From Desulfovibrio cuneatus DSM 11391 (GTDB lineage: Bacteria > Desulfobacterota > Desulfovibrionia > Desulfovibrionales > Desulfovibrionaceae): a stretch of 64,000 nucleotides of DNA. The position numbers and the translations under genes were made by a program. A model generated the notes under the pieces. That model was given only the letters and a program-made list of their open reading frames with translations, was not told the DNA's origin and made no database searches. Position 1 is the stretch's first letter, and each line of letters starts with the position of its first letter. The stretch lies in NCBI RefSeq assembly GCF_000430005.1, contig NZ_AUCY01000014.1, forward strand, positions 1 to 64,000. Reading direction: 5' to 3'. Positions 1-64,000 of the stretch are shown in pieces.

Positions 1-117
1 GGCTGTATTTTTTTCGTTTGGCTAGGCGCGAGCCTTTTTAGAAGCAGGAGTGGACTCTTCCGTCCTCGACTGCTTCTAAAAAGGTGAAGCAACGCCGCCA
101 AACAAAAAAAGACAGCC
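1..117. repeat. Dispersed palindromic repeat, family A (copy A1)
   Basis: Imperfect palindrome whose outer ends read GGCTGT and ACAGCC. Inside these are a T-rich run, the arm CGTTTGGC, and an inner stem pairing GAAGCAG with CTGCTTC. The same outer arm motif (TTTCGTTTGGC and its complement) recurs near 3.3, 4.05, 6.55, 10.2, 40.1, 56.2 and 58.26 kb. It lies just downstream of lpxA on the minus strand, so its RNA could fold at the end of that transcript. A terminator role is inferred. Confidence 0.7.
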
Positions 118-122
118 TTTCC

Positions 123-920
123 CTAGCCTTCTTTGGTGGCAGGGAGAACCCCTCGCCCACCACTTTCGCGAATAAACTGCACAAAATTCATAACTTCAGG
201 AAATTCCTGGTAGTTAGCTTCCAATTGGGTAAGCGCGTCCTGCCGGGGCATTTCTGAAAGCCAGAACAGCCTGAAGCAATGCTTAAGGGCAGAAATAAGG
301 GCACTGGAAGCCCCCATGCGCCGCAGGCCCACTGCATTTGGCCCATGCACCGCCCCGCGAAAACCAGTGGCCAGCATGTAGGGTGGCAGGTCTTGGCTTG
401 CGCCTGTCATACCCCCCACAAAGGCGTGTTCACCAATGCGGCAAAACTGGTGCACCGCCGAAAGGCCACCAATAATGGCGTAGTCTTGCACTGTTACGTG
501 GCCTGCCAGTGTAGCGTTGTTAGACATAACCACCCTGTCGCCCACAATACAGTCGTGGGCAATGTGGGTGTAGGCCATGAACAGGTTGTTGCTGCCCACG
601 CGGGTAATGCCCCCGCCGCCTTCCGTGCCCCGGTGCAGGGTGGCAAATTCGCGAATGGTGTTGTGGTTGCCAAGCTCCAGCCACGATTCTTCGCCCTTGA
701 ATTTCAAATCCTGCGGTTCACCCCCCACAACAGTGTAGGAGTGAATAATGTTGCCTTCCCCCATACGGGTGAAGCGCTTGATGCTGGCAAAGGCGTCAAT
801 GCGGCAATTGTCACCAATAATCACGTCATCTTCAATAACCGCACAGGGACCAACATGCACATTTTCCCCAATGTGCGCCTTGGCGGAGATGAAGGCAGTA
901 GGATGAATGGAGGCAGCCAC
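123..920 (-). CDS. lpxA: Acyl-ACP--UDP-N-acetylglucosamine O-acyltransferase
   Basis: First enzyme of lipid A synthesis: it moves 3-hydroxyacyl from ACP to the 3-OH of UDP-GlcNAc in the cytosol. The 265-residue protein begins AASIHPTAFI and shows the left-handed beta-helix hexapeptide repeats (for example VHVGPCAVIEDDVIIG), followed by the LpxA-type HTNIG-like stretch AYTHIAHDCIVGD with the catalytic His. A helical C-terminal domain follows. Length is normal for the family. The start is GTG and its G is shared with the TAG stop of fabZ, so the two are translationally coupled. It ends the ompH-lpxD-fabZ-lpxA cluster. The assignment is firm. Confidence 0.96.
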   Translation of the reverse strand: MAASIHPTAFISAKAHIGENVHVGPCAVIEDDVIIGDNCRIDAFASIKRFTRMGEGNIIHSYTVVGGEPQDLKFKGEESWLELGNHNTIREFATLHRGTEGGGGITRVGSNNLFMAYTHIAHDCIVGDRVVMSNNATLAGHVTVQDYAIIGGLSAVHQFCRIGEHAFVGGMTGASQDLPPYMLATGFRGAVHGPNAVGLRRMGASSALISALKHCFRLFWLSEMPRQDALTQLEANYQEFPEVMNFVQFIRESGGRGVLPATKEG

Positions 921-1399
921 TAAATGCTCTCTTTAGGCATAATGGCAGCCGTCATTTCAGCTTCGCAGGCAAGCACCCCGTTCACATGGGCAGTGCCCCG
1001 CATTTTCCACAACCGCATTTTGTGGCGTATGAGCTCACTATACAATTCCAGCTTGTCGCCGGGCACAACAGGGCGGCGAAACTTGACGTTTTCAATGCCG
1101 GTAAACAGGAACAGGTTGCCGCTGCGCAGCAGGTCTTCCCTGTCGGAAAGCACCAAAAGGCCACCAGCCTGAGCCATGGATTCCAGAATCATCACCCCAG
1201 GCATAACGGGAAACCCCGGGAAGTGGCCCTGGAAAAAGGGTTCGTTGATGGACACATTTTTATAGGCCTTGATATACTTTTGCGGCACAATTTCTTCCAC
1301 CCTGTCCACCATAAGGAATGGGTAACGGTGTGGCAGCATGCTCATAATGCGCTGAATATCATAGGGGCCAAGAGAAGCAGGGGTATTTTCCTGTGTCAT
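920..1399 (-). CDS. fabZ: 3-hydroxyacyl-ACP dehydratase
   Basis: Hot-dog-fold dehydratase that removes water from 3-hydroxyacyl-ACP in fatty-acid elongation. It competes with LpxA and LpxD for the same substrate, which explains its place between them. The 159-residue protein shows [13 protein letters not shown] with the catalytic His, then [20 protein letters not shown] with the catalytic Glu. Length is typical. Its stop overlaps the GTG start of lpxA by one base. The gap to lpxD upstream is 124 bp. Confidence 0.97.
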
Positions 1400-1523
1400 G
1401 TGGTATCCTTTTCTGACGCTTTTTCACAAGCAGAGTAACGAAACAAGAAGAAGGGCAGGCTGGGCAAGGGGGCACAAACAAGGGCAAATGCCCCCAGACG
1501 CTGGGAAGGAAAAATATAACCGT

Positions 1524-2555
1524 TTAGTCTTGGGGTAGCAGTTTTTTCAAGGCGGCAAGCTCTTTTTCAAGCTGCTGCACGCGTTTGAACAAGTCGGGCA
1601 ATTTGGGCTGCAACACGGTGTGGCGCATGTACGTTGGCCCTTCCATAAACGGAGTGCCACTGCCAGTAATGCCAGCAGGAACGTCTTTGGGCACACCAGA
1701 CTGGGGGCCAATAACCACGTCATCGCCAATGGTAATGTGCCCGGCAACGCCAACCTGCCCGGCCAGGGTTACCCGGTTGCCCACCTTGGTGCTGCCCGCA
1801 ACGCCCACCTGGGAAACAATAAAGCACTGTTCCCCAACGGTAACGTTATGGCCAAGCTGCACAAGGTTATCCACCTTGGTGTCGTTACCAAGAGTGGTAG
1901 CGGTTAGGGTTGCCCTATCCACACAGGAATTGGCCCCAACTTCCACCCTTTCGGCAAAGCGCACCGTGCCAATTTGGGGCACCTGCATTACAGAGCCGCC
2001 AAAACGCACAAAACCAAAGCCTTCCGTGCCAATAACAGCTCCGGAATGCAGCACGCAGTGTTCCCCAAGCTGGGCACGGCCAAGTACCACAGCATGGGGA
2101 TACAGCGTACATTGCTTGCCTATTTTGCAGCTTTCCCCAATAAATACACCTGGGTAAAGAATAGCCCCGTCACCAATTTCCGTATTTGCGCCAACGTAGC
2201 AAAACGGAAACACCGTAACCCCTGCGCCCAGCGTGGCGGTGGGGTGAATAAATGCCTTGTCGCTAATTCCCACAAAGAAATCTGGCGGGCGCACAAAAAG
2301 GCCAGCCGCGCGGGCAAAGTCAATATACGGATTTTGGCTGATAAGGGCAGTTTCTATCCCCTCGGCATGCTCTTCAGAAACAATCACAGCAATGGCCCGC
2401 GTTGTTTGCAACAGCGGGGCATATTTGGGGTTTGCCAAAAAGGTCACTTCCGTTTCCGTGGCTTCATCAAGGGTGTTCAGCCCGGTAAAGGGCTTATCTT
2501 CCCCTTTCAGGGTAAGGCCAAGCGTTGCGGCAAGGGTAGCAAGGGTAAACTGCAT
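1524..2555 (-). CDS. lpxD: UDP-3-O-(3-hydroxyacyl)glucosamine N-acyltransferase
   Basis: Third lipid A enzyme; it N-acylates UDP-3-O-acyl-glucosamine. The 343-residue protein has an N-terminal uridine-binding domain (residues 1 to about 100), then a long run of hexapeptide repeats forming a beta-helix (for example [20 protein letters not shown]). The catalytic-His region reads [14 protein letters not shown] short C-terminal helix ([15 protein letters not shown]) matches the family. It starts 7 bp after the ompH stop, so the two are cotranscribed. Length is normal. Confidence 0.96.
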
Positions 2556-2562
2556 GGCGCAA

Positions 2563-3069
2563 TTACTTCTTGTCTTTCTGGTCTTCTTTCCAGACTTTGT
2601 TCACCGTCTCCAGCATGGCATCGGTCACGTCCATGCTTGGGTCATAGTACACAGCCGCAGCAGCGTCCAGCACAAGGGTGTAGCCTTTTTCGGCAGCAAA
2701 CTGACGGGCAGATTCAATAATCAGCCTGTCCATTATGTCGCGGGCTTCGGCTTCAGCCTGTTGCAGGTTGCGCACATACATGTTTGCGGCTTCAGTGTAG
2801 TCTTTCTGCAGTGAGCGGAATTTGTCCTGCTGCTCTTTAGTAGAAGTGCTGCGCATGGATTCGCCAAGCTTTTCAAGTTCCTGGCGCTTCTTTTCAAGTT
2901 CCTTGCGCTTGCCTTCATACGTGTCGGTCATTTTCTTTTTGCCAACCTGGAAGGCTTCGCTTTTTGCAGCAACGGCTTGCAGGTTGAATACAGCCACCTT
3001 AACTTCGGCGTTGGCCACGCCACAGAACAGAAAAATAGAACAGATGGCAGCTGCCAGAGTGGTACGCAT
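2563..3069 (-). CDS. OmpH/Skp-family periplasmic chaperone
   Basis: Periplasmic holdase that carries unfolded outer-membrane proteins to the BAM complex. The 168-residue protein starts with a signal peptide ([21 protein letters not shown], residues 1-21). It continues with the Skp core: a VAVFNLQAV-type strand, a long charged coiled coil with repeated [12 protein letters not shown] segments, and a C-terminal strand ending in a Lys/Asp-rich tail. It is first in the lipid A cluster, as in many Proteobacteria, but bamA is not directly upstream here. A GAGC-rich ribosome site precedes the ATG. Confidence 0.9.
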
Positions 3070-3375
3070 GAAAAAGCTCCTTTGCTCACAAAGTGAGACA
3101 GTAGTAATACATCAGTTGTTATCCGACGGGTGTTACCCCACCCCTCAACAAAATGAAAGCGTGTGCTGGCACCAACGCCGGGCAACCGTTTTTTCAACAG
3201 AAGAGTTTATCTTTATGATTTAGTGCCGTCAAGTACAAGGGGATAATTCTGTCATGCTTGGGTACAGAGCACTCTTTGCTAATGCGCAGGGTTAGAGCAA
3301 GCGGCATGCTTTGTGTTTGGCTTTGGGCGTGGCACTCAAATCGCAACGCCGCCAAACGCAAAAAATGAGCGTTTC
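3070..3375. other. Non-coding gap between ompH and plsY
   Basis: About 306 bp with no supportable gene. The left part must hold the promoter of the ompH-lpxD-fabZ-lpxA cluster. The right part is occupied by repeat copy A4. Confidence 0.6.
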
Positions 3376-3377
3376 CT
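3308..3377. repeat. Dispersed palindromic repeat, family A (copy A4)
   Basis: The left arm (GTTTGGCTTTGGGCG) and right arm (CGCCGCCAAACGCAAAAAATGAGCGTTTCC, about 3347-3376) are imperfect complements. The right arm is nearly identical to that of the copy at 6.6 kb. The end of the repeat coincides with the plsY stop codon. Confidence 0.65.
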
Positions 3378-4008
3378 ATTTTTTCCAGGGCTTCTCGGTA
3401 CCCGCCCGCAACCGCTTAATATTTTCGCGATGCGCCCAAATAACACCCGCACTAATGCACAGGGCCAGCACCCCGGTCCCTGTTTTTTCATTAAAAAACA
3501 ACAGGGCGGGCAGCAACACACTAAGCACCAGCGAACCTGCCGAAACAAAGCCGGTACGCCAAATAACCGCAATGCACGCAGCCGCAGCCACCAGCAATTC
3601 CAGCGGGGCCAGGGCCAAAAACACCCCCACGGTGGTGGCAACGCCTTTGCCCCCCTTAAACCGCAGCCACACAGGAAACATATGCCCTGCAATGGCGGCC
3701 GCCGCTGTAAACAGGGGCAACAGGGGCAACAGTCCCGCACTGCCTTGTTCCGGGGCCATGTGGGTTGTGGCATAAGCCACCCCCAGCACGGGCAGGGTAC
3801 CTTTCAGGGCATCACACAACAACGTTATGGCCCCCCACTTTTTCCCGCACAGGCGGGCAATATTGGTGGTGCCAATGTTACAACTGCCTGCGGTGCGTGG
3901 GTCTATGCCACAAAACGCGCGGGCCAAAACAAGCCCATAGGGCACAGAACCACTCAAATAGCCAGCCGCTACAGCCAACAGTAACCACACGCTTTCAGTC
4001 ATATCCAT
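3376..4008 (-). CDS. plsY: Glycerol-3-phosphate acyltransferase PlsY
   Basis: Inner-membrane enzyme that acylates glycerol-3-phosphate from acyl-phosphate, the first step of phospholipid synthesis. The 210-residue protein is strongly hydrophobic, with about five membrane segments. It carries the three PlsY motifs: YLSGSVPYGLVLAR with SGS near the start, IGTTNIARLCGKKWG, and RFKGGKGVATTVGVFLALAP. An alternative ATG at 4002 sits six bases from an AAGGA site and may be the true start, which would remove two residues. The stop is embedded in a palindromic repeat. It is not linked to a pathway partner here. Confidence 0.95.
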   Translation of the reverse strand: MDMTESVWLLLAVAAGYLSGSVPYGLVLARAFCGIDPRTAGSCNIGTTNIARLCGKKWGAITLLCDALKGTLPVLGVAYATTHMAPEQGSAGLLPLLPLFTAAAAIAGHMFPVWLRFKGGKGVATTVGVFLALAPLELLVAAAACIAVIWRTGFVSAGSLVLSVLLPALLFFNEKTGTGVLALCISAGVIWAHRENIKRLRAGTEKPWKK

Positions 4009-4048
4009 TCCTTAAATCCATAGGGAAGCACTGATTAAAAGGTCTTTG

Positions 4049-4110
4049 GGAAACGCTCAGTTATTTCGCGTGGCAAGGCACGAATTTTTTTGAAGACGGA
4101 ATAAGTCAGC
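4049..4110. repeat. Dispersed palindromic repeat, family A (copy A5, degenerate)
   Basis: GGGAAACGCTCAGTTATTTC on the left and a complement of GGAAATGCTGACTTATTCC on the right flank a T-run. This matches the outer arms of the copy at 56.2 kb, but the centre is shortened. It lies directly downstream of the nuclease gene ending at 4123. Confidence 0.55.
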
Positions 4111-4122
4111 ATTTCCAGGGGG

Positions 4123-6363
4123 CTACAGTTCCCGCACTTCGAGTATCTGAATTTCATTCAACAGCGGGTTCACTTTGCCAAGGCGCACTTCCAGGGCCTG
4201 CCCTGGAGCCACTTTCTCATTAAACAGGGCTGTTCTGCCCCGAACGAACAACTGGGCAAAGGGCACCGTCACACTCACAAAGGCAGGGTTTTCTTCTGTA
4301 ACCACCGCAGGCCACCATTTTTTATCCCCTTGCTGGGCAAAAAACAGCAACTTCCAGTACCGGGGGCGAAAGCGCTGCACCTGGCCCACGGCTTCGGCGC
4401 AGGCCCCAATAAGCGGCTGGGCGTCTTGCAGTGCCTCCTGGGTAAACAACGGCGTGCCATGCTGCACAGCATGCACAAGCTGCCCCTGGTTCACAAGGTC
4501 TATGTAGCGGCGCATGGGGGCCGTACAGGAAGCGTACACATCCAGCCCAAGGCCAGCATGCCTGCGCGGCACTGTGCTTAACCCAGCGCTGGGAAGGCCG
4601 CGCACAACCCTGGCAATGTCTTCCGGCCGCGACCACACCCCGGCAAATTCTTTAGGAATGCCCACATCCTGGCTGCGGAACAGCAAGGCAATGCCGTTAT
4701 CCCGTGCCCACCCGGCCATGGCGGCGTTGGCAAACACCATAATTTCTCCCACCACCGTATGGGCCAGCGGAGTTTGTGGCTCTTCGGAAAATACCACGGT
4801 AACGGCATTGCCCTCCCCTGCCAGGGTCACCTCTGGCATGGGCCGTTCCGTAACAACAGCCCCTTGGGCCACCCGACGGGCCTGCAACACACGGGAAAGG
4901 GCCAAGGCCGCCGTGAGAGATTCCAAAAGCGGCTGGGCCGGGTGCCCTTCAGGCAGGCAAGTGGAGGGCGCGCTGGCACAACACTGCTCTTCCTCCGTCA
5001 GGAACAACTCTGCCCCCCAAGGCAGGGCCTCGTGGTTCTGTTCCGGGGCCAGTGGATTTGGGCCAAGGACCAGGGCAGCAACGGCAAAACTTTCTTCTGC
5101 AACGGGCAAAGGCAGGTTGGCGGTGCACGTTACCCGTGCTACGGAAAGCTGCGCGCCTGTGGCTTCGCCTTGCGCGTTTATGCGCGTTTGCAACACAAGG
5201 GCTGGGCGCTCCTTGCCTGCATCCAGGCTGAACAACTGCCACCCCGCATCTTCTGGCAGCATGTGCTCATCACCCTCAGGCAGATAAATGCTGCTGGCAC
5301 GGCGCAATATTGTTTTATCATAGGTGCTGCCAAAGGGCCACACAAGGGCCGGGCAGGCAATGGCAATATACAGCAAAAAAGAGCCGTCCGGCAATGCTTC
5401 CACCGCAAAGGCATCGTCCCTGTCTTTGGTGGTGCTGGGGTCTGCCGCCATAAGGGGCAAATGGCCCTGGCCGGAACTGCGGGCAAATGGCTCTTCCGGC
5501 AGGCTGGCAAGCTGTGTGCCAACGGCTTCACGCAGGGCAGTGCGCACGTCGGCAAAGGGTTCTGCCCAGGCCTGACCTTTGGCAAAACCAGCCCTGTCCA
5601 GCCAGAAATTGTAATGCGGCGGCACCAGGCCCCAGGCTGTAGCAAGGCCCAAAGCATGGTGCGGGTGTTCTGGCAATCCCTTCACCAGCAGCTTCCACAG
5701 TGCTTCGTCCTCAGAAGTTTCCGGATCGGCAATACGTTGCAACAGCACGCTTTTCAAGCGTGCTTCCATCTCCCCTGTAGCGTCGTGCAGCACCGGGGCG
5801 GTGGGCCGTTTACCCGTAAAAAACTCCCACAACTGCCGAAAAAATTCGGCACCGGCACTTGCCACCTGTTCACGCAGGCGCAGGGCCTTTGCTTCGGTAA
5901 GGCGGGCCTGCACCACGGCTTCCGGAAATATCTCAAAATCTGGCGGGGCAAACCGAAAATGGGTTTTGCAAGCCAAAAGAGCCCGCCCCAGGGCAGCTTC
6001 ATGGTGCACAGTGGGCTCTTCCCACAAGAGCCCGGCCAGGGAATCGGCAGTAGCGCGCTCGGCTTCTCCCTGCACGCAAGACCACAGCTCCAGCACGTCT
6101 ATGCTTGCCAGCAGGGCTTCACGCTGGGCCCGGCATTCTTCCAGGGCCGCTTCCATGCTGGTGCGGGAAAGGTTGGCCCCGCGCTGCGGGCCGCACCAGG
6201 GCAACAGGCGTGAGGCAGGCATGGGGGTTTCCCGCTTGTTTTGGGTATACACCCGCAACTTGCCGCTTTGTTCTTCCGTTACTATGCCCAACGTGGGGGA
6301 ATTGCCTTGCATGAATTCAACCAGGCACCCAACCCCAGGGTAACGCACCTTATCTTGCGTCAT
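4123..6363 (-). CDS. RNase II/RNB-family exoribonuclease
   Basis: Predicted 3'-to-5' hydrolytic exoribonuclease. The 746-residue protein has an N-terminal region with a beta-barrel start (residues 1-60), a middle helical domain, then the RNB catalytic domain from about residue 300. The metal-binding motif MAADPSTTKDRDDAFAVE supplies the Asp ladder (D-x5-D-x-DD). Further RNB signatures are LPEGDEHMLPEDAGWQLFSL and the late MRRYIDLVNQGQLVHAV. The order resembles the divergent Desulfovibrio RNB proteins more than E. coli Rnb or Rnr, so no symbol is given. It is flanked by palindromic repeats and appears to be a single-gene unit. Confidence 0.85.
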   Translation of the reverse strand: MTQDKVRYPGVGCLVEFMQGNSPTLGIVTEEQSGKLRVYTQNKRETPMPASRLLPWCGPQRGANLSRTSMEAALEECRAQREALLASIDVLELWSCVQGEAERATADSLAGLLWEEPTVHHEAALGRALLACKTHFRFAPPDFEIFPEAVVQARLTEAKALRLREQVASAGAEFFRQLWEFFTGKRPTAPVLHDATGEMEARLKSVLLQRIADPETSEDEALWKLLVKGLPEHPHHALGLATAWGLVPPHYNFWLDRAGFAKGQAWAEPFADVRTALREAVGTQLASLPEEPFARSSGQGHLPLMAADPSTTKDRDDAFAVEALPDGSFLLYIAIACPALVWPFGSTYDKTILRRASSIYLPEGDEHMLPEDAGWQLFSLDAGKERPALVLQTRINAQGEATGAQLSVARVTCTANLPLPVAEESFAVAALVLGPNPLAPEQNHEALPWGAELFLTEEEQCCASAPSTCLPEGHPAQPLLESLTAALALSRVLQARRVAQGAVVTERPMPEVTLAGEGNAVTVVFSEEPQTPLAHTVVGEIMVFANAAMAGWARDNGIALLFRSQDVGIPKEFAGVWSRPEDIARVVRGLPSAGLSTVPRRHAGLGLDVYASCTAPMRRYIDLVNQGQLVHAVQHGTPLFTQEALQDAQPLIGACAEAVGQVQRFRPRYWKLLFFAQQGDKKWWPAVVTEENPAFVSVTVPFAQLFVRGRTALFNEKVAPGQALEVRLGKVNPLLNEIQILEVREL

Positions 6364-6545
6364 ACCGTACTCTTTTCTGTTATTAACCGCTCAAAGCATA
6401 ACGGCAACCACCGCTCGCCAGCCATTTTTGCCAGCAGCAGCCCAGCGCCGCTACCTTTTGCTTGAAACATTCTGCCCTATTCTGAAAACAACCTTACAGT
6501 GCGCAAAAACCAGGGCGGCACTAGGCCGCCCCCATGCAGTTCAGA

Positions 6546-6628
6546 GGAAATGCGCAGTTTTTTCGTTTGGCAAGGCGCGAAGTATTTTTGCAAGCAACGC
6601 CGCCAAACGGAAAAAATGAGCGTTTCCC
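6546..6628. repeat. Dispersed palindromic repeat, family A (copy A3)
   Basis: TTTTTTCGTTTGGCAAGGCG on the left pairs with CGCCGCCAAACGGAAAAAAT on the right, and the right arm ends in GAGCGTTTCCC. It abuts a second, unrelated hairpin element at 6628-6779. Confidence 0.7.
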
Positions 6629-6779
6629 TAGGTAGTGCCTACACGAGATGAATTTTTGTTCTCTGCCAAGGAAGTTGAGCCTGCTTTGAAGGAGTATACT
6701 CTTACGGTATTCGACCGAAAAAGCAGGCGATAACTGACGCAGGCAGAGGCAAAAAGACACTCGTGTAGACACTACCTAG
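6628..6779. repeat. 152-bp hairpin element with CTAGGTAGTG ends
   Basis: Near-perfect terminal inverted repeat: CTAGGTAGTGCCTACACGAG at the left end is complementary, with one mismatch, to CTCGTGTAGACACTACCTAG at the right end. The arms continue inward with imperfect pairing for about 39 bp. An internal stem pairs GCCTGCTTT with AAAAGCAGGC. The right terminus contains the purH stop codon. It looks like a small non-autonomous mobile or BIME-like element. No other copy was found in the window. Confidence 0.7.
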
Positions 6780-8050
6780 TGTTTGAAGGAACGCTGGCCC
6801 GTAAAGGCCATAGCCACCTGCGGGTTAGATTCATTCACTGCCATAATCACTTCGGCATCGCGCATGGAACCGCCCGGCTGGGCAATGGCGGTTACCCCAT
6901 GCTGCAAGGCCACGTCCACAGCGTCGCGGAAGGGGAAGAACCCGTCGGAAACCATGGCTGTGCCACCAAGGCCCCCGCGTGCTTCCTGGGTAAGGGCTTT
7001 GATATCCGCAAGGTTTTCCGCTGCGTCAGCGTCGGTGCGGGCCTTGTGCTCCAGTTCATACAAAGAAATACCAAGGCGCTTGAATGCCAGCACATCGGCA
7101 TACTTCGTATAGGCTTTATGAATGGCTACTTCCACACACCCCACCCTGTCTTGTTCACCTGTGCCAATGGCTACGGTGGTGCCATCCTTGACAAAAATAA
7201 CAGAGTTGGAAGTGACCCCGGCTTCCACAGCCCAGGCAAACAGCAAATCGTCTGCTTCCTGCCGGCTGGGGGCACGGGCTGCTACAAAGCCGCCTTCATA
7301 TTCTGCCGTGGCGGGCAAAAAGTCTGCCACAGTGCGAATGCGGTTTACAAAAGACTGCTGCACCACAAGGCCGCCGTCGGTAAGAGACTTGATGTCCAGA
7401 AAAGGTACTCCCACAAAACGTTCCAGGCAAGCTAGGCCAGGCAGGCACAAAATGCGCAGGTTTTTCTTTTTTTGGAGTAGTTCCAGGGCTTGCGGGTCAA
7501 AACCGGGGGCAGCCACCACTTCAAAATAGACAGAGCTGATAATTTCCGCACTTTTCATATCCAGCGGGCGGTTCAGCACCACGGCCCCGCCAAACGCGGC
7601 AATGCGGTCGCTCCAGTAGGCCTTGTTCACGGCATCGGCAAGGCCCTGCTCCGACCATGCCGCCCCACAGGGGTTGTTGTGCTTCAAAATAACGCATGCA
7701 GGCCGGGCATGCAGGTATTGCAGAATATTGATGCCGTTGTCCACGTCGGTGAGGTTGGTTTTGCCGGGGTGCTTGCCTGCCTGAATCATGTTTTCTTCAG
7801 TAATGGCGGAAACAAGCCCGGTGCCTGCCTGGCGGTAGGCCACGCCGCCAATAACCAAATCGCCTTTTTCCAGGGCATACAAGGCAGCAGGCTGGTCCGG
7901 GTTTTCGCCATAGCGCAGGCCGCGCTGCTCGCCGCCAATATCCCAGGAACGGCGGCTATACTCAAGTACAGTGTCGCCAAACCGCACAGAAATAGTGTCT
8001 GGAAAAGCGTCTTGCACAATGGTGCGGTACATATCCTTCAGTTGAGACAT
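6776..8050 (-). CDS. purH: AICAR transformylase (stand-alone, PurH C-terminal-domain type)
   Basis: Transfers a formyl group from 10-formyl-THF to AICAR, the penultimate step of IMP synthesis. The 424-residue protein covers only the transformylase half of PurH. The N-terminal MGS-like IMP cyclohydrolase domain is absent, as in Desulfovibrio, where cyclisation is done by another protein. Visible features are RYGENPDQPAALY (residues 47-59), the catalytic Lys-His pair in ILKHNNPCGAAW (K123, H124), SDGFFPFRDAVDVAL, and QPGGSMRDAEVI near the end. The TAG stop lies inside the terminal repeat of a hairpin element, yet the C-terminus FTGQRSFKH is complete. It is divergent from the methyltransferase gene. 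Confidence 0.93.
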   Translation of the reverse strand: MSQLKDMYRTIVQDAFPDTISVRFGDTVLEYSRRSWDIGGEQRGLRYGENPDQPAALYALEKGDLVIGGVAYRQAGTGLVSAITEENMIQAGKHPGKTNLTDVDNGINILQYLHARPACVILKHNNPCGAAWSEQGLADAVNKAYWSDRIAAFGGAVVLNRPLDMKSAEIISSVYFEVVAAPGFDPQALELLQKKKNLRILCLPGLACLERFVGVPFLDIKSLTDGGLVVQQSFVNRIRTVADFLPATAEYEGGFVAARAPSRQEADDLLFAWAVEAGVTSNSVIFVKDGTTVAIGTGEQDRVGCVEVAIHKAYTKYADVLAFKRLGISLYELEHKARTDADAAENLADIKALTQEARGGLGGTAMVSDGFFPFRDAVDVALQHGVTAIAQPGGSMRDAEVIMAVNESNPQVAMAFTGQRSFKH

Positions 8051-8262
8051 GAAAGTTTCCTTTTACGCAGCGCGTGCGCCCCACCGGGAGAACCCACGGG
8101 GGAAAAAGTGAAAAATGATGGCCTGTGTGCAATGTGGCTATAACATAAGCCCCTTGCCGGGGGCAATTGCCAATTTGCCCAAGGAAACGTAGTATAACAC
8201 CGAACACACTCCTTTCCATACACCTCAGCAACCCGGCAACATTCCCTACATAAACGCAAAAA

Positions 8263-9981
8263 ATGCTCCTTCCTCACGAAAAAGACGCCCTCATCCAGCA
8301 CCTGCAACACGGCGCGCCCCTTTCTGCAGCAATGCAGCAGGCCCTTTTTTGTATGGCCTGCGCGCCGCTCCCCCATGGGCAAGAAAGTACCCCCCCATGC
8401 ACGCAGGCAGCTTGCCCCAGCAGCGCAGAACATGCCCCGGTGCTGGTGGAAGCGTACAGCCAAAAAACCGCTGCCACACAAGAACTTTCTGCGGTTGCAT
8501 CTTCCCAACAATTACCCTGCCCTGGCCTGCCAAACCTGCTGTGGCAGGGGGACAACCTGCCCCTGCTGCACGGCCTTGCCACCCCGGCAGGGCAGGCATG
8601 GCTTGCGGCACGCGGGGGCCTGCGCTTTATTTATATTGACCCGCCATTTAATGTTGGCAGCAATTTTTTCGCCCAAACCCCGGTGGGGGAAGCGGCCAGC
8701 GGGCACGCCCCCTTGCGCCAGAAGGCCTATGCCGACACCTGGGCCCCAGGGGCCTTTTACGCCATGCTGGCCCAGCGCCTGCACCTTGCCCACAGCCTGC
8801 TGGCCCCGGAAGGGACACTGGTACTGCACTGCGACTGGCGCACTTCCGCCAGGGTGCGCCTGATGCTGGACACCATTTTTGGGGAAGACCACTTTTTAGG
8901 GGAAATAATTTGGCATTACACAGGGGGGGGCCGGGCAACCCGCTATTTTTCCCGCAAGCACGATACCCTGTTCCACTACGCCAAAACAAAGCACTGGTAT
9001 TTTACCCCCGACGCCGTGCGCGTGCCCTATGCCCCCACCAGCGGCTATGCCAAAAAAGGCATTGTGAGCAAGGCAGGCAAACAATACACCCCCCACCCCC
9101 AGGGCACCCCGCCAGACGATGTGTGGCGCATTCCCATTATCAACCCCCTGGCAGCAGAACGCCTTGGCTACCCCACCCAAAAGCCGGAAGCCCTGCTGGA
9201 ACGCCTGCTTCTGGCCTGCACCCGCCCAGGTGATTTGGTGGCCGACTTTTTCTGTGGTTCCGGCACCACCCTGGCAGTGGCCCAGCGCCTTGGCAGGGCG
9301 TGGCTTGGGGCAGACCAAAGCCCACTGGCCATTGCCACCAGCCAGGAGCGCCTTGCCCAGCCACAACTGGCGCAGTTGGAAGGCCAGCAGCAGACTTCCG
9401 CGCCAAGCGCTTTTTGCCTTGCTACACTGGCAAACCAACAGCACAGCCCTACCCTGCCTCCGCTCTTTTCTCCTGACGCACGCCGCCCGGAACAGTTTAC
9501 CACAAACATGACAAACACCCATACTTTAGGCCTTAGCGTGAGCACTTCCCCGCAGGGGGTGCAGGTAACCCTGACCCAACTGCATGCCTTGCTCCCCCCG
9601 GAAGCAGAACAGCGCGATGAACCTGCACTGGAAGGAGGACTGCATTGGGCCTATGCCTGGGCCGTGGCGTTTGTCCCTGCTCCTGCACCCATTGTTCCCG
9701 AAAGAACACAGGTTGCGCGAACAGGCACCCCAGCCACTTCCGAGCACTCCCTCACCCTGCCAGCCTTCCCTTTCCCTACAGCCCTTTTTACCCCGGCATG
9801 GCATACCTGCCGCCACGGCAAGGCCCGCACGCTGGCCTTGCAAACCCCTGTGCTGGCCCTGCCAGAAAAGCACTGCACCCTTTTGGTGCGGGTAACAGAC
9901 GTGCGGGGCGGGCGTGTGTATACCAGCCTCCCCTTGTTTCCTTCTTCCGCTCGGGCTTCGTGGACATGTACAGGCAGCTAA
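8263..9981 (+). CDS. Site-specific DNA methyltransferase (N6-adenine/N4-cytosine, beta class), orphan
   Basis: Transfers methyl groups from SAM to DNA bases. The 572-residue protein has the catalytic motif IV DPPFNVGSNFF (about residues 126-136) before the SAM-binding motif I DFFCGSGTTLAVAQRLG (about residues 326-342), which is the beta-class order. IWHYTGGGRATRYFSRKHDTL and YPTQKPEALLERLL are also typical of this family. The first 110 residues and the last 200 or so are Ala/Pro/Gln-rich and not recognised. No restriction nuclease or specificity subunit is adjacent, so it is an orphan. The last dozen codons, including the TAA stop, lie in a 99-bp tandem repeat, so the C-terminus may have been rewritten by the repeat. 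Confidence 0.88.
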   Translation: MLLPHEKDALIQHLQHGAPLSAAMQQALFCMACAPLPHGQESTPPCTQAACPSSAEHAPVLVEAYSQKTAATQELSAVASSQQLPCPGLPNLLWQGDNLPLLHGLATPAGQAWLAARGGLRFIYIDPPFNVGSNFFAQTPVGEAASGHAPLRQKAYADTWAPGAFYAMLAQRLHLAHSLLAPEGTLVLHCDWRTSARVRLMLDTIFGEDHFLGEIIWHYTGGGRATRYFSRKHDTLFHYAKTKHWYFTPDAVRVPYAPTSGYAKKGIVSKAGKQYTPHPQGTPPDDVWRIPIINPLAAERLGYPTQKPEALLERLLLACTRPGDLVADFFCGSGTTLAVAQRLGRAWLGADQSPLAIATSQERLAQPQLAQLEGQQQTSAPSAFCLATLANQQHSPTLPPLFSPDARRPEQFTTNMTNTHTLGLSVSTSPQGVQVTLTQLHALLPPEAEQRDEPALEGGLHWAYAWAVAFVPAPAPIVPERTQVARTGTPATSEHSLTLPAFPFPTALFTPAWHTCRHGKARTLALQTPVLALPEKHCTLLVRVTDVRGGRVYTSLPLFPSSARASWTCTGS

Positions 9982-10138
9982 GCTGCCTGTACCCTCCGCC
10001 CTCGCTCCACGGCTCGCTACGCTCGCGACTGCCGTCTTCTTTCTTCCTCTCGGGCTTCGTGGAGATGTACAGGCAGCTAAGCTGCCTGTACCCTCCGCCC
10101 TCGCTCCACGGCTCGCTACGCTCGCGACTGCCGTCGGC
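9942..10138. repeat. 99-bp tandem repeat, two copies, each with a 25-nt palindrome
   Basis: Two copies with a 99-bp period (9942-10040 and 10041-10138) differ at only a few positions. Each contains the palindrome GTACAGGCAGCT-A-AGCTGCCTGTAC (first copy 9968-9992), followed by GCCCTCGCTCCACGG and CTCGCTACGCTCGCGACTG. A partial third trace (CTCCGCTCGCGACTGTCGTC) appears near 10196-10215. The first copy supplies the stop of the methyltransferase gene. Confidence 0.85.
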
Positions 10139-10505
10139 TTTAGGGATATCACTCCGCCTCGCGTAGGGATAAGCAAGTAGCAAAGCCCCCCGCTCCCTCC
10201 GCTCGCGACTGTCGTCTTATAGGGGTATCACGCCGCCAAAGGGAATAAATCAGCGTTTCCCCAGCACAAAGCTGCCCCTTGCCTGATGCGGTGAATAATG
10301 CCATATTCTTGCCTTGAGCGATTGCGCGCCCCATGCCATTGCAGGGGAAGCGGCAAGACCGAGCAAAAAAAGTATGGTAGCGCGGCCAAACGGAACAAAT
10401 CAACGTTTCCAGCAATACGCTACCCTACTTGTAGCCGGTGAAGGCTGCACCCTGACGACTGCAACCAAGCACAGCGCATTTTTTGCGCGTAAGGAGAGAC
10501 TGATT
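9982..10505. other. Repeat-rich non-coding gap
   Basis: About 520 bp without a supportable gene. It holds the second tandem repeat unit and two half-copies of repeat family A at about 10224-10262 (GCCGCCAAAGGGAATAAATC then GCGTTTCCCC) and 10380-10412 (GCGGCCAAACGGAACAAATC then ACGTTTCC). Only the last 80 bp or so look like an ordinary upstream region for the next gene. Confidence 0.6.
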
Positions 10506-11273
10506 ATGCCGCGCAGCCACCCGGCAGCCTGGGGGGGCCTTGTTATCAACGCCATCCTCGTATTTTTCCTGTATATTGTCAGCTCATCGCTAGACCCGGC
10601 AAACCTACCGGAAGACCAGCAGTTTGTTGCTGAACTTATACTTAAAAGCCTGCCCGTGCTTGTTACTGTTCTGGTTGTGCAGCTTGCCGGGCTTTACCTT
10701 GTGGCCACAGGGAAAAAGGCCGGCCTTGGCCTGGTTGCCCTGGGCACTTTTTTTATGCTGCCCATCAGTCTTATTTATGGCATTGGCTGCCTATATACTT
10801 ACTTTGGTAAAGCCTCCGAAGCTATTCCCCGGGCCAAAACCCTTACCAACCAACCGGAATACACCTTCGCTTCGGTGTATCCTTTCTGGTTTTTCCTGGG
10901 GGGGTGTTCCTTTGCCCTGGCCGCCTGGGTAAGCTTTGAAACAGGCCAGTCCGACACAGGCATTATTGCCATGAGCTTTTCCTTCTGCTCCATGTTTCTT
11001 GGGGCAAGGGCAAAAGACACCCCGGCCCTGGCCTTATATGCCCAGGGGCTTTGTGTTGCCCCAAATTTGTTTGGGCCGCAACTGTTTCTACCCTATGAAA
11101 ACCTGCAAAGTGCCCGCCTGCACCAGGATAAACGCATCGAATTTTCCCTGTACCTGGCTGCCGCCCGGCACACCGTTACCTGGAACATGAAGCAGGTACG
11201 CCCGGGGGACCAAAAGATTGCCCTGGAAGAGCTGGCACGCAAATTACGGACACACAATGTAGCTTTGCTGTAG
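10506..11273 (+). CDS. Predicted inner-membrane protein, unknown function
   Basis: Not recognised. The 255-residue protein has about five hydrophobic segments: residues 11-25 (VINAILVFFLYIVSS), 44-63, 69-92, 117-133 and 143-157. A soluble C-terminal tail of about 90 residues follows, with a YENLQSARLHQDKRIEF segment that resembles the PH-like tail of some small membrane proteins. The start at 10506 was chosen because AAGGAGA lies 10 bp upstream; longer readings run back into repeat DNA. It lies 41 bp upstream of dgkA on the same strand and may be cotranscribed with it. A lipid-related role would be guesswork. Confidence 0.7.
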   Translation: MPRSHPAAWGGLVINAILVFFLYIVSSSLDPANLPEDQQFVAELILKSLPVLVTVLVVQLAGLYLVATGKKAGLGLVALGTFFMLPISLIYGIGCLYTYFGKASEAIPRAKTLTNQPEYTFASVYPFWFFLGGCSFALAAWVSFETGQSDTGIIAMSFSFCSMFLGARAKDTPALALYAQGLCVAPNLFGPQLFLPYENLQSARLHQDKRIEFSLYLAAARHTVTWNMKQVRPGDQKIALEELARKLRTHNVALL

Positions 11274-11314
11274 CCTGCCCCTTCCGCCGCACCACTGCTT
11301 GCAACGAGGATTCC

Positions 11315-11674
11315 ATGCGCCTTATTAACCTTTCCCATTTATATAAAGCCACCGGCTATTCCCTGGCAGGGCTGCGCCGGGCATGGCAAAATGAACAGGC
11401 CTTTCGGCATGAAGCTATGCTGCTGCCCCTGGTGGGCCTGCTTTTAGCCATTTTTCGCCCCGGTGCCTTGTGGTGCGGCCTGCTGCTTGCGGGCTGGCTT
11501 TTGGTGATGGCCGTAGAGCTTTTGAACAGCGCTGTGGAAGAAAGCATTAACATTGGTGCCCCTGGCTACGACGAACGGGCAAAACATGGCAAAGACATGG
11601 CTTCTGCCGCCGTATTCATTCTACTGGTGCTTAACGGCCTGCTATGGCTGTGCATGCTTGTAAGCATCGCCTGA
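11315..11674 (+). CDS. dgkA: Diacylglycerol kinase (DgkA family)
   Basis: Small integral membrane kinase that phosphorylates diacylglycerol, recycling lipid released during periplasmic glycan synthesis. The 119-residue protein has the family layout: an N-terminal amphipathic stretch (ATGYSLAGLRRAWQNEQAFRHE), three membrane helices, the signature VELLNSAVEESIN and the Asp/Lys pair in DERAKHGKDMASAAVF. Length matches E. coli DgkA (122). It follows the unknown membrane protein by 41 bp. Confidence 0.95.
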   Translation: MRLINLSHLYKATGYSLAGLRRAWQNEQAFRHEAMLLPLVGLLLAIFRPGALWCGLLLAGWLLVMAVELLNSAVEESINIGAPGYDERAKHGKDMASAAVFILLVLNGLLWLCMLVSIA

Positions 11675-12042
11675 TGTCCTTGCGCTTCTGCCCTGGCTTT
11701 GCGGCGTAATGTTCTTGACGCAGGGACGGGAAAAGGCCAGAATATCTTCCCCGTCGCGGTTTTTTCAGGGAAATCACGTTTTCCCCTGTACGTGACCCCT
11801 CATACCAATTCTGAGTGAATACGGCTCAAATTGGAATGACAGATTCTGCCCCAGCAAACGATTACAACCGAAAGTTCTGGAAAAGCAAGGCGGATGTGCC
11901 GCCCTTAGCGGCTTTCCTCGGAAAACACCGGTTTTAGCTGGAGGCGGAATAACGACTTGCCAAATGCACTGTACACTGGGCTACACTGCTGGAAACATTC
12001 AAATTTGAGACCTGTTCCCCCACCGTTTACCCAAGGTTACGT
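11675..12042. other. Non-coding gap between dgkA and the first DedA gene
   Basis: About 368 bp with no supportable gene. Two small inverted repeats are visible: one near 11774-11804 (ATCACGTTTTCCCC followed by a GTACGTGA-like arm) and one near 11816-11854 (CCAATTCTGA with TCAAATTGG). Either could be the dgkA terminator, but no clear U-run follows. Confidence 0.4.
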
Positions 12043-12675
12043 ATGGATTTTTCCTGGTTCCAAGACGCCTTCAACTGGTTACAGCAGGTGTGGTCTGCCG
12101 ATGCCGAGTACCTGCTGCGTACCTACGGGTACTATATCATTTTGTTTCTCACCTTTCTGGAAGGGGAAACCATTGTTATTATTGCAGGCATGCTGGCAGC
12201 AAAAGGCCTGATGAACCCTTACTTGATTGTCCTTACTGCGTTTCTTGGCAGTTGGACAAGCGACCAGCTTATGTTCAGCCTTGGCAAGTACAAAGGCCAT
12301 GCCATTCTACACCGCTTTCCCAAGCTGGAAGCCCGCATGGATAAAGCCTCTGGCTTGTTCCGCAAATACGACACCGCCCTTATTCTTGGCTTTCGTTTTG
12401 TGTACGGGGTGCGTAACGTAACCCCCATTATGCTGGGCATCAGCGGCGTCAGCCACCGTAAATTTCTCGCTCTGAACTTTATCGGGGCCGGGGTGTGGGC
12501 AGCCGCATTCACGGCAGGCGGCTATTTCTTTGGCAAGCTGTTTGGGCATATGATGCACAACGTGGGCGCAGTTATGCTGGTGCTGGTGGGTCTTGTTGTG
12601 CTGGTGGGCGGCGTGATGTGGTTTGTGCGCAGCCGCAAAAAGAGCGCCAACAACGAAAATGCGCCCAGCGAGTAG
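12043..12675 (+). CDS. DedA-family membrane protein (first of a pair)
   Basis: DedA/SNARE-associated family protein; members are lipid scramblases or flippases, including undecaprenyl-phosphate recyclers. The 210-residue protein has the conserved acidic motif FLEGETIVIIAGMLAAKG, then LGSWTSDQLMFSLGKYKG, and the Arg-rich motif RFVYGVRNVTPIMLGISG. These map to the re-entrant loops and membrane helices of the family. The C-terminus ends in a charged Arg/Lys tail. An AAGG site precedes the ATG. The next gene is a paralogue on the same strand. Confidence 0.9.
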   Translation: MDFSWFQDAFNWLQQVWSADAEYLLRTYGYYIILFLTFLEGETIVIIAGMLAAKGLMNPYLIVLTAFLGSWTSDQLMFSLGKYKGHAILHRFPKLEARMDKASGLFRKYDTALILGFRFVYGVRNVTPIMLGISGVSHRKFLALNFIGAGVWAAAFTAGGYFFGKLFGHMMHNVGAVMLVLVGLVVLVGGVMWFVRSRKKSANNENAPSE

Positions 12676-12780
12676 TGTACAGGGCTTTTTCCCACTACAG
12701 CCTGCGCCGTAACACCACCGCTCTTTTTCAACAACGAAAACTCATAACACAGCGCCCCTCGGGTGCCTTATGTATGCAGC

Positions 12781-13362
12781 ATGCCATTCTCTCCTACCTT
12801 ACTTAATGGAGCATTTGCCCACTTTGGCTACTTGGCCATATTTTTAGGCACATTGCTTGAAGGGGAAACTGTGGTTATTGCTGGGGGCTTTTTCGCCCAC
12901 CAGGGTATGCTTTCCCTTGAACTGGTTATTCTGGCTGCTTTTTTAGGCAGCGCCACCAGCGACCAAGGCCTTTTTTTTCTTGCCCGAAAACAGGGCTGGA
13001 AGCTGCTCCATAAACGGGTCAAGACCGAAGAAAAAGTGAAACGTCTCATGGAGCGCCTGCAAAGCCACCCACACTGGCTGCTCGCCTTTGCCCTGCTGTT
13101 TCGCTTTGTATACGGCATACGCAACATTGCCCCCATTGCCCTGGGGCTGAGCGCACTGCCCACATTGCGCTTTGTTGCCGCCAACGTTGTGGGTGCCCTG
13201 GTGTGGGCCATACTTTTTTCCTATGCAGGCTTTTCCTTTTCTGCTGCCATCAAGCGGTTTGGCCCGCAAGTGCAGCATGTGGAAATGGCGTTGCTGGTTG
13301 TGGCGTGTGCCCTGGTGGCTGGTGTGTTATGGTGGCATAAAAGAAAGGCCACTGGCAACTAG
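12781..13362 (+). CDS. DedA-family membrane protein (second of a pair)
   Basis: Paralogue of the preceding gene: 193 residues with LEGETVVIAGGFFAHQGML, LGSATSDQGLFFLARKQGWK and RFVYGIRNIAPIALGLSAL in the same order. The ATG at 12781 is used here. A GTG at 12763 would add six residues, and neither has a clear ribosome site. The two proteins are related but clearly diverged, so the duplication is old or the pair was assembled from separate lineages. Substrate is unknown. Confidence 0.88.
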   Translation: MPFSPTLLNGAFAHFGYLAIFLGTLLEGETVVIAGGFFAHQGMLSLELVILAAFLGSATSDQGLFFLARKQGWKLLHKRVKTEEKVKRLMERLQSHPHWLLAFALLFRFVYGIRNIAPIALGLSALPTLRFVAANVVGALVWAILFSYAGFSFSAAIKRFGPQVQHVEMALLVVACALVAGVLWWHKRKATGN

Positions 13363-13634
13363 CCAGGCTTGCCCGCCTGACCAGCGCATTTATCTTTGAA
13401 AGTATACATTGGCTTACCATGCAGCGCATTGGTTTTTTCAATGTACTCATGTATTGTAATGTCATAAAACCACACGCTCCGCGGGTGGCAACGTTGCTGC
13501 CACCCAGCAATTTCAAAGTGAAATTGCTCTAGCGCAAAAACAAATGCGCCACAGGGCATAGTTTTCCCCCTTTCCCCCTTTTAACACGTTATGAACCGCG
13601 CTGCATACAGTGTGCAGGCTTTCCCGAGGGAGCT

Positions 13635-15179
13635 ATGGGCTTTTTCAGCAGTATCCGCAATTTATTTCAGACACAGCCAGAGCCAGCCTCTGCCGTTGAG
13701 CCAGAACAGGAAATTCAGGCAGTACAAACTGGCCCTGAACAGGCCACTACGCCTGAGCCCGGCGCACATTCTGCTGCCAACGCAGCAACAGGCAGCCCAG
13801 CACACGCACCCCAAGCGAACGTGCAACCATCACAGGCGGAACACACACCTGAAGTAGCCGTTGCCGAAGCACCCACCCCCCAGCCAGCACAGGCGCCTAC
13901 ACAACCCCCTGTTCAGGCCCCAGTACAGACTTCAGTACAGGAAGGTTCCCTGGCGGCCCAAGAAACACACGGTATTTTTGCCACAGCCGAATACAAGGCC
14001 ATGACAGCCGCCCTGCGCGGCACCGAGCCCCGCCTTTCCGCCTGGCTGGAAGTTGTCCTGAAAGGGGTAACCCAGGCAGATGACTTGCTGTGGGAGCGCG
14101 TGCATTTTTTGCTGGCCAGCCTGGAAGCTCCGGAAGAAGAAATTGAACGCTTTGTTACCAATGTTCGGGCATGGCTGGACAACATGGGCTATGAAGCCCT
14201 GGATGATTTTCGTTCCGAACTGCAATACCGCCTGGCCATAGCCCTGAACCTGGAAGACGAGGAAGATGAACGCAGCCGCTTGCTGAGCAAACTCTCTGAG
14301 GGGTTAGCCAAAACACGTGAACATCTTTCCCGCAACCTGAACCGGGTTTTTGCCCAGGGCCGCACCATTGACCCTGCCCTGTGGGAAGAACTGGAAGAAA
14401 CCCTGGTTATGGCTGACGTTGGCTTTGATACAGCCATGAAGCTGACGGAAAGCCTGCGCCGCAGAGCGGAAAAAGAAGGCATAACCGAGGCTTTCCTGCT
14501 TCGGGGCATGCTGGCGGAAGAAGCATTGGCTGCCTTTAAACCCGTACGCCGCATTACCACCGTGAACCCGCCAGAAGTCATTCTTGTGGTAGGGGTCAAC
14601 GGCGTTGGCAAAACAACCACCATTGCCAAGCTAGGGCACCGGGCTGTGCTGCAAGGGAAAAAAGTATTTCTTGCCGCTGGCGACACTTTCCGGGCAGCCG
14701 CCACTGAACAACTCGAAATTTGGGCAGGCCGCATGGGTGCTGGCTTTTTTGCCAAAGGGCACGGGGCAGACCCGGCAGCCGTGGCCTATGAAGCCATGGA
14801 TATAGCCATTGAAAAAGGGTACGACACTGTTATTATTGATACGGCTGGCCGCTTGCACACCAAGGCCAACCTCATGGAAGAGCTCCGTAAAATTGAGCGG
14901 GTAGTGGCAAAGCGCCACCCCGGCGCACCCCACCGCACCATTTTGGTGATTGATTCCACCACCGGGCAAAACGCCCTTGCCCAAATCAAAATGTTCAATG
15001 AAGCTGTGCCCCTGAACGAACTCATTTTGACCAAGCTGGACGGCACCGCCAAAGGCGGCATTGCCGTGGCCGCGGCCATGCAGTTTGGCATTCCCATTTC
15101 CTTTATTGGCCTTGGGGAAAAAATGGAAGACTTGCGGCCCTTTGTGGCAGAAGATTTTGTGAAAGCCCTGCTGGACTAG
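13635..15179 (+). CDS. ftsY: Signal recognition particle receptor FtsY
   Basis: SRP receptor GTPase that delivers ribosomes making membrane proteins to the Sec translocon. The 514-residue protein has a short membrane-targeting start (MGFFSSIRNLFQTQ) and a Pro/Ala/Gln-rich acidic linker to about residue 115. A helical N domain follows, then the G domain: G1 GVNGVGKTTTIAKL, DTFRAAATEQL, G3 DTAGRLHTKANLMEEL, G4 TKLDGTAKGG, and the closing GLGEKMEDLRPF. The linker makes it longer than the compact family members. AGGGAG precedes the ATG. A perfect hairpin terminator follows. Confidence 0.97.
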   Translation: MGFFSSIRNLFQTQPEPASAVEPEQEIQAVQTGPEQATTPEPGAHSAANAATGSPAHAPQANVQPSQAEHTPEVAVAEAPTPQPAQAPTQPPVQAPVQTSVQEGSLAAQETHGIFATAEYKAMTAALRGTEPRLSAWLEVVLKGVTQADDLLWERVHFLLASLEAPEEEIERFVTNVRAWLDNMGYEALDDFRSELQYRLAIALNLEDEEDERSRLLSKLSEGLAKTREHLSRNLNRVFAQGRTIDPALWEELEETLVMADVGFDTAMKLTESLRRRAEKEGITEAFLLRGMLAEEALAAFKPVRRITTVNPPEVILVVGVNGVGKTTTIAKLGHRAVLQGKKVFLAAGDTFRAAATEQLEIWAGRMGAGFFAKGHGADPAAVAYEAMDIAIEKGYDTVIIDTAGRLHTKANLMEELRKIERVVAKRHPGAPHRTILVIDSTTGQNALAQIKMFNEAVPLNELILTKLDGTAKGGIAVAAAMQFGIPISFIGLGEKMEDLRPFVAEDFVKALLD

Positions 15180-15210
15180 CCCAATTTGCACCGCTCAAAC
15201 ATGAGCATGT

Positions 15211-15266
15211 GTACCACAACAAAAGCCCTTCCGGAACGCATTCCGGAAGGGCTTTTGTTGTGGTAC
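15211..15266. terminator. Perfect 26-bp inverted-repeat terminator after ftsY
   Basis: Two 26-nt arms, beginning GTACCACAACAAAAGCCCTT, are exact reverse complements separated by CGCA. The outer AACAAAAG/CTTTTGTT part gives a U-rich 3' side in either direction, so it can stop ftsY from the left and the exporter gene from the right. Confidence 0.9.
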
Positions 15267-15293
15267 ACTGAGATCATTTTGCGTTGATATTGT

Positions 15294-15381
15294 TGAATTT
15301 TACTTGGAGAGGATCTGCCTCCCCATACCCCTTGCAGGGGGCTGGGGGACAGCGTCCCCCAATGAAAGCCAATAAAATTCA
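15294..15381 (-). repeat. MITE-like element, family B (short copy)
   Basis: An 88-bp element with imperfect terminal inverted repeats: TGAATTTTACTTGG at one end and the complement of TGAATTTTATTGG at the other. Its interior carries GGGGGACAGCGTCCCCC and a C-rich stretch. Read on the minus strand it matches the two ends of a longer element at 46.12 kb. Confidence 0.75.
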
Positions 15382-15423
15382 TTGTGCAATACTCACAAAC
15401 TACGTTCCTTTCCCCCAGGGCTG

Positions 15424-16344
15424 CTACCGGAAGAACCCGGCAACATACTGCCCGGCAGTAGCCAGAATAACGGCACAAAGCATCCACTTGATGGCAGCCG
15501 CAGGCACATGCTTTTGGCAACGGGCCCCAAAGTACATGCCCACTAGCCCCCCAATGCCCAGCAGAAAGCCCAGCATCCAGTCCGGTGCCACAGACTGGCC
15601 AGGGAAGAATGGCGCAATGAAGGAATAAAAGGCAATGCCTGCCACAGAAGTTAAAAACGTACCCAGCAACGTAGCACCACCAAGCGTATGCACGGGTAAA
15701 CGATACCACGAGACAAGAATGGGAGCCATAATGGCCCCGCCCCCAATGCCATAACACCCACCCACAAGCCCAATTACCAGCGAAAGCGCAAACAAAGACA
15801 CCATGGGGCAGGCATACACTTCCCCCTGGTAGGTATACTGAATACGCCGTAACGTGATGCTTACATCTGTTACAAAGGCACCAGTGGCACCATGGCCCTG
15901 GCCTGCGGCTGGCGTAGCAGGCTTTAAGGCACCCTTGTTGCCGCTATTGCCTTTGCGCAAGTCCAGCAGCAACTTCATACCAATGTAGGCCAGCACAAGC
16001 CCCGCAAACAACTTGAACGTACGTGGGTCTGGCAGGTACAAAATACGAATAAGCGCACCCAGCATAACCCCTGGCAGGGTGCCCACGGCCACAGTCATGG
16101 CCAAAGGCCACACCATGCGCCCTTCCCGCACATAGCGGTACACACCAGTGGGAATGGCTACCACATTGTAAAACTGGTTTGTGGCACTTACCGAAGGGTT
16201 CACATACCCCAGGTAGGAAACTTGAAAGGGAAGTAATAAGAACGCCCCGGAAATTCCCCCCATAGAACAAAAAAAAGACACCAGAAGCGCAACAGCAGGT
16301 AAAAGCACCGGGTTAGCAGTTATATCAGCCGCAGGAAAATACAT
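15424..16344 (-). CDS. TauE/SafE-family sulfite/sulfonate exporter-like permease
   Basis: Integral membrane transporter of the TauE/SafE family, members of which export sulfite or organosulfonates. About 306 residues from the ATG at 16344, chosen because GGAGG lies 7 bp upstream; a longer in-frame reading begins at 16404. It shows GGISGAFLLLPFQVSYLGY near the N-terminus, the repeated half GLVGGCYGIGGGAIMAPILVSWYRLP, and about eight hydrophobic segments. A cytoplasmic loop of 60 or so residues separates the halves. A sulfur anion is a plausible substrate for a sulfate reducer, but this is inferred from family and lifestyle. Confidence 0.87.
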   Translation of the reverse strand: MYFPAADITANPVLLPAVALLVSFFCSMGGISGAFLLLPFQVSYLGYVNPSVSATNQFYNVVAIPTGVYRYVREGRMVWPLAMTVAVGTLPGVMLGALIRILYLPDPRTFKLFAGLVLAYIGMKLLLDLRKGNSGNKGALKPATPAAGQGHGATGAFVTDVSITLRRIQYTYQGEVYACPMVSLFALSLVIGLVGGCYGIGGGAIMAPILVSWYRLPVHTLGGATLLGTFLTSVAGIAFYSFIAPFFPGQSVAPDWMLGFLLGIGGLVGMYFGARCQKHVPAAAIKWMLCAVILATAGQYVAGFFR

Positions 16345-16530
16345 ACATGCCTCCTCCCCAACAGAGTGCATAAAGCCATAAACAGTGTATAAAAAACAGT
16401 ACAACTGTGTTTATTGTACCAAAGGAATAATGCCCCTAGCAAGGGGGCAAAAGAACTTTGTGCAAAAAAAAACTAGCACTGCATGGCCTACATAACACGC
16501 ACCGCAACTGGTTCATACCACTGTATACGC

Positions 16531-16566
16531 AAAGGCCCCCCGGTAGTTTCCTACCGGGGGGCCTTT
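16531..16566. terminator. Hairpin terminator after the vWA-OmpA gene
   Basis: AAAGGCCCCCCGGTAG and CTACCGGGGGGCCTTT are 16-nt perfect complements around a short loop. It lies 24 bp beyond the stop of the minus-strand gene at 16590. A short T-run follows on the plus side only, so termination on the minus side would rest on stem strength. Confidence 0.8.
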
Positions 16567-16589
16567 TAATTCACGCTATACTGAACGGC

Positions 16590-17606
16590 TTAGTAGAAGA
16601 AGTTCAGGTCCACGCGACGGTTCTGCTTGCGGTTACGCTCAGCAGTGTTGTCGATCATGGGAACGTTTTCGCCATAGAAGCCAGTCATGATCTGTGTTGG
16701 GCGCACACCTTTGGATTCAAGGTAGGCTTTCACAGTCTCAACGCGGCGGATGGCCAGGTCGTTGTTCAGCTTGATGGAACCCAGGTCACATGTGTGACCG
16801 TCGAGGCGAACCATGCGGTTGCTGTCACGCAGAATGGCAGCAGCTTCGTCCAGAATCGCGAAAGAATCTGGGGTCAGGCTGTCTTTGCCAAGCGGGAAGT
16901 GAGCTGTACGCAGCACGTCACGCACGCCGTTTACGTAAACGGTGTCGCGGGCAAACTTTTCACAAGCAGTGTTGCTGGTGATAAGTTCTTCAGCGATCAC
17001 GCTCACGCTACGGTCAGGACGCAGAGCAGCGATGTTGTCAAGCAGAGCCTGGCCTTCTTTGGTGTCAGCCACGGAAATGATGTGGAACACCAGACCGGGG
17101 TTAGCAGCAATAGCAGCCTGGGCAGCAGCAAGAGCGTCGCCACCACGGTTGTTTTCACCGTCAGACACTACGAACACAGCGGTGGGCTGTGCAATACCTG
17201 CGTACAGGTTCTGTGTCCAGTAGGAGATGCCATCGCCCATGGGGGTCAGGCGGCCAAACACTTCGTAGGTCTGCTTCAGTTTGCCTGCAGCAGCGTATAC
17301 GGTGTCGGGGTTAAAAGTCTGCTGAGCGCTCACTTCGCCAACTTTGGCGAAAGTGCGCAGGCCAGCAGTGTAACCCAGCTCAGGAATACGCTCGGCGAAA
17401 CGCTGAATAGCACGCTGTGCCATAAAGAATTTCTGCTCGCCGAAGCCTTTGTGCTGCATCATCATGGAGCCAGAGTAGTCGACCAGGAAGTCGAAGCTGG
17501 CTACACGAGGCTGCATGCCGCTGAAAGTAGGAGCCTTAGCTGACGCAACGCTTGCAAAAGCAAGGGTCAGCAGGGCAACTACTGTAGTAAGAGTCAAACG
17601 TTTCAT
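16590..17606 (-). CDS. Secreted vWA-domain protein with C-terminal OmpA peptidoglycan-binding domain
   Basis: The 338-residue protein begins with a signal peptide (residues 1-23, ending VASA). A von Willebrand A domain follows, with a near-complete MIDAS: DYSGSMMM for DxSxS, RLTPMGDG for the Thr, and VVSDGEN for the Asp. From about residue 240 there is an OmpA-like domain: LDGHTCDLGSIKLNNDLAIRRVETVKAYL and a closing NRKQNRRVDLNFFY. It is probably periplasmic or outer-membrane linked, with the OmpA part holding peptidoglycan and the vWA part holding a metal-dependent partner. A strong AGGAG site precedes the ATG. Codon choice (GCT, CGT) suggests high expression. The partner is unknown. Confidence 0.88.
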   Translation of the reverse strand: MKRLTLTTVVALLTLAFASVASAKAPTFSGMQPRVASFDFLVDYSGSMMMQHKGFGEQKFFMAQRAIQRFAERIPELGYTAGLRTFAKVGEVSAQQTFNPDTVYAAAGKLKQTYEVFGRLTPMGDGISYWTQNLYAGIAQPTAVFVVSDGENNRGGDALAAAQAAIAANPGLVFHIISVADTKEGQALLDNIAALRPDRSVSVIAEELITSNTACEKFARDTVYVNGVRDVLRTAHFPLGKDSLTPDSFAILDEAAAILRDSNRMVRLDGHTCDLGSIKLNNDLAIRRVETVKAYLESKGVRPTQIMTGFYGENVPMIDNTAERNRKQNRRVDLNFFY

Positions 17607-18065
17607 AGCTCCTCCGGAAATTGTTGTACAAGACTTGAATGGCTACTTTGTTTCACTTGCACGTCCTATATAACTACCTTTCCAGAAAAACACAAGTCCT
17701 TCCTAGAATAAAAAAGCTTATTCCTTGTGTTTTACTCTTCTCAGGCAAGGCTCTCAACGCCAGTTCTTCAACCCACTGTATTTTTTGGCTTTTACTCTTA
17801 ATGGTTATTTATACTCCTATATAATTACAATCTCACATCAATACATCATCTCTTAAAAAAACCAAAAAAAGTATTTCTTTGCAAATAGTTGTGCGCATGC
17901 CCCCCCCTGGAACCAGGACGGTAACGGGTGAATACTGTCCGGAAAAAAAATTTCCCAAAAAAATGAATCACACAACCAACTGACACAAATATACTTTCAC
18001 CATGACCTTTATTATTGTTACCCAGTGCTCTGTTACTGTAGGGTCACCCGCATACCAAGTACGGC
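17607..18065. other. AT-rich non-coding region upstream of the vWA-OmpA gene
   Basis: About 460 bp, distinctly richer in A+T than the coding DNA on either side, with long A and T runs near 17850-17970. No gene with a ribosome site or sensible composition was found. It presumably holds the strong promoter of the minus-strand vWA-OmpA gene and the 3' end of the ATPase transcript. Confidence 0.5.
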
Positions 18066-21000
18066 CTATAAGGGAACAAAGCTGGTGCTGGCAGCACGAA
18101 TTGCGCCGGATTGCATAACAAAGCACCGGGGCGCCGGGCTGCCCTGGACGTTGGCCTGCCCATTGGCCTGGAGGGCGGCCTGCACCAACACCTCTGCCGT
18201 TTGCGGATGGCAGGTAAAATACAGCAGTTGGTTGGCCTGACCAAATGCCCCCAGGGCGGCTGCCGTTTGGCCTGCCCTGGCCGGGTCTGCATTCACCAAA
18301 ATATCATCCATACATACGGGAACACTTTCCGCATTGGCTGTGTGGTTTTGAATGTAGGCAAGGCGCAGCGCAAGGTAAAACTGTTCCCGCGTGCCCTGGC
18401 TCAGGGCTTTTTCCGCGTCCTTCCGTTCCCCGCTGCGGTGCATGGCATAAAACCGTTCCTCTTCTTCCCCCGTGCACAAGCCTTCATATTCACCCTGGGT
18501 AATGGCCCGGAACAAGGCACTGGCCATGCCCACAACCCCCTGTTGCCCGGCACCTTCCACCCTGTTTTTGGCTACCAGAAGCAACTGGCGGGCCATGGTG
18601 GCCACCCGCCATTCCCGCAGGGTTTCTTCCAGTTGCTCGCGCAAAGTGGCCTCTTTTTGGCGTAAGGCAGAGGTGCCCCCGTCTGCCGCAAGGCGGCGCA
18701 TACCTTCCTCCAGGGTGCCACCACGCTCTGCCAGGGTGGTCAGTTCAGCCTCGCACGAGTGCAGGCCAGCGGTGGCTTCCTCATGGGCCACCTCCAAATC
18801 TGCCAGGCAATACTGTTCAAAAGAGGCAATATACGCTTCCACTGAAGTGCGCTCTTCATGGGCCGGGGCATAAAATGCCGCCATAATTTCGCGCTGCATA
18901 CTGGCGTGCTGTTCACGCTGTTGCCACAAGGCAAACCTGCGGCGAAAATCCTCCTGAGAACTGACACCAGCGTCTGCCATGAGGGAAGTCAGCTTTTCCG
19001 CCGCCACAGCCGCAGCCACCCCGGCTCCCTGTTTTTCCGCCTCCAGGGCTGTTCGCTGTTCTTCCAAAGCCTTCATGCGGGCCTTGGCCTGGGCACTGGC
19101 TTCCACCAACTCTGCCACAGCATACAGCACCTGCACCGCTTCTTGCAGGGTTTGCTCCAGGCCTTTACGGCCCACTTCCTGCTCCTGGGTAAGCAGCATG
19201 TCCTGCAAGCCCTGGGGCACAACTACCCCGGCCCGCTGGGCAAGGGCCGCAACGCGCTGTATGTATTCCCAAAGGGATGCGGCAATGTCCTTGCCCTCTT
19301 GCTGGGCAGCTTCCCATTGTTTTTTGCGCTCCCGCAGGGTCAGGGCCAGGGCAAAGGCTTCCTTGGCGGTTTCCGGGCTCAACACAGCGGAAAAACCTTG
19401 CCCGGCTAACCATTGCTGCCACTGGGCCTTGCCCTTGGCCAGTGCTTGCTGGCAAGCAGTTGCTGCGGCCACAGCCTTGGCATGGCTGGCGCGCACCAGC
19501 TCAAACTGGCGCTGCCGTTCCGCCCAGGTGCTGCCTTCTGCCATGGCCTGCACGGCCTGCTCCCGCAACCCATGCAGGGCAACAAGGCGCATGGCAAGCC
19601 CTGCCAGGGCAGCTTCCAGGGCCTGCCTCCCTGCGGGCTGGTGGGCAAACAAGGTCTCGCTTTCTTTCTGGTCTTCGGCCTGTACGCTGGCAATATCTTC
19701 TATGCTTTGTCTTGCCGCAGCATGGTGCCCCGCACAGCGGGCCACAGCCCATGGGGTAAGCCCCACCGCAAAAAAGGGCATTGCATGGGCTGTATGCAGG
19801 CATTCAAGGCACGCGCCTTCAGCTTCTGCCACAAGGCGGGAACTTTCCTGCAACAACTTGTGCGCCAGCCGGGCCGCTTCCACCCGTTCAAAAAAGGCGG
19901 GCACTTCATCCACCGGGGTGGAAGCTTCCAGCCCAAGGGCAGCAAGCTGCCTGCCCCACACTTCAGCCGCCGTGGCATAACGTGTTGTGGCTGCCGCCAC
20001 CAACTCTTCAAGCCCTTGCACCCGTTGCACCGCAGTGGCAACACGCTGCTGGCACATTTCCAGTTCGCGCCGCTCGCGTTCCGCAAGGGCAGCCCTGGCC
20101 CGCATGCGTTCCAGAGTTTGCACAAACGTCCCCACCGCTGTTTCATCCGGCAGGCTGGCACCAGCCTCTGGCAAAGCAAAGGGGCACCAGCCTTCCATGC
20201 TGCGCACCAGCCCTGTTCCTTCCTCTTCAAACCGCTCCAGGGCTTCCTTGGCCCGGCTCCTGGTTTGGCACCACACATTCATGGCAGGCACCCCGGCATC
20301 AAGCTGCACAGAAGCCCGCACCCCTGCCGCGCGCCGGGCCAGCACCAATGCCCCCACCGCAGCCAGACCAAGGCCAGCCGCAACCCAGGCAAACATCCCT
20401 TCCCCGCCGCGCAAGGCAAAAAAGCCTGAAGCCACGGCAAAAGACAGCAGCACAAAGGCCACCAGCCCTACCGGCCCCAAAAACCAGCGTTGCTGTTGCT
20501 GGCGGGGCGGGGCCACCATGTCTGCCACCATTCTGTCTGCTTCATCATATTGCACACGCTCACGGCGCAAGGCAGCCACGGTGCGTTCCAGCGCCCTGGC
20601 AAGGGAAAGCCGCTTTTCGGCTTCCTCCTCGGCGGGGGTGCCTGCAAAGGGCTGCAACCGGGTTTCCCCCAGGGCAGCTTCTTCCCTGGTTTCTTGCAGG
20701 GCAAGTTTGGCAAGCTCCAGGCGTTCTGTTTCTTTTTCCTGGCTGCGCCGGGCCTGGTGCAACGCTTCCCCATATTCCCGGCACAAAGCCCGTGCCCGGC
20801 TGGTGGTATCGGCACTGGCAAGGCGCTGCTCTGTCCACTGGGGGTGTACGGCATGCAGGGCACGCGCAAAGGCTTGCCTGCCTTCATCTACCCGGCGCAC
20901 CAGCGTATCAAGCGAAGCAAGGGCAGCTTCTGCCTGGGCCAGCTTGCCGGAAAACCGTTCTCCCTCCAGCGGCGTGGGCAAGGCTGCGTCCTCAGGCTGT

Positions 21001-22370
21001 TCCTGCACCGCACGTGAATGTTCTGCCAGTTCAGCCCCAAGAGTTTGCTGCTGTGCTTCCAGGCGCTGTGCCTCAAGCTGGGTGCGGCCTGCCTCTTCCC
21101 CAAGGGCGGCAAGTTCCTTTTCCCAGCGGTGCAACTGCTCCCGCGTGGCAACACTCACATCCACTGCCACAAGTTGCGCTTCTTCCCAGCCAAGGCGTTC
21201 CAGCCCTTCCTGCTGCTGGGCCGCAAGCTGCTGGCAGGTTTGGCGTAGCAAAGGCAGTTGCTCTGCCATGGCCCGCTTGCCCCCAACCTGTTCTTGCAGG
21301 GCCTGCACTTCTCCTGCCAAAACAAGGGAGGCCGTTTGCCCGCCAAGGGTACCCAATTCCTGCACAAGCCGTTGCAGGCGCAGGCTGGCGGCTTCTTCAG
21401 TCACGGTGCGTTCTTCCTGCTGGCGCAAAAGCGATTCCAGGCGCACAAGGGCGTCTGGGGCGAAACAATACGGCCCCGCAGAAGGAGCCTGCACTTGCTC
21501 CGCCCCACTGCTGTGCTCTTGTGCAGCATGAAAATCTTCTGCATGCACAGGGGCAGGGCCTTCAACCCCTGCCAGAGCCGCCATGCTGCCTTGCGCTGCA
21601 AGCAGTGCTTCATACTGCGGCCACAGGCCAATGCGCCGGGAAAAGTTTTGCTTTTGCTCAAAAAGGGCTGCCCGCCGGGTGCCACACTGGTCACGCTGGG
21701 TACGTGTTTCTTCCAGCTCTGCCCGTAACGTTCTGTACAGCGCAGCCTCTTCCCCCACTGTGGCAAGCTCTTGCTCCAACACATCCAATTGGGCCACAAG
21801 GTTGTTCAAAGGTGCGCTTACCCCGGCTCTGTCTTGCTTCAGCAAGTCATCAGCCCGCTTCCCAAGCTGCTTCAGGGCAGCGCCAGGGGCAACTTTCAAG
21901 CCAAAGGCGGCAGCGTGCAGGGCATGGCGCACACTGTCACCGTCCAGGGAAGTGGCATCCATAAGGGAACGCAGGTTGAAGGCAAACACATTATCATACA
22001 CATCCGGGGTAATGCTGCCCAGCAGGGCGTAAAATTCTTCTTCTGCAAGCTGCTCGCCCCCGGCCCGGAAAATTTCCACCCCTTTGCCGCGGGCAAGGGG
22101 CCGCCGCACAAGGGTTATGTCCCCTGCTGTCTGACTATGCAAAAACAGGCTGCCCCCGGCCACGCTGGCTTTGCGGCTTTGGGCCATAAAGGGGTCCAGG
22201 GAAGAATTGCCACGCTTATAGCCAAACAGCATGGCCCGGAAAAAGGCCATGGTGGTGCTTTTGCCCGCCTCGTTATGGCCCAGAAAAATATTGCACCCCG
22301 ATGAAAGCGATTCTATTTCCTGCTCCGCAAGAATACCAAAGCGGTCTACACGAACACGGTCAATACGCAT
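18066..22370 (-). CDS. Large SMC-like AAA ATPase, YhaN/SbcC type
   Basis: A 1434-residue coiled-coil ATPase. The Walker A FLGHNEAGKST is at residues 29-39, and the C-terminal signature LSQGTREQFYLALRLAYIQN and Walker B VCMDDILVNADP lie in the last 150 residues, giving the split-ATPase plan of SMC/SbcC proteins. Between them are about 1000 residues of Glu/Gln/Ala-rich coiled coil. Around residues 640-690 two hydrophobic stretches (WFLGPVGLVAFVLLSFAVA and FAWVAAGLGLAAVGALVLA) look like membrane helices, a feature of YhaN-type proteins and absent from SbcC. It overlaps the nuclease partner upstream by one base. Probable role: DNA end processing or repair with that nuclease. Confidence 0.88.
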   Translation of the reverse strand: MRIDRVRVDRFGILAEQEIESLSSGCNIFLGHNEAGKSTTMAFFRAMLFGYKRGNSSLDPFMAQSRKASVAGGSLFLHSQTAGDITLVRRPLARGKGVEIFRAGGEQLAEEEFYALLGSITPDVYDNVFAFNLRSLMDATSLDGDSVRHALHAAAFGLKVAPGAALKQLGKRADDLLKQDRAGVSAPLNNLVAQLDVLEQELATVGEEAALYRTLRAELEETRTQRDQCGTRRAALFEQKQNFSRRIGLWPQYEALLAAQGSMAALAGVEGPAPVHAEDFHAAQEHSSGAEQVQAPSAGPYCFAPDALVRLESLLRQQEERTVTEEAASLRLQRLVQELGTLGGQTASLVLAGEVQALQEQVGGKRAMAEQLPLLRQTCQQLAAQQQEGLERLGWEEAQLVAVDVSVATREQLHRWEKELAALGEEAGRTQLEAQRLEAQQQTLGAELAEHSRAVQEQPEDAALPTPLEGERFSGKLAQAEAALASLDTLVRRVDEGRQAFARALHAVHPQWTEQRLASADTTSRARALCREYGEALHQARRSQEKETERLELAKLALQETREEAALGETRLQPFAGTPAEEEAEKRLSLARALERTVAALRRERVQYDEADRMVADMVAPPRQQQQRWFLGPVGLVAFVLLSFAVASGFFALRGGEGMFAWVAAGLGLAAVGALVLARRAAGVRASVQLDAGVPAMNVWCQTRSRAKEALERFEEEGTGLVRSMEGWCPFALPEAGASLPDETAVGTFVQTLERMRARAALAERERRELEMCQQRVATAVQRVQGLEELVAAATTRYATAAEVWGRQLAALGLEASTPVDEVPAFFERVEAARLAHKLLQESSRLVAEAEGACLECLHTAHAMPFFAVGLTPWAVARCAGHHAAARQSIEDIASVQAEDQKESETLFAHQPAGRQALEAALAGLAMRLVALHGLREQAVQAMAEGSTWAERQRQFELVRASHAKAVAAATACQQALAKGKAQWQQWLAGQGFSAVLSPETAKEAFALALTLRERKKQWEAAQQEGKDIAASLWEYIQRVAALAQRAGVVVPQGLQDMLLTQEQEVGRKGLEQTLQEAVQVLYAVAELVEASAQAKARMKALEEQRTALEAEKQGAGVAAAVAAEKLTSLMADAGVSSQEDFRRRFALWQQREQHASMQREIMAAFYAPAHEERTSVEAYIASFEQYCLADLEVAHEEATAGLHSCEAELTTLAERGGTLEEGMRRLAADGGTSALRQKEATLREQLEETLREWRVATMARQLLLVAKNRVEGAGQQGVVGMASALFRAITQGEYEGLCTGEEEERFYAMHRSGERKDAEKALSQGTREQFYLALRLAYIQNHTANAESVPVCMDDILVNADPARAGQTAAALGAFGQANQLLYFTCHPQTAEVLVQAALQANGQANVQGSPAPRCFVMQSGAIRAASTSFVPL

Positions 22371-23734
22371 TACTCCACCTCCAGAAGGTCAAGGCACAGC
22401 AGGTGCGCCTCCTGGGCCATGGCTGTTTCTTCTTCCGGGGTAACGGCAGGCAGATAACGGCGAATTTTCCGCAGTTTTTTCAACAACACTTCATCGGCTT
22501 GTTCCCAGGCCCCGTGCAGTTGGGCAGGCTCAGCCTGCCATTCGCCCATAAGGCGGAACGTTTCCCCCACCAAATCGGGCCGGGCGGCAAGGGCTTCAAA
22601 GTCAAGCTGCGGCTGCGTGGCAATGCGAATATCGCGCACGAATATGCCAAAGCGCGATAACTGACCGGAAAGTTGCCGTTGCAAATCTTCCCGCACATCC
22701 TTCTGGGCCAGTTCCTTATGCAGGGGCGTTCTGCCTTCCAGCACAAGGCGGGCCACCAGCACTTCAGGGATAACGCCAAGGCCTGCTTCTTCCACAAAGG
22801 CAGCCGCTTCCGCCTGCATAGCCTGGTGGGCCTCCGCAAGGCACTGGCTGGCAAATGCTTCCAGTTGCAACAATGTTACTACGCCCTCTTCCTCTTCCGG
22901 CTGCAAGGAACCTGCGTCAAGGCACACCCGTTGCCACACCACCGGGGCAATGGGCACATGAAGGGCAGAAACTATTTTTTTGCCGCGCACCCGCACCACA
23001 GTGCAGCCGTGCACACCCCCTTCATTGACATGCAACCCCTGAAGGCTGCCAGGGTACACAGCATACGGGGCTGTGCCTGTGCCGCGCAGCACCCAACGGG
23101 TGTGCACGTGCCCAAGGGCCCAGTAATCCAGCGCGGCTTCTTGCAGGTCTTGCACCGTGCAGGGGGCATAGGCTGCGTGTTCCCCGGCTTGCCCCTGCAC
23201 CGCACAGTGCAGCACACCAAGCTGGAACACGTCTGGAAGCAGCAGGGAAGGCTCCTTACGCCGGAACTGCCGGGCAAGGTTGCGCCCTTCTGCGGCACTG
23301 GTATGGCTTACCCCATGCACCAGGGCCAACGCCTCGCCCCCGCGCATAACGCTATGCACAGCCACTTCCGGGGAAAATGCCGTGACGTTGTCTGGCCAGG
23401 GAAAGGGCTGCTCTTCCAGGGGGTCATGGTTACCATGGGCAAGAAACACCCGCACGTTGTGTTCCTTTAAGGTCAGGAACGCCTTGTTCAGGGCAAAACG
23501 GCTGGCAAGGCTGCCTTTGGCACTGTCATACACGTCCCCTGCAAGCACCAGAAAATCTGCTTGCGCCGAAAGGCATACGGAAACCAGCCGCTCCAGGGCG
23601 GTATAGGTGGCTTCCAGCACAGTGGTACCCACACTTTTTTCCTGGGGTGAAAGTGTTTCCAGGCTACGGTTCAGCCCCCGGAACGGGGCACCCAGGTGCA
23701 GGTCTGCGGCGTGAACAAAGGTAAAGGTGGTCAT
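22370..23734 (-). CDS. Metallophosphoesterase DNA repair exonuclease, YhaO/SbcD type
   Basis: Partner nuclease of the large ATPase. About 454 residues from the ATG at 23734, which gives the expected MTTFTFVHAADLHLGAPF start; an in-frame ATG at 23779 adds 15 residues. Calcineurin-like phosphoesterase motifs are in order: DLHLG, LVLAGDVYDSA, AHGNHDPLEEQPFPW, and a late GHVHTRWVL. Mre11/SbcD proteins use these to bind two metal ions. The C-terminal 180 residues form the YhaO-type cap. Its stop overlaps the ATPase start by one base, so the pair is translationally coupled. Confidence 0.9.
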   Translation of the reverse strand: MTTFTFVHAADLHLGAPFRGLNRSLETLSPQEKSVGTTVLEATYTALERLVSVCLSAQADFLVLAGDVYDSAKGSLASRFALNKAFLTLKEHNVRVFLAHGNHDPLEEQPFPWPDNVTAFSPEVAVHSVMRGGEALALVHGVSHTSAAEGRNLARQFRRKEPSLLLPDVFQLGVLHCAVQGQAGEHAAYAPCTVQDLQEAALDYWALGHVHTRWVLRGTGTAPYAVYPGSLQGLHVNEGGVHGCTVVRVRGKKIVSALHVPIAPVVWQRVCLDAGSLQPEEEEGVVTLLQLEAFASQCLAEAHQAMQAEAAAFVEEAGLGVIPEVLVARLVLEGRTPLHKELAQKDVREDLQRQLSGQLSRFGIFVRDIRIATQPQLDFEALAARPDLVGETFRLMGEWQAEPAQLHGAWEQADEVLLKKLRKIRRYLPAVTPEEETAMAQEAHLLCLDLLEVE

Positions 23735-23932
23735 GGTGGCTCTGTGGTTAGTCAAGAAAGAAAAAGTGACCAAAAGCATATCTCATTTTGCCACAAGACA
23801 AAAGGGGAAAGCAGCGCATGGCCCCATGAGGCCGTTGACGAGGTTCCCCCTTGCAGGTACATAACGCGCACAAAGCATTTTTGACAAAAAGCACTACAAA
23901 ATACAAAACACCCTTTCACCCCAGCCCGTACC

Positions 23933-25090
23933 ATGACAACAGCCCCCCTGCCCTGGATTTTGCACCTGGACATGGACGCGTTTTACGCCTCCGTGGAGCA
24001 ACGCGACGAACCGCGCTACCGGGGGCGGCCTGTGATTATTGGGGGGGGCGACAGGGGCGTAGTAGCCACCTGTTCCTATGAGGCCAGAAAATTCGGGGTA
24101 CGTTCAGCCATGCCCATTAGCGAGGCCCGCAGGCTGTGCCCCCAGGCCATTTATGTTATGCCGCGCATGGCCCATTACCAGGAAGTGTCCCAAACGGTCA
24201 TGCAGGTGCTGCACAGCTATTCCCCGCTGGTGGAGCAAGCTTCCATTGATGAGGCGTACCTTGATTTTACCGGGCTGGAACTTGTGGAGAGTGACGTGCG
24301 GGCCAGGGCCCAGCGCTTGCAAGCCGAGGTAAAGGAAGCCACCGGGTTAAGCTGTTCCCTGGGGCTTGCCCCCGTAAAATTTCTGGCAAAAATAGCTTCC
24401 GACATGCATAAACCCGCCGGTGTTACGGTGCTTGCCCACCATGCTGTGCCTGCCTTTCTGGCCCGCCTGCCGGTGGGGAAAATTCCCGGCGTGGGCAAAC
24501 AAACAGGCCTGGTGCTGGAAACATTGAGCGTGCACTATGCGGCAGATATACTGCGCTACCCGCGTGAATTTTGGGAACGCAAACTTGGCAAGGCTGGGCT
24601 GGCCCTGTATGAACGGGCCCAAGGCATAGACCCGCGCCCAGTCACCCCGTATACCGAGCCCAAGTCGGAAAGTGCGGAAAATACGTTTGATGCAGACACC
24701 AGCGACCCTGCCGTGCTGGCCCGCTGGCTGTTTGCCCAGGCGGAGCGAGTGGGGGCACGCCTGCGCAAAGGGGGCCGCAAAGGGCGCACCATTACCCTGA
24801 AAATGAAGTTCAGCGACTTTACGCAAATTACCCGCAGCCGCACCCTGCCCACCGCCACCAACACCACGCGGGTCATTTACGAAACCGCCCTGGCCCTGCT
24901 GCATGAACAAAAAAACACCCAGCGCCTGCGCCTGATTGGGCTGGGGGTTTCCCAGTTTGGGGAAGTGCCCCGCCAACTTGGTTTTTTTGATACCCCGGAA
25001 GACCCGCGGGAAGCCAAACTGGACGCCACCCTAGATGCCCTGCGGGAGAAGTTTGGGCCAGCGGCTATTGTGCGGGGCAGGATATTATAA
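23933..25090 (+). CDS. dinB: DNA polymerase IV
   Basis: Y-family translesion polymerase. The 385-residue protein has the catalytic LHLDMDAFYASVEQRD (residues 10-25), CSYEARKFGVRSAMPISEA, the second acidic site QASIDEAYLDFTGLE, the helix-hairpin-helix LPVGKIPGVGKQTGLVLE, and a little-finger domain. The extreme C-terminus lacks an obvious beta-clamp pentapeptide. It is transcribed divergently from the YhaO/YhaN-like pair, with about 200 bp between the starts. A shared DNA-damage promoter is plausible, but no LexA-type palindrome could be confirmed. Confidence 0.95.
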   Translation: MTTAPLPWILHLDMDAFYASVEQRDEPRYRGRPVIIGGGDRGVVATCSYEARKFGVRSAMPISEARRLCPQAIYVMPRMAHYQEVSQTVMQVLHSYSPLVEQASIDEAYLDFTGLELVESDVRARAQRLQAEVKEATGLSCSLGLAPVKFLAKIASDMHKPAGVTVLAHHAVPAFLARLPVGKIPGVGKQTGLVLETLSVHYAADILRYPREFWERKLGKAGLALYERAQGIDPRPVTPYTEPKSESAENTFDADTSDPAVLARWLFAQAERVGARLRKGGRKGRTITLKMKFSDFTQITRSRTLPTATNTTRVIYETALALLHEQKNTQRLRLIGLGVSQFGEVPRQLGFFDTPEDPREAKLDATLDALREKFGPAAIVRGRIL

Positions 25091-25142
25091 GCACATATGC
25101 TTACCCTACCCCCCAAGGGATTACTGATTACATTACGGTACC

Positions 25143-25889
25143 CTAATAAATGCTGAACTCAAAATATTTACGGCTTAAATTGTCATATTCACCACTGCTG
25201 CGCAGGTCCATAATAGCCTGGTTCACCGCCTTGCGCTCCTTTTCCAGTCCCTTGCGCAGCACAATGCGTGAATCTTCCTGCATCATCACAGGGGGGCCCA
25301 CCACCTCAACGGTGTCGTCTGCATCAGTGCGCATGTGGTTGTACGCCACCAGGCTATCAAGGAAAACCAGATCGACCTTGCCAGCACGGAGGGCTTCAAT
25401 GGCTTCATCATGCTTGGCAAACGTAATAATTGTTGCATCGCCATAATTTTTCCGCAGGTACACTTCCTGAAACGTGCCCCCCTGCGCCCCCAGCCTTTTA
25501 CCCCGCAGGCCTTCCTTGGAAGGAAGGGCAGTGAAACCCACCCCAAGAAACACATTGGAAGCACGGTAGTACCTGTCGGAAAACAGCACAACCTTCTCGC
25601 GTTCCGGCGTTCTGCCCATGCCAGCCACCGCCATATCCAGCTCATTACGTTGCAGGCGCGGAATAATTTCATCAAAAGCAACGGCCTGTATTTCACACGT
25701 GCGGTTCATGCTGCGGCACAGGGCCTGGGCCATGTCATAATCAAACCCGGCAAGGGCACCAGTTGCCTTGTCTTTGTAGGCAAACGGGGAGTAATACGCT
25801 TCCACAGCCACCCGCAGCACAGATGGGCTGGCGGCGGCACAACAAGCACCCCCAAATACCAAAAAAAACGTCAGGACAAAAAAGCGCAT
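25143..25889 (-). CDS. Periplasmic amino-acid-type solute-binding protein (ABC, family 3)
   Basis: Captures a small polar solute, probably an amino acid, in the periplasm. About 248 residues from the ATG at 25889, chosen for its TAGGAG site and the signal peptide MRFFVLTFFLVFGGACCAAAS; a longer reading begins at 25949 and would overlap the next gene. Family 3 features are AYYSPFAYKDKATGALAGFDYDMAQAL, MAVAGMGRTPEREKVVLFS, GKRLGAQGGTF and a C-terminal RKGLEKERKAVNQAI. The GACC just before the cleavage site could also allow lipidation. No permease or ATPase for it is adjacent. Confidence 0.85.
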   Translation of the reverse strand: MRFFVLTFFLVFGGACCAAASPSVLRVAVEAYYSPFAYKDKATGALAGFDYDMAQALCRSMNRTCEIQAVAFDEIIPRLQRNELDMAVAGMGRTPEREKVVLFSDRYYRASNVFLGVGFTALPSKEGLRGKRLGAQGGTFQEVYLRKNYGDATIITFAKHDEAIEALRAGKVDLVFLDSLVAYNHMRTDADDTVEVVGPPVMMQEDSRIVLRKGLEKERKAVNQAIMDLRSSGEYDNLSRKYFEFSIY

Positions 25890-25942
25890 ACCGTCTCCTA
25901 TGTCAGGCCTTCCCACAAGCAATATATTACTGTGGCTCCAGC

Positions 25943-26632
25943 CTACCACGTTTCTTGGTGCACCAATTTAGGATCAAATCTGTTTTCCGCAGGCAGGCGC
26001 ACATCTGGCACGCCAATAACCATCAGGCAAAGCGGAACAACATGGGCCGGGAGCTTTGCAAGCTCTTTCCAGGCGTTCATGCGCTGCTCTTCAGGAAACA
26101 CATTTACCCACACGGCACCATAGCCAAGCCCGGTAAGGGCAAGCCACATATTCTGGCAACAAACAGCGCCGGAAACATAGGCAAGAGGTTCCCCTGGGTC
26201 TTTGACTATATCCACACACACCAAAAGGGCAGCCCCGGCCTTGGCGGCGTAGCTCATCAGCGGGATGGAGCGTTCAATAAGTTCCAGCGACTTTTCTGTT
26301 TCCAGCACAACAAAATGCCAGGGCCGTGCGTCTTTAGCGCTGGGGGCGCCCATGCCAGCAGAAAGAATTTCCTGCATGTCTTGGGGCTTCACCGGGGCAC
26401 CGGTAAATGACCGATAGCTGCGGCGTGTATGAATGGCGGTTAACACGTCCATGGTGCTTTCCCGCCAGAAAACGCCTTCCCCTTTTTTAGCAGCAGCCAC
26501 TTCCGCAGCAAGGGCCTTGTTCCTGGCAGAAAGGCCAAAAGCAAGGGCACTAACCCCAAAGCCAATACCCTGCAACACACTTCTTCTACTCAATTGCCGC
26601 TTGGCAGCGCTGCGCCCACTACTAGAGTTCAT
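25943..26632 (-). CDS. Nitroreductase-family flavoprotein with Tat signal
   Basis: FMN-dependent NAD(P)H oxidoreductase fold. About 229 residues from the ATG at 26632; six more residues are possible from 26650. The N-terminus carries a twin-arginine signal (LSRRSVLQGIGFGVSALAFGLSA), unusual for a nitroreductase and implying export with cofactor bound. The catalytic domain begins near residue 55 with DVLTAIHTRRSYRSFTGAPV. It continues with SAGMGAPSAKDARPWHFVVL and LALTGLGYGAVWVNVFPEEQR, all FMN-site signatures. Substrate unknown. Confidence 0.88.
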   Translation of the reverse strand: MNSSSGRSAAKRQLSRRSVLQGIGFGVSALAFGLSARNKALAAEVAAAKKGEGVFWRESTMDVLTAIHTRRSYRSFTGAPVKPQDMQEILSAGMGAPSAKDARPWHFVVLETEKSLELIERSIPLMSYAAKAGAALLVCVDIVKDPGEPLAYVSGAVCCQNMWLALTGLGYGAVWVNVFPEEQRMNAWKELAKLPAHVVPLCLMVIGVPDVRLPAENRFDPKLVHQETW

Positions 26633-26829
26633 TGTAACAGCTCCATACATTCATATAGGTAGTTATTATGCCATGCACAATCAACAACATTTTCCCAGCT
26701 TCAAGCAGAAACATACTGGAATAAAGCCACTTGCGTCAAGTAGCTCTTTCCGTTATCGTTACTCACAATAGTGTCTTGTATTCGTCGGCAGCGCAGTTAC
26801 TTTCCTCCTCTTTGCAAAGAAGCCCCCTC

Positions 26830-29800
26830 ATGAGAAACTTTTTATCCGGTCATATCGGGCGTACAATATATCTTGTTGTCATCCTGGCATTCCTTCCTTC
26901 GTTGTTCATTCTGTTTCGTTTCGGCCTTGAACGCAACGCCGCAGACAAAATGGCAGCCAAGGAGCGTTTGCAGGAAATGGTGCTGAGCATTGCTGAGCAG
27001 CAGTCGCGTGCGGTGGAAAACACCCGCACCCTGCTTGCCACCATTGCCATTTTGCCCAGCGTGCACACCATGGACAAAGAAGCCTGCCTGAACCTGTTCT
27101 CCGGCATACTCAGCCGCAAAAACAATGACCTGCTGAACCTGTATATTACCGACAAAGACGGCGAAATTCTTGTGGCAGGGAAAGGGGCCCCCAAAAGCCT
27201 GCCTGCTGAAGCTGCCCCCGCCCTGACCCTTTTACAAAAAACCATGTCCTTTACCATAAGTGGCCTTACAGACGACCCAGGCACACAAACTGCCACCGTG
27301 TTTTGCCTGTACCCCATTATTGATTTCAAAGGGTTGAAATCCGTGCTGGTAGGGGCAATGAATATATTCCAGGTGCGCGCCTCGCTCAGCACCCGCCCTT
27401 TTATTCCCAAATCGCGCTTTGCCTTTGCCGACAAAAGCGGCAACATTATTTTCGGTTACCCCAAAGAACAGTTTGAAACACGCGGCGTTATGCGCGACGA
27501 AGTGCTTATTCCCGTGCAGCAGGCCGCCACAGACAGGGGTATTTTAACCCTGTACCAGGGCACCCCCAACGAACGGCTGATTGCCTACCAGCGGTTGCGG
27601 TTGCGCGGGGAACAACAGTGGGCATTTACCCTGGCCATGAGCCTGGACACGAAAGACGCTTACGCCGTGGCCACCCAAAGCCTTTACCGCCACCTGGCAG
27701 ACCTTGGCATTGCCCTTGTGGTGGGTTTTTTGCTGGTGCTGTTCATTAACAAGGTCAATTTGACCCGCCCGTTGCGGCAACTGGTAGGCACGGCTAAAGC
27801 CATTGGCGAAGGGAACCTGGAAGCAAGAACAGGCATTACCCCTGGTTCCGGCGAAATACGCCTGCTGGCCAAAACCCTGGACACAATGGCCGAAGCACTG
27901 GGTGCACGCACAACAGAGCTTATGGCCGCAAAACATACCGCAGACGATGCCAACAAGGCCAAAAGCGAATTTTTGGCCAACATGAGCCATGAAATTCGTA
28001 CCCCCATGAACGCCATTATTGGCATGGCGTACCTGGCCCTGCGCACAGACCTTACCCCCGCCCAAAAAGATTATGTGAACAAAATTTACCTGGCAGGAAA
28101 CACCCTGCTTGGCATTATCAACGACATTCTGGACTTTTCCAAAATTGAAGCAGACAAGCTGGACATTGAGCAGGTTTCCTTTGCCACTGAAGAAGTGTTG
28201 AACAACGTCAGTTCCCTCCTTTCCCAGCGGGCAGATGAAAAGCACATTGAGCTACTCTTTTCCCTTTCGCCCCATGTGCCCCAATACCTTACGGGCGACC
28301 CGCTGCGCATTGGGCAAATTCTTATCAACATTGTGAGCAATGCCATCAAGTTTACTTCCCAGGGTGAGGTGGTCGTTAGCTGTACCCTGCTGGACGACAA
28401 CAACCAGTCTGCTACAGACGCACCCACGACCCCTTCGGAAGAAGTAAACCTGCTGTTTTCCGTGCGTGATACAGGCATTGGCATGACGCAAGAGCAAATT
28501 TCCCGCCTGTTCCAGCCCTTTACCCAGGCAGACAATTCCACAACACGCAAATACGGCGGCACAGGCCTGGGCCTGACCATTACCAAGCGCCTTATTGAGA
28601 TGATGCAAGGGAAAATATGGATAAACTCCATACCCGATGTGGGTTCTACCGTATCGTTCATCATCAAGTTGCACAGAAGCGATGTGGAAGCCACAAAGCA
28701 ACAGCCTTCTTCCCTGCAAGGGGTGAAGGTGCTGGTGGTAGACGACAACGAATCGGCCCGCATCATTCTTACGGAAATGCTGCAAAGCCTTACCCTTGCG
28801 CCCAAGGCTGTTTCCTGCGCCAGTGAAGCCTATGAAGAACTGCGCCAGACTGACAAAACAGACCCGTACCGCCTTGTGTTCCTTGACTGGCGCATGCCGG
28901 ACATTTCCGGCATAGACGCGGCCAAACACATTATGCACATGGGGCTTACCAACCAGCCCATAATGACCCTGGTAACCGCTTTTGGCCGGGGCGAGTTGCA
29001 GGCCAAGGCAGAAGCTGCGGGTATTCGCAGCATTTTGTACAAGCCTGTTAACCCTTCTCAAATTTTCAACACCATTCTGGATGCCCTGCAACTGGACGGC
29101 ACCATCAGTGTGCCCAACATTGGCCAGCAAGCTTCCGGCACCTCCAAAGCTCCCATGCAGGGGCTTCAGGTACTGCTGGTGGAAGACAACATTGTCAACC
29201 AGCAGGTTGCCATGGAAATTCTTTCCGGCGAAGGCATTATCGTGACCGTTGCCAACAACGGGCAACAGGCCATTGACGCCCTCACTGCAGACCCTGACAA
29301 GTACCACATTGTGCTTATGGACCTGCAAATGCCCCTTATGGACGGGTACGCGGCAACCCGCATTTTGCGCAGGGACAAACGATTTGCCGACCTGCCCATT
29401 ATAGCCATGACAGCACACGCCATGAGTGAAGAAAAAGAAGCCTGCAAACAGGCTGGCATGAACGACCACGTTTCCAAGCCCATTGAAGTGGGCAAACTGT
29501 TTGAGGTCTTGGAAAGCTGGATTCCCCACACCCGGCACCACGCAGCTGTGAGTACCCCCACCCTGTCTTCATCCCCACAGGAAAACACTACTTCGCAGGT
29601 ACACCCCATGAATACGTTTGCCATTCCGCAAAGCGTTCAGGCTTCACCAAGTGTTGCGGCCCCGCACCAGCCACAGGCACAGCAGGCACAGGTTCCTGCG
29701 GCCAATGGCATTCCGCCCCTGCCCGGGGTGGATGTTGCCACGGCAGTGGCCCGCCTTGCAGGCAATACCCGCCTGTACATGAAAAGCCTTACCATGCTGC

Positions 29801-30306
29801 ACAGCCGCCTGCCTTCCTACGCCCAAGAATTGCAGGATTTTCTCGCCGCACAAGACGCTGAAGCCGTAACCCGCATGGCCCACACCATAAAAGGCCTTGC
29901 TGCCACCATTGGGGCCAATGCCCTTTCCGAAGCGGCAAAAGCACTGGAAGCAGCCCCCAAAACACCGCAACCGGAACAAGCCCTGGTGGATGCTGTGAAC
30001 ACGGAACTGGCAGCCCTCCAAAATGTGCTGGACACAGCCCTGCAACCAGAAGAAGAAGTAATGGCAGACCCTGCAATGCCTGCGGTGAGCGCCGCAGCCC
30101 TTGTTGCCGTGCAAGCCCAGCTTGTGCACTTCCTTTCTGAAAGCGACTCCCAAGCAAGCGACTTTTTTGAAACAAACAGAGCCGCCTTTGAACAGCACTA
30201 CGGCAAGGAACGCACCCAAAGCATTGCCCAGGCCATACGTGACTTCGACTTTGACCAAGCCCAGGAATTGCTGGCTACGGCCAAAACCCCTCCCCCTGCC
30301 AGCTAG
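26830..30306 (+). CDS. Hybrid sensor histidine kinase: sensor-HAMP-HisKA-HATPase-REC-REC-Hpt
   Basis: A 1158-residue phosphorelay protein from the ATG at 26830; an in-frame ATG at 26731 adds an unlikely 33 residues. Order: membrane helix (residues 8-27), a Cache-like periplasmic sensor of about 260 residues, a second helix near 295, HAMP, HisKA ([13 protein letters not shown], His near 388), HATPase ([25 protein letters not shown]), a first receiver ([15 protein letters not shown]), a second receiver ([22 protein letters not shown]) and a C-terminal Hpt ([13 protein letters not shown], His near 1017). The first receiver has FLDWRMP where most have LMDxxMP. No cognate response regulator is adjacent; the target is unknown. 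Confidence 0.93.
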
Positions 30307-30443
30307 CAAACGCTGCGCGTTTCCCACCTGCCAGTTGCTCAGCATTTCCTTATAACTCCCTCTGTTTCAGGCTGTGCGCCCCCAGTGCAACAGCCTGAAA
30401 CAGATGCTGCAACAACGGCACACGCCTGTGCCACCCCAAAGCC

Positions 30444-32243
30444 ATGCCCCCTTCCCTGCCCCCCCGCATACTCATTACCCTGCAAGACAATGCCGGGAAA
30501 CAGCCCTGTTCTGCGAGCCTTCATACGCCCACAGAGCCTCATCTTTCAGTTGCGGCCACCGGGGAACAAACCATTGCCCAGGCCATTTACCTTTCCGGCA
30601 AGGTAGCCCCAGTTCCCCTGTGCAACGGCATGGGCCAGTGCGGGCGCTGCCGGGTGCGGTATGTGCAGGCACCGGAAGCAAATCCTTCCCTTACTCCCAT
30701 CCCCCTGCCAACGCCGGAAGATACGGCAACCCTTTCCCCGGAGATGCTGGCCCAGGGCTGGCGCCTTGGCTGCCAGCATATGGCCACAGGAACACACCTG
30801 GTGGAGCTGCCCCCCAACAGCCGTATACATGCCAACACCGCCGGGCCAGACAGCCTGAACCATGGCACTGCGGGCCAGGCTTTGCACCAGCCTGCAGAAT
30901 TGCCGAATGGATTGGCAACACAGAAGCCTGCACACCAGCCAGATTTCCCCAATACAGCCCCCCTGTTTGTGGGAGTTGACCTTGGCACCACCAGCCTGCA
31001 TTGGGCTGTATGCACGGCCAAAGGCACAGTGCTGCACCAGGAAAGCCAGTTAAACCCCCAGGCCGGGGCCGGTAGCGACTGCATTTCCCGCCTTGCCTAT
31101 GCCGCAACGCCCCAAGGCAAGGAAACGTTGTACAACATTACCCTGCATGCCCTGCAAGGTATTGCAGCCACGGCCAACACATTTGGCCCCATTGCCAGCC
31201 TGTGCCTTGCCGCCAACCCCAGCATGACAGCCCTTGCCCTGCATGCCCCAACTTCAGGCCTTGCCACAGCACCCTATGCCCTGGAAGAGCCTGGGGGCAG
31301 GGCCACCAGCCTGCCGGGGCTTCCCCCGGTGTGGCTTCCCCCCCAATTTGCTCCGTTTGTGGGGGGTGATATTGGAGCGGGCCTTGCTGCTATTTTAGCC
31401 ACCAACCCGCACTACCCCTTTTTACTGGCAGACCTTGGCACCAATGGCGAATTTTTGCTGGCCCTCGCGCCTGAAACCATGCTATGTGCCAGTGTAGCCC
31501 TTGGCCCGGCCCTGGAAGGTATTGGCCTGCGCTTTGGAACAGAGGCCCGCCCAGGAGCCATAAGCCGCTTCAGCCTGCGCCCCACAGGGCTGCATGCCTA
31601 CCCCCTGGAACAGGGCCAAGGCTTGGAAGCCACGGCCCACACCACTCAAGGCATGCCTGGCATTACAGGCACGGGCTATCTCTCCTTGGTGCGCTGTTTG
31701 CTTCAGGCTAACGCCATGGGGGAAGACGGGCACTTTACCCCAGAGCAAAGCCCCATGCTGCGCCGCTTCCTTGCTGCCCCTGTGGCCCCGTGCCCATGCC
31801 CCCTGTGCCACAATGCCCCCATTCCCCCCTTGCCCACAACACCCTACCTGCCCCTGCCCCATGGCATGTTTATAAGCGCACGCGACGTAGAAGAACTGCT
31901 CAAGGTAAAAGCCGCCTTCAGCCTGGGCCTGAGCCTGCTGTTGCAGGAAGCAGGCATTCCTTCCCACGCCCTGCGGGCAGTGTACCTTGCCGGAGCCCTT
32001 GGCCTGCACGCGGAAAAAGAAGCCCTTGAAACTCTTGGCTTTTTCCCCCAAGGCACTGCCACACGTATGCACGTGCTGGGCAATGCCAGTTTGCACGGCG
32101 CTTGCCTGCTGGCCCATTCGGGCCAAGCCCGAAAAGCCGTGCTGGCAGCGGCCAGCCACGTTACCCCCCTTGCCCTGGCAGAACACCCAAGCTTTATGCA
32201 AGGGTTTGCCCAGCACATGCGTTTTGCCTGGTACGCCAGCTAA
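30444..32243 (+). CDS. [2Fe-2S]/ASKHA corrinoid-protein activator-like (RACo/DUF4445 type)
   Basis: Members re-reduce inactive Co(II) corrinoid proteins using ATP. The 599-residue protein has an N-terminal plant-type ferredoxin domain with C60-x5-C66-x2-C69 (CNGMGQCGRCR) and the fourth Cys at 110 (RLGCQH). A linker follows, then an actin-like ATPase domain beginning FVGVDLGTTSLHWAV near residue 175. FVGGDIGAGLAAILATNP and LADLGTNGEFLLAL are the phosphate loops. An extra CPCPLC motif lies near residue 450. No methyltransferase or corrinoid protein gene is adjacent, so the target must be elsewhere. It follows the hybrid kinase by 137 bp. Confidence 0.88.
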   Translation: MPPSLPPRILITLQDNAGKQPCSASLHTPTEPHLSVAATGEQTIAQAIYLSGKVAPVPLCNGMGQCGRCRVRYVQAPEANPSLTPIPLPTPEDTATLSPEMLAQGWRLGCQHMATGTHLVELPPNSRIHANTAGPDSLNHGTAGQALHQPAELPNGLATQKPAHQPDFPNTAPLFVGVDLGTTSLHWAVCTAKGTVLHQESQLNPQAGAGSDCISRLAYAATPQGKETLYNITLHALQGIAATANTFGPIASLCLAANPSMTALALHAPTSGLATAPYALEEPGGRATSLPGLPPVWLPPQFAPFVGGDIGAGLAAILATNPHYPFLLADLGTNGEFLLALAPETMLCASVALGPALEGIGLRFGTEARPGAISRFSLRPTGLHAYPLEQGQGLEATAHTTQGMPGITGTGYLSLVRCLLQANAMGEDGHFTPEQSPMLRRFLAAPVAPCPCPLCHNAPIPPLPTTPYLPLPHGMFISARDVEELLKVKAAFSLGLSLLLQEAGIPSHALRAVYLAGALGLHAEKEALETLGFFPQGTATRMHVLGNASLHGACLLAHSGQARKAVLAAASHVTPLALAEHPSFMQGFAQHMRFAWYAS

Positions 32244-32616
32244 AACAGCACACGACCACATTCCCTGTACACCCTTCCCCCAAAGCAAGCCAAAGGCAAC
32301 CATGGGTATTTTTTGGCAATAAGGTATAGTTGGTATACCTTATTGCCGATATGAACAGAGCTAGTGCGCAATAATTCACACAAGATATTACCATAACCCA
32401 CCAACATTCAAAGGCGTTTTTAAATCCGCAATGCACTAACGAACTGATGACTCAGCAAATTGAATGTGCCGGGCACAACAAACGATGACCCGCGGTTCAC
32501 TCACGGCACCCGCAAAGTGATGCTTTAAACCAGCCTGTCTCCCTCCCAAAGGGCGCTTCGGACCTGCTCCATGTCTGCATATTGAGTCATTACTTCTATT
32601 CATAAGGATGGTATTT
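32244..32616. other. Non-coding gap before the chemoreceptor gene
   Basis: About 370 bp with no supportable gene. The main visible feature is the palindrome at 32315-32347; the rest should contain the chemoreceptor promoter, for which no clear consensus was seen. Confidence 0.5.
32315..32347. promoter_or_regulatory. Perfect 14-bp inverted repeat, possible operator
   Basis: GGCAATAAGGTATA and TATACCTTATTGCC are exact complements around GTTGG. A T-run lies before the first arm and none follows the second, so it does not read as a plus-strand terminator. It sits 72 bp after the RACo-like gene and about 270 bp before the chemoreceptor start. A regulator site is possible. Confidence 0.5.
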
Positions 32617-34368
32617 ATGACCAGAATCGGATTACAAGGCAAATTTTTTGTCACACTGACTATAGGCACGGCTTCCCTTATCTTTATGGCAGTGTTTTTT
32701 CTTTTTGCAGTGAACAATGTGGACACACAAAACAGAGCCATTCTTCAAACAGATGTCACAGGCCAGGTAACTGCCCTGGAAATTGCACGTGACATTAACT
32801 ATGTAAGCCGCCTGACCCGCGACAGCATGCTTGGTGGCAATACCAGCAAAAACCTTGAAAGATTGCGGGACATTGCCAGTAAAAATGAGACACAATTTTC
32901 CAAGCTGCTAGCCCTGCCATTTACCCAGGAAGAATTAACCGTTATCCAAAACGCACGCACCGCAGCTTCCCAGTTTGTGGGCAGTGGTGACCGCATTTTA
33001 CAGCAACTGGAATCCACACCTGAAGCTGAGCGCCACCTTATCTACAAGCAGTATGAAAAGGACGCAACGCCCCTTGCCAATGCGTTTCGCAAAGAATTTG
33101 ATGCCCTGGCAAAGCTGATGCACCAACGGTATACAGGCATACAGGAAAACATGTCTCAGCGCATTGCCATGCATCGCAAAAACATTCTATTTGCGCTTTT
33201 TGGCTTTACCCTGCTTATTTATGGCGCCGGATACCTGATTACGCGCAACGATTTACAATACATGAAAGAATGTGTTGTTTTTGCTTCCCAGTTAGGCAAC
33301 ACAGGGCTAACCCACAGAATAGACAGCGCCAATGCAGCCTCCATGGAACCCCTTGCCCAATCGCTTAATGCTGCGGCAGAAAACATACACAACTCCCGCC
33401 AACAGGTGGAAGAAGCCATGCACCATGCCACACGTGAAAGTGAAGAGGCAAAACGCTTTCTTGCCCAGGCTGAAGAAGCCCGCAAACAGGCCGAAAGCGC
33501 AAAGCGCGAAGGCATGCAAACCGCTGCAATGCAGCTCAAGAATATTGTTGGTAGCATCGGCATTGTTGTTACCCAGCTTGTTCAGCTCCTCTCCCAGTCA
33601 GAAGAAGGGAGCCGCCTGCAAAGTGCACGGGTTGCGGAAACTGCAACTGCCATGGAAGAGATGAACAGTTCTGTACTGGAAGTGGCACGCAATGCCGCCA
33701 CTGCTTCAGACGTTTCAAGCCATTCCAAAGAAAAAGCCTTGCATGGTGCCCAAACGGTAAAAACGGTTTCTGTACTTATGGAGCAATTGCAGGGGCAATC
33801 TGTCATGCTGCGCCAAGACATGGAAACCATGACCGAACACAGCAAGTCCATAACTGAAATAATGAGTGTTATTTCAGATATTGCAGACCAGACAAACCTG
33901 CTGGCCCTGAACGCCGCCATTGAAGCGGCACGAGCCGGGGAAGCAGGCAGGGGGTTTGCAGTGGTGGCAGACGAAGTGCGCAAGCTGGCGGAAAAAACCA
34001 TGCACTCCACAACCGACGTGGGGCAAGTTGTCCAGGCTATCCAGCAAAGCACCAACAACAGCAAGCAACAGGTGGAACAGACCGCCTCAATTATTGGTGA
34101 TGTTTCTGCATCAGTTAATAATTCCGGTGATGCGCTTACGGAAATTGTGCACCTTGCTGAAAGTTCCGCTGACCAGGCCAGGGCCATTGCAACAGCAAGT
34201 AAGCAGCAGTCTGCTGCGAGTGAAGAAATTAACCATGCCATTACGGACATTAGCGCCACAACAGCCAATACCGCCGAAGCAATGCACACGGCCCATGGCT
34301 GTGTTGAAGAGCTGGCAAGCCAGATACAAGAGCTGCAAAAACTCATAACAGAATTGCAACAGGTGTAA
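32617..34368 (+). CDS. Methyl-accepting chemotaxis protein
   Basis: Membrane chemoreceptor signalling to CheA/CheW. 583 residues from the ATG at 32617, which has AAGGA 8 bp upstream; the ATG at 32608 is too close to that site. Membrane helix 1 spans about 5-28, a four-helix-bundle-like periplasmic domain about 30-185, helix 2 about 190-210 ([19 protein letters not shown]), then a HAMP-like segment and the cytoplasmic coiled coil. The hairpin tip [19 protein letters not shown] is the family hallmark. No C-terminal CheR-binding pentapeptide is visible. Ligand unknown. Confidence 0.95.
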
Positions 34369-34406
34369 TCTTTCCCACGCAGACGTTTCTGCAACAACAG
34401 GTTGAA

Positions 34407-34454
34407 CAAAAAATCGCGTTTTTGAGCTACTCAGCCCAAAAACGCGATTTTTTG
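34407..34454. terminator. Hairpin terminator between the chemoreceptor and the OppD-like gene
   Basis: AAAAAATCGCGTTTTTG and CAAAAACGCGATTTTTT are near-perfect complements with U-runs on both sides. It can end the plus-strand receptor gene and the convergent minus-strand ATPase gene. Confidence 0.9.
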
Positions 34455-34468
34455 CACTACCGGGTAAA

Positions 34469-35599
34469 TTAGTTATTCTCTGAATCCAGCAACCAGCAGG
34501 CAGCACTATGCCCGCCGTGCGCTTTACCGTGCTGCCCTGCCTGCTCCGGCAGGGGGCAAGAAAAGGCCGGGGGCAATGCTTCACGGCAGCGGGGCATGGC
34601 CCTGGTACACCGGGGGTGAAACAAACACCCCGAAGGTCTGTTATGCAAGGGGGGCACTGTGCCTGCAATGGCGGCAAGGCGGAGCTTTTTGCGCACTGCA
34701 TTGTGTTCCGGTTGCCCTGCGTTACTTTCTTCATGGCAGGCTGTGCCAGGGCGGGAAGCCAAAAGCCCTTGGGTATAGGGGTGCTGCGGGGTGGCAAGCA
34801 CCTGCTGCGCCGGGCCCTGCTCCACAATTCTACCAGCATACATAACAGCAACGCGGTGTGCCATGTGCCCCACAACCCCCAGGTCATGGGTTATAAGCAC
34901 CAGGGAAGCGCCAAATTCACGCACCAGCCCGCGCATAAGCTCCAGAATTTGCCGCTGCACCGTCACGTCCAGTGCTGTGGTGGGTTCGTCTGCCAGCAGC
35001 AATTGGGGAGAGCAGGAAAGGGCCATGGCAATCATGATGCGCTGGCGCATACCACCGCTCATTTCATGCGGAAACTGGTCGTAACGCTGGTCCGGTTCAG
35101 GAATACCCACCAAATTAAGCAGGCGCACCGCTTCTTTGCGCGCATCCGCAGTGCCAAGCCCGCGGTGCAGGCGCAGGGGTTCGGCAATCTGTTCCCCCAC
35201 CCGCAGCACAGGGTTCAGGGAAGTCATGGGCTCCTGAAACACCATGGCCATGCGGTTGCCGCGCAAGCAGCGCATATTCTCTTCCGGCAGGGGAATAATA
35301 TCTTCCCCTAAAAATTCTATGCGGCCCCCCATAATTTGGGCGGGCGGGTTTGGCAACAAGCGCATAATAGCCTTGGCCGTAACACTTTTCCCACAGCCAG
35401 ATTCCCCCACAATCCCCAAAATTTCGCCTGCCGCCACATCAAAGGAAACGTCCTGCACCGCAGCAAGGGGGGCAGTGCCCTGGGCACCTGCAAAGGCCAC
35501 CGTAAGGTTTTGCACGCGCAGCAAAGGTTGAGGGGGGCATTGTTCAGGCATGGTAATTACATAGTCGGCCCTTAAAAAAGTGTCACCTGCTTGGGTCAT
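34469..35599 (-). CDS. Oligopeptide/dipeptide ABC transporter ATP-binding protein (OppD/DppD type), solitary
   Basis: Energises peptide or nickel uptake through a membrane permease. The 376-residue protein shows Walker [19 protein letters not shown]-loop [10 protein letters not shown], signature [17 protein letters not shown], Walker [14 protein letters not shown] and an H-loop LITHDLGVV. The C-terminal Cys-rich OppD tail [15 protein letters not shown] is present, then about 40 further residues. The ATG at 35599 follows an AGGA site; ATG at 35551 is the alternative. No permease, binding protein or OppF is adjacent, unusual for this family. It may serve components encoded elsewhere. Confidence 0.88.
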
Positions 35600-35660
35600 A
35601 CGAAAATCCTGGATATCAACACTGTTTTATCAACCAGAAACATCCCAAAGGGCCGAATAA

Positions 35661-35681
35661 CCCGGCAAATACTATTTGCCG
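35661..35681. repeat. Short perfect palindrome downstream of the DUF151 gene
   Basis: CCGGCAAATA-C-TATTTGCCGG, followed directly by the smaller palindrome GGACGCGGCGTCC. On the minus strand it lies between the DUF151/miaB pair and the OppD-like gene and may end the first transcript, though no U-run follows. Confidence 0.45.
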
Positions 35682-35758
35682 GACGCGGCGTCCGCAAAGC
35701 GGCGCATGGAGCCAGCGTGCCTTCTTAAAAAGGCCGCTTCAGACTTTTTAAGCATCAA

Positions 35759-36646
35759 CTACATGGGTTCTTTGGTTTCAGGGGAAAGAAGTTGCAACAA
35801 GGCACGCCACTGGGCATCTTCCGGCGTTCCCTTGGCAGGGGCTGCCATATGTTCATTGGCCTGGGGCAGGCTAAAGCTTGGCACTGCGCAGGCGTCCACA
35901 TGCAGGGAATGCAAAATACCCCGCACCGTTTCCCGCGCCTGGGCGTCCTGGGCCTTGGGTTTGCCTACCTCAATGGTAATAATTGGCCCTTTACGCACAA
36001 CAGGCTTACGGATTGCTGGCTGGGTTTGCTCTGCCTCGAACTGGGAAAGCCCTTGTTCCATAACAGCGGCCTGTTTTTGCAACTGGCGGGCCAACACGCC
36101 CAAGGCATAGCCACGCACCGTGTCTGGGAGGTTTTCCAGCACAGGTTGCATCTCTTCGGCCACGCCAAGCACCCCTTCCTGGCAACGAATGGTGGCATCG
36201 CTACGCACAGCAAGGGCAATGGCGTCGGCCGGGCGGCAGGCCACACGCCCAATGCCCTGCGGCCCCTTAAACACCAGTTCTGCAAAAAATTCGCCTTGGT
36301 GGGCATGGGTAATTTCCGCTGCCAGGAGCTTGCCTTCAAGCTGGGTTACCAATTCCAGGGCAAGGTCGTGGGTTTGGGGGCGCCAGCGCTTCTTGGCCCC
36401 GGCCTCTTGATGCATGGCAACAGGGCTTGCCTTTTGGGCCCCTTTGCGCAAAAGGGCAAAGTGCCCCCCCTTGACCCCGGCAGCCTCCCCAAGGGAGCTT
36501 TCCTCATACAGCACTGTGGAAATGGCATAGGCTTCCGCCGCGCCAATGGTCAGTTGCAATACAAGGGAAGTATGCTGCGGGTGCAGCAAAAGTACCGGAA
36601 CTGTTTCATTCGTCAACACAATACCAAGTACCGTTAGGTCGATCAT
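35759..36646 (-). CDS. DUF151/bifunctional-nuclease domain protein with C-terminal extension
   Basis: The family is named from plant enzymes with DNase and RNase activity; bacterial roles are unclear. The 295-residue protein begins with VLGIVLTNETVPVLLLHPQH and IGAAEAYAI, the N-terminal part of the BFN fold. It continues with THDLALELVTQLEGKLLAAEITHAHQGEFFAELVF and ACRPADAIALAVRSDATI, the family hallmark. Usual bacterial members stop near residue 165; here another 100 or so residues follow, Gln/Glu-rich and unrecognised. The ATG overlaps the miaB stop by four bases, indicating coupling. Confidence 0.87.
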   Translation of the reverse strand: MIDLTVLGIVLTNETVPVLLLHPQHTSLVLQLTIGAAEAYAISTVLYEESSLGEAAGVKGGHFALLRKGAQKASPVAMHQEAGAKKRWRPQTHDLALELVTQLEGKLLAAEITHAHQGEFFAELVFKGPQGIGRVACRPADAIALAVRSDATIRCQEGVLGVAEEMQPVLENLPDTVRGYALGVLARQLQKQAAVMEQGLSQFEAEQTQPAIRKPVVRKGPIITIEVGKPKAQDAQARETVRGILHSLHVDACAVPSFSLPQANEHMAAPAKGTPEDAQWRALLQLLSPETKEPM

Positions 36647-38133
36647 GTATCCCCTGCCTCCTGGCCTTTCAGCGCCTGCTTGCTTGCCCCTGTTACCTGC
36701 ACCTGCACCATGGTGCCCGGCTGCAAGCCTTCCCTGCTGGAAGGAAAACGCACCACTACTTTTATGTCGTGCGGGGTTTTACCCTGCCATAATTGGCACT
36801 GTTGCTCTGCACCTTGGGCGGCTTCGCCTGCGGTGCCATATTTTTCCGGCTGCACTTCCGGGGTGCTACCTGCACTATTCAAAGCACCCCGCTCACTACC
36901 GGGCATGGTTGGCTTATCGGCACCTTCCCCTAAAACTACAGAGGAAGAAAGGGGAGTGTCAAGCAAAACAGGCAATACACTGCCATACATCTGGCGCAAC
37001 AGGCGTTCGGTATACTCTGTCTGCCATGTCTGTAAACGGGTAAGACGCTCCAGGGCAACGCTACGCTCAATCTTACCCGGCAGCAACACAGCTTTGGCCC
37101 CTGGCCTGTCGGAATACACAAAAGAAAAGCTGGAAATATACCCCACCTCGCGCATTATTTCCATGGTGGCGTCAAAGTCGGATTCTGTTTCACCGGGAAA
37201 GCCCACAATAATATCGGTGGTCAGCACCATGTCTGGCCGGGCAGCACGCAGGCGCTGCACCACATCAAGGTAGCCCGCCACGGTATATTTGCGGTTCATG
37301 CGGGCCAGCACCGCATCAGACCCTGACTGCAAGGGCAGGTGCAGGCGGGGGCACAGCTTGGGTTCTTTGCCAAGCAGCGCTATAAGTTCTGCGGGAACGT
37401 CTTTGGGGTGTGAGGTGAGGAAGCGCACCCGGCCCAGCCCTTCAATGGCACAAATTTGTTCCAGCAACTCCACAAAAGTCGTGTCGCCTGCCAGGCCGTC
37501 CTGCCCATAGGCATTCACGTTTTGCCCGAGCAAAGTAATTTCTTTAGTACCAGCCGCCACAAGAGTATGGCACTCCGCCAGAACAGCTTCCGGCGTGCGC
37601 GACTTTTGCCTGCCCCGCACATACGGCACAATACAATACGTGCAAAAGTTATTGCACCCCTGCATGATGTTCACAAAAGCGGAAACAGGCACCTGCCCTG
37701 GCTGCCACAACGCATCGCGCTCTTCATACTGCTGCACAAAGTCAAGCAGGCTTATGCGGCGTATGGGTTCATCCAGCAGGCGTTCAATAGCATCAGGCAC
37801 ACCGGCAATGCCGTCGGTACCAAACAGCAAGCGCACTTCCGGGAAACGCTTCACCAGCCGTTCCCCCACCTGTTGGGCAACACACCCCCCCACACACACC
37901 AGAGGGGGCTTTTTCTTATGTACCTTGCAGTAACGGGCAATGCGCCCCAGTTCTGAATAGACTTTCTGTTCCGGCTTGTCCCGCACAGAACAGGTGTTCA
38001 AAATATACACGCTGGCTTCTTCAAGCGGAGCCGGGGCAAAGCCCCGCGCCTGCAGGGAACGCACAACCCAGTCGGAATCGTTCACGTTCATCTGGCAACC
38101 AAATGTTTGTATATAAAAAGTAGGTGTTGTCAT
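36643..38133 (-). CDS. miaB: tRNA-2-methylthio-N6-dimethylallyladenosine synthase
   Basis: Radical-SAM methylthiotransferase acting on A37 of tRNAs that read UNN codons. 496 residues from the ATG at 38133; a reading from 38319 adds 62 unrelated residues. The auxiliary cluster Cys are C13 (TFGCQMN), C48 (LNTCSVRD) and C84 (VGGCVAQ). The radical-SAM cluster is C160, C164, C167 (GCNNFCTYC). The TRAM domain near the C-terminus is split by a low-complexity insertion of about 45 residues (SSVVLGEGADKPTMPGSE and following) before IKVVVRFPSSREGLQPGTMV, making it about 50 residues longer than usual. It overlaps the DUF151 gene. Confidence 0.95.
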   Translation of the reverse strand: MTTPTFYIQTFGCQMNVNDSDWVVRSLQARGFAPAPLEEASVYILNTCSVRDKPEQKVYSELGRIARYCKVHKKKPPLVCVGGCVAQQVGERLVKRFPEVRLLFGTDGIAGVPDAIERLLDEPIRRISLLDFVQQYEERDALWQPGQVPVSAFVNIMQGCNNFCTYCIVPYVRGRQKSRTPEAVLAECHTLVAAGTKEITLLGQNVNAYGQDGLAGDTTFVELLEQICAIEGLGRVRFLTSHPKDVPAELIALLGKEPKLCPRLHLPLQSGSDAVLARMNRKYTVAGYLDVVQRLRAARPDMVLTTDIIVGFPGETESDFDATMEIMREVGYISSFSFVYSDRPGAKAVLLPGKIERSVALERLTRLQTWQTEYTERLLRQMYGSVLPVLLDTPLSSSVVLGEGADKPTMPGSERGALNSAGSTPEVQPEKYGTAGEAAQGAEQQCQLWQGKTPHDIKVVVRFPSSREGLQPGTMVQVQVTGASKQALKGQEAGDT

Positions 38134-38427
38134 TGTAGTTGAGGGAAAAAGGTGAAAGCGGGCAGCAGTAAGTGTGCCTGTAAGGCTACCAGCCTCATAC
38201 GTGCTTTTTGCTGCGGGCGCAACTTGCCTACCCGGGAAGGTTGGACCATTATCCGTTACTGTAAACCATAGCAGAGCGGAAGGATGCGCAGAAAACACAT
38301 TTACTATACCTATGCGCATTATAGATATAGCAAATGGTAAAAAAATTTATATTTTCTGTGGGCAAATAGAATATTTTCTGCTAGCTTAGAGGCACAATAG
38401 TTTCAACTTATTCTAAAGGAGGAAAGT

Positions 38428-39930
38428 ATGAAACGCATTTCTACTCTTCTGCTTTCGGCTGCCATGCTGTTTGGCACCGTAGGCGCAGCCCAGGCCGTGG
38501 ACATTAAGGCCAAGGGACAGTTCGAATTTGTTTTTGGTTGGGGCAAAAACCTTGGTGGTAGCAAAGGCTTTAACAGCAATGCAGCTCACCAGGACTTCAT
38601 TGCTCGCCAGCGCGTGCGCACCCAAGTCAACTTCATCGCTTCTGAATTTCTTCAAGGCGTATTGATGTTTGAAATCGGTGACACTGACTGGGGCCGCACC
38701 AGAAACGGCAACACCGGGCCTAGCTCCGGCGGTGCCCTTGACGCTGACGGCGTGAACGTGGAAACCAAACGTGCATACATTGACTGGATCGTGCCTAACA
38801 CCGACCTGTCCATCCGCATGGGTATCCAGGGCTTGGCGCTGCCTTCTGCCACCCGCTTCAACAACCCCGTGTTTGATGCCGACGTAGCCGCCATTACTGC
38901 CAGCTACAAGTTTAACGACATGTTTGCCCTGACAGGCTTCTGGGCTCGTCCTTTTGATGCCTACAACGACCGCTATGCAGACAACGGCAATGGTCGTCGT
39001 CTGGATGACAGCGTTGACATGTTCGGCCTTGTGGCCCCCATCACCGGTGAAGGTTGGGCACTCACCCCCTGGACTGTTATGGCCAACATTGGCAACCAGT
39101 CCGGCTATGCTGAGTACATTATGGCTAAAGACAACCTGAACGGCCTTGGCCGCGGCATTCGCGACGTAGAAAACGACCGTGCCTTTGCATGGTGGCTCGG
39201 CACAGGGTTTGAACTGACCATGTTCGACCCCCTTACCTTTGGCATGGACGTAATGTACGGGCGCATGGGCGACCTGGAAGGCCTGAACGTTGGCGCCCGT
39301 CCTGATGGCGTAGCCAACCCAGACAACAACTTCACTGCTCGTGCCCGTGGCTGGTTCCTGGACGCACGCCTTGATTACAAACTGGATTGGGCCACTGCTG
39401 GCATTTTCGGCTGGTGGAGCACTGGCGATGACGCTGAAGACCAGCGTTATGATGCCAATGGTAACATGACCCATGCAAAGCTTGGTCGTATGCCTGTTGT
39501 TGGCGTAGACACTGGCTTTGCCCCCACCTCTTTTGGCTTCAGCGGCACAAAGACTCGGGGCGATGACAACGCAGTAAGCCAAACTGGCATGGGCACTTGG
39601 GGTATTGGCGTGCAACTGGCTGACATGAGCTTCATTGACGACCTCAAGCACACCCTGCGCGTTTCTTACTACAAAGGCACCAACGACCGCGACTTGGCTC
39701 GTGGCGACGGTCCTTTTGGTTCTAACACACGTTACGGTGTGGATAGCCTGTACCTGACCACAGGCGATGCTGCTTGGGAAGTAAACTTTGACCACCAGTA
39801 CAAAATTTACGAAAACCTGACCGCATACCTCGAACTGGGTTACATCAACCTTGACCTGATCAAGAACCACTTCCAGAGCGATTCCGACGACGCTTGGAAG
39901 GCTCAGGTTGGCTTCAAGTACGAATTCTAG
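38428..39930 (+). CDS. Outer-membrane homotrimeric porin (Desulfovibrio type)
   Basis: Major outer-membrane channel. The 500-residue protein has a signal peptide (MKRISTLLLSAAMLFGTVGAAQA, residues 1-23) and then an all-beta pattern of alternating polar and hydrophobic residues with many Asp, Asn, Gly and aromatic residues. The barrel starts VDIKAKGQFEFVFGW and ends on the aromatic VGFKYEF, the BAM recognition end. Features such as ARQRVRTQVNFIASEFLQG match the family found across Desulfovibrio. AAAGGAGG lies 6 bp before the ATG. Codon use is biased to GCT, CGT and AAC, consistent with very high expression. A terminator follows. Confidence 0.93.
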   Translation: MKRISTLLLSAAMLFGTVGAAQAVDIKAKGQFEFVFGWGKNLGGSKGFNSNAAHQDFIARQRVRTQVNFIASEFLQGVLMFEIGDTDWGRTRNGNTGPSSGGALDADGVNVETKRAYIDWIVPNTDLSIRMGIQGLALPSATRFNNPVFDADVAAITASYKFNDMFALTGFWARPFDAYNDRYADNGNGRRLDDSVDMFGLVAPITGEGWALTPWTVMANIGNQSGYAEYIMAKDNLNGLGRGIRDVENDRAFAWWLGTGFELTMFDPLTFGMDVMYGRMGDLEGLNVGARPDGVANPDNNFTARARGWFLDARLDYKLDWATAGIFGWWSTGDDAEDQRYDANGNMTHAKLGRMPVVGVDTGFAPTSFGFSGTKTRGDDNAVSQTGMGTWGIGVQLADMSFIDDLKHTLRVSYYKGTNDRDLARGDGPFGSNTRYGVDSLYLTTGDAAWEVNFDHQYKIYENLTAYLELGYINLDLIKNHFQSDSDDAWKAQVGFKYEF

Positions 39931-40356
39931 AGCAGACTAAATAGCGCTGCGTTTGTTTTACTTGCAGTAGGGGGCCCGTGGCCCCCTATTTTTTTTATTA
40001 ATGGCCTTTTTTGCTTCTGCCTTCGTCAGGCTTTCTTTGTGCGACGCTCATGTATGTCTCTATACACATCGCCCCGCCCAAAGTGCGCCTTCCTTGGCAG
40101 GAACCAAAAAATTCTCATTAACAAGTACTACGCTCATTTTTTCCGTTTGGCAGCGTTGCTTCACCCTGCTCCCGCTTGATACCCGGCCCTATTTGACAAC
40201 GCCAGAAAACGAATTATGTTTATTTGGTAATGCCCACACAAACGCTGCCGGGCAATGCAACTAGTACAAAACACATCACCATACCTGCATACGCACAGGA
40301 CAAACCAGACATTGCATGGCAAGAGCAGGCATACCGTGGCATACAAGGAGTTGGAT
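39931..40356. other. Non-coding gap between porin and HMA-like gene
   Basis: About 425 bp holding the porin terminator, a half-copy of palindromic repeat family A at about 40137-40168 (TTTTTTCCGTTTGGCAGCGTTGC), and the upstream region of the small gene. No supportable coding sequence was seen. Confidence 0.55.
39968..39997 (+). terminator. Porin terminator
   Basis: TAGGGGGCC pairs with GGCCCCCTA around a three-base loop, directly followed by a run of eight or nine T. A textbook rho-independent terminator. Confidence 0.93.
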
Positions 40357-40566
40357 ATGAAAACATTACGAGTGAAGGGATTCAGAGAAAAAACAGACTG
40401 CGCCACCGTGATACAGCGTTGCATAAAAACTGTGGATGGCTATGAAGACATCCACATTAACACCGCCTCCGGGGAAATTACCTACAAACCCGGTACGTGC
40501 GTAGACGAAGATATTTTGAAGGAAGCGCTGGCCCAGGAAGGGCTCACCGTGGAAGAAGTAAAGTAA
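40357..40566 (+). CDS. Small HMA-like (heavy-metal-associated fold) protein
   Basis: A 69-residue protein whose start is fixed by AAGGAG 7 bp before the ATG at 40357. The pattern LRVKGFREKTDCATVIQRCI then DIHINTASGEITYKPGTCVDEDILKEALAQEGL fits the beta-alpha-beta-beta-alpha order of the heavy-metal-associated domain. The usual CxxC metal loop is replaced by DCATVIQRC, with Cys five residues further apart. It may bind a different ligand or none. A terminator follows, so it is a monocistronic unit. The fold assignment is from pattern only. Confidence 0.72.
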   Translation: MKTLRVKGFREKTDCATVIQRCIKTVDGYEDIHINTASGEITYKPGTCVDEDILKEALAQEGLTVEEVK

Positions 40567-40589
40567 ACGGCTAGAGCAGCTACATACTT

Positions 40590-40628
40590 AAAAAGCGGGC
40601 TTCCCATGTGGGGTAGCCCGCTTTTTTA
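40590..40628 (+). terminator. Terminator after the HMA-like gene
   Basis: AAAAGCGGGCT pairs with AGCCCGCTTTT and the inner CCC/GGG extends the stem; a T-run follows on the plus side. It could also serve the convergent DsbA-like gene. Confidence 0.9.
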
Positions 40629-40663
40629 TGGTGAACACAACATCCCATTGAATGCGCGTTTCC

Positions 40664-41302
40664 TTAGGGCAACTGCGGCACAGGCGGGTGTTCCTTCATA
40701 AATTGCACCATGGGGGCAGCCCCCACCAGCCCTTCATACACCACCCCGTTAATAACAAAGCTTGGGGTACGCTTCAGCCCATATCTTTCCTTGATGGCAG
40801 CTTTCGCCTCTGCCCGCTTTGCCTCATTTTCCGGGGAAACATCCCGCTCCAGCTTTGCCGCGTCCACGGGCAACGTTTTCTTTTTGGCAAGCGCTATGGC
40901 AAAGGGCACAGGCTTGGCAATTGCCTGTTCGCTGGCAAAGGCGGCTGTTACAAACTCGCGTGCCAATGCCTGGTTTTGCTCCGCCAGGGCAATAGCGGTG
41001 AGCATGGCCTTGTCGCCCTGCGCCGATTTGCCCCCACCCTGTATGATAAACCGGGTGTGAGCCGGGTCCAGCCCCTGTATGGTGCCCACCACCGCAGGCC
41101 ATATTTTGCGGCATGAGGGACATTCTATATTGTCGTACATAATGATGGTGTTGGGGGCATCCGCATTGCCGAAAAACAGCGGAAAACGGTAAAAGTCATG
41201 TTCCGCAGCATGGGTGAGGGAGGGCAAAGAGAGAAGGAAGAGCAGAAAAAGAAAAGAGCATATGCGGCGGGCATGACCGCCTGCCAAAGTGCCAAAAGCC
41301 AT
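40664..41302 (-). CDS. Periplasmic DsbA/DsbG-like thiol:disulfide oxidoreductase
   Basis: 212 residues from the ATG at 41302; a reading from 41395 adds 31 residues without signal-peptide character. The N-terminus RRICSFLFLLFLLSLPSLTHAA is a signal peptide. A thioredoxin-fold domain follows with active site C61-P-S-C64 (DNIECPSCRKIW) and the cis-Pro motif LKRTPSFVINGVVYEG. A helical insert lies between them. CPSC differs from the CPHC of DsbA, suggesting a different redox potential or role in cytochrome or Fe-S maturation. Neighbours give no pathway. Confidence 0.88.
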   Translation of the reverse strand: MAFGTLAGGHARRICSFLFLLFLLSLPSLTHAAEHDFYRFPLFFGNADAPNTIIMYDNIECPSCRKIWPAVVGTIQGLDPAHTRFIIQGGGKSAQGDKAMLTAIALAEQNQALAREFVTAAFASEQAIAKPVPFAIALAKKKTLPVDAAKLERDVSPENEAKRAEAKAAIKERYGLKRTPSFVINGVVYEGLVGAAPMVQFMKEHPPVPQLP

Positions 41303-41373
41303 GGTGTTCCCTTGCAACGGTTGGGGTGATTGTTGTGAGGCTGAAAGCAGAAGCTTAGCTGAAAGCAGAGAGA

Positions 41374-41402
41374 TTGACAAATGGGGGGAGGGCAACTAAA
41401 CT
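41374..41402 (+). promoter_or_regulatory. Sigma-70-type promoter of the toxin-antitoxin pair
   Basis: TTGACA at 41374-41379, a 17-bp spacer, and TAAACT at 41397-41402. The -10 lies inside the palindromic operator. The antitoxin ATG is about 30 bp downstream. Confidence 0.65.
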
Positions 41403-41419
41403 TAGTTTAAGACTTAGTT
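41394..41419. promoter_or_regulatory. Probable autoregulatory operator of the Phd/VapC pair
   Basis: AACTAA-AC-TTAGTT (41394-41407) is a perfect palindrome, and a third half-site TTAGTT recurs 12 bp on (41414-41419). Phd-family antitoxins bind such repeats to repress their own operon. Confidence 0.6.
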
Positions 41420-41433
41420 TATATGGAGACTCT

Positions 41434-41676
41434 ATGCAACAAATTAATATTCACGAAGCTAAAACAAATCTTTCCAAACTCATTGAACAAGCCGTACATG
41501 GCGAACCATTTATTATTGCCAAGTCCGGCAAACCCATGGTGACGGTAACGGCCTATACCCCCTCGCAAGAACCTGCAAAGCGGGTGGGATTCATGCGGGG
41601 AATGATTACGATGCCGAAGGACTTCGACACCATGGGGCAAGAAGTCATTCAGGACATGTTCGCGGGGGAAGAATGA
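41434..41676 (+). CDS. Phd/YefM-family antitoxin
   Basis: An 80-residue protein from the ATG at 41434, which follows GGAG; an ATG at 41374 would include the promoter and operator. MQQINIHEAKTNLSKLIEQAVHGEPFIIAKSGKPMVTV is the Phd/YefM fold: an N-terminal DNA-binding and dimerisation unit. The C-terminal half MPKDFDTMGQEVIQDMF is the toxin-binding part seen in VapB-like partners of PIN toxins. Its stop overlaps the toxin ATG by four bases. It should neutralise the toxin and repress the operon. Confidence 0.93.
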   Translation: MQQINIHEAKTNLSKLIEQAVHGEPFIIAKSGKPMVTVTAYTPSQEPAKRVGFMRGMITMPKDFDTMGQEVIQDMFAGEE

Positions 41677-42086
41677 ACTTGCTCCTTGATACCCATATGC
41701 TCATATGGGCGGCAGTCGGAACACTTCCACGCAAGGCAGAGCAGCTTTTGGTAGATGCCAATAACACACTGTACTTCAGCCCTGCCAGCCTGTGGGAAAT
41801 TGGCATAAAGCAAAGCCTTGGCAGAAATGACTTTGCAGTGGATGCTGCAATGCTGCGGCGCGGCCTTGTGGATGCCCATTATATTGAGCTGCCCATTACG
41901 GCCCAACATACCCTGGCTGTAAACGACCTGCCCGCCCTGCATAAAGACCCTTTTGACAGAATACTCCTGGCCCAGGCCAAATGCGAGGGGTTTTGGTTGC
42001 TTACAAGTGATAAGCAGATAAAGGAATACCCTGGATCGGTTTTGTTTATTGGAAGGGGTGATGCGGCGTGGCGGCCGCAAAAGTGA
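41673..42086 (+). CDS. PIN-domain toxin (VapC-like)
   Basis: Predicted endoribonuclease, typically cleaving tRNA or rRNA when the antitoxin is lost. The 137-residue protein has the acidic PIN residues in order: MNLLLDTHMLIWAA with D6, SPASLWEIGIKQSLG with the Glu, and LHKDPFDRILLAQA with the late Asp; another is in LLTSDK. It overlaps the antitoxin stop by four bases (ATGA), so the pair is coupled. The stop is followed by a 1-kb non-coding inverted repeat. The arrangement is typical of accessory toxin-antitoxin loci. Confidence 0.93.
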   Translation: MNLLLDTHMLIWAAVGTLPRKAEQLLVDANNTLYFSPASLWEIGIKQSLGRNDFAVDAAMLRRGLVDAHYIELPITAQHTLAVNDLPALHKDPFDRILLAQAKCEGFWLLTSDKQIKEYPGSVLFIGRGDAAWRPQK

Positions 42087-42111
42087 GAGTTTTTTGAGGG
42101 TGGTTGCTCGT

Positions 42112-43090
42112 AGTTTCTTGCGGCGCAGGCGCCACACCATTCCTCTTTTCTCTTTATTTTTCCGCTCCGCTAGGGCAGGTGGGGCCCTTGTGCGGCCCCC
42201 CTGCACCCCCACACCCTTGGGGCTCTGCCCCAAGACCCCGTTTAGGTTACGGCCCGCGCTTAGGCTATTTGTTTCCTACCTCGCTGCGCTCGGGGCGCAA
42301 ACAAATAGAAACGCGCGGGGAGTACACCCTGCTGAGAATGGGTAGCCTCGTCTGATACGGGGAGTAAATACGCAACGGCCCTGCCGCATAAGGACATTGC
42401 CTTACTGGTGGGGAGCGGTGGAGAAGTGTACCGCACTGTGCATGAGTGAGCGGGCGCAGCAAAGCGCGCGTTGGCTGGGGAAAACTCGAAGAATTATCTG
42501 TAAGGTGCGGCGAAGACGCCGCAAGAGCCCACTACAGCCGCATACCCAGGCGGAGTGGGGCTATAAAGTTACCGTTTCCCTTTACCAAAGGAATCACCTT
42601 CAGTGGCAGAGTCTTTATTCTACCCATACCCTCCACACAAGAGATTACTCATAACCCCACCGCCGTACGTGCGCTTTGTTGCGCCCAACCACTCATGCGA
42701 AGTACCACCTATTTGCCCTCACTTCCCGTCAATGTGGTACTTACCTTCTGTGGCATAATTGACTATGACAGCAAGCAACCGATAAGTGCCGCCTCACCCA
42801 TTCCCTGCACGGTGTTTTTCCGCGCGAATATATTTGTGCAGCGCCACGAGCGCAGCGAGTTAGCGAAACAAATCTACCTGAGCGCGGGCCGCAACCTAGC
42901 GGGGTCACGGGGTGCAACCCCGTGCGCCTGGGGTCGTTAGGGGGCCGGGCGAGGGCCCCCTAACCCTAGCGGAGCGGATGAACTAAGAGAAAAGAAGAAT
43001 GGAGTGGCGCTTGCGCCGCATAAACCCAAGCGGAGCGGCAAACAAAACAAGAAAAGCGGTAGCACGCGGCGGCACGCCGCAAGAAACTCA
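42112..43090. repeat. 0.9-kb imperfect inverted repeat, non-coding
   Basis: Left arm about 42119-42465, right arm about 42665-43020. The right arm read backwards follows the left in order: GCGGCGCAGGCGCCAC/GCGGCGCAAGCGCCAC, CCGCTCCGCTAGGG in both, GCGGCCCGCGCT/GCGGCCCGCGCTC, CTCGCTGCGCTCG in both, and innermost GGGCGCAGCAAAGCGCGCGT/GGGCGCAACAAAGCGCACGT. The arms are diverged by substitutions and indels, and the centre is unrelated. The right end has an additional repeat of TTTCTTGCGGCG. No credible gene lies inside. The whole 42087-43163 stretch is otherwise empty. Confidence 0.75.
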
Positions 43091-43105
43091 ACATTCCCTC
43101 TTAAC

Positions 43106-43143
43106 AACAAAGAAGGGCCGTCCATGCGACGACCCTTCTTTGT
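43106..43143. terminator. Hairpin after flxA
   Basis: AACAAAGAAGGG pairs exactly with CCCTTCTTTGTT around CCGTCCATGCGACGA. It lies 21 bp beyond the flxA stop on the minus strand and probably ends the hdr-flx operon, although the minus-side tail TTGTTGTTAAG is only partly U-rich. Confidence 0.75.
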
Positions 43144-43163
43144 TCTTCATCCAACCAAACCCA

Positions 43164-44042
43164 TTACAACTCGTTGGGTATCTCTTTCAGTTCTGCCAGG
43201 GTAAACACCGGGCCATCTACGCACACGTATTTGTCCCCAATGTTACAGCGCCCGCAAATACCAATACCGCACTTCATGCGTTTTTCCAGGGTGGTCACAA
43301 TCTGTTCCGGTGCAAAGCCCAGCTTTTCCAGGGCTTGCAGCGTAAACTTGATCATAATGGGCGGGCCGCAGGTAATGGCCACACAGTTATTGGCGGAGGG
43401 TGCCATTTCCAGCAGCACGTTGGGAATAAGCCCCACTTTGTGTTGCCAGCCTTCGGCTTCTCTGTCAATGGTCAGCACACAGTCCAGGTCGTCGCGCCCC
43501 AGCCATTCCGGCAGTTCATAGGAAAACGCCATATCTTGCGGGGAACGGGCCCCGTACAGCAGGCTGATTTTCCCGTAGTCTTTGCGGTTATCCAGCATGA
43601 ACAGGAGCAGCGTACGCAAGGGGGCCATGCCAATGCCGCCCCCAACAAACACAATGTCCTTGCCCTTCATGCTTTCATACGGAAAGGAGTTGCCAAGGGG
43701 GCCGCGCACGCCAATGGTGTCGCCAGCGGCCACGTTGTGCAGGGCTTGGGTATTTTCCCCTGTGCGCATCACGCTGAACTGCAAGTAGTCCATGCGGGTT
43801 GGCGGGGAGTTGATTACAAAGGTAGATTCCCCAAAGCCAAACACAGAGAGTTGCCCCACCTGCCCCGGCTGGAACGTAAAGCTCTTCATGGCGTCCGCGT
43901 CTTGCAGCACCACGCGAAACGTTTTGATGTTAGGGGTTTCGTCTATTACCTCTACCACGGTAGCCAGGTAGGGCATATAGGGGTTGGGGGTGCTGGCATC
44001 ACAGCTTGGGCGTTGTGGCGCAGCGGCAGTATTAGTAGCCAT
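43164..44042 (-). CDS. flxA: Flx complex NADH-oxidising FAD/[2Fe-2S] subunit
   Basis: Takes hydride from NAD(P)H and passes electrons into the Flx/Hdr complex. The 292-residue protein belongs to the ferredoxin-NADP reductase family. The FAD-binding barrel includes FQPGQVGQLSVFG, the nucleotide site is DIVFVGGGIGMAPLRTLL, and the C-terminal [2Fe-2S] ligands are C258, C263, C266 and C274 (KCGIGICGRCNIGDKYVC). It starts 4 bp after flxB with AAGGAG before the ATG, and ends the operon. In Desulfovibrio vulgaris the homologous complex links NADH to ferredoxin and DsrC. Confidence 0.92.
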   Translation of the reverse strand: MATNTAAAPQRPSCDASTPNPYMPYLATVVEVIDETPNIKTFRVVLQDADAMKSFTFQPGQVGQLSVFGFGESTFVINSPPTRMDYLQFSVMRTGENTQALHNVAAGDTIGVRGPLGNSFPYESMKGKDIVFVGGGIGMAPLRTLLLFMLDNRKDYGKISLLYGARSPQDMAFSYELPEWLGRDDLDCVLTIDREAEGWQHKVGLIPNVLLEMAPSANNCVAITCGPPIMIKFTLQALEKLGFAPEQIVTTLEKRMKCGIGICGRCNIGDKYVCVDGPVFTLAELKEIPNEL

Positions 44043-44046
44043 TGGC

Positions 44047-45129
44047 CTACTCCTTCACATTTGCGGCGGCAAGGGCATTTTGCACAATGCGCCGGATATC
44101 AACAGAAGAGGGGCAGCTTTTAATGCAGCGCCCGCACCCGCAACAGGAAAACCGCCCACCATGCAGGCTGGGGTAGTAAGAAAACTTGTGTCCCACGCGG
44201 TTTTTCAAGCGGTTTGCCTTGGCTGTGCGCGGGTTGTGCCCGCTGGCCTCAAGAGTAAACAAAGATGCCATGCAGGTGTCCCAGGAACGCAGGCGTACAC
44301 CGCTTATGCCGTTGCTTTCATCGGTAATGTTAAAGCAGTAGCAGGTAGGGCACAGGTAGGTACAGGCACCACAGGCCAGGCACCCGGCAGATTCCGCCTG
44401 CCAGAATGTGGCGTCGTCAAAGCGGGCCAGCACGGCGTCGGCAATGGCCTTGGGGTCAAGGGGTGCACCGGGCACAGGGGCCATGGTGGCTTCCGCTGCT
44501 GTGTGGCTTGCTTCTGCCGCAGCGCCTTGTTCAGCGCCCGCTTCGGCAAGGCCGCTCACCAGCTCTTCCCCTTTGGGGGTCAGGGCTTCCATTACCAGGC
44601 CGTCGTTCACCAGGGTTGCCAGCACGTCTGCCCCTTCCCGGCTGGCGGGGCTGCCCCCTGTCCAGTTACAGAAGCAGGTGGCAAGGGCCGTGCGGCAGGC
44701 CAGCACCACAAGGGCGGTGTTCTGGCGGCGCTTCAAATAATACACGTCTTTGGCAAGGCCTTTTGTGCCGCACCCGTCGTACACGGGGTCAAAGGCAAAA
44801 AAGCCGCGGGCGTCGCAGGAAAGCGCCCCAAACACCACCGTTGGGGTGGGGTCTTGCGGCTGGGTCAGGGTAAGGTCACGCTTGCCCACCACAGCGGGGT
44901 CTGCCTTGTAGGTAAAGCTGAACAGCTCATGGGCACGGGGAAACACCACGTGCTTGGCTGATTCCGTGGGGCGTGCAGTCAGTTCCGGCATGGAGCCTTC
45001 CGCACGGGGGCGGTACACCACCGCCGAACCTTCGCGGGCGGGGGCAAACACGGTGTAGCTTTTTGCCAGCCCATCAAGCCACTGGGGCACCTGGGCCAGG
45101 GGAAGATAGCGTAAGGTTGCCATTACCAT
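44047..45129 (-). CDS. flxB: Flx complex 4Fe-4S subunit FlxB
   Basis: Electron-carrying subunit. The 360-residue protein has two ferredoxin-like [4Fe-4S] motifs in its C-terminal half: CLACGACTYLCPTCYC and CCGCGRCIKSCPSSVDIRR. The N-terminal 200 residues show the family pattern also seen in anaerobic sulfite reductase subunit A and hydrogenase beta-type proteins (VVFGALSCDARGFFAFDPVY). The start overlaps the flxC stop; ATG at 45129 or 45123 are both possible, six bases apart. A variable Ala/Glu-rich loop (SGLAEAGAEQGAAAEASH) precedes the clusters. Confidence 0.9.
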   Translation of the reverse strand: MVMATLRYLPLAQVPQWLDGLAKSYTVFAPAREGSAVVYRPRAEGSMPELTARPTESAKHVVFPRAHELFSFTYKADPAVVGKRDLTLTQPQDPTPTVVFGALSCDARGFFAFDPVYDGCGTKGLAKDVYYLKRRQNTALVVLACRTALATCFCNWTGGSPASREGADVLATLVNDGLVMEALTPKGEELVSGLAEAGAEQGAAAEASHTAAEATMAPVPGAPLDPKAIADAVLARFDDATFWQAESAGCLACGACTYLCPTCYCFNITDESNGISGVRLRSWDTCMASLFTLEASGHNPRTAKANRLKNRVGHKFSYYPSLHGGRFSCCGCGRCIKSCPSSVDIRRIVQNALAAANVKE

Positions 45130-46085
45130 GACCTCTCTTTGATGGTAGGTTCTTCAAGGGTAAAGGTCAGCAGCGGGGGTGTGCCTTCATCAATACCGGC
45201 ACGGTAGGCAAACAGCTTTTCCACACTGCGGGCAAGGCTGCGCTTCAAAAGCAGCACAGGAATACCCACAGGGCAAGCCCGCTGGCATTCGCCACAACCA
45301 GTGCAGCGCCCGGCCAGGTGGGTGGCATGAATCACCTGGAAGAACAGTTTGTCCTTCACGCTATCGGCCTGTGTCAGCCAGGAAGGGTCGCGGCTGGTGG
45401 CTACGCAATGGTCGCGGCACACGCACAGGGGGCAGGCGTTGCGGCAGGCGTAACACCGAATGCAGCGCGACATTTCCTTTTCCCAAAAGGCCTGGCGTTC
45501 TTCAAGGCTCATGGCCTCAAAGACGGCAAGGTCGGCAAAGTCGTCTGCCGTGGCAACGGGTTCGCGCTTTTCCCCCACAAAAGTATCGGCAATGTGGGCG
45601 TTGGGGTACTGGCAGCGCATACATTTTTCCGCTGTCACATCAGCCTTGTTCAGGCGCACGGTTTCCCCGCGCAGGGTCAGCACCAGGGCGTCGCCTTCTT
45701 CCAGCACAGCCGTCACTTCGCCCATTTCCCCTTTCTCGCCAAGGGCAGCCGCCACTTTGTCGTGGTCCACCACCCCCTGGCAGGGAAAGCCGATAAGGGA
45801 AACTTCCTCACGCTTGATGAGCCCTTCTGAAAGAAGCTGCCCAACGGAGCGTGCATCGCACCCTTTTACCACCACAGCCACTTTTTTGCCTTTGTATTCA
45901 GGCAGGAACAGCGCAGGGTTGTTTACGGCAAAAAAGCCGGATGCAAACCTGTTGGCATCGTCCTCGGAACGCATAAAAAGCGGTGCGCCGTGCAGCGGGT
46001 CTGGCCCGCTGCCCCAGCCTATAACACAATCCACCTCAGGCAGTATGGCCTTAATGGCGGCTTGCAATTCTTTTTGCATACCCAT
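45123..46085 (-). CDS. flxC: Flx complex 4Fe-4S subunit FlxC
   Basis: Electron-carrying subunit with homology to the coenzyme F420-reducing hydrogenase beta/FdhB type. The 320-residue protein has the sequence VVVKGCDARSVGQLLSEGLI and two [4Fe-4S] motifs: CIRCYACRNACPLCVCRDHC and CTGCGECQRACPVGIP. An extra CMRCQYPN lies in between. AAGGAG precedes the ATG at 46085. Upstream, 231 bp separate it from flxD, the only real gap in the operon, and that gap is filled by a structured repeat. The C-terminus overlaps flxB by seven bases. Confidence 0.9.
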   Translation of the reverse strand: MGMQKELQAAIKAILPEVDCVIGWGSGPDPLHGAPLFMRSEDDANRFASGFFAVNNPALFLPEYKGKKVAVVVKGCDARSVGQLLSEGLIKREEVSLIGFPCQGVVDHDKVAAALGEKGEMGEVTAVLEEGDALVLTLRGETVRLNKADVTAEKCMRCQYPNAHIADTFVGEKREPVATADDFADLAVFEAMSLEERQAFWEKEMSRCIRCYACRNACPLCVCRDHCVATSRDPSWLTQADSVKDKLFFQVIHATHLAGRCTGCGECQRACPVGIPVLLLKRSLARSVEKLFAYRAGIDEGTPPLLTFTLEEPTIKERSW

Positions 46086-46122
46086 GTTTTCTCCTTATGG
46101 AGCGCAAAAGGTCGTTTCGTTA

Positions 46123-46310
46123 TGAATTTTATTGACTTTTATTGGGGGACGCTGTCCCCCAGCCCCCTGCAAGGGGAATGATTCCCCTTGACCCCCCATT
46201 TGCGTTTACTTTTTCGCAAAGCGGAAAAGTAAACGCTGATGCGGGTTCCAAGGGCATCATGCCCTTGGCGGAGGGGTTTGGGGAGGCAGAGCCTTCCCAA
46301 GTAAAGTGCA
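46123..46310 (+). repeat. MITE-like element, family B (long copy, inside the flx operon)
   Basis: A 188-bp element. It begins TGAATTTTATTGACTTTTATTGGGGGACGCTGTCCCCC and ends GGGGAGGCAGAGCC then CCAAGTAAAGTGCA, matching both ends of the 88-bp copy near 15.3 kb. About 100 extra bases in the middle form hairpins (GCGTTTACTTTT with AAAAGTAAACGC; CCAAGGGCA with TGCCCTTGG). It occupies nearly all of the flxD-flxC gap and will be transcribed with the operon. Confidence 0.8.
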
Positions 46311-46316
46311 ACAATT

Positions 46317-46787
46317 TCAATTGCGCAATGGTTCCAAGCGGGCAGCAAGAGCAGCTAGCTCCGGGGCATCAGGCAGACGCTTAGCCGGGCCAAGGGTGTG
46401 TACCTGCTGGGTAAACGTATCCACCACATGCTGCCAGCGCTGGCCTTCAGAAGCGGAAACCCAGGTATACTCAAACCGCCGTGGGTCTATGCCCAAGGTG
46501 GGCAACAGCCCCTTAAGCACTTCCAGCCTGCGCCGGGCATAATAGTTGCCCTCAGCATAGTGGCAGTCGCGGGGGTGGCAGCCGGAAACCAGCACGCCGT
46601 CTGCCCCGGAAAGAAGGGCCTTCATAATAAACAGGGGGTTAATTCGCCCGGAACAGGGAACACGAACAATGCGCAAGTCGGTAGGCTGGGAAAAACGCCC
46701 CACCCCGGCGGTGTCTGCCCCGCCATAAGAACACCAGTTGCACAAAAAACCAACTATTCGAAGCTCTTTGCCTTCTAGAACCGACAT
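46317..46787 (-). CDS. flxD: Flx/MvhD-type [2Fe-2S] electron-transfer subunit
   Basis: MvhD-family protein that connects the flavin-oxidoreductase module to HdrA. The 156-residue protein has the conserved Cys pattern: FLCNWCSYGGADTAG, VPCSGRINPLFIMKAL and SGCHPRDCHYAEGN. In methanogens this subunit links hydrogenase to heterodisulfide reductase; here it should link FlxABC to HdrABC. Its start overlaps the hdrA 3' end by 13 bp. The stop lies only 6 bp from the structured repeat that separates it from flxC. Confidence 0.93.
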   Translation of the reverse strand: MSVLEGKELRIVGFLCNWCSYGGADTAGVGRFSQPTDLRIVRVPCSGRINPLFIMKALLSGADGVLVSGCHPRDCHYAEGNYYARRRLEVLKGLLPTLGIDPRRFEYTWVSASEGQRWQHVVDTFTQQVHTLGPAKRLPDAPELAALAARLEPLRN

Positions 46788-48736
46788 AAGGCCTCCACTT
46801 CCGCAAGAATCTGGTTGTCAGTAAAGTGGGAAAGCTGCACAGCGCCCTGAGGGCAGGTGGCGTTACACAAGCCGCACCCCTGGCATACTGTTTCAATCAC
46901 TTCCGCTTTTATTTGCCCGCGCACGTCCACTTCTTTAATGGCCTTGAACGGACACACCTGAATACACTTGCCACAGCCCACGCACCGCTTCATGTCCACC
47001 TGGGCAATTTGCGGGTCGCTGGCCAGCATGTCTTTGGAAAGCAGGCCAATGGCTTTCGCAGCAGCGGCGCTGCCCTGGGCCACGGAAGAAGGAATGTCTT
47101 TCAGCCCCTGGCAGGAACCAGCCAGAAACACCCCGGCGGTGTTGGTTTCCACAGGTTTCAGTTTGGGGTGGCCTTCCATGAAAAAGCCGTAGCTGTCGTA
47201 TGAAATACGCAACTTTTCCGCCAACTGGGGGGAGCCTTGGGTAGCTTCGCCGCCCACGGCAAGCACCACCAGGTCGGCTTCCACATCCACCTGCTGGCCA
47301 CCCATAAGGGTATCTACCCCGCGCACAATAAGCTTGTCGCCTTTGGGGTAAATCAGGGAAACACGCCCGCGAATGTACTGGGCACCATATTCTTCCTGCA
47401 CGCGGCGGGTAAACTCGTCGTACCCTTTGCCGGGGGAGCGAATGTCCATGTAGAACACGAAGCTTTGGGAATCTGGAATATGGTCTTTGGTGAGAATGGC
47501 CTGCTTGGCGGTGTACATGCAGCAAAAGCCGGAGCAGTAAGGCCGCCCGATGGAGACATCGCGCGAGCCAACACACTGGATAAACACCACATTCTTGGGT
47601 TCCTTGCCGTCGGAGGGGCGCTTTACGTGCCCGCCTGTGGGGCCGGAGGCAGAAAGCAGGCGCTCGTACTGCAAGGAGGTGATAACGTCGGGGTAGCGGC
47701 CTGCGCCGTATTCCTCGTACACCGTCCAGTCCATCAGGTCGTAACCCGTGGCAGCCACAATGCCACCCACTTTCATGGAAACCAGCTCGTCCTGCTGCTC
47801 GTAGTTAATGGCACCGGTGGGGCAAATTTTGGCGCACACGCCGCACTTGCCTTTGGTGAACTGGCGGCAGGCATCCCTGGTAATGGAAGCTTTTTTGGGA
47901 ATGGCTTGGGGGAAGGGAATAATGATGGCGGTGGTGGGGCCAACGCCTTCGTTAAAGCGGTCGAAGGATTTTTTGCTGGGGCACTTTTCTGTACACAGGC
48001 CACAGCCCGTGCATTTGTCCCAGTCCACATAGGTGGCCTTTTTACGCACGGTCACTTCAAAGTTGCCCACATAACCGCTCACGCTTTCCACTTCGGCAGC
48101 GGCATACAGCGTAATGTTGGGGTGCTGGGCCACGTCCACCATACGGGGGCCAAGAATACAGCTGGAACAGTCCACCGTGGGGAATGTTTTGTCCAGCTTG
48201 GACATTTTGCCGCCAATGGAAGGTTCGCGCTCCACCAGCACAACGTCAAGGCCAGCATCAGCGCAGTCCAGCGCAGCCTGAATGCCTGCCACACCGCCGC
48301 CAATAACCAGCACCCTTTTGGTCACCGGGAAGGACTTGGAATGCAGGTCACGGTTCAGGCGCAGCTTGGAAACGGCCATGCGTACCAGCTCCGCTGCCTT
48401 GTTGGTGTTGGCGTCCTTGTTTTTACCAATCCAGGAAACGTGTTCCCGGATGTTGGCCATTTCAAACATATAGCGGTTCAGCCCGGCCCGTTCCACCGCA
48501 CGGCGGAAGGTGGGTTCGTGCATGCGCGGGGTACAGGAAGCCACCACCACGCCGGAAAGATTGTGTTCTTTGATGGCATCAATAATGCCTTGCTGCCCAG
48601 GTTCGGAACAGGCGTACATGGTGTCTGTGGAAAAAACCACGTCCGGGAAGGCGTATGATTCTTCGGCAACGCTTTTGCAGTCTACCGTGCCGCCAATGTT
48701 ACTGCCGCAATGGCAAATAAAAACCCCTATTCTCAT
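46775..48736 (-). CDS. hdrA: Heterodisulfide reductase-like subunit A (bifurcating flavin)
   Basis: Bears the FAD at which electron bifurcation occurs. The 653-residue protein starts IGVFICHCGSNIGGTVD. It has the FAD site VLVIGGGVAGIQAALDCADAG and [4Fe-4S] motifs CTGCGLCTEKCPSKK, CGVCAKICPTGAINY, CVGCGKCIQVCPFKAI and CQGCGLCNATCPQGAV. The family stretch RPYCSGFCCMYTAKQAIL lies mid-protein. ATGA overlap with hdrB on one side and a 13-bp overlap with flxD on the other show tight coupling. Likely function: split NADH electrons between ferredoxin and the HdrB thiol site. Confidence 0.94.
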   Translation of the reverse strand: MRIGVFICHCGSNIGGTVDCKSVAEESYAFPDVVFSTDTMYACSEPGQQGIIDAIKEHNLSGVVVASCTPRMHEPTFRRAVERAGLNRYMFEMANIREHVSWIGKNKDANTNKAAELVRMAVSKLRLNRDLHSKSFPVTKRVLVIGGGVAGIQAALDCADAGLDVVLVEREPSIGGKMSKLDKTFPTVDCSSCILGPRMVDVAQHPNITLYAAAEVESVSGYVGNFEVTVRKKATYVDWDKCTGCGLCTEKCPSKKSFDRFNEGVGPTTAIIIPFPQAIPKKASITRDACRQFTKGKCGVCAKICPTGAINYEQQDELVSMKVGGIVAATGYDLMDWTVYEEYGAGRYPDVITSLQYERLLSASGPTGGHVKRPSDGKEPKNVVFIQCVGSRDVSIGRPYCSGFCCMYTAKQAILTKDHIPDSQSFVFYMDIRSPGKGYDEFTRRVQEEYGAQYIRGRVSLIYPKGDKLIVRGVDTLMGGQQVDVEADLVVLAVGGEATQGSPQLAEKLRISYDSYGFFMEGHPKLKPVETNTAGVFLAGSCQGLKDIPSSVAQGSAAAAKAIGLLSKDMLASDPQIAQVDMKRCVGCGKCIQVCPFKAIKEVDVRGQIKAEVIETVCQGCGLCNATCPQGAVQLSHFTDNQILAEVEALCRF

Positions 48737-49686
48737 GCCGCACCTCCTGCGGTGGCTTCCGTTTTCCCGGCAGCGGGCTTTTTCTCTGCCACTGCGGTTG
48801 CCTTTGCACAGGCTTCCTGCATGGCAGTAAATGCCGGGGCCAACGGCATGATAAGCTTGTCAAACCCAAGCTCTTTTTCCGGCACACCCAGGGCGTAGCC
48901 AACCAGTTGCGTAAAGTACGGCACTGGCAGGGCGTGGTGGGTGTTGTTGGCGGCGTTAATTTGTTCCTGGCGCAGGTCCAGGTTCATTTGGCACAGGGGG
49001 CAAGCCACCACCACAGCATGGGCACCAAGGCCTGCCGCAAGGTCCAAAAGCTTGCCGGAAAGGCGGGTTACCGCTTCTTTTTTGGGAATACCAAAAGAGG
49101 CTCCGCAGCATTCCACCTTCAGCGGGAAGGGCAGCACTTCTGCCCCAAGGGCAGCCAGCAAGTTATCCATAGACATGGGGTATTCCGGGCTGTCAAAGCG
49201 CATGGTGCTTGCCGGGCGGGTCATCAGGCAGCCGTAATAGGGCACAACCTTCATGCCGGTAAGGGGGCGGGTGACCTTTTCTTTAATGGCATCAAGGCCA
49301 ATATCTTCCACCAGCACCTGCAACACAGACTTCACCGTGTGGGGGCGGGTCAGGGGGCGTTCTGTCAGGGCGTCTACCCTGGCCCGGAACAAGTCATCTT
49401 CCATGTGTTCCAGGGCGTTACGCAAATTTTTCAGGCAACTGGGGCATGGGGTAATCACATCGTCAATACCAGCGGTTTCTGCCTGGGCAAAGTTACGGGC
49501 TGCCAAGGCGGAAGAAAGCACGTGGTCAACGGTGTGGGCCGGGGTGGAACCGCAACAGGTCCAGTCTGGGATATCTTGCAGAGTAATGCCCAGGGCGCGG
49601 CATACCGCGCGGGTGGAAGCATCGTACTCCAGCGAGGTACCAAGGCCGGAACAGCCCGGATAGTACCCTAAAGAAACAGCACTCAT
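48733..49686 (-). CDS. hdrB: Heterodisulfide reductase-like subunit B (catalytic CCG protein)
   Basis: Carries the disulfide-reducing cluster. The 317-residue protein has two CCG-type Cys-rich domains: YYPGCSGLG to DWTCCGSTPAH to CPSCLKNLRNA, and YYGCLMTRPA to VECCGASFGIPK to ACPLCQMNLDLRQ. In sulfate reducers the substrate is probably the DsrC trisulfide or a related thiol, not CoM-S-S-CoB. The last 30 residues form an Ala/Lys/Thr-rich tail (EKKPAAGKTEATAGGAA) not expected from the family. It overlaps hdrC by four bases. Confidence 0.93.
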   Translation of the reverse strand: MSAVSLGYYPGCSGLGTSLEYDASTRAVCRALGITLQDIPDWTCCGSTPAHTVDHVLSSALAARNFAQAETAGIDDVITPCPSCLKNLRNALEHMEDDLFRARVDALTERPLTRPHTVKSVLQVLVEDIGLDAIKEKVTRPLTGMKVVPYYGCLMTRPASTMRFDSPEYPMSMDNLLAALGAEVLPFPLKVECCGASFGIPKKEAVTRLSGKLLDLAAGLGAHAVVVACPLCQMNLDLRQEQINAANNTHHALPVPYFTQLVGYALGVPEKELGFDKLIMPLAPAFTAMQEACAKATAVAEKKPAAGKTEATAGGAA

Positions 49687-50318
49687 GAACGGCCTCCCTC
49701 TTGCGTTGCCGCCTGTTTTCCGGCCTGTTCGGCAGCAGCAAGGCGGGCTTGCACCTTCTGCTCATCGGCCGCGCCTTCATGGAAGCGGCGTAAAATGTCT
49801 GCCACTTCTTTCCTGCCCTTTGCCCGGTGGGGCAAAATGGACATTTTCCCTTTGGGCAGGGCTTTGGGGGCCAGGTCTACGTCGGTAAACACACGGCCTG
49901 TGCGCAGCATGTACATAACCATAAGGCCAATTTCATGCACTTTGCCGTTCATTCCAACAGATTGCATAAACGCATCCCAGAAGGTTTTAACAGCATATAC
50001 GCCGCCTTTCCCTTCACGCCGTGCCATATGCCGGCATACGTCCATTACCTTTGCCACATCAATGTTGTTGGGGCAGCGCTGTGTGCAGGTTTCGCACGTG
50101 GCGCACATCCACAACGATTTGGCAGAAAGAACCGCCTCCTTTTGCCCGGCCTGCACAAGCCGCATCATACGGCTCACAGGAATGTCGTAGGCAAAAGACA
50201 TGGGGCACCCGGCAGAGCAGTTGCCACATTGGTAACACTTGGACACCGTTTGCCCACTTTCTTTTTCCACTTCGCGGATAAAGGCGGTGTCTGGCCTGGT
50301 CAGGTCAATTGTTTCCAT
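49683..50318 (-). CDS. hdrC: Heterodisulfide reductase-like subunit C (4Fe-4S)
   Basis: Passes electrons from HdrA to HdrB. The 211-residue protein has two [4Fe-4S] motifs: KCYQCGNCSAGCPMSFAYD and MCATCETCTQRCPNNIDVA, then a helical domain (VYAVKTFWDAFMQSVGMNG), as in the family. The C-terminus is a Gln/Ala-rich tail. First gene of the seven-gene operon. AAGGTGG lies about 8 bp before the ATG. Upstream on the minus strand is a 520-bp region shared with flgL that contains the palindrome TTGCATGCAA at 50332-50341, right at the expected operator position. Confidence 0.93.
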   Translation of the reverse strand: METIDLTRPDTAFIREVEKESGQTVSKCYQCGNCSAGCPMSFAYDIPVSRMMRLVQAGQKEAVLSAKSLWMCATCETCTQRCPNNIDVAKVMDVCRHMARREGKGGVYAVKTFWDAFMQSVGMNGKVHEIGLMVMYMLRTGRVFTDVDLAPKALPKGKMSILPHRAKGRKEVADILRRFHEGAADEQKVQARLAAAEQAGKQAATQEGGRS

Positions 50319-50517
50319 ACTCTAAGCCACCTTGCATGCAAAAGTGTGAAGCACAAAAACTACGGGAAAGCCCACACGGACAAAAATTCCCAGTTGCTGG
50401 AAATTATTTACCAGCCTTGTTGCGTAGCATGGCATACACCCAATACTACCGTATGCCCATGTACACCAATAAAAACAATGCCACTCTTACTTGAAATTTA
50501 CGAAGGGGCCGCACCTT

Positions 50518-50533
50518 TGGCACTGTTTTTGCT
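50518..50533 (+). promoter_or_regulatory. Consensus sigma-54 promoter (distal)
   Basis: TGGCAC-TGTTT-TTGCT matches the TGGCAC-N5-TTGCW consensus exactly. It points toward flgL, but its start site would lie about 295 bp before the gene, with another promoter in between. Confidence 0.7.
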
Positions 50534-50734
50534 GAAATTTTAGCAAAACCCACATGCCTGCCCACGCGGCGTACCACTTGTGCAAGAACAAAACAGTTGT
50601 GCAATAATGCACGAGCTGTGCTGTTCATGCCTTTGAAACACTTCGTGCATACCTTGTTTAGCCATGGAGGGCAAGGGGGTTCCACTAGGGGAAGGTACGT
50701 AAAAAAATAGGCCACCCCCCCTTTCCATTCAGTT

Positions 50735-50750
50735 TGGAACCATTCTTGCT
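50735..50750 (+). promoter_or_regulatory. Sigma-54 promoter of flgL
   Basis: TGGAAC-CATTC-TTGCT, one mismatch from the consensus, about 90 bp before the flgL ATG. Sigma-54 control is normal for mid-to-late flagellar genes. Confidence 0.7.
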
Positions 50751-50840
50751 TATCATTCTACACCCACACCAAACACAACCGCAGTGGGAAAATTTTGCCG
50801 GAACACCACATGAACCTTTCCGGCTACCAAGGAGAGAGAC

Positions 50841-52385
50841 ATGGCTCTGCGAATTACCCAAAGCATGATGTACAACACGCATGTGCAAAACATGAACAGT
50901 ACCCTTACATCCCTGATGGATTCCAACATTCAAAGCGCATCGCAAAAAAGAATCAACCGTCCTTCAGACGACGCGGTGGGAACTGGGCGTGTACTCTCGT
51001 TCAGAACAACACTGGACAGGCTTGACCTGTTTCAAAGCAATATCAATACAGCCAAGGGCTGGATAAACACCATGGACAAGGTGCTTTCCGACACCTCGCC
51101 CATATCCGCCATTCTGGAAAAGGCCACACAGGGTTCCAACGGTACCTATGACGCCAACAACCGCCAGCAAATTGCCCAAGACCTGCGCGGCATGTTCATG
51201 GAACTGTTGAACCGGGCCAACACCAGCTTTAACGGCCGGTATGTGTTTGCCGGGCACAAAACCGACACGCCCCCCTATGCCCTGGGCCTTGGCGTAACCA
51301 CTGTGGACCCCAACCTGGCAACAGAACAATTCCACGTGGACGGCGACAGCGCCAAAACAGTGCTCATTCAAGCTGTTGGGCCAGCAGCCCCTGGCACCAC
51401 GCTTAACGCCCAGGATGCTACTTACCGTTACAGTGCAGATGGAGGCAAAACATGGCAAAACGCCACTGTAGACACAGGCATAAGCCCCCCTTATAACCCG
51501 GGGCAAATTCGTATTAATGCCGGCGGGGTTGGCGTGGTTATGAACGGCACAAGCCAGGTAACCACCGTGAATACGGCCATAGACAAAGATTCCAACAACG
51601 GCACCTGGATGTATGTGCGCCCAACAGCCATTTACAAGGGAGACGACAACCGCACAGAGGTTATTACCCCTTATGGGGCAACGGCCAACACGGTTACTTC
51701 CTCCGCAGACGGCTACTTCACCCGCGACGTAGCTGCCCGCATTGATAAAATTGAAGGTGGCGTTGTTACCTATTCTTACAGCACAGACGACGGTGCCAAC
51801 TGGACCCAGGCCACAGCTTCCATGAACGGCACCAAAACAAACCTGCCGTTGCCGGGTGGCTACCTGAACCTGGACGGTAACATCACCGCTGGCGACCAGT
51901 TTGTGGTGCACCCACGCAGGGCAGACATCAATCTGAATATTTCAGAGTCTGACTCCATTAACCTGAACATGGTGGGCATGAACGCGTTCGGGGGCATGTA
52001 CAAAGACCCGGACCCAAGCGTTAGCCCCGGCTACCCCACGGTGGTGCCAGGTCAGGCCAATTTGTTTGAAGCCATTGGCAAGCTTATTGGCTATGCTGAA
52101 ACCAACAGCCAGAAGGGTATGCAAGACAGCCTGCCGGAACTGAAGGCTGCCCTTACCCAGTTTACCAACGCCGCAGCCGACGCTGGTGGCAGGAAAAACC
52201 GCCTTACCGCAGCCGAGCAAAACATTACCATGCGCCGCTACAGTGAAGAAGACGGCCTTTCCGCTGTTGAAGATGTGGACTTGACAGAACTGACCACGCG
52301 CATGGCCCAGCAGCAGCTTGCTTACAACAGCGTGCTCAAGTCTGCTTCCATGGTAATGCAAATGAGCCTTGTAAACTTCCTGTAA
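50841..52385 (+). CDS. flgL: Flagellar hook-filament junction protein FlgL
   Basis: Joins hook and filament. The 514-residue protein has the flagellin-type N-terminus ALRITQSMMYNTHVQNMNST with QKRINRPSDDAVGTGRVLSFR, and the matching C-terminus VEDVDLTELTTRMAQQQLAY then SASMVMQMSLVNFL. Both ends form the coiled-coil core. The middle is a variable surface domain, longer than in E. coli FlgL (about 317 residues), with tandem Ser/Thr/Asp-rich beta repeats. AAGGAGAGAGAC precedes the ATG. It is followed by csrA and fliW. Confidence 0.94.
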   Translation: MALRITQSMMYNTHVQNMNSTLTSLMDSNIQSASQKRINRPSDDAVGTGRVLSFRTTLDRLDLFQSNINTAKGWINTMDKVLSDTSPISAILEKATQGSNGTYDANNRQQIAQDLRGMFMELLNRANTSFNGRYVFAGHKTDTPPYALGLGVTTVDPNLATEQFHVDGDSAKTVLIQAVGPAAPGTTLNAQDATYRYSADGGKTWQNATVDTGISPPYNPGQIRINAGGVGVVMNGTSQVTTVNTAIDKDSNNGTWMYVRPTAIYKGDDNRTEVITPYGATANTVTSSADGYFTRDVAARIDKIEGGVVTYSYSTDDGANWTQATASMNGTKTNLPLPGGYLNLDGNITAGDQFVVHPRRADINLNISESDSINLNMVGMNAFGGMYKDPDPSVSPGYPTVVPGQANLFEAIGKLIGYAETNSQKGMQDSLPELKAALTQFTNAAADAGGRKNRLTAAEQNITMRRYSEEDGLSAVEDVDLTELTTRMAQQQLAYNSVLKSASMVMQMSLVNFL

Positions 52386-52399
52386 CAGTTGCGCACAGT

Positions 52400-52431
52400 A
52401 TGGGCCTTTGAACGATAATACCAAGGCCCAT
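52400..52431 (+). terminator. Possible flgL terminator hairpin
   Basis: ATGGGCCTTTG pairs with CCAAGGCCCAT. No U-run follows, so read-through into csrA is likely. Confidence 0.45.
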
Positions 52432-52563
52432 GCCAGCACTTCCACCTGAAGCGCCTACAGGCTGTCAAAACACCGGGCTTGCCTTAATCTGTTTTTTCCC
52501 GGTATAGATAAACAAGGAAGGGGAGATTTTATTTGCATTATCCACTGAAGCCCAGGAAACCCT

Positions 52564-52803
52564 ATGCTTATCCTTACACGCAGGGCGGGTGAGAGCCTGC
52601 ACATCGGTGATTCTATCAAAATCACCGTACTCAGCATTCAAGGCAAGCAGGCAAAGCTCGGTATCATCGTTCCAGACGACACCGTGGTTTACCGTGAAGA
52701 AGTATACCTTCGTGTCAAGAATGAAAACAGGCAGGCCATGCTTGCCAGTAACAATGACCTTTTAGCAGCAGCAGCACTATGGCACACTCCAATAAAAAAA
52801 TAA
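52564..52803 (+). CDS. csrA: Carbon storage regulator CsrA
   Basis: Dimeric RNA-binding repressor acting at GGA motifs; in this setting it controls flagellin translation. The 79-residue protein begins [16 protein letters not shown], the family signature, with [13 protein letters not shown] and [17 protein letters not shown] following. The C-terminal 18 residues ([20 protein letters not shown] region) are longer than in E. coli CsrA (61), as usual for FliW-regulated members. It overlaps fliW by about 25 bp. Confidence 0.97.
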
Positions 52804-53243
52804 TCATGTCTCGCCTTGGCGAACGTGAAATTTCTCTGGAAAAAGTCATCCATTTCCCGCAAGGCCTGGTGGGCTATACCGACCAGCACGACTTTGTGTT
52901 GCTGGAAATCAAGGAAGGCGCGCCATTTTTACTTTTGCAGAGCATGGAACAGCCTGATCTTGGTTTTTTGGTGGCAGACCCATTCAGCTTTGTAAGCGAA
53001 TACACCATTCAAGCCGACATGCGTGCCCAAAAAGCCTTGAAAGCCTCAAGCCAGAAAGATTTGGCGGTGCTTGTTACCGTGTCCATTCCCCCGGGCAAGC
53101 CAGAAGAAACAACCCTGAACCTGACGGGCCCCATTCTTATTAACCATGCAGAACGCTTGGGCCTGCAAGTGCCACAAATGGACGGGCTGAACCCCGGCAG
53201 AGTTCACGTACACACAGTTACTGCCACAGTAGAAACCGCGTAA
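52779..53243 (+). CDS. fliW: Flagellar assembly factor FliW
   Basis: Binds CsrA and flagellin; free flagellin releases FliW to block CsrA. The 154-residue protein reads [34 protein letters not shown] and [16 protein letters not shown], both family hallmarks. The start at 52779 is favoured because family members carry a short N-terminal extension; ATG at 52806 is an alternative. It overlaps the csrA 3' end, ensuring paired production of the two antagonists. A strong terminator follows. Confidence 0.95.
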
Positions 53244-53289
53244 AAGCGTTGACTTAGTATAATACTCTGTAATCAGCGGTTTTATAGGC

Positions 53290-53353
53290 AAACACAAGAA
53301 ACGCTGCCCCCATGCCACCACACAAGGTCTTGGGGGCAGCGCTTCTTGTGTTT
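53290..53353. terminator. Strong bidirectional terminator after fliW
   Basis: AAACACAAGAAACGCTGCCCCCA pairs, with one mismatch, with TGGGGGCAGCGCTTCTTGTGTTT around an 18-base loop. A T-run follows. Confidence 0.9.
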
Positions 53354-53490
53354 TCGGCCATACTGAAAATTTGCAGCCGCAATGCGCCGTGCAATAGTTA
53401 AATGCTTGAACTTACTTTAGCCCCATGCTAAACAACATACTATTCGCACGCATCAGGTCCACTTGCTGCACTTTTGTACCGGAACTCCCC

Positions 53491-56193
53491 ATGAAGCAAC
53501 GCCCCCACCTTGGCTCATTCTTGGCTATTATTGGCAGCCGCTTTTTTTTCGTGCTGCTGGCCTGCATCCCGCTGGTTTTTCTGGCCAGCCTGTATGAACG
53601 TGGCCTGACAACAGCCAGTGAGCAGGCAACAGCCCTGAACATGCTCCACAAAAGTGGCGTGCAGGAAAGGGCCACCCTGCCCCGCGCCTATGAAATGCAG
53701 CACAATGCAGACATTGTGTTTACTTCTTCCAATTCCCAGCACAGGGCAAAAGCAGTAGCCAGTGTCCTTTCCTACGTGGGCACCCTTGGCAACAACACCC
53801 CCCTGGGCAAGGAGCTGGCCCAAACGGCCACCCTTATTACCACTGCTGCTAACCTGCGTGAAGAAAGCGAAATGCTGTTCCTGGCAGCCAGCACCCAAAC
53901 AAAACAGGCAAACCTGGGCCTTAAAAAGCTCATTGCCCTGGCCCAAGACGCAAAAGCCCGTGAAACCCTGCTGGGCCTTTGGCTTTCTCCCCCCACAACC
54001 AAAGCCGTGGGCCAAGGCACAGAAGTTCCCCAAGGGCACACCCAGCAGCAAATTGCCCAGGTAAACGAACTGGCCGCGCAGTTGCAAGAACGCTCCCCTG
54101 CACAGGCAGAAACGGTGCAGCAAAATCTGCGTGCATTCATCACGGCTTACACCAAGCAGCAAGAAACCCTGAACGCTTTGCAGGCTGTTGAACGCAAAGT
54201 GGAGCGCTTGGCCACCAGCATCGACATAAGCCTGCAAAGCGTGTTGGGGGAACTTTCTTCCCCTGTGGATGGCAATGCAGCCATTGCCCTGGTAATGCTG
54301 GACAACAGCTCCGCTGCTACCGTGCAAGTGCTGCACACCTTTTTTTACACTGCCGTAGCCTTTTTGTTACTCCTTTTGCTTGTGGGCATATTGTTTATAG
54401 CAGCCCCACTTCGCTGGGTAGCCAATACAACGGCCACCCTGCACTCCCAGGCCCCAACGCCGCCGCCCCCTTCGCTTATTACAGAATTTTCCGACATTGC
54501 CAGCCACCTTGCAGCCCTGCACAGCACCTTTGGTTCCATGTCTTCCCAAACCCATTCCCTGGCCCACAGCGTGGAAGACAAGCGCGAAATGGAAGAAGTC
54601 ATGCGGGCAGTGTTCACAGCTTCCCTTGATGGTTACTTCCTCTGGACCCGGGAACAACTGCTTGCCGCCAGCCCTGGCATGCTGTTCCTGCTGGAAGCTG
54701 AATCGCTTGAGCAAATGATAGCCAATGGCAAACTTTTAGGCCTGCCAGACAAAAAAGCCCGCGACGATATTTTTGAAACCGCCTCCCAGCTTGACCGTTA
54801 CCGCGAAGAATACACCTTCCGCACCCTTTCCGGCATGGCGCTGCCCTGCGAGCTTACCCACATTTTCCTGCACAACAGCACGCCGCAGCGCGTTCTTACC
54901 TATGTGCGGGACAGACGCCTGCAACGCAGAACCGAAGAAGCCATGCTGGATGTACAGCGCCAGGCAGAACAGGCCAGCCAGTCTAAAAGCGAATTTCTTG
55001 GCCGCATGAGCCATGAACTGCGCACCCCGCTCAACTGTATTCTCGGTTTTTCCCACGTTGCTCTGGGCAAACAGCCTGCCGAACCGTTCGCCAGCTATTT
55101 CTTCAAAATTCAGAATGCCACCCACGGCCTGTTACGGCTTATCAACAGTATTCTCGACTTTTCCCACCTGCGCTCCGGCACGCTGGAACTGTTCCCCACG
55201 CCATTTGCCCTGGAAAAAATCCTGCATCAGGTGGAAGAAGCTTACGCAGACCAGGCCAAAGCCAAAAAGGTCACTTTTAAAATAACCATAGACCCCAATA
55301 TTCCCCACTACCTGAAGGGAGATGGCAGCCGCCTTGGCCAGGTGCTTGCCAACCTGTGCGACAACGCCATACGCTTTACCAATGAAGGGCGGGTCCACCT
55401 GAAGGCTGTTTTGACCAGGGAAACCCCGGAATATGAGTATGTTCGTTTTGTCGTACATGACACGGGCGTTGGCATTCCCCCTGAAAACCTGGGAAACATC
55501 TTCAAGGCATTCAGCCAAACCACCACTTACAGTGCCAGGCGCTTCAGCGGTGCAGGCCTGGGGCTTGTGCTGTGCAAGGAGCTGGTGGAAATGATGGGTG
55601 GCGCTTTGCATGTGGAAAGTGAGGTGGGCGTTGGCAGCATCTTCACATTCACCGTGCCCTTCCGCCGGTGCGAGGAACATTACCCCTTCGACTTTGAACA
55701 AGGCCCACCCCGCATTACAGACCAACAGCCCACCCCGGACAAACAGCCTGTATGGCAGGCTACCCCGGACATAGAAACTCCCCCCCCTGTGCAGAAAGAT
55801 ATGCCCAAGCCGCTGCTGGGCACACGGGCGCTGCTGGTAGAAGACAACGACATTAACCAGGAAATTGCCATTGCCATGCTAGATTCCCTGGGGGTTTCTG
55901 TGGTGATTGCCAACAATGGCCTGGAAGCGGTCACAATTTTGCAAACGCAAGATGTGGATATTATTCTTATGGACATTCAAATGCCCCTGATGGACGGCCT
56001 TGACGCTGCCAAAAAAATACGCTCCGAAGGAAGGGAAAGCATACGCAATGTTCCCATTCTTGCCCTTACCGCGCACGGCATGCGTGAAGACAGGGAAAAA
56101 AGCATGGCTGCGGGCATGAACGACCACCTTATCAAGCCCATAAGCATAGAAAAGCTTCATAAAGCGCTGGAACACTGGTTGGGAAAACGCTGA
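53491..56193 (+). CDS. Hybrid sensor histidine kinase: sensor-HisKA-HATPase-REC
   Basis: A 900-residue kinase from the ATG at 53491 (an ATG at 53425 adds 22). Membrane helix 1 is about 10-29, a large helical periplasmic domain extends to about residue 290 in the manner of TorS, helix 2 is near 300 (FYTAVAFLLLLLLVGILFI), then a linker with a PAS-like segment. HisKA reads GRMSHELRTPLNCILGF, HATPase NLCDNAIRF, DTGVGIPPEN and SGAGLGLVLCKELVEMM. One receiver follows: LLVEDNDINQE and MDIQMPLMDGLDAAKKI. No Hpt domain, unlike the other hybrid kinase. The stop codon lies in a palindromic repeat. Confidence 0.92.
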   Translation: MKQRPHLGSFLAIIGSRFFFVLLACIPLVFLASLYERGLTTASEQATALNMLHKSGVQERATLPRAYEMQHNADIVFTSSNSQHRAKAVASVLSYVGTLGNNTPLGKELAQTATLITTAANLREESEMLFLAASTQTKQANLGLKKLIALAQDAKARETLLGLWLSPPTTKAVGQGTEVPQGHTQQQIAQVNELAAQLQERSPAQAETVQQNLRAFITAYTKQQETLNALQAVERKVERLATSIDISLQSVLGELSSPVDGNAAIALVMLDNSSAATVQVLHTFFYTAVAFLLLLLLVGILFIAAPLRWVANTTATLHSQAPTPPPPSLITEFSDIASHLAALHSTFGSMSSQTHSLAHSVEDKREMEEVMRAVFTASLDGYFLWTREQLLAASPGMLFLLEAESLEQMIANGKLLGLPDKKARDDIFETASQLDRYREEYTFRTLSGMALPCELTHIFLHNSTPQRVLTYVRDRRLQRRTEEAMLDVQRQAEQASQSKSEFLGRMSHELRTPLNCILGFSHVALGKQPAEPFASYFFKIQNATHGLLRLINSILDFSHLRSGTLELFPTPFALEKILHQVEEAYADQAKAKKVTFKITIDPNIPHYLKGDGSRLGQVLANLCDNAIRFTNEGRVHLKAVLTRETPEYEYVRFVVHDTGVGIPPENLGNIFKAFSQTTTYSARRFSGAGLGLVLCKELVEMMGGALHVESEVGVGSIFTFTVPFRRCEEHYPFDFEQGPPRITDQQPTPDKQPVWQATPDIETPPPVQKDMPKPLLGTRALLVEDNDINQEIAIAMLDSLGVSVVIANNGLEAVTILQTQDVDIILMDIQMPLMDGLDAAKKIRSEGRESIRNVPILALTAHGMREDREKSMAAGMNDHLIKPISIEKLHKALEHWLGKR

Positions 56194-56310
56194 GTTATTC
56201 CGTTTGGCGACGTTACTCCTTTTTTTATGAAACAGTCGAGGACAGAAGAGTCCACTCCTGCTTCAAAAAAAACTCGTGCCTTGCCAAACGAAATAACGCA
56301 GCGTTTCCCA
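56181..56310. repeat. Dispersed palindromic repeat, family A (copy A2, longest)
   Basis: Outer arms GGGAAAACGCTGAGTTATTC and the complement of GGGAAACGCTGCGTTATTTC. The core contains CAGTCGAGGACAGAAGAGTC, which read on the other strand is nearly identical to the core of copy A1 at the left end of the window. The stop of the kinase gene lies within the left arm. Confidence 0.8.
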
Positions 56311-56637
56311 ATTACCATTTATTCCACACAGTCTTATCCAAAACTGCCAATCTAGCACATCACAAGGCCCTTACAAAATACAATTTGCAAGGGCCTTCAT
56401 CAACGATTCCTTAAATACACTTGGCAAAGCAAGCCTTTTCACGTACAGGAAAAGCACTGCTCCTTCACCCCTGTGGTTGGTGTAGGGCTGCTTAGCCTGC
56501 CAAAGGATGCACGCCACTTTTTTTGCTTATACTGGAATGGCAGTACCCACGTGCCGCTGCAAACACGCTGCCCCGGTACACGCTTTACAACAACGTCTTT
56601 TTTACAAAGGCATGAATTTTACCAAGGGAGATTCCCC
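56194..56637. other. Non-coding gap before the anchored periplasmic protein gene
   Basis: About 440 bp. It holds repeat A2, a small hairpin at 56364-56397 (AAGGCCCTT/AAGGGCCTT) without U-run, and the upstream region of the next gene. Nothing else recognisable. Confidence 0.5.
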
Positions 56638-58152
56638 ATGAGTTCTCAGAAACGCAACATACTAATTGCGGTTGTTATCCTTCTTGTTGCCGGTGGTGTT
56701 TTTTTAGGAAAACCCATGCTGGACAAGCAACTGCTTAATGAATTCAAAGAAGCTACGGCAAAACTTCCCGGCACCCTTACCTATGCCACCGCGGAAGCTG
56801 ACGCCATAGCAAAACGCATTACCCTTACTGGCGTCAAGTTTATTCCCAACGGGGCAAACGACCAGCAGATAACAGCCGATACCGTGGTGGTAGAAGCGGG
56901 TGACCTTACCGCTATAACCCGCCCGGGCACCCAGCGCATTCTTTCCATGGCAGAAGCGCAAAACCTGGCATGGACCCTGAAAGACCCCCAAACACAACTG
57001 CCCATGCAGGGTGGCTATGCTGTAATATCAGTCACGGATGTTCACGCCGATGTGCAGGCCTTTATTGCTGCTACCAACGCCCCCACCCCGCAGAATGAAC
57101 AGGAAATGATTAAAATTCTTGATACGCTGCAAAAGCCCCTCCAAGAACTGCGCATTGGCACCATGCAAGGCAAAGGCTATACCAACAAAATTTCCACGCC
57201 CTTTGTTGCCATTAACATGACGGTGGATTCCTTTTCGGCCACCAACGCCGGCCTGCTTTCCGCTGATAAAGGTTCCTTGCAAAACATGGTTCTGGACGCT
57301 GGCCCTATTGGCAAATTCTCCATCCAGAGCATAGAAATGCAAGACATGGCCATGCCCAACCTGTTCGCCATTCTCGCCCTTGGCGAAAATGCCACAGAGC
57401 AAGACATGATGAACGAACTGAACAAAAACCCCTTTAAATTTAGCAACTTCGCCATTAAAGGCGTCTCCTTGTTCATGCCCATGGTCAGCAAAGAGCCCAT
57501 TACCGCCGCTGGGTGGACCATGAAAGCGAACCTGCGTGCAAGCAACGGAACATTTGATCTCACCCAAAGTAATCTTGTGCTGCCCGGCGAACTTGTGGCA
57601 CACCTTGTGCCCGGCTTCAAGCAACTGCACGGTATGCCCCTGGACATTAGCGCCAGCGTTGGTGTGGATTACAACACCGATGACGCTGCAAAAACAGTGG
57701 CCTTGACCCTGCGCAATGCCCAGGTGCAAGAACCAAACCTTGGCACTGCTACCCTGAGCGCGGCCATAACCAGCCCTTCTGCCATGCTGCAAGAAGAAGC
57801 CCTGGCTGCCCTGGATGGTTCCAAGCTGCATTCCTTGACCATGAGCTTTGAAAACAAAGGCATTGTGGACCTGGCAAGCAAAGTAATTGCCACCCAAATG
57901 GTGGGCCTTGCTGCCCCTGAAGTGCTGGAAGCCACCGCCAAGGCCCTGCGCGAAGACACAGCCCAAGACCTGAACCGCGTAAAACCCGGCACAAGTGAAG
58001 CTGTAACAGCCATGGCTACCAACCTTTCCCGTGCAATACTGGAACAAGGGCGCTTTGAAATGAAGTTTGCCCCCAAAACCCCCATTGCTCCGGCTGCCTT
58101 TGGTGAAGTAACTGAAGGCCTTGAAAGCAGCTTTACCCCTGCTGCCAAGTAA
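56638..58152 (+). CDS. Membrane-anchored periplasmic protein, unknown function
   Basis: Not recognised. 504 residues from the ATG at 56638, which follows a GGGAG site; longer readings enter non-coding DNA. A single membrane anchor (residues 8-24, ILIAVVILLVAGGVFLG) is followed by a long extracytoplasmic domain rich in Ala, Thr and Asn. No Cys is visible after the anchor. The order of strand-like segments (LTYATAEADAIAKRITLTGVKF; VVVEAGDLTAI) is loosely like AsmA- or DUF945-type proteins that span the periplasm, but this is only an impression. Two strong hairpins follow the stop. Confidence 0.7.
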   Translation: MSSQKRNILIAVVILLVAGGVFLGKPMLDKQLLNEFKEATAKLPGTLTYATAEADAIAKRITLTGVKFIPNGANDQQITADTVVVEAGDLTAITRPGTQRILSMAEAQNLAWTLKDPQTQLPMQGGYAVISVTDVHADVQAFIAATNAPTPQNEQEMIKILDTLQKPLQELRIGTMQGKGYTNKISTPFVAINMTVDSFSATNAGLLSADKGSLQNMVLDAGPIGKFSIQSIEMQDMAMPNLFAILALGENATEQDMMNELNKNPFKFSNFAIKGVSLFMPMVSKEPITAAGWTMKANLRASNGTFDLTQSNLVLPGELVAHLVPGFKQLHGMPLDISASVGVDYNTDDAAKTVALTLRNAQVQEPNLGTATLSAAITSPSAMLQEEALAALDGSKLHSLTMSFENKGIVDLASKVIATQMVGLAAPEVLEATAKALREDTAQDLNRVKPGTSEAVTAMATNLSRAILEQGRFEMKFAPKTPIAPAAFGEVTEGLESSFTPAAK

Positions 58153-58199
58153 CCAACGACAAAAAACCTCCACAGCCTGCTTGCAAACTGTTGAGGTAC

Positions 58200-58244
58200 A
58201 ACACAGCCCCCTGCTGGCCCATAAGGCTAACAGGGGGCTGTGTT
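58200..58244. terminator. Terminator between the anchored protein and fliQ
   Basis: AACACAGCCCCCTG pairs exactly with CAGGGGGCTGTGTT. A second, weaker hairpin lies just before it (CCTCCACAG/CTGTTGAGG). It can serve the plus-strand gene and the convergent fliQ. Confidence 0.85.
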
Positions 58245-58245
58245 A

Positions 58246-58275
58246 TTGAAACGCTGATTTCTTTCGTTTGGCTAT
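58246..58275. repeat. Dispersed palindromic repeat, family A (half-copy A9)
   Basis: GAAACGCTGATTTCTTTCGTTTGGC matches the outer arm of the family; the other arm is missing. It lies immediately downstream of fliQ. Confidence 0.5.
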
Positions 58276-58278
58276 GTT

Positions 58279-58560
58279 TCAACTGCCGTCAAGACGAATA
58301 TAAAGCGGAAACTCCGTCAACACCGTGTGCGTAAACCGGAGCATTTTATCCATCAACCACGGAAACGAGAACAGCAGGGCCAAAAAAATGGACACAATTT
58401 TAGGAATAAAGGTCAGGGTTTGTTCCTGAATTTGGGTAGCGGTTTGAATAATACTGACCGCAAGGCCCACAGCAAGGCCAATGCCCAGCATAGGAAGCGA
58501 AAGGAGCAAGGCCAGCTCAATGGCCTGTTTGGCAAAGCCAACAACAAAGTCCTGGGTCAT
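58279..58560 (-). CDS. fliQ: Flagellar export apparatus protein FliQ
   Basis: Small subunit of the type III export gate. The 93-residue protein is two membrane hairpin segments: FVVGFAKQAIELALLLSLPMLGIGLAVG and IVSIFLALLFSFPWLMDKM, with the family IIQTATQIQEQTLTFIPKI between. Length matches E. coli FliQ (89). It is the last gene of the motA-fliQ cluster, 73 bp after fliP. Confidence 0.96.
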   Translation of the reverse strand: MTQDFVVGFAKQAIELALLLSLPMLGIGLAVGLAVSIIQTATQIQEQTLTFIPKIVSIFLALLFSFPWLMDKMLRFTHTVLTEFPLYIRLDGS

Positions 58561-58633
58561 ACTCTCTATCCTTCCCTTAAAGCCACAGGGCGGGCGTTAA
58601 CAATAGAACACCGCATCAAAAACACTCATCGCA

Positions 58634-59467
58634 TCACAGCAAAAAGCTGTTTACCAGCGAGCCCACCAACAGTGTCCAACCGTCTACCATTACGAACAGC
58701 AGCAACTTGAAGGGCAATGACACCATCATGGGGGGCAGCATCATCATGCCCATGGCAAGCAATATGCTGGCCACCACCATATCAAGCACCAAAAAGGGCA
58801 CAAACAGCAAAAAGCCTATGGTAAACCCTGTTTTCAGCTCGCTGATGATATAGGCCGCCGCAAGAGTGGTGGTAGGCACTTCTTCTTTGTTATTTGGGCG
58901 TTCCATTTGGGTAATGGTATAGAAGATGGAAAGATCTTTTTCCCTGGTATGCTTGAACATGAAGACCCGCAAGGGCTGTTCCGCCTTTTTCACAGCTTCC
59001 GAAAGGCCAATGCGCTCTTCCAGGTAGGGTTGCAATGCCTCTGTATTGATTTGTTTTCCCACGGGCATCATAATGGCAACGGTCATAAAAATGGCAAGAC
59101 TTGCCAACACCTGGTTAGGGGGCAACGTTTGAATGCCTATGGCCTGCCGGATAAAGTGGAATACAATAATAATACGGGTAAAGCTGGTTACCGTAAGCAC
59201 AATGGCAGGTGCCAGGGAAAGAATGGTGAGCAGAAACATAATTTCCAGGGCAGTGGAAACTTTTTCTGGCTCCGTTTGGCCACCGGAAAGGGTAAGTTGC
59301 AAGTTGGGCACGGCACCATCTTGCGCGGCAAGGGCAGCGCCTGGGTGCCACAGCAGCGCAGCCAAAGCACCCGCCATGGCAACCAGCAGAAATAAAAGGC
59401 AAAAGCCCCGGCCCGGTGTTAACCGGGGGGGCACAGAACAAAGGCGAAAATTAGCGGTACGGCGCAT
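58634..59467 (-). CDS. fliP: Flagellar export apparatus protein FliP
   Basis: Core gate protein of the flagellar type III export system. About 277 residues from the ATG at 59467, 13 bp after the fliO stop; the reading from 59593 would overlap fliO. An Arg-rich signal-like start and hydrophobic leader is followed by ILSLAPAIVLTVTSFTRIIIVF, PPNQVLASLAIFMTVAIM and YIISELKTGFTIGFLLFVPFLVLDMVVASILLAMGMMMLPP, all FliP signatures. The C-terminus ends LVGSLVNSFLL. Confidence 0.96.
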   Translation of the reverse strand: MRRTANFRLCSVPPRLTPGRGFCLLFLLVAMAGALAALLWHPGAALAAQDGAVPNLQLTLSGGQTEPEKVSTALEIMFLLTILSLAPAIVLTVTSFTRIIIVFHFIRQAIGIQTLPPNQVLASLAIFMTVAIMMPVGKQINTEALQPYLEERIGLSEAVKKAEQPLRVFMFKHTREKDLSIFYTITQMERPNNKEEVPTTTLAAAYIISELKTGFTIGFLLFVPFLVLDMVVASILLAMGMMMLPPMMVSLPFKLLLFVMVDGWTLLVGSLVNSFLL

Positions 59468-59480
59468 GGTCACCTGGGGG

Positions 59481-60080
59481 TTAGGGTGTGGGAGGTTGGC
59501 TGTTGCGTAAAAAGTCGGCAAACGCAGAATCAGCTTCACCCTGTGCCTTGTCTGGTGGGGCTGGCTTGCCTGTTTCCACGTCAAGCGCGGCAAGCAGGGT
59601 TATGTTACTGTCAGTAAGGCCAAGCACAAGCCGGGTGTTCATAAACCGGGTAATAACCACCCATTTTTTGGGGGCAAGGGGCAAACGGCTTTCAATGTAC
59701 ATGGCAGGTACAGCCCCGCCAGCAGCCTTGTAAGCCCGGCGCTTGATAAGCCACAAGGCAAACCACAGCACAGCCAGGAGCAAAAACAGCATACCTACCA
59801 TTTCCAGGTAGCTGCTCCAGGAAAACAGGTCGCCCACACCTTGCACGGCGGAAGAAATATTCTCCGCGCCCTGGCGTACAATTTCGGTTGTGGGGGCGGC
59901 AGGGGCAACTGGAACAGGGGTAGCAGCCCCTGCAACAGGCACTAAGGGCGGGGCAACCAGGGCAGGGGGCAGCCCCCCACCCTGGGTTTGCTGTACTGTT
60001 TGCGAAAGTGCGCCACCCCCAACAGGGGCAACAGCAGCGGCGAACAATGCCCTGAAACGGGAAAACCCAGTGCCTGCCAT
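59481..60080 (-). CDS. fliO: Flagellar export protein FliO
   Basis: Scaffold that helps FliP ring assembly. The 199-residue protein has a Pro/Ala-rich N-terminal region of about 95 residues (PVPVAPAAPTTEIV), one membrane helix near residue 100 (EMVGMLFLLLAVLWFALWLI), and a cytoplasmic FliO domain with LPLAPKKWVVITRFMNTRLVLGLTDSNITLL. Length is longer than E. coli FliO because of the N-terminal region. It sits between fliN and fliP as is usual; separation from fliN is 4 bp. Confidence 0.9.
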   Translation of the reverse strand: MAGTGFSRFRALFAAAVAPVGGGALSQTVQQTQGGGLPPALVAPPLVPVAGAATPVPVAPAAPTTEIVRQGAENISSAVQGVGDLFSWSSYLEMVGMLFLLLAVLWFALWLIKRRAYKAAGGAVPAMYIESRLPLAPKKWVVITRFMNTRLVLGLTDSNITLLAALDVETGKPAPPDKAQGEADSAFADFLRNSQPPTP

Positions 60081-60084
60081 GTAA

Positions 60085-60609
60085 TTACCCTAACTGCTTT
60101 ACCCGTTCAATGGGGCTGATAATGTCTGTAAGGCGAATGCCAAATTTTTCGTTAATAACAACGGCTTCACCACGGGCCACCATTTTCCCGTTAACATACA
60201 CCTCAAGCGGCTCGCCTGCAAGCTTGTTCAGCTCAACAACAGACCCCTGCCCAAGCTGCAACAATTCGTTAATAAGCAGGCGGGTACGCCCCAGTTCAGC
60301 GGAAACATCCAGGGGAATATCCAGAATAAAATCCAGCTCGCGGCGTGAATCCGGGCGCGGGGCCTTTGCTTCTTCGGTAAGGTCTGCAAAGGTGGCAACC
60401 TTGGCCTGGGCAGAAAGCGCTGTTTGCTCTTTCTCTTTTTTTACTGCCGTTTGCTCGTCTGCCGCCAGGGCAGCAGCCCATTCATCGGCCAGGTTGGCCG
60501 GGTCTGGCACTACAGCAGCAGGTTTGCTGGCTTGTGGTTCAGGGGTGGTTTCTTCAAGGGCAGCGGCCCATTCCGCAGCAAGGGAGTCTTGATCCAGTTC
60601 GTCAGCCAT
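60085..60609 (-). CDS. fliN: Flagellar motor switch protein FliN
   Basis: Forms the lower C-ring with FliM. The 174-residue protein has the C-terminal SpoA domain: LDFILDIPLDVSAELGRTRLLINELL, GSVVELNKLAGEPLEVYVNGKMVARGEAVVI and FGIRLTDIISP. The N-terminal 80 residues contain a duplicated motif, SLAAEWAAALE (residues 9-19) and NLADEWAAALA (39-49), which resembles the conserved FliN/FliY N-terminal peptide that binds phospho-CheY or CheC-type partners. AAGGA precedes the ATG. fliM is not next to it. Confidence 0.94.
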   Translation of the reverse strand: MADELDQDSLAAEWAAALEETTPEPQASKPAAVVPDPANLADEWAAALAADEQTAVKKEKEQTALSAQAKVATFADLTEEAKAPRPDSRRELDFILDIPLDVSAELGRTRLLINELLQLGQGSVVELNKLAGEPLEVYVNGKMVARGEAVVINEKFGIRLTDIISPIERVKQLG

Positions 60610-60686
60610 GTCATGTTCCTTAGGGGCCGTGCGGCAGTGTGTGCCCGGCGCATACGTTGTAACGTAAAAGTCTCTGGGGAATTACG

Positions 60687-61178
60687 TTATTGAATAACTA
60701 TATCGGTAAAAAACACCTGAAGCACTTTGGGGCCGCCAAGTATTTGGTTGATACGGTCAGTAATTTCACTTTTCAGCACCAGCTTGCCTTCCACTGTGGC
60801 CAGGTCTGCATTGCTTTTGCTGGATAGCAGCAAAATAATGGCGTCGCGTATAGGGGCCTGGTAGGTTTCCAGTTCACCGGCAACATCCTGGTTGGCGGCT
60901 TCTACCTCCACCATCAGCTTGATAAAGCGCTTGCCAAGCGGGTCTGCAAGGTTCACCCGGAACACGGGCAGGGGCACCACAGTACCTTTCATGCCAGAAA
61001 CTTTCGCTTCGGCAGACACTTTTTTAGCAGAGCTTCCGCCATCTTCTGTTTTATTCAGCATATCTGCCAGGTAAAAATGCCAAGCGGCATACCCCCCGCC
61101 GCCAAGCAGCAACAGGATAAAAACTAACACAAGCCATTTCAGCTTGCTCTTTTTTTTGGGTTCCTGCTCGTCAGCCAT
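60687..61178 (-). CDS. fliL: Flagellar basal-body protein FliL
   Basis: Ring protein around the stator that raises torque. The 163-residue protein has a short basic cytoplasmic N-terminus (EPKKKSKLKWL), one membrane helix at about 15-33 (WLVLVFILLLLGGGGYAAWHF), and a periplasmic FliL domain with LPVFRVNLADPLGKRFIKLMVEVEA and IRDAIILLLSSKSNADLATVEGK. AAGGAG precedes the ATG. It lies between motB2 and fliN. Confidence 0.95.
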   Translation of the reverse strand: MADEQEPKKKSKLKWLVLVFILLLLGGGGYAAWHFYLADMLNKTEDGGSSAKKVSAEAKVSGMKGTVVPLPVFRVNLADPLGKRFIKLMVEVEAANQDVAGELETYQAPIRDAIILLLSSKSNADLATVEGKLVLKSEITDRINQILGGPKVLQVFFTDIVIQ

Positions 61179-61199
61179 ATGCGCTCCTTACATTTTCGG

Positions 61200-61928
61200 T
61201 TAGCTGTAACCGCCAACCCACTTATTGACCTTCAGTAAAATTTCAACACGCCGGTTTTTGGCCCTTCCCTCTGCGGTGCTGTTTGGCTCCACTGGTCTGT
61301 CTGGCCCATAACCGCTCACCGAAAATCTGTCCGGCTTGATTTGATACAGCAAAAATCGTTCCAAAACAGCAATTGCCCGAAAACCCGAAAGTTCATAGGG
61401 GTTTTGGCCTGCTGCTTCCATGTTGTCGGTGTGGCCGCTTATGTTCACATCCGTTTCTACAGCAAGAATAACAGGAGAAAGCGCTTCAAGCAACTTTTTC
61501 CCTACTGGCGTCAGTTCTGCCGCACCTTCCGGGAACAACAGCCCATTTGTCAAAACAATGACCACCCCTTCCGGGTGCTGCAAAATGCGCACGTTTTCCT
61601 GAATGTCCCCTGTGGTTACTTCTGGCGGCAGCACATCATAGGGGAAGAGCAAATCTTTAATGCGGTCCTGCTGCAACAGCACGTTTTCCGGGTCGCGCAA
61701 CAGTTCCAGCACTTCCATAACACGGCCGGGAATGCGCCCTGCTGCTTCGGTGGCGTCTATGGAAGGGTTGGCAAAGTGGGCGCTAATGCGGGAAATGACC
61801 ACCGTGTCCATGGAAGACATACTGAGCAAAAGCACAAAAAAAGTCAGCAGCAACGTCATAAGGTCGGAAAACGTCACCAGCCAGCCGTCGCTGGATGCAG
61901 GGGAACTTTTACGTTTGCGGCGTGCCAT
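61200..61928 (-). CDS. MotB-type stator protein, canonical peptidoglycan-binding form
   Basis: Stator subunit anchoring MotA to the cell wall. The 242-residue protein has WLVTFSDLMTLLLTFFVLL with the proton-channel Asp at residue 22, a plug/linker region and an OmpA-like domain: VNISGHTDNM with D168 (the DAP-binding Asp), FRAIAVLERFL and NRRVEILLKVN. It begins 2 bp after the upstream MotB paralogue, so the two are coupled. Both share the channel motif but differ in the wall-binding loop. Which one forms the working stator is not clear from sequence. Confidence 0.9.
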   Translation of the reverse strand: MARRKRKSSPASSDGWLVTFSDLMTLLLTFFVLLLSMSSMDTVVISRISAHFANPSIDATEAAGRIPGRVMEVLELLRDPENVLLQQDRIKDLLFPYDVLPPEVTTGDIQENVRILQHPEGVVIVLTNGLLFPEGAAELTPVGKKLLEALSPVILAVETDVNISGHTDNMEAAGQNPYELSGFRAIAVLERFLLYQIKPDRFSVSGYGPDRPVEPNSTAEGRAKNRRVEILLKVNKWVGGYS

Positions 61929-61930
61929 GG

Positions 61931-62797
61931 TCAGGGCCTTGTTGGGAGTACGTTTCGGGGAACGCGCGAAGTGGCGTTCTGCCCTGGCATGGTCAGGTCA
62001 AACCGGAAGCCCTTAAAATACAGGTCTGTTTGTTCCGGGGGGGCATTTTCCCGCAGGCGATCTACTTTTTTGGCCCATTCAAGGTTCCGTTTGTCCAGCA
62101 CCAGGTCTACCCGGCGGTTGGCTGCGCGCCCTTCCGGGGTGTTGTTGCTGGCTTTGGGTCGAAACTGCCCAAACCCTTCCAGGGAAAGGCGGGCCGGGGG
62201 AATACCCCGCAGGGAAAAGTGGCTGTACACGGCCATGGCCCGGCGCAGGGAAAGCAGCCAGGAAGCGTCCATAACCGTCTGACTAAAGCTCACAATATAA
62301 TTACGTCCTTCTTCGTCGCGCAGGTTGGTGGTATGCCCTGCCACCAGCAGGGGGTAAGGAATTTCCAACAGGTACGGCACCAGCTTATCCAGCAAGGCAA
62401 TGCCTTTATCGCTCAGTTGCGTGGCCCCTTCACGGAACAGCACCTCGCTATTGATGGAAAAGATTTGCACGTACTTGTTTTCCTGAAAATTCAAGTCCTT
62501 GGTACTGTCGTCAAATATTTTATCCCGCAACAGTTCCAGGTCTTCCGGGGGCAAGTCCATTTTGCCGGGTTCATGCACATTCAGCTTACCGGAAGGGGCA
62601 GTTGGGTTCAAAAAGGCTTCCCCCACCCCAAACTGGCGGGCCACAGAACCCAGCACCTCCAGCTTGTACCGCTCATCAATCACCGACATGCTCACAAGCA
62701 ATACAAAAAATGTGAGCAAAAGGGTCATGAGGTCGGAAAAGGTGATGAGCCAGGCAGGTTGGCCTTCTGGCGCGCGTTCCTTTTTTTCCCTTGCCAC
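61931..62797 (-). CDS. MotB-type stator protein, divergent peptidoglycan-binding form
   Basis: The 288-residue paralogue directly after motA. The channel helix is intact: WLITFSDLMTLLLTFFVLL with Asp at 22. The OmpA-like domain reads VAGHTTNLRDEE, so T157 replaces the Asp found in nearly all peptidoglycan-binding members. The Arg in LSLRRAMAVY and the closing NRRVDLVLDKRN are kept. A 25-residue Pro/Ser-rich linker and an insert with ELLRDKIFDDSTK precede the domain. It may bind peptidoglycan differently, or act with the second MotB in one stator. Confidence 0.88.
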   Translation of the reverse strand: MAREKKERAPEGQPAWLITFSDLMTLLLTFFVLLVSMSVIDERYKLEVLGSVARQFGVGEAFLNPTAPSGKLNVHEPGKMDLPPEDLELLRDKIFDDSTKDLNFQENKYVQIFSINSEVLFREGATQLSDKGIALLDKLVPYLLEIPYPLLVAGHTTNLRDEEGRNYIVSFSQTVMDASWLLSLRRAMAVYSHFSLRGIPPARLSLEGFGQFRPKASNNTPEGRAANRRVDLVLDKRNLEWAKKVDRLRENAPPEQTDLYFKGFRFDLTMPGQNATSRVPRNVLPTRP

Positions 62798-62799
62798 TG

Positions 62800-63561
62800 C
62801 TATGCCTTTTTACGCCGGTAATAGGGCTGAAAGCTGGTGAGCTTTTCCAGAATAATGCGCGGGTTTTCGCCTTTAGAAATGCCCACAATGCCTTCAAGCT
62901 GCATTTCCATAATGAGCACTTCTTCCTTGGAACGGCACTTGAGCTTGCCCACCATGGGCAAAAACACAAGGTTTGCCAATACCGCCCCGTAAAAGGTGGT
63001 AATAAGGGCCACGGCCATGGCAGGGCCAATGGAGGAAGGGTCGTTCATGTTTTTCAGCATTTGCACAAGGCCAATAACGGTACCAATCATCCCCAGGGCC
63101 GGGGCATATGCCGCAAGAGCACTCAATAGGTCTATGCCTGTTTCGTGGCGGGCTTCCACATTGCTTATTTCCGCTTCAAGAATAGAGCGGATAATTTCCG
63201 GCTCCATACCATCCACCGTAAGCTGCAACCCTTTTTTAACATAGGCATTATCAATACCATTCACGATGGATTCAAGCGCCAGAATGCCTTCACGCCGGGC
63301 GCGGTTGGCATAATCAATAAACTGGGCAATAACATCGTCGGTGGTGGGTAACGAGCTGGAAAAGGTTTTGCCAATAATTTTGCCAGTGCTGAGCACCGTA
63401 CCAAGGGGGTAGTGGGTAAGCGTTGCCCCAATGGTGCCGCCAAGCACAATAAGCATGGAAGGGCCGTGAATAAAAAGGCCTAAGCCCCCTGCGCCATCAA
63501 GCAGTGCTGCGGTGATAAGCCCAAAGGAGACCACAAGCCCTAAAGGGGTTGCTAAATCCAT
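62800..63561 (-). CDS. motA: Flagellar motor stator protein MotA
   Basis: Proton-channel subunit that drives rotor rotation. The 253-residue protein has four membrane helices: PLGLVVSFGLITAALL, SMLIVLGGTIGATLTHYP, SALAAYAPALGMIGTVIGLVQML and ALITTFYGAVLANLVFLPM. The cytoplasmic loop between helices 2 and 3 holds charged residues (YANRARREGILALESIV) for FliG contact. The family proline after helix 3 is present. First gene of the cluster, with a sigma-54-type site about 145 bp upstream. Confidence 0.96.
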   Translation of the reverse strand: MDLATPLGLVVSFGLITAALLDGAGGLGLFIHGPSMLIVLGGTIGATLTHYPLGTVLSTGKIIGKTFSSSLPTTDDVIAQFIDYANRARREGILALESIVNGIDNAYVKKGLQLTVDGMEPEIIRSILEAEISNVEARHETGIDLLSALAAYAPALGMIGTVIGLVQMLKNMNDPSSIGPAMAVALITTFYGAVLANLVFLPMVGKLKCRSKEEVLIMEMQLEGIVGISKGENPRIILEKLTSFQPYYRRKKA

Positions 63562-63704
63562 GAATGCTATCCTTGCGCGTGGTGCGGCCTGAAAAGGCTG
63601 CGTTATTGTGTGTTGCCTGCCTACAAAAAGACCATTGCAAATTGCCTTTTACGTGCTTTGCCCGGGAAGCGCCAAAATGCGCCTCCTGCTTCCTTACATA
63701 GCAA

Positions 63705-63720
63705 TGCAAAGCCCATGCCA
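63705..63720 (-). promoter_or_regulatory. Sigma-54 promoter of the motA-fliQ cluster
   Basis: On the minus strand TGGCAT-GGGCT-TTGCA, one mismatch from TGGCAC-N5-TTGCW, about 145 bp before the motA ATG. Confidence 0.65.
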
Positions 63721-63874
63721 GCCCATACCAAATACAATGCCAAAAGGCACTGTGGCAACCTAACAGGTAATGGTCATATACCTACAAAATACATTCCGGG
63801 CCTTGTTTACTGTATCGGCCTAAAGCGGAAACCCATAAGGGGGAAGGCACTACAGCAGAATATACAACTACTAA

Positions 63875-63910
63875 GAAAAAAGGCTATTCACACAATAAAT
63901 AGCCTTTTTC
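63875..63910. terminator. Terminator of the YggS-like gene
   Basis: GAAAAAAGGCTATT pairs with AATAGCCTTTTTC around a short loop, with U-runs on both sides. It lies 33 bp beyond the stop of the partial gene at the window edge. Confidence 0.85.
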
Positions 63911-63942
63911 AGAAGAGAAGAACAGAAAAAAGAGATGGCCCG

Positions 63943-64000
63943 TTATTTTTTACGGCTCCCAAAAATACTGGACCCCACCCGCACCAGGGTTGCCCCTTCT
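63943..64000 (-). CDS. YggS/PROSC-family PLP-binding protein, C-terminal fragment
   Basis: Only the last 18 codons are in the window: EGATLVRVGSSIFGSRKK then TAA. The pattern GATxVRxGxxIFGxR is the C-terminal signature of the YggS family, PLP carriers that keep vitamin B6 homeostasis. The rest lies beyond 64000. Identification rests on this short signature. Confidence 0.72.
   Translation of the reverse strand, partial: EGATLVRVGSSIFGSRKK

What the first reader, a model, noticed from the sequence alone, without database searches (positions are those of the whole stretch)
42112..43090. 0.9-kb imperfect palindrome: two diverged inverted copies of an unknown ~350-bp element
Ordered blocks of the left arm recur in reverse on the right over about 350 bp, with about 200 bp of unrelated centre. 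Both arms can be read to give similar peptides (CGAxATPFxFSL...SAPLGxxG) on opposite strands, but the pattern of indels does not favour coding. It could be a non-autonomous mobile element pair, a structured RNA locus or the remnant of a composite element carrying the toxin-antitoxin pair. I know of no named family.
Basis: partly seen in the sequence, partly recalled or inferred. Interest (0 to 1): 0.75.

Follow-up and report, generated by a model that had tools for sequence, protein, structure and literature searches.

The report
Dispersed palindromic repeat bordering toxin cassettes
The palindrome is one of about 38 copies of a large, hairpin-rich, non-coding repeat found in full only in this one bacterial species among those searched, and some other copies sit at the edges of toxin-type, immunity-type and phage-defence genes, as if marking where such genes are gained and swapped.

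Summary
The palindrome is real (arms 77% identical over 228 aligned positions, E 3.6e-40). It is a copy of a modular, non-coding repeat with 38 strong cores in the 3.36-Mb genome. None of 14 congeners matches the core model; ten other family genomes match at only 29-40 bits. A half-element reads R (REP-type hairpins) - A (structured core) - L - B - T. Halves occur alone, in tandem, or as inverted pairs like the window's. The core's stems are kept by compensatory changes; whether it folds as RNA or DNA is unresolved. The R side faces a gene's 3' end in 28 of 33 cases. All seven matches to a mini-Rhs (toxin-type) gene lie 15-340 bp from a half-element, and a KAP-NTPase and a DpnII-type restriction system lie on inner sides. 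The window copy is cargo-free, between convergent genes; the toxin-antitoxin pair beside it is outside. Some other copies end in canonical CGTC-tagged REPs. No RAYT, target duplication or nearby tyrosine recombinase was found; other transposase families were not searched. Best reading: an oversized REP/BOX/NIME-type mosaic element, probably non-autonomous mobile DNA, bordering exchangeable toxin and defence cassettes. Mobility and transcription are untested.

The parts
42112..43088 (.). whole cargo-free inverted pair; perfect 14-nt ends 42112-42125 / 43075-43088
42115..42171 (+). R module, left arm: REP-type hairpin TGCGGCGCAGGCGCCAC with GTAG 5' of it
   Evidence: profile match 57 bits; tag seen
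42162..42319 (+). A core, left arm: two GC-rich hairpins, possible H-type pseudoknot, long-range CCCGCGC/GCGCGGG and ATTTGTT/AACAAAT stems
   Evidence: covariance model 148.8 bits; pair counts
42430..42474 (+). B module, left arm
   Evidence: profile match 50 bits
42477..42526 (+). T module: GAAGAATTATCTGTAAGGTGCGGCGAAGACGCCGC, inner end of a half-element
   Evidence: profile match 56 bits; by eye, T-bearing copies diverge beyond it unless cargo or a short tail is shared
42588..42663 (-). tail of the repeat unit of the right half (42527-42587, between T and this tail, had no such match)
   Evidence: matches to C34 and C19 copies; compare C6:82038-83305
42664..42705 (-). B module, right arm (no T on this arm)
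   Evidence: profile match 46 bits
42730..42757 (-). L module, right arm (no L profile match on the left arm)
   Evidence: profile match 21 bits
42819..42977 (-). A core, right arm
   Evidence: covariance model 164.6 bits
42968..43024 (-). R module, right arm, inner copy
   Evidence: profile match 53 bits
43029..43085 (-). R module, right arm, outer copy (TGCGGCGTGCCGCC hairpin)
   Evidence: profile match 23 bits; hairpin

Best explanation
The locus is a cargo-free copy of a large modular REP-type mosaic element: two half-elements facing each other, the left with the T end, the right without. Shown: 38 strong core copies in this genome; non-coding; stems conserved by compensatory change; orientation tied to the 3' ends of neighbouring genes; some other copies next to or around Rhs-type toxin genes, small AT-rich genes and defence genes. 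Inferred: the half-elements spread as non-autonomous hairpin-ended DNA, moved in trans by an enzyme not identified. Their many similar copies then act as the shared homology through which accessory cassettes are inserted, duplicated, swapped and lost. The structured arms are tolerated downstream of genes and may keep transcription of core genes from running into cargo. The window pair would be a cassette border with nothing inside.
For: 51 BLAST matches at E<=1, itself included, to the left arm in the own genome; 45 covariance-model matches at E<=0.01, 38 of them at 73 bits or more. 14 of 43 pairs change on both sides, 96.4% of cells paired, 0 of 500 shuffles reach the covariation score. All 7 of 7 matches to one mini-Rhs query lie about 15-340 bp from a half-element: five on a T side, two (C9, C20) next to an R. 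Cassettes at C31 and C6 (two copies), and at C25 and C33, share 86-92% identical DNA from the R region or the hairpins outside it through A-L-B-T into the Rhs gene. T-side genes have lower GC3 than R-side genes (mean 50.5, n=19, against 60.0, n=35; p=0.014). R faces a gene 3' end in 28 of 33, p=6.6e-5. 26 CGTC-1-type REPs in the held stretches, directly outside R in 12 of 43 rows by eye. GTAG within 16 nt of the hairpin in 14 of 57 against 2.9% of random 16-mers. KAP-NTPase 24 bp after T at C1:223624; Dam/DpnII/MTase on the inner side of C6:21588, a half without T.
Against: No target-site duplication of 4 nt or more at 5 of 5 cargo-free pairs, with element edges set by eye. No sign of a RAYT: ten Y1 transposase part-matches lie at contig ends; nine were looked at and are pieces of one IS200 whose ends, by eye, differ from the element's; the tenth was not read. 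No tyrosine recombinase near a mapped copy (12 in the genome); the single IS110 is not beside a copy. DDE transposases and serine recombinases were not searched. No empty site could be compared: in 11 congeners that have the window's right-hand gene, none of five left-hand genes was found in the up to 1.5 kb held beside it. Most halves carry no recognisable cargo. Two Rhs matches lie on the R side, against the usual polarity. Cargo genes were picked by eye for the GC table. Cassette copies are related by duplication, so 7 of 7 is not seven independent events.
Confidence: 0.58

Rival explanations
1. Inert accumulation: a mosaic of REP-type palindromes that piles up harmlessly between gene ends. 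Cargo genes accumulate in the same tolerated sites and spread only by ordinary segmental duplication and recombination; the element itself does nothing.
For: 28 of 33 R sides face gene 3' ends and 5 of 5 cargo-free pairs lie between convergent genes, a pattern also described for ordinary REPs (PMC3733652, abstract and passages). No enzyme among the three families searched and no target duplication.
Against: Compensatory changes preserve stems. Polarity is mostly fixed: R outside, T towards cargo.
Confidence: 0.22
2. A family of large structured non-coding RNAs: each half is transcribed R to T, as a 3' extension of the upstream gene or on its own, and works as RNA.
For: Covariation in A; the window's left half folds better than 100 of 100 shuffles (z -3.65); R-to-T follows the upstream gene's direction in most cases. 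If the weakly supported helix 1 is counted, G-U cells (35) exceed A-C cells (24).
Against: In the five main helices G-U makes 12 and A-C 23 cells, where RNA selection predicts G-U excess; but 13 of the 23 come from one pair that I added by hand, so the test does not decide. L-B-T shows little covariation (1 of 17 pairs; there G-U 89 and A-C 0, but that structure was chosen by a program that favours G-U). No Rfam family reaches its cut-off. No promoter-like match inside the element.
Confidence: 0.15
3. Ends of a true composite transposon whose transposase has been lost from all copies or lies in a part missing from the assembly.
For: Inverted pairs around 2.5-3.7 kb of other DNA at C1, C25 and C33; many contig ends fall inside or near the element, so parts may be missing.
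Against: No transposase among the cargo proteins tested; no target duplication; halves also occur singly and in direct orientation.
Confidence: 0.05

Closest known systems
REP super-families (GTAG- and CGTC-tagged palindromes) and BIMEs
   Same: Outer hairpins are REP-like; D modules at other copies match the CGTC-1 format; opposite orientations; placed downstream of genes, often between convergent ones (PMC3733652 abstract, passages and one section)
   Different: Far larger (about 415-bp halves, about 1-kb pairs, against 20-40 bp in that abstract); a 157-position structured core and 147-bp tandem units; borders toxin-type and defence genes; no RAYT seen
BOX elements of Streptococcus pneumoniae
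   Same: Modular composite with a tandemly repeated middle module (boxA-boxB(n)-boxC), predicted stem-loops (PMC3049150 passages)
   Different: Longer; paired in inverted orientation; next to accessory cassettes; of the genome's IS elements only IS200 was compared at its ends, without likeness
Neisserial intergenic mosaic elements (dRS3 + RS repeats)
   Same: Mosaic of a 20-bp dRS3-type (CGTC-1) palindrome with longer repeats, in intergenic arrays linked to surface-protein genes (PMC3898611 passages; dRS3 = CGTC-1 in PMC3733652)
   Different: Here a fixed module order and inverted pairs; neighbours include Rhs, immunity-type and defence genes
Rhs/polymorphic toxin cassettes
   Same: Constant Rhs core (TIGR03696) with differing C-terminal ends and small neighbouring genes, as in PMC3482391 (passages)
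   Different: Here bordered by a dispersed structured repeat; the held part of that paper has no hit for 'inverted repeat' or 'palindrom'

Membership tests
CGTC-1 REP (D module of other copies) | CGTC/TGTC tag, 8-bp stem beginning with AT, 4-nt loop, CCA tail | tested here: met
   26 found by a pattern that already required tag, spacing and tail and at least 6 pairs; 20 have 8 and 6 have 7 of 8 pairs, 25 of 26 stems begin with AT; none lies in the 64-kb window
GTAG REP | GTAG tag at one end of the hairpin | tested here: inconclusive
   14 of 57 hairpins (57 of 66 kept by an orientation filter) have GTAG within 16 nt against 2.9% of random 16-mers; the window's left arm has it, most lack it
GTAG REP / REPtron | associated RAYT transposase gene in the genome | tested here: not met
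   ten Y1_Tnp part-matches, nine looked at and all one IS200; assembly 96% complete
MITE | terminal inverted repeats | tested here: met
   perfect 14-nt ends in the window
MITE | target-site duplication | tested here: not met
   no shared word of 4 nt or more within 20 nt at 5 of 5 cargo-free pairs; edges set by eye
MITE | AT-rich | tested here: not met
   element 57.6% GC, window 55.0%
BOX element | modular A-Bn-C with variable middle copy number | tested here: met
   tandem B units with a 147-bp period at C6, varying in number between copies; architecture only, no sequence relation claimed or tested
Integron cassette array | tyrosine recombinase at the array | tested here: not met
   none of 12 integrase matches lies within 9 kb of a mapped copy
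Structured non-coding RNA | conserved stems with compensatory change | tested here: met
   but 'further pair types' was below the shuffles (22 against 25.0) and the structure was partly derived from the same alignment
Structured non-coding RNA | wobble pairs tolerated on one strand | tested here: inconclusive
   G-U 12 against A-C 23 cells in five helices, 35 against 24 in all eight
Structured non-coding RNA | transcribed | not testable with these tools
   no RNA data

The most novel reading that the evidence does not exclude
A species-restricted cassette system: half-elements are specific recombination borders, folded as single-stranded hairpins with a pseudoknot, at which toxin-immunity and defence cassettes are captured, turned and exchanged by an unidentified enzyme, much as attC sites do for integrons but on an unrelated structure. 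Cargo-free pairs such as the window's are vacant docking sites.
Probability: 0.15. Interest if true: 0.88.

Novelty: new variant of a known kind. Interest (0 to 1): 0.6.

Why it matters
REP-type repeats are usually tiny hairpins of debated use. Here a much larger, modular relative is found in full in one species among those searched and is tied to polymorphic toxin-type and defence genes. That gives a concrete, testable case for interspersed repeats organising the gain and exchange of competition genes. It also offers some 38 diverged copies of one structured core in one genome, enough to settle by experiment whether such folds act as RNA or as DNA.

Tried and rejected
Group II intron remnant: suspected from the centre; Rfam at gathering score gave 0 matches and the relaxed scan six sub-threshold ones, none an intron. 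Coding peptides: rejected by 1-2 nt indels and by a 1-nt loop indel in T. Composite element carrying the PIN/Phd pair: rejected, the pair is outside the arms (Pfam PIN and Phd_YefM). Plasmid or phage origin: no match (near relatives may be left out there). Viral contigs: 0 exact matches to one 19-mer. GTDB r220 contigs: 1 exact match to the same 19-mer, in an alphaproteobacterial MAG, no more than chance by my estimate; the window's own genome may be left out. IS200, IS110 and tyrosine recombinases as movers. Empty-site comparison failed for lack of synteny. A column-pair covariation filter was hardly better than shuffles overall (875 against 816-849), so I rely on its top-ranked pairs and. 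The wobble-pair test was first taken as evidence against RNA; on recount it is inconclusive, and I moved the odds slightly (RNA reading up to 0.15, best explanation to 0.58, composite transposon to 0.05). A first D-module pattern had the wrong length and found nothing, corrected. One search lists three regions (C1:222320, C46, C57) reverse-complemented by my mistake; one search has them right.

Full report
1. What is there. The inverted arms at 42112-43088 are real and far beyond chance. Searching the genome in which the window lies (3,359,127 bases, 76 contigs) with the left arm gave 51 matches at E<=1, itself included. The palindrome is therefore one copy of a dispersed repeat family.

2. 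Anatomy. From 34 aligned half-elements and profile models the order is R-A-L-B-T. R is a block of about 57 nt with a TGCGGCG..CGCC hairpin, in one to three tandem copies. A is a 157-position core. L and B are short conserved blocks. T ends in GGTGCGGCGAAG(A)CGCCGC. In some copies L-B repeats in tandem with a period of 147 bp. Beyond T, T-bearing halves diverge except where neighbouring cargo or a short tail is shared (by eye). Halves occur singly, in direct repeat, and as inverted pairs. In the five cargo-free pairs one half has T and the other does not; the window is one of these. Further out, some other copies carry one or two modules of the form CGTC-ATCCCCGC-GCAG-GCGGGGAT-CCA, which meets the published description of CGTC-1 REPs (PMC3733652: abstract, passages and one short section seen).

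3. Distribution. A covariance model of A finds 45 matches at E<=0.01 in the own genome, 38 of them at 73 bits or more. Among 288 family genomes 11 have a match at E<=0.001, the own one included; the other ten reach 29-40 bits, eight of those ten are in one genus, and 10 of the 25 weak rows cover only positions of about 12-77. None of the 14 congeners matches in that search, which used stricter filters and scored ten candidates per genome; two had 27- and 31-nt BLAST matches. Congeners are 65-95% complete draft genomes, so absence is probable rather than proved. Plasmids, phages and viral contigs gave nothing.

4. Structure. With a stated structure of 43 pairs, 96.4% of cells pair, 14 pairs change on both sides, and 0 of 500 shuffles reach the covariation score; slid structures pair 31-56%. 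Four of these pairs form a possible H-type pseudoknot between a hairpin loop and a downstream strand; three of the four have changes on both sides, but the helix pairs in only 84.4% of cells and its first pair fails in 20 of 34. Against this: the structure was partly derived from the same alignment, I added six pairs by hand (the four pseudoknot pairs and two extending a stem), and further pair types were fewer than in shuffles (22 against 25.0). The strand test is inconclusive: in the five main helices G-U makes 12 cells and A-C 23, of which 13 come from one hand-added pair; over all eight helices G-U makes 35 and A-C 24, 23 of the 35 in helix 1, which has no two-sided change. L-B-T has almost no covariation (1 of 17 pairs).

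5. Position. The R side faces the 3' end of the nearest gene in 28 of 33 halves (binomial p 6.6e-5); of 38 halves, one had no gene on that side and four had none within 700 bp, and these five were not counted. All five cargo-free pairs lie between convergent genes, including the window, between the PIN gene and a gene read leftwards from 44042. ORFs were called by simple rules, so a few may be wrong.

6. Cargo. All seven matches to one mini-Rhs query lie beside or between half-elements: five follow a T end; the C9 and C20 ones, both partial, lie next to an R. All five Rhs proteins tested have the Rhs core domain. One Rhs tip, and a separate 128-aa ORF at C6, match a glucosaminidase family. Next to them lie small proteins without Pfam match (five tested). 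One inverted pair (C1:220798-224028) holds a KAP-family NTPase, with PADLOC candidate-defence matches and sub-cut-off QatA likeness, 24 bp after T; C6:21588, a half without T, has a Dam-type methylase, a DpnII-type nuclease and a second methylase on its inner side. GC3 of the non-Rhs cargo picked by eye is 27-50 (one 204-aa gene 61) against 61.9 +/- 4.8 for 84 other long ORFs. A rule-based comparison gives T-side mean 50.5 (n=19, one gene counted for two halves) and R-side mean 60.0 (n=35), p=0.014. Cassettes at different places share DNA from the R region or the hairpins outside it through the half-element into the Rhs gene, and homology ends within the gene.

7. Mechanism. Shown: multiplicity, modularity, orientation bias, structural conservation and cassette association. 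Inferred: mobility of the half-element and cassette exchange through it. Not found: an enzyme, in the three families searched, or target duplications. The ten Y1 transposase matches are fragments at contig ends; the nine looked at come from one IS200 with unlike ends. I could not compare occupied and empty sites because synteny at the window's right flank is lost in the congeners.

8. Relation to the literature. BOX elements (PMC3049150, passages), NIMEs with dRS3 (PMC3898611, passages) and tagged REPs (PMC3733652) are the closest kinds. Rhs cassettes and their exchange by recombination are well described (PMC3482391, passages). Searches joining Rhs or toxin cassettes with such repeats and on Desulfovibrio repeats listed nothing on this element, judging by the listings only (15 of 40 papers shown); most subscription papers are not held. 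That the organism belongs near Desulfovibrio is my inference from gene content, not a call.

9. Verdict. A real, unusual, oversized relative of known interspersed mosaic repeats, found in full in one species. It is of interest mainly for its tie to toxin-type and defence cassettes; the window copy itself carries none.

Noticed in passing
G000:C6:68109-73453 (L115), G000:C31:31388-34673 (L112): Tandem mini-Rhs cassettes with similar first parts and different C-terminal ends; a related cassette lies at an unlinked contig, next to the same kind of half-element.
   Followed up: partly
contig ends C5, C13, C15, C18, C20, C26, C34, C44, C51 of G000 (L084-L093): A multicopy IS200 breaks the assembly at many contig ends (nine of ten pieces looked at).
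   Followed up: partly
G000:C57:556-1704 (L128): A YhcG/DUF1016-type nuclease (PADLOC candidate PDC-S02) lies on the R side of a half-element, not the T side.
   Followed up: no
window 41434-42086: Phd-like antitoxin and PIN-domain toxin pair directly left of the element, outside it.
   Followed up: partly
window 43103-43147: 20-nt 90% inverted repeat between the element and the gene at 43164-44042; looks like a terminator, though the simple terminator scan did not list it.
   Followed up: no
60 nt outside many R modules: Purine-rich, often G-rich tracts recur just outside the outer hairpins, so the true element edge may lie further out.
   Followed up: no
family genomes G056-G063 (among L054-L082): One genus has several weak 29-40-bit matches to the core model, some over only the two GC-rich hairpins; possibly a shared building block.
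   Followed up: no
L148, L156, L157 (congeners): GGGGTCCGGGG..CCCCGG-type hairpins, like the core's second stem, lie beside an unrelated gene end in congeners.
   Followed up: no
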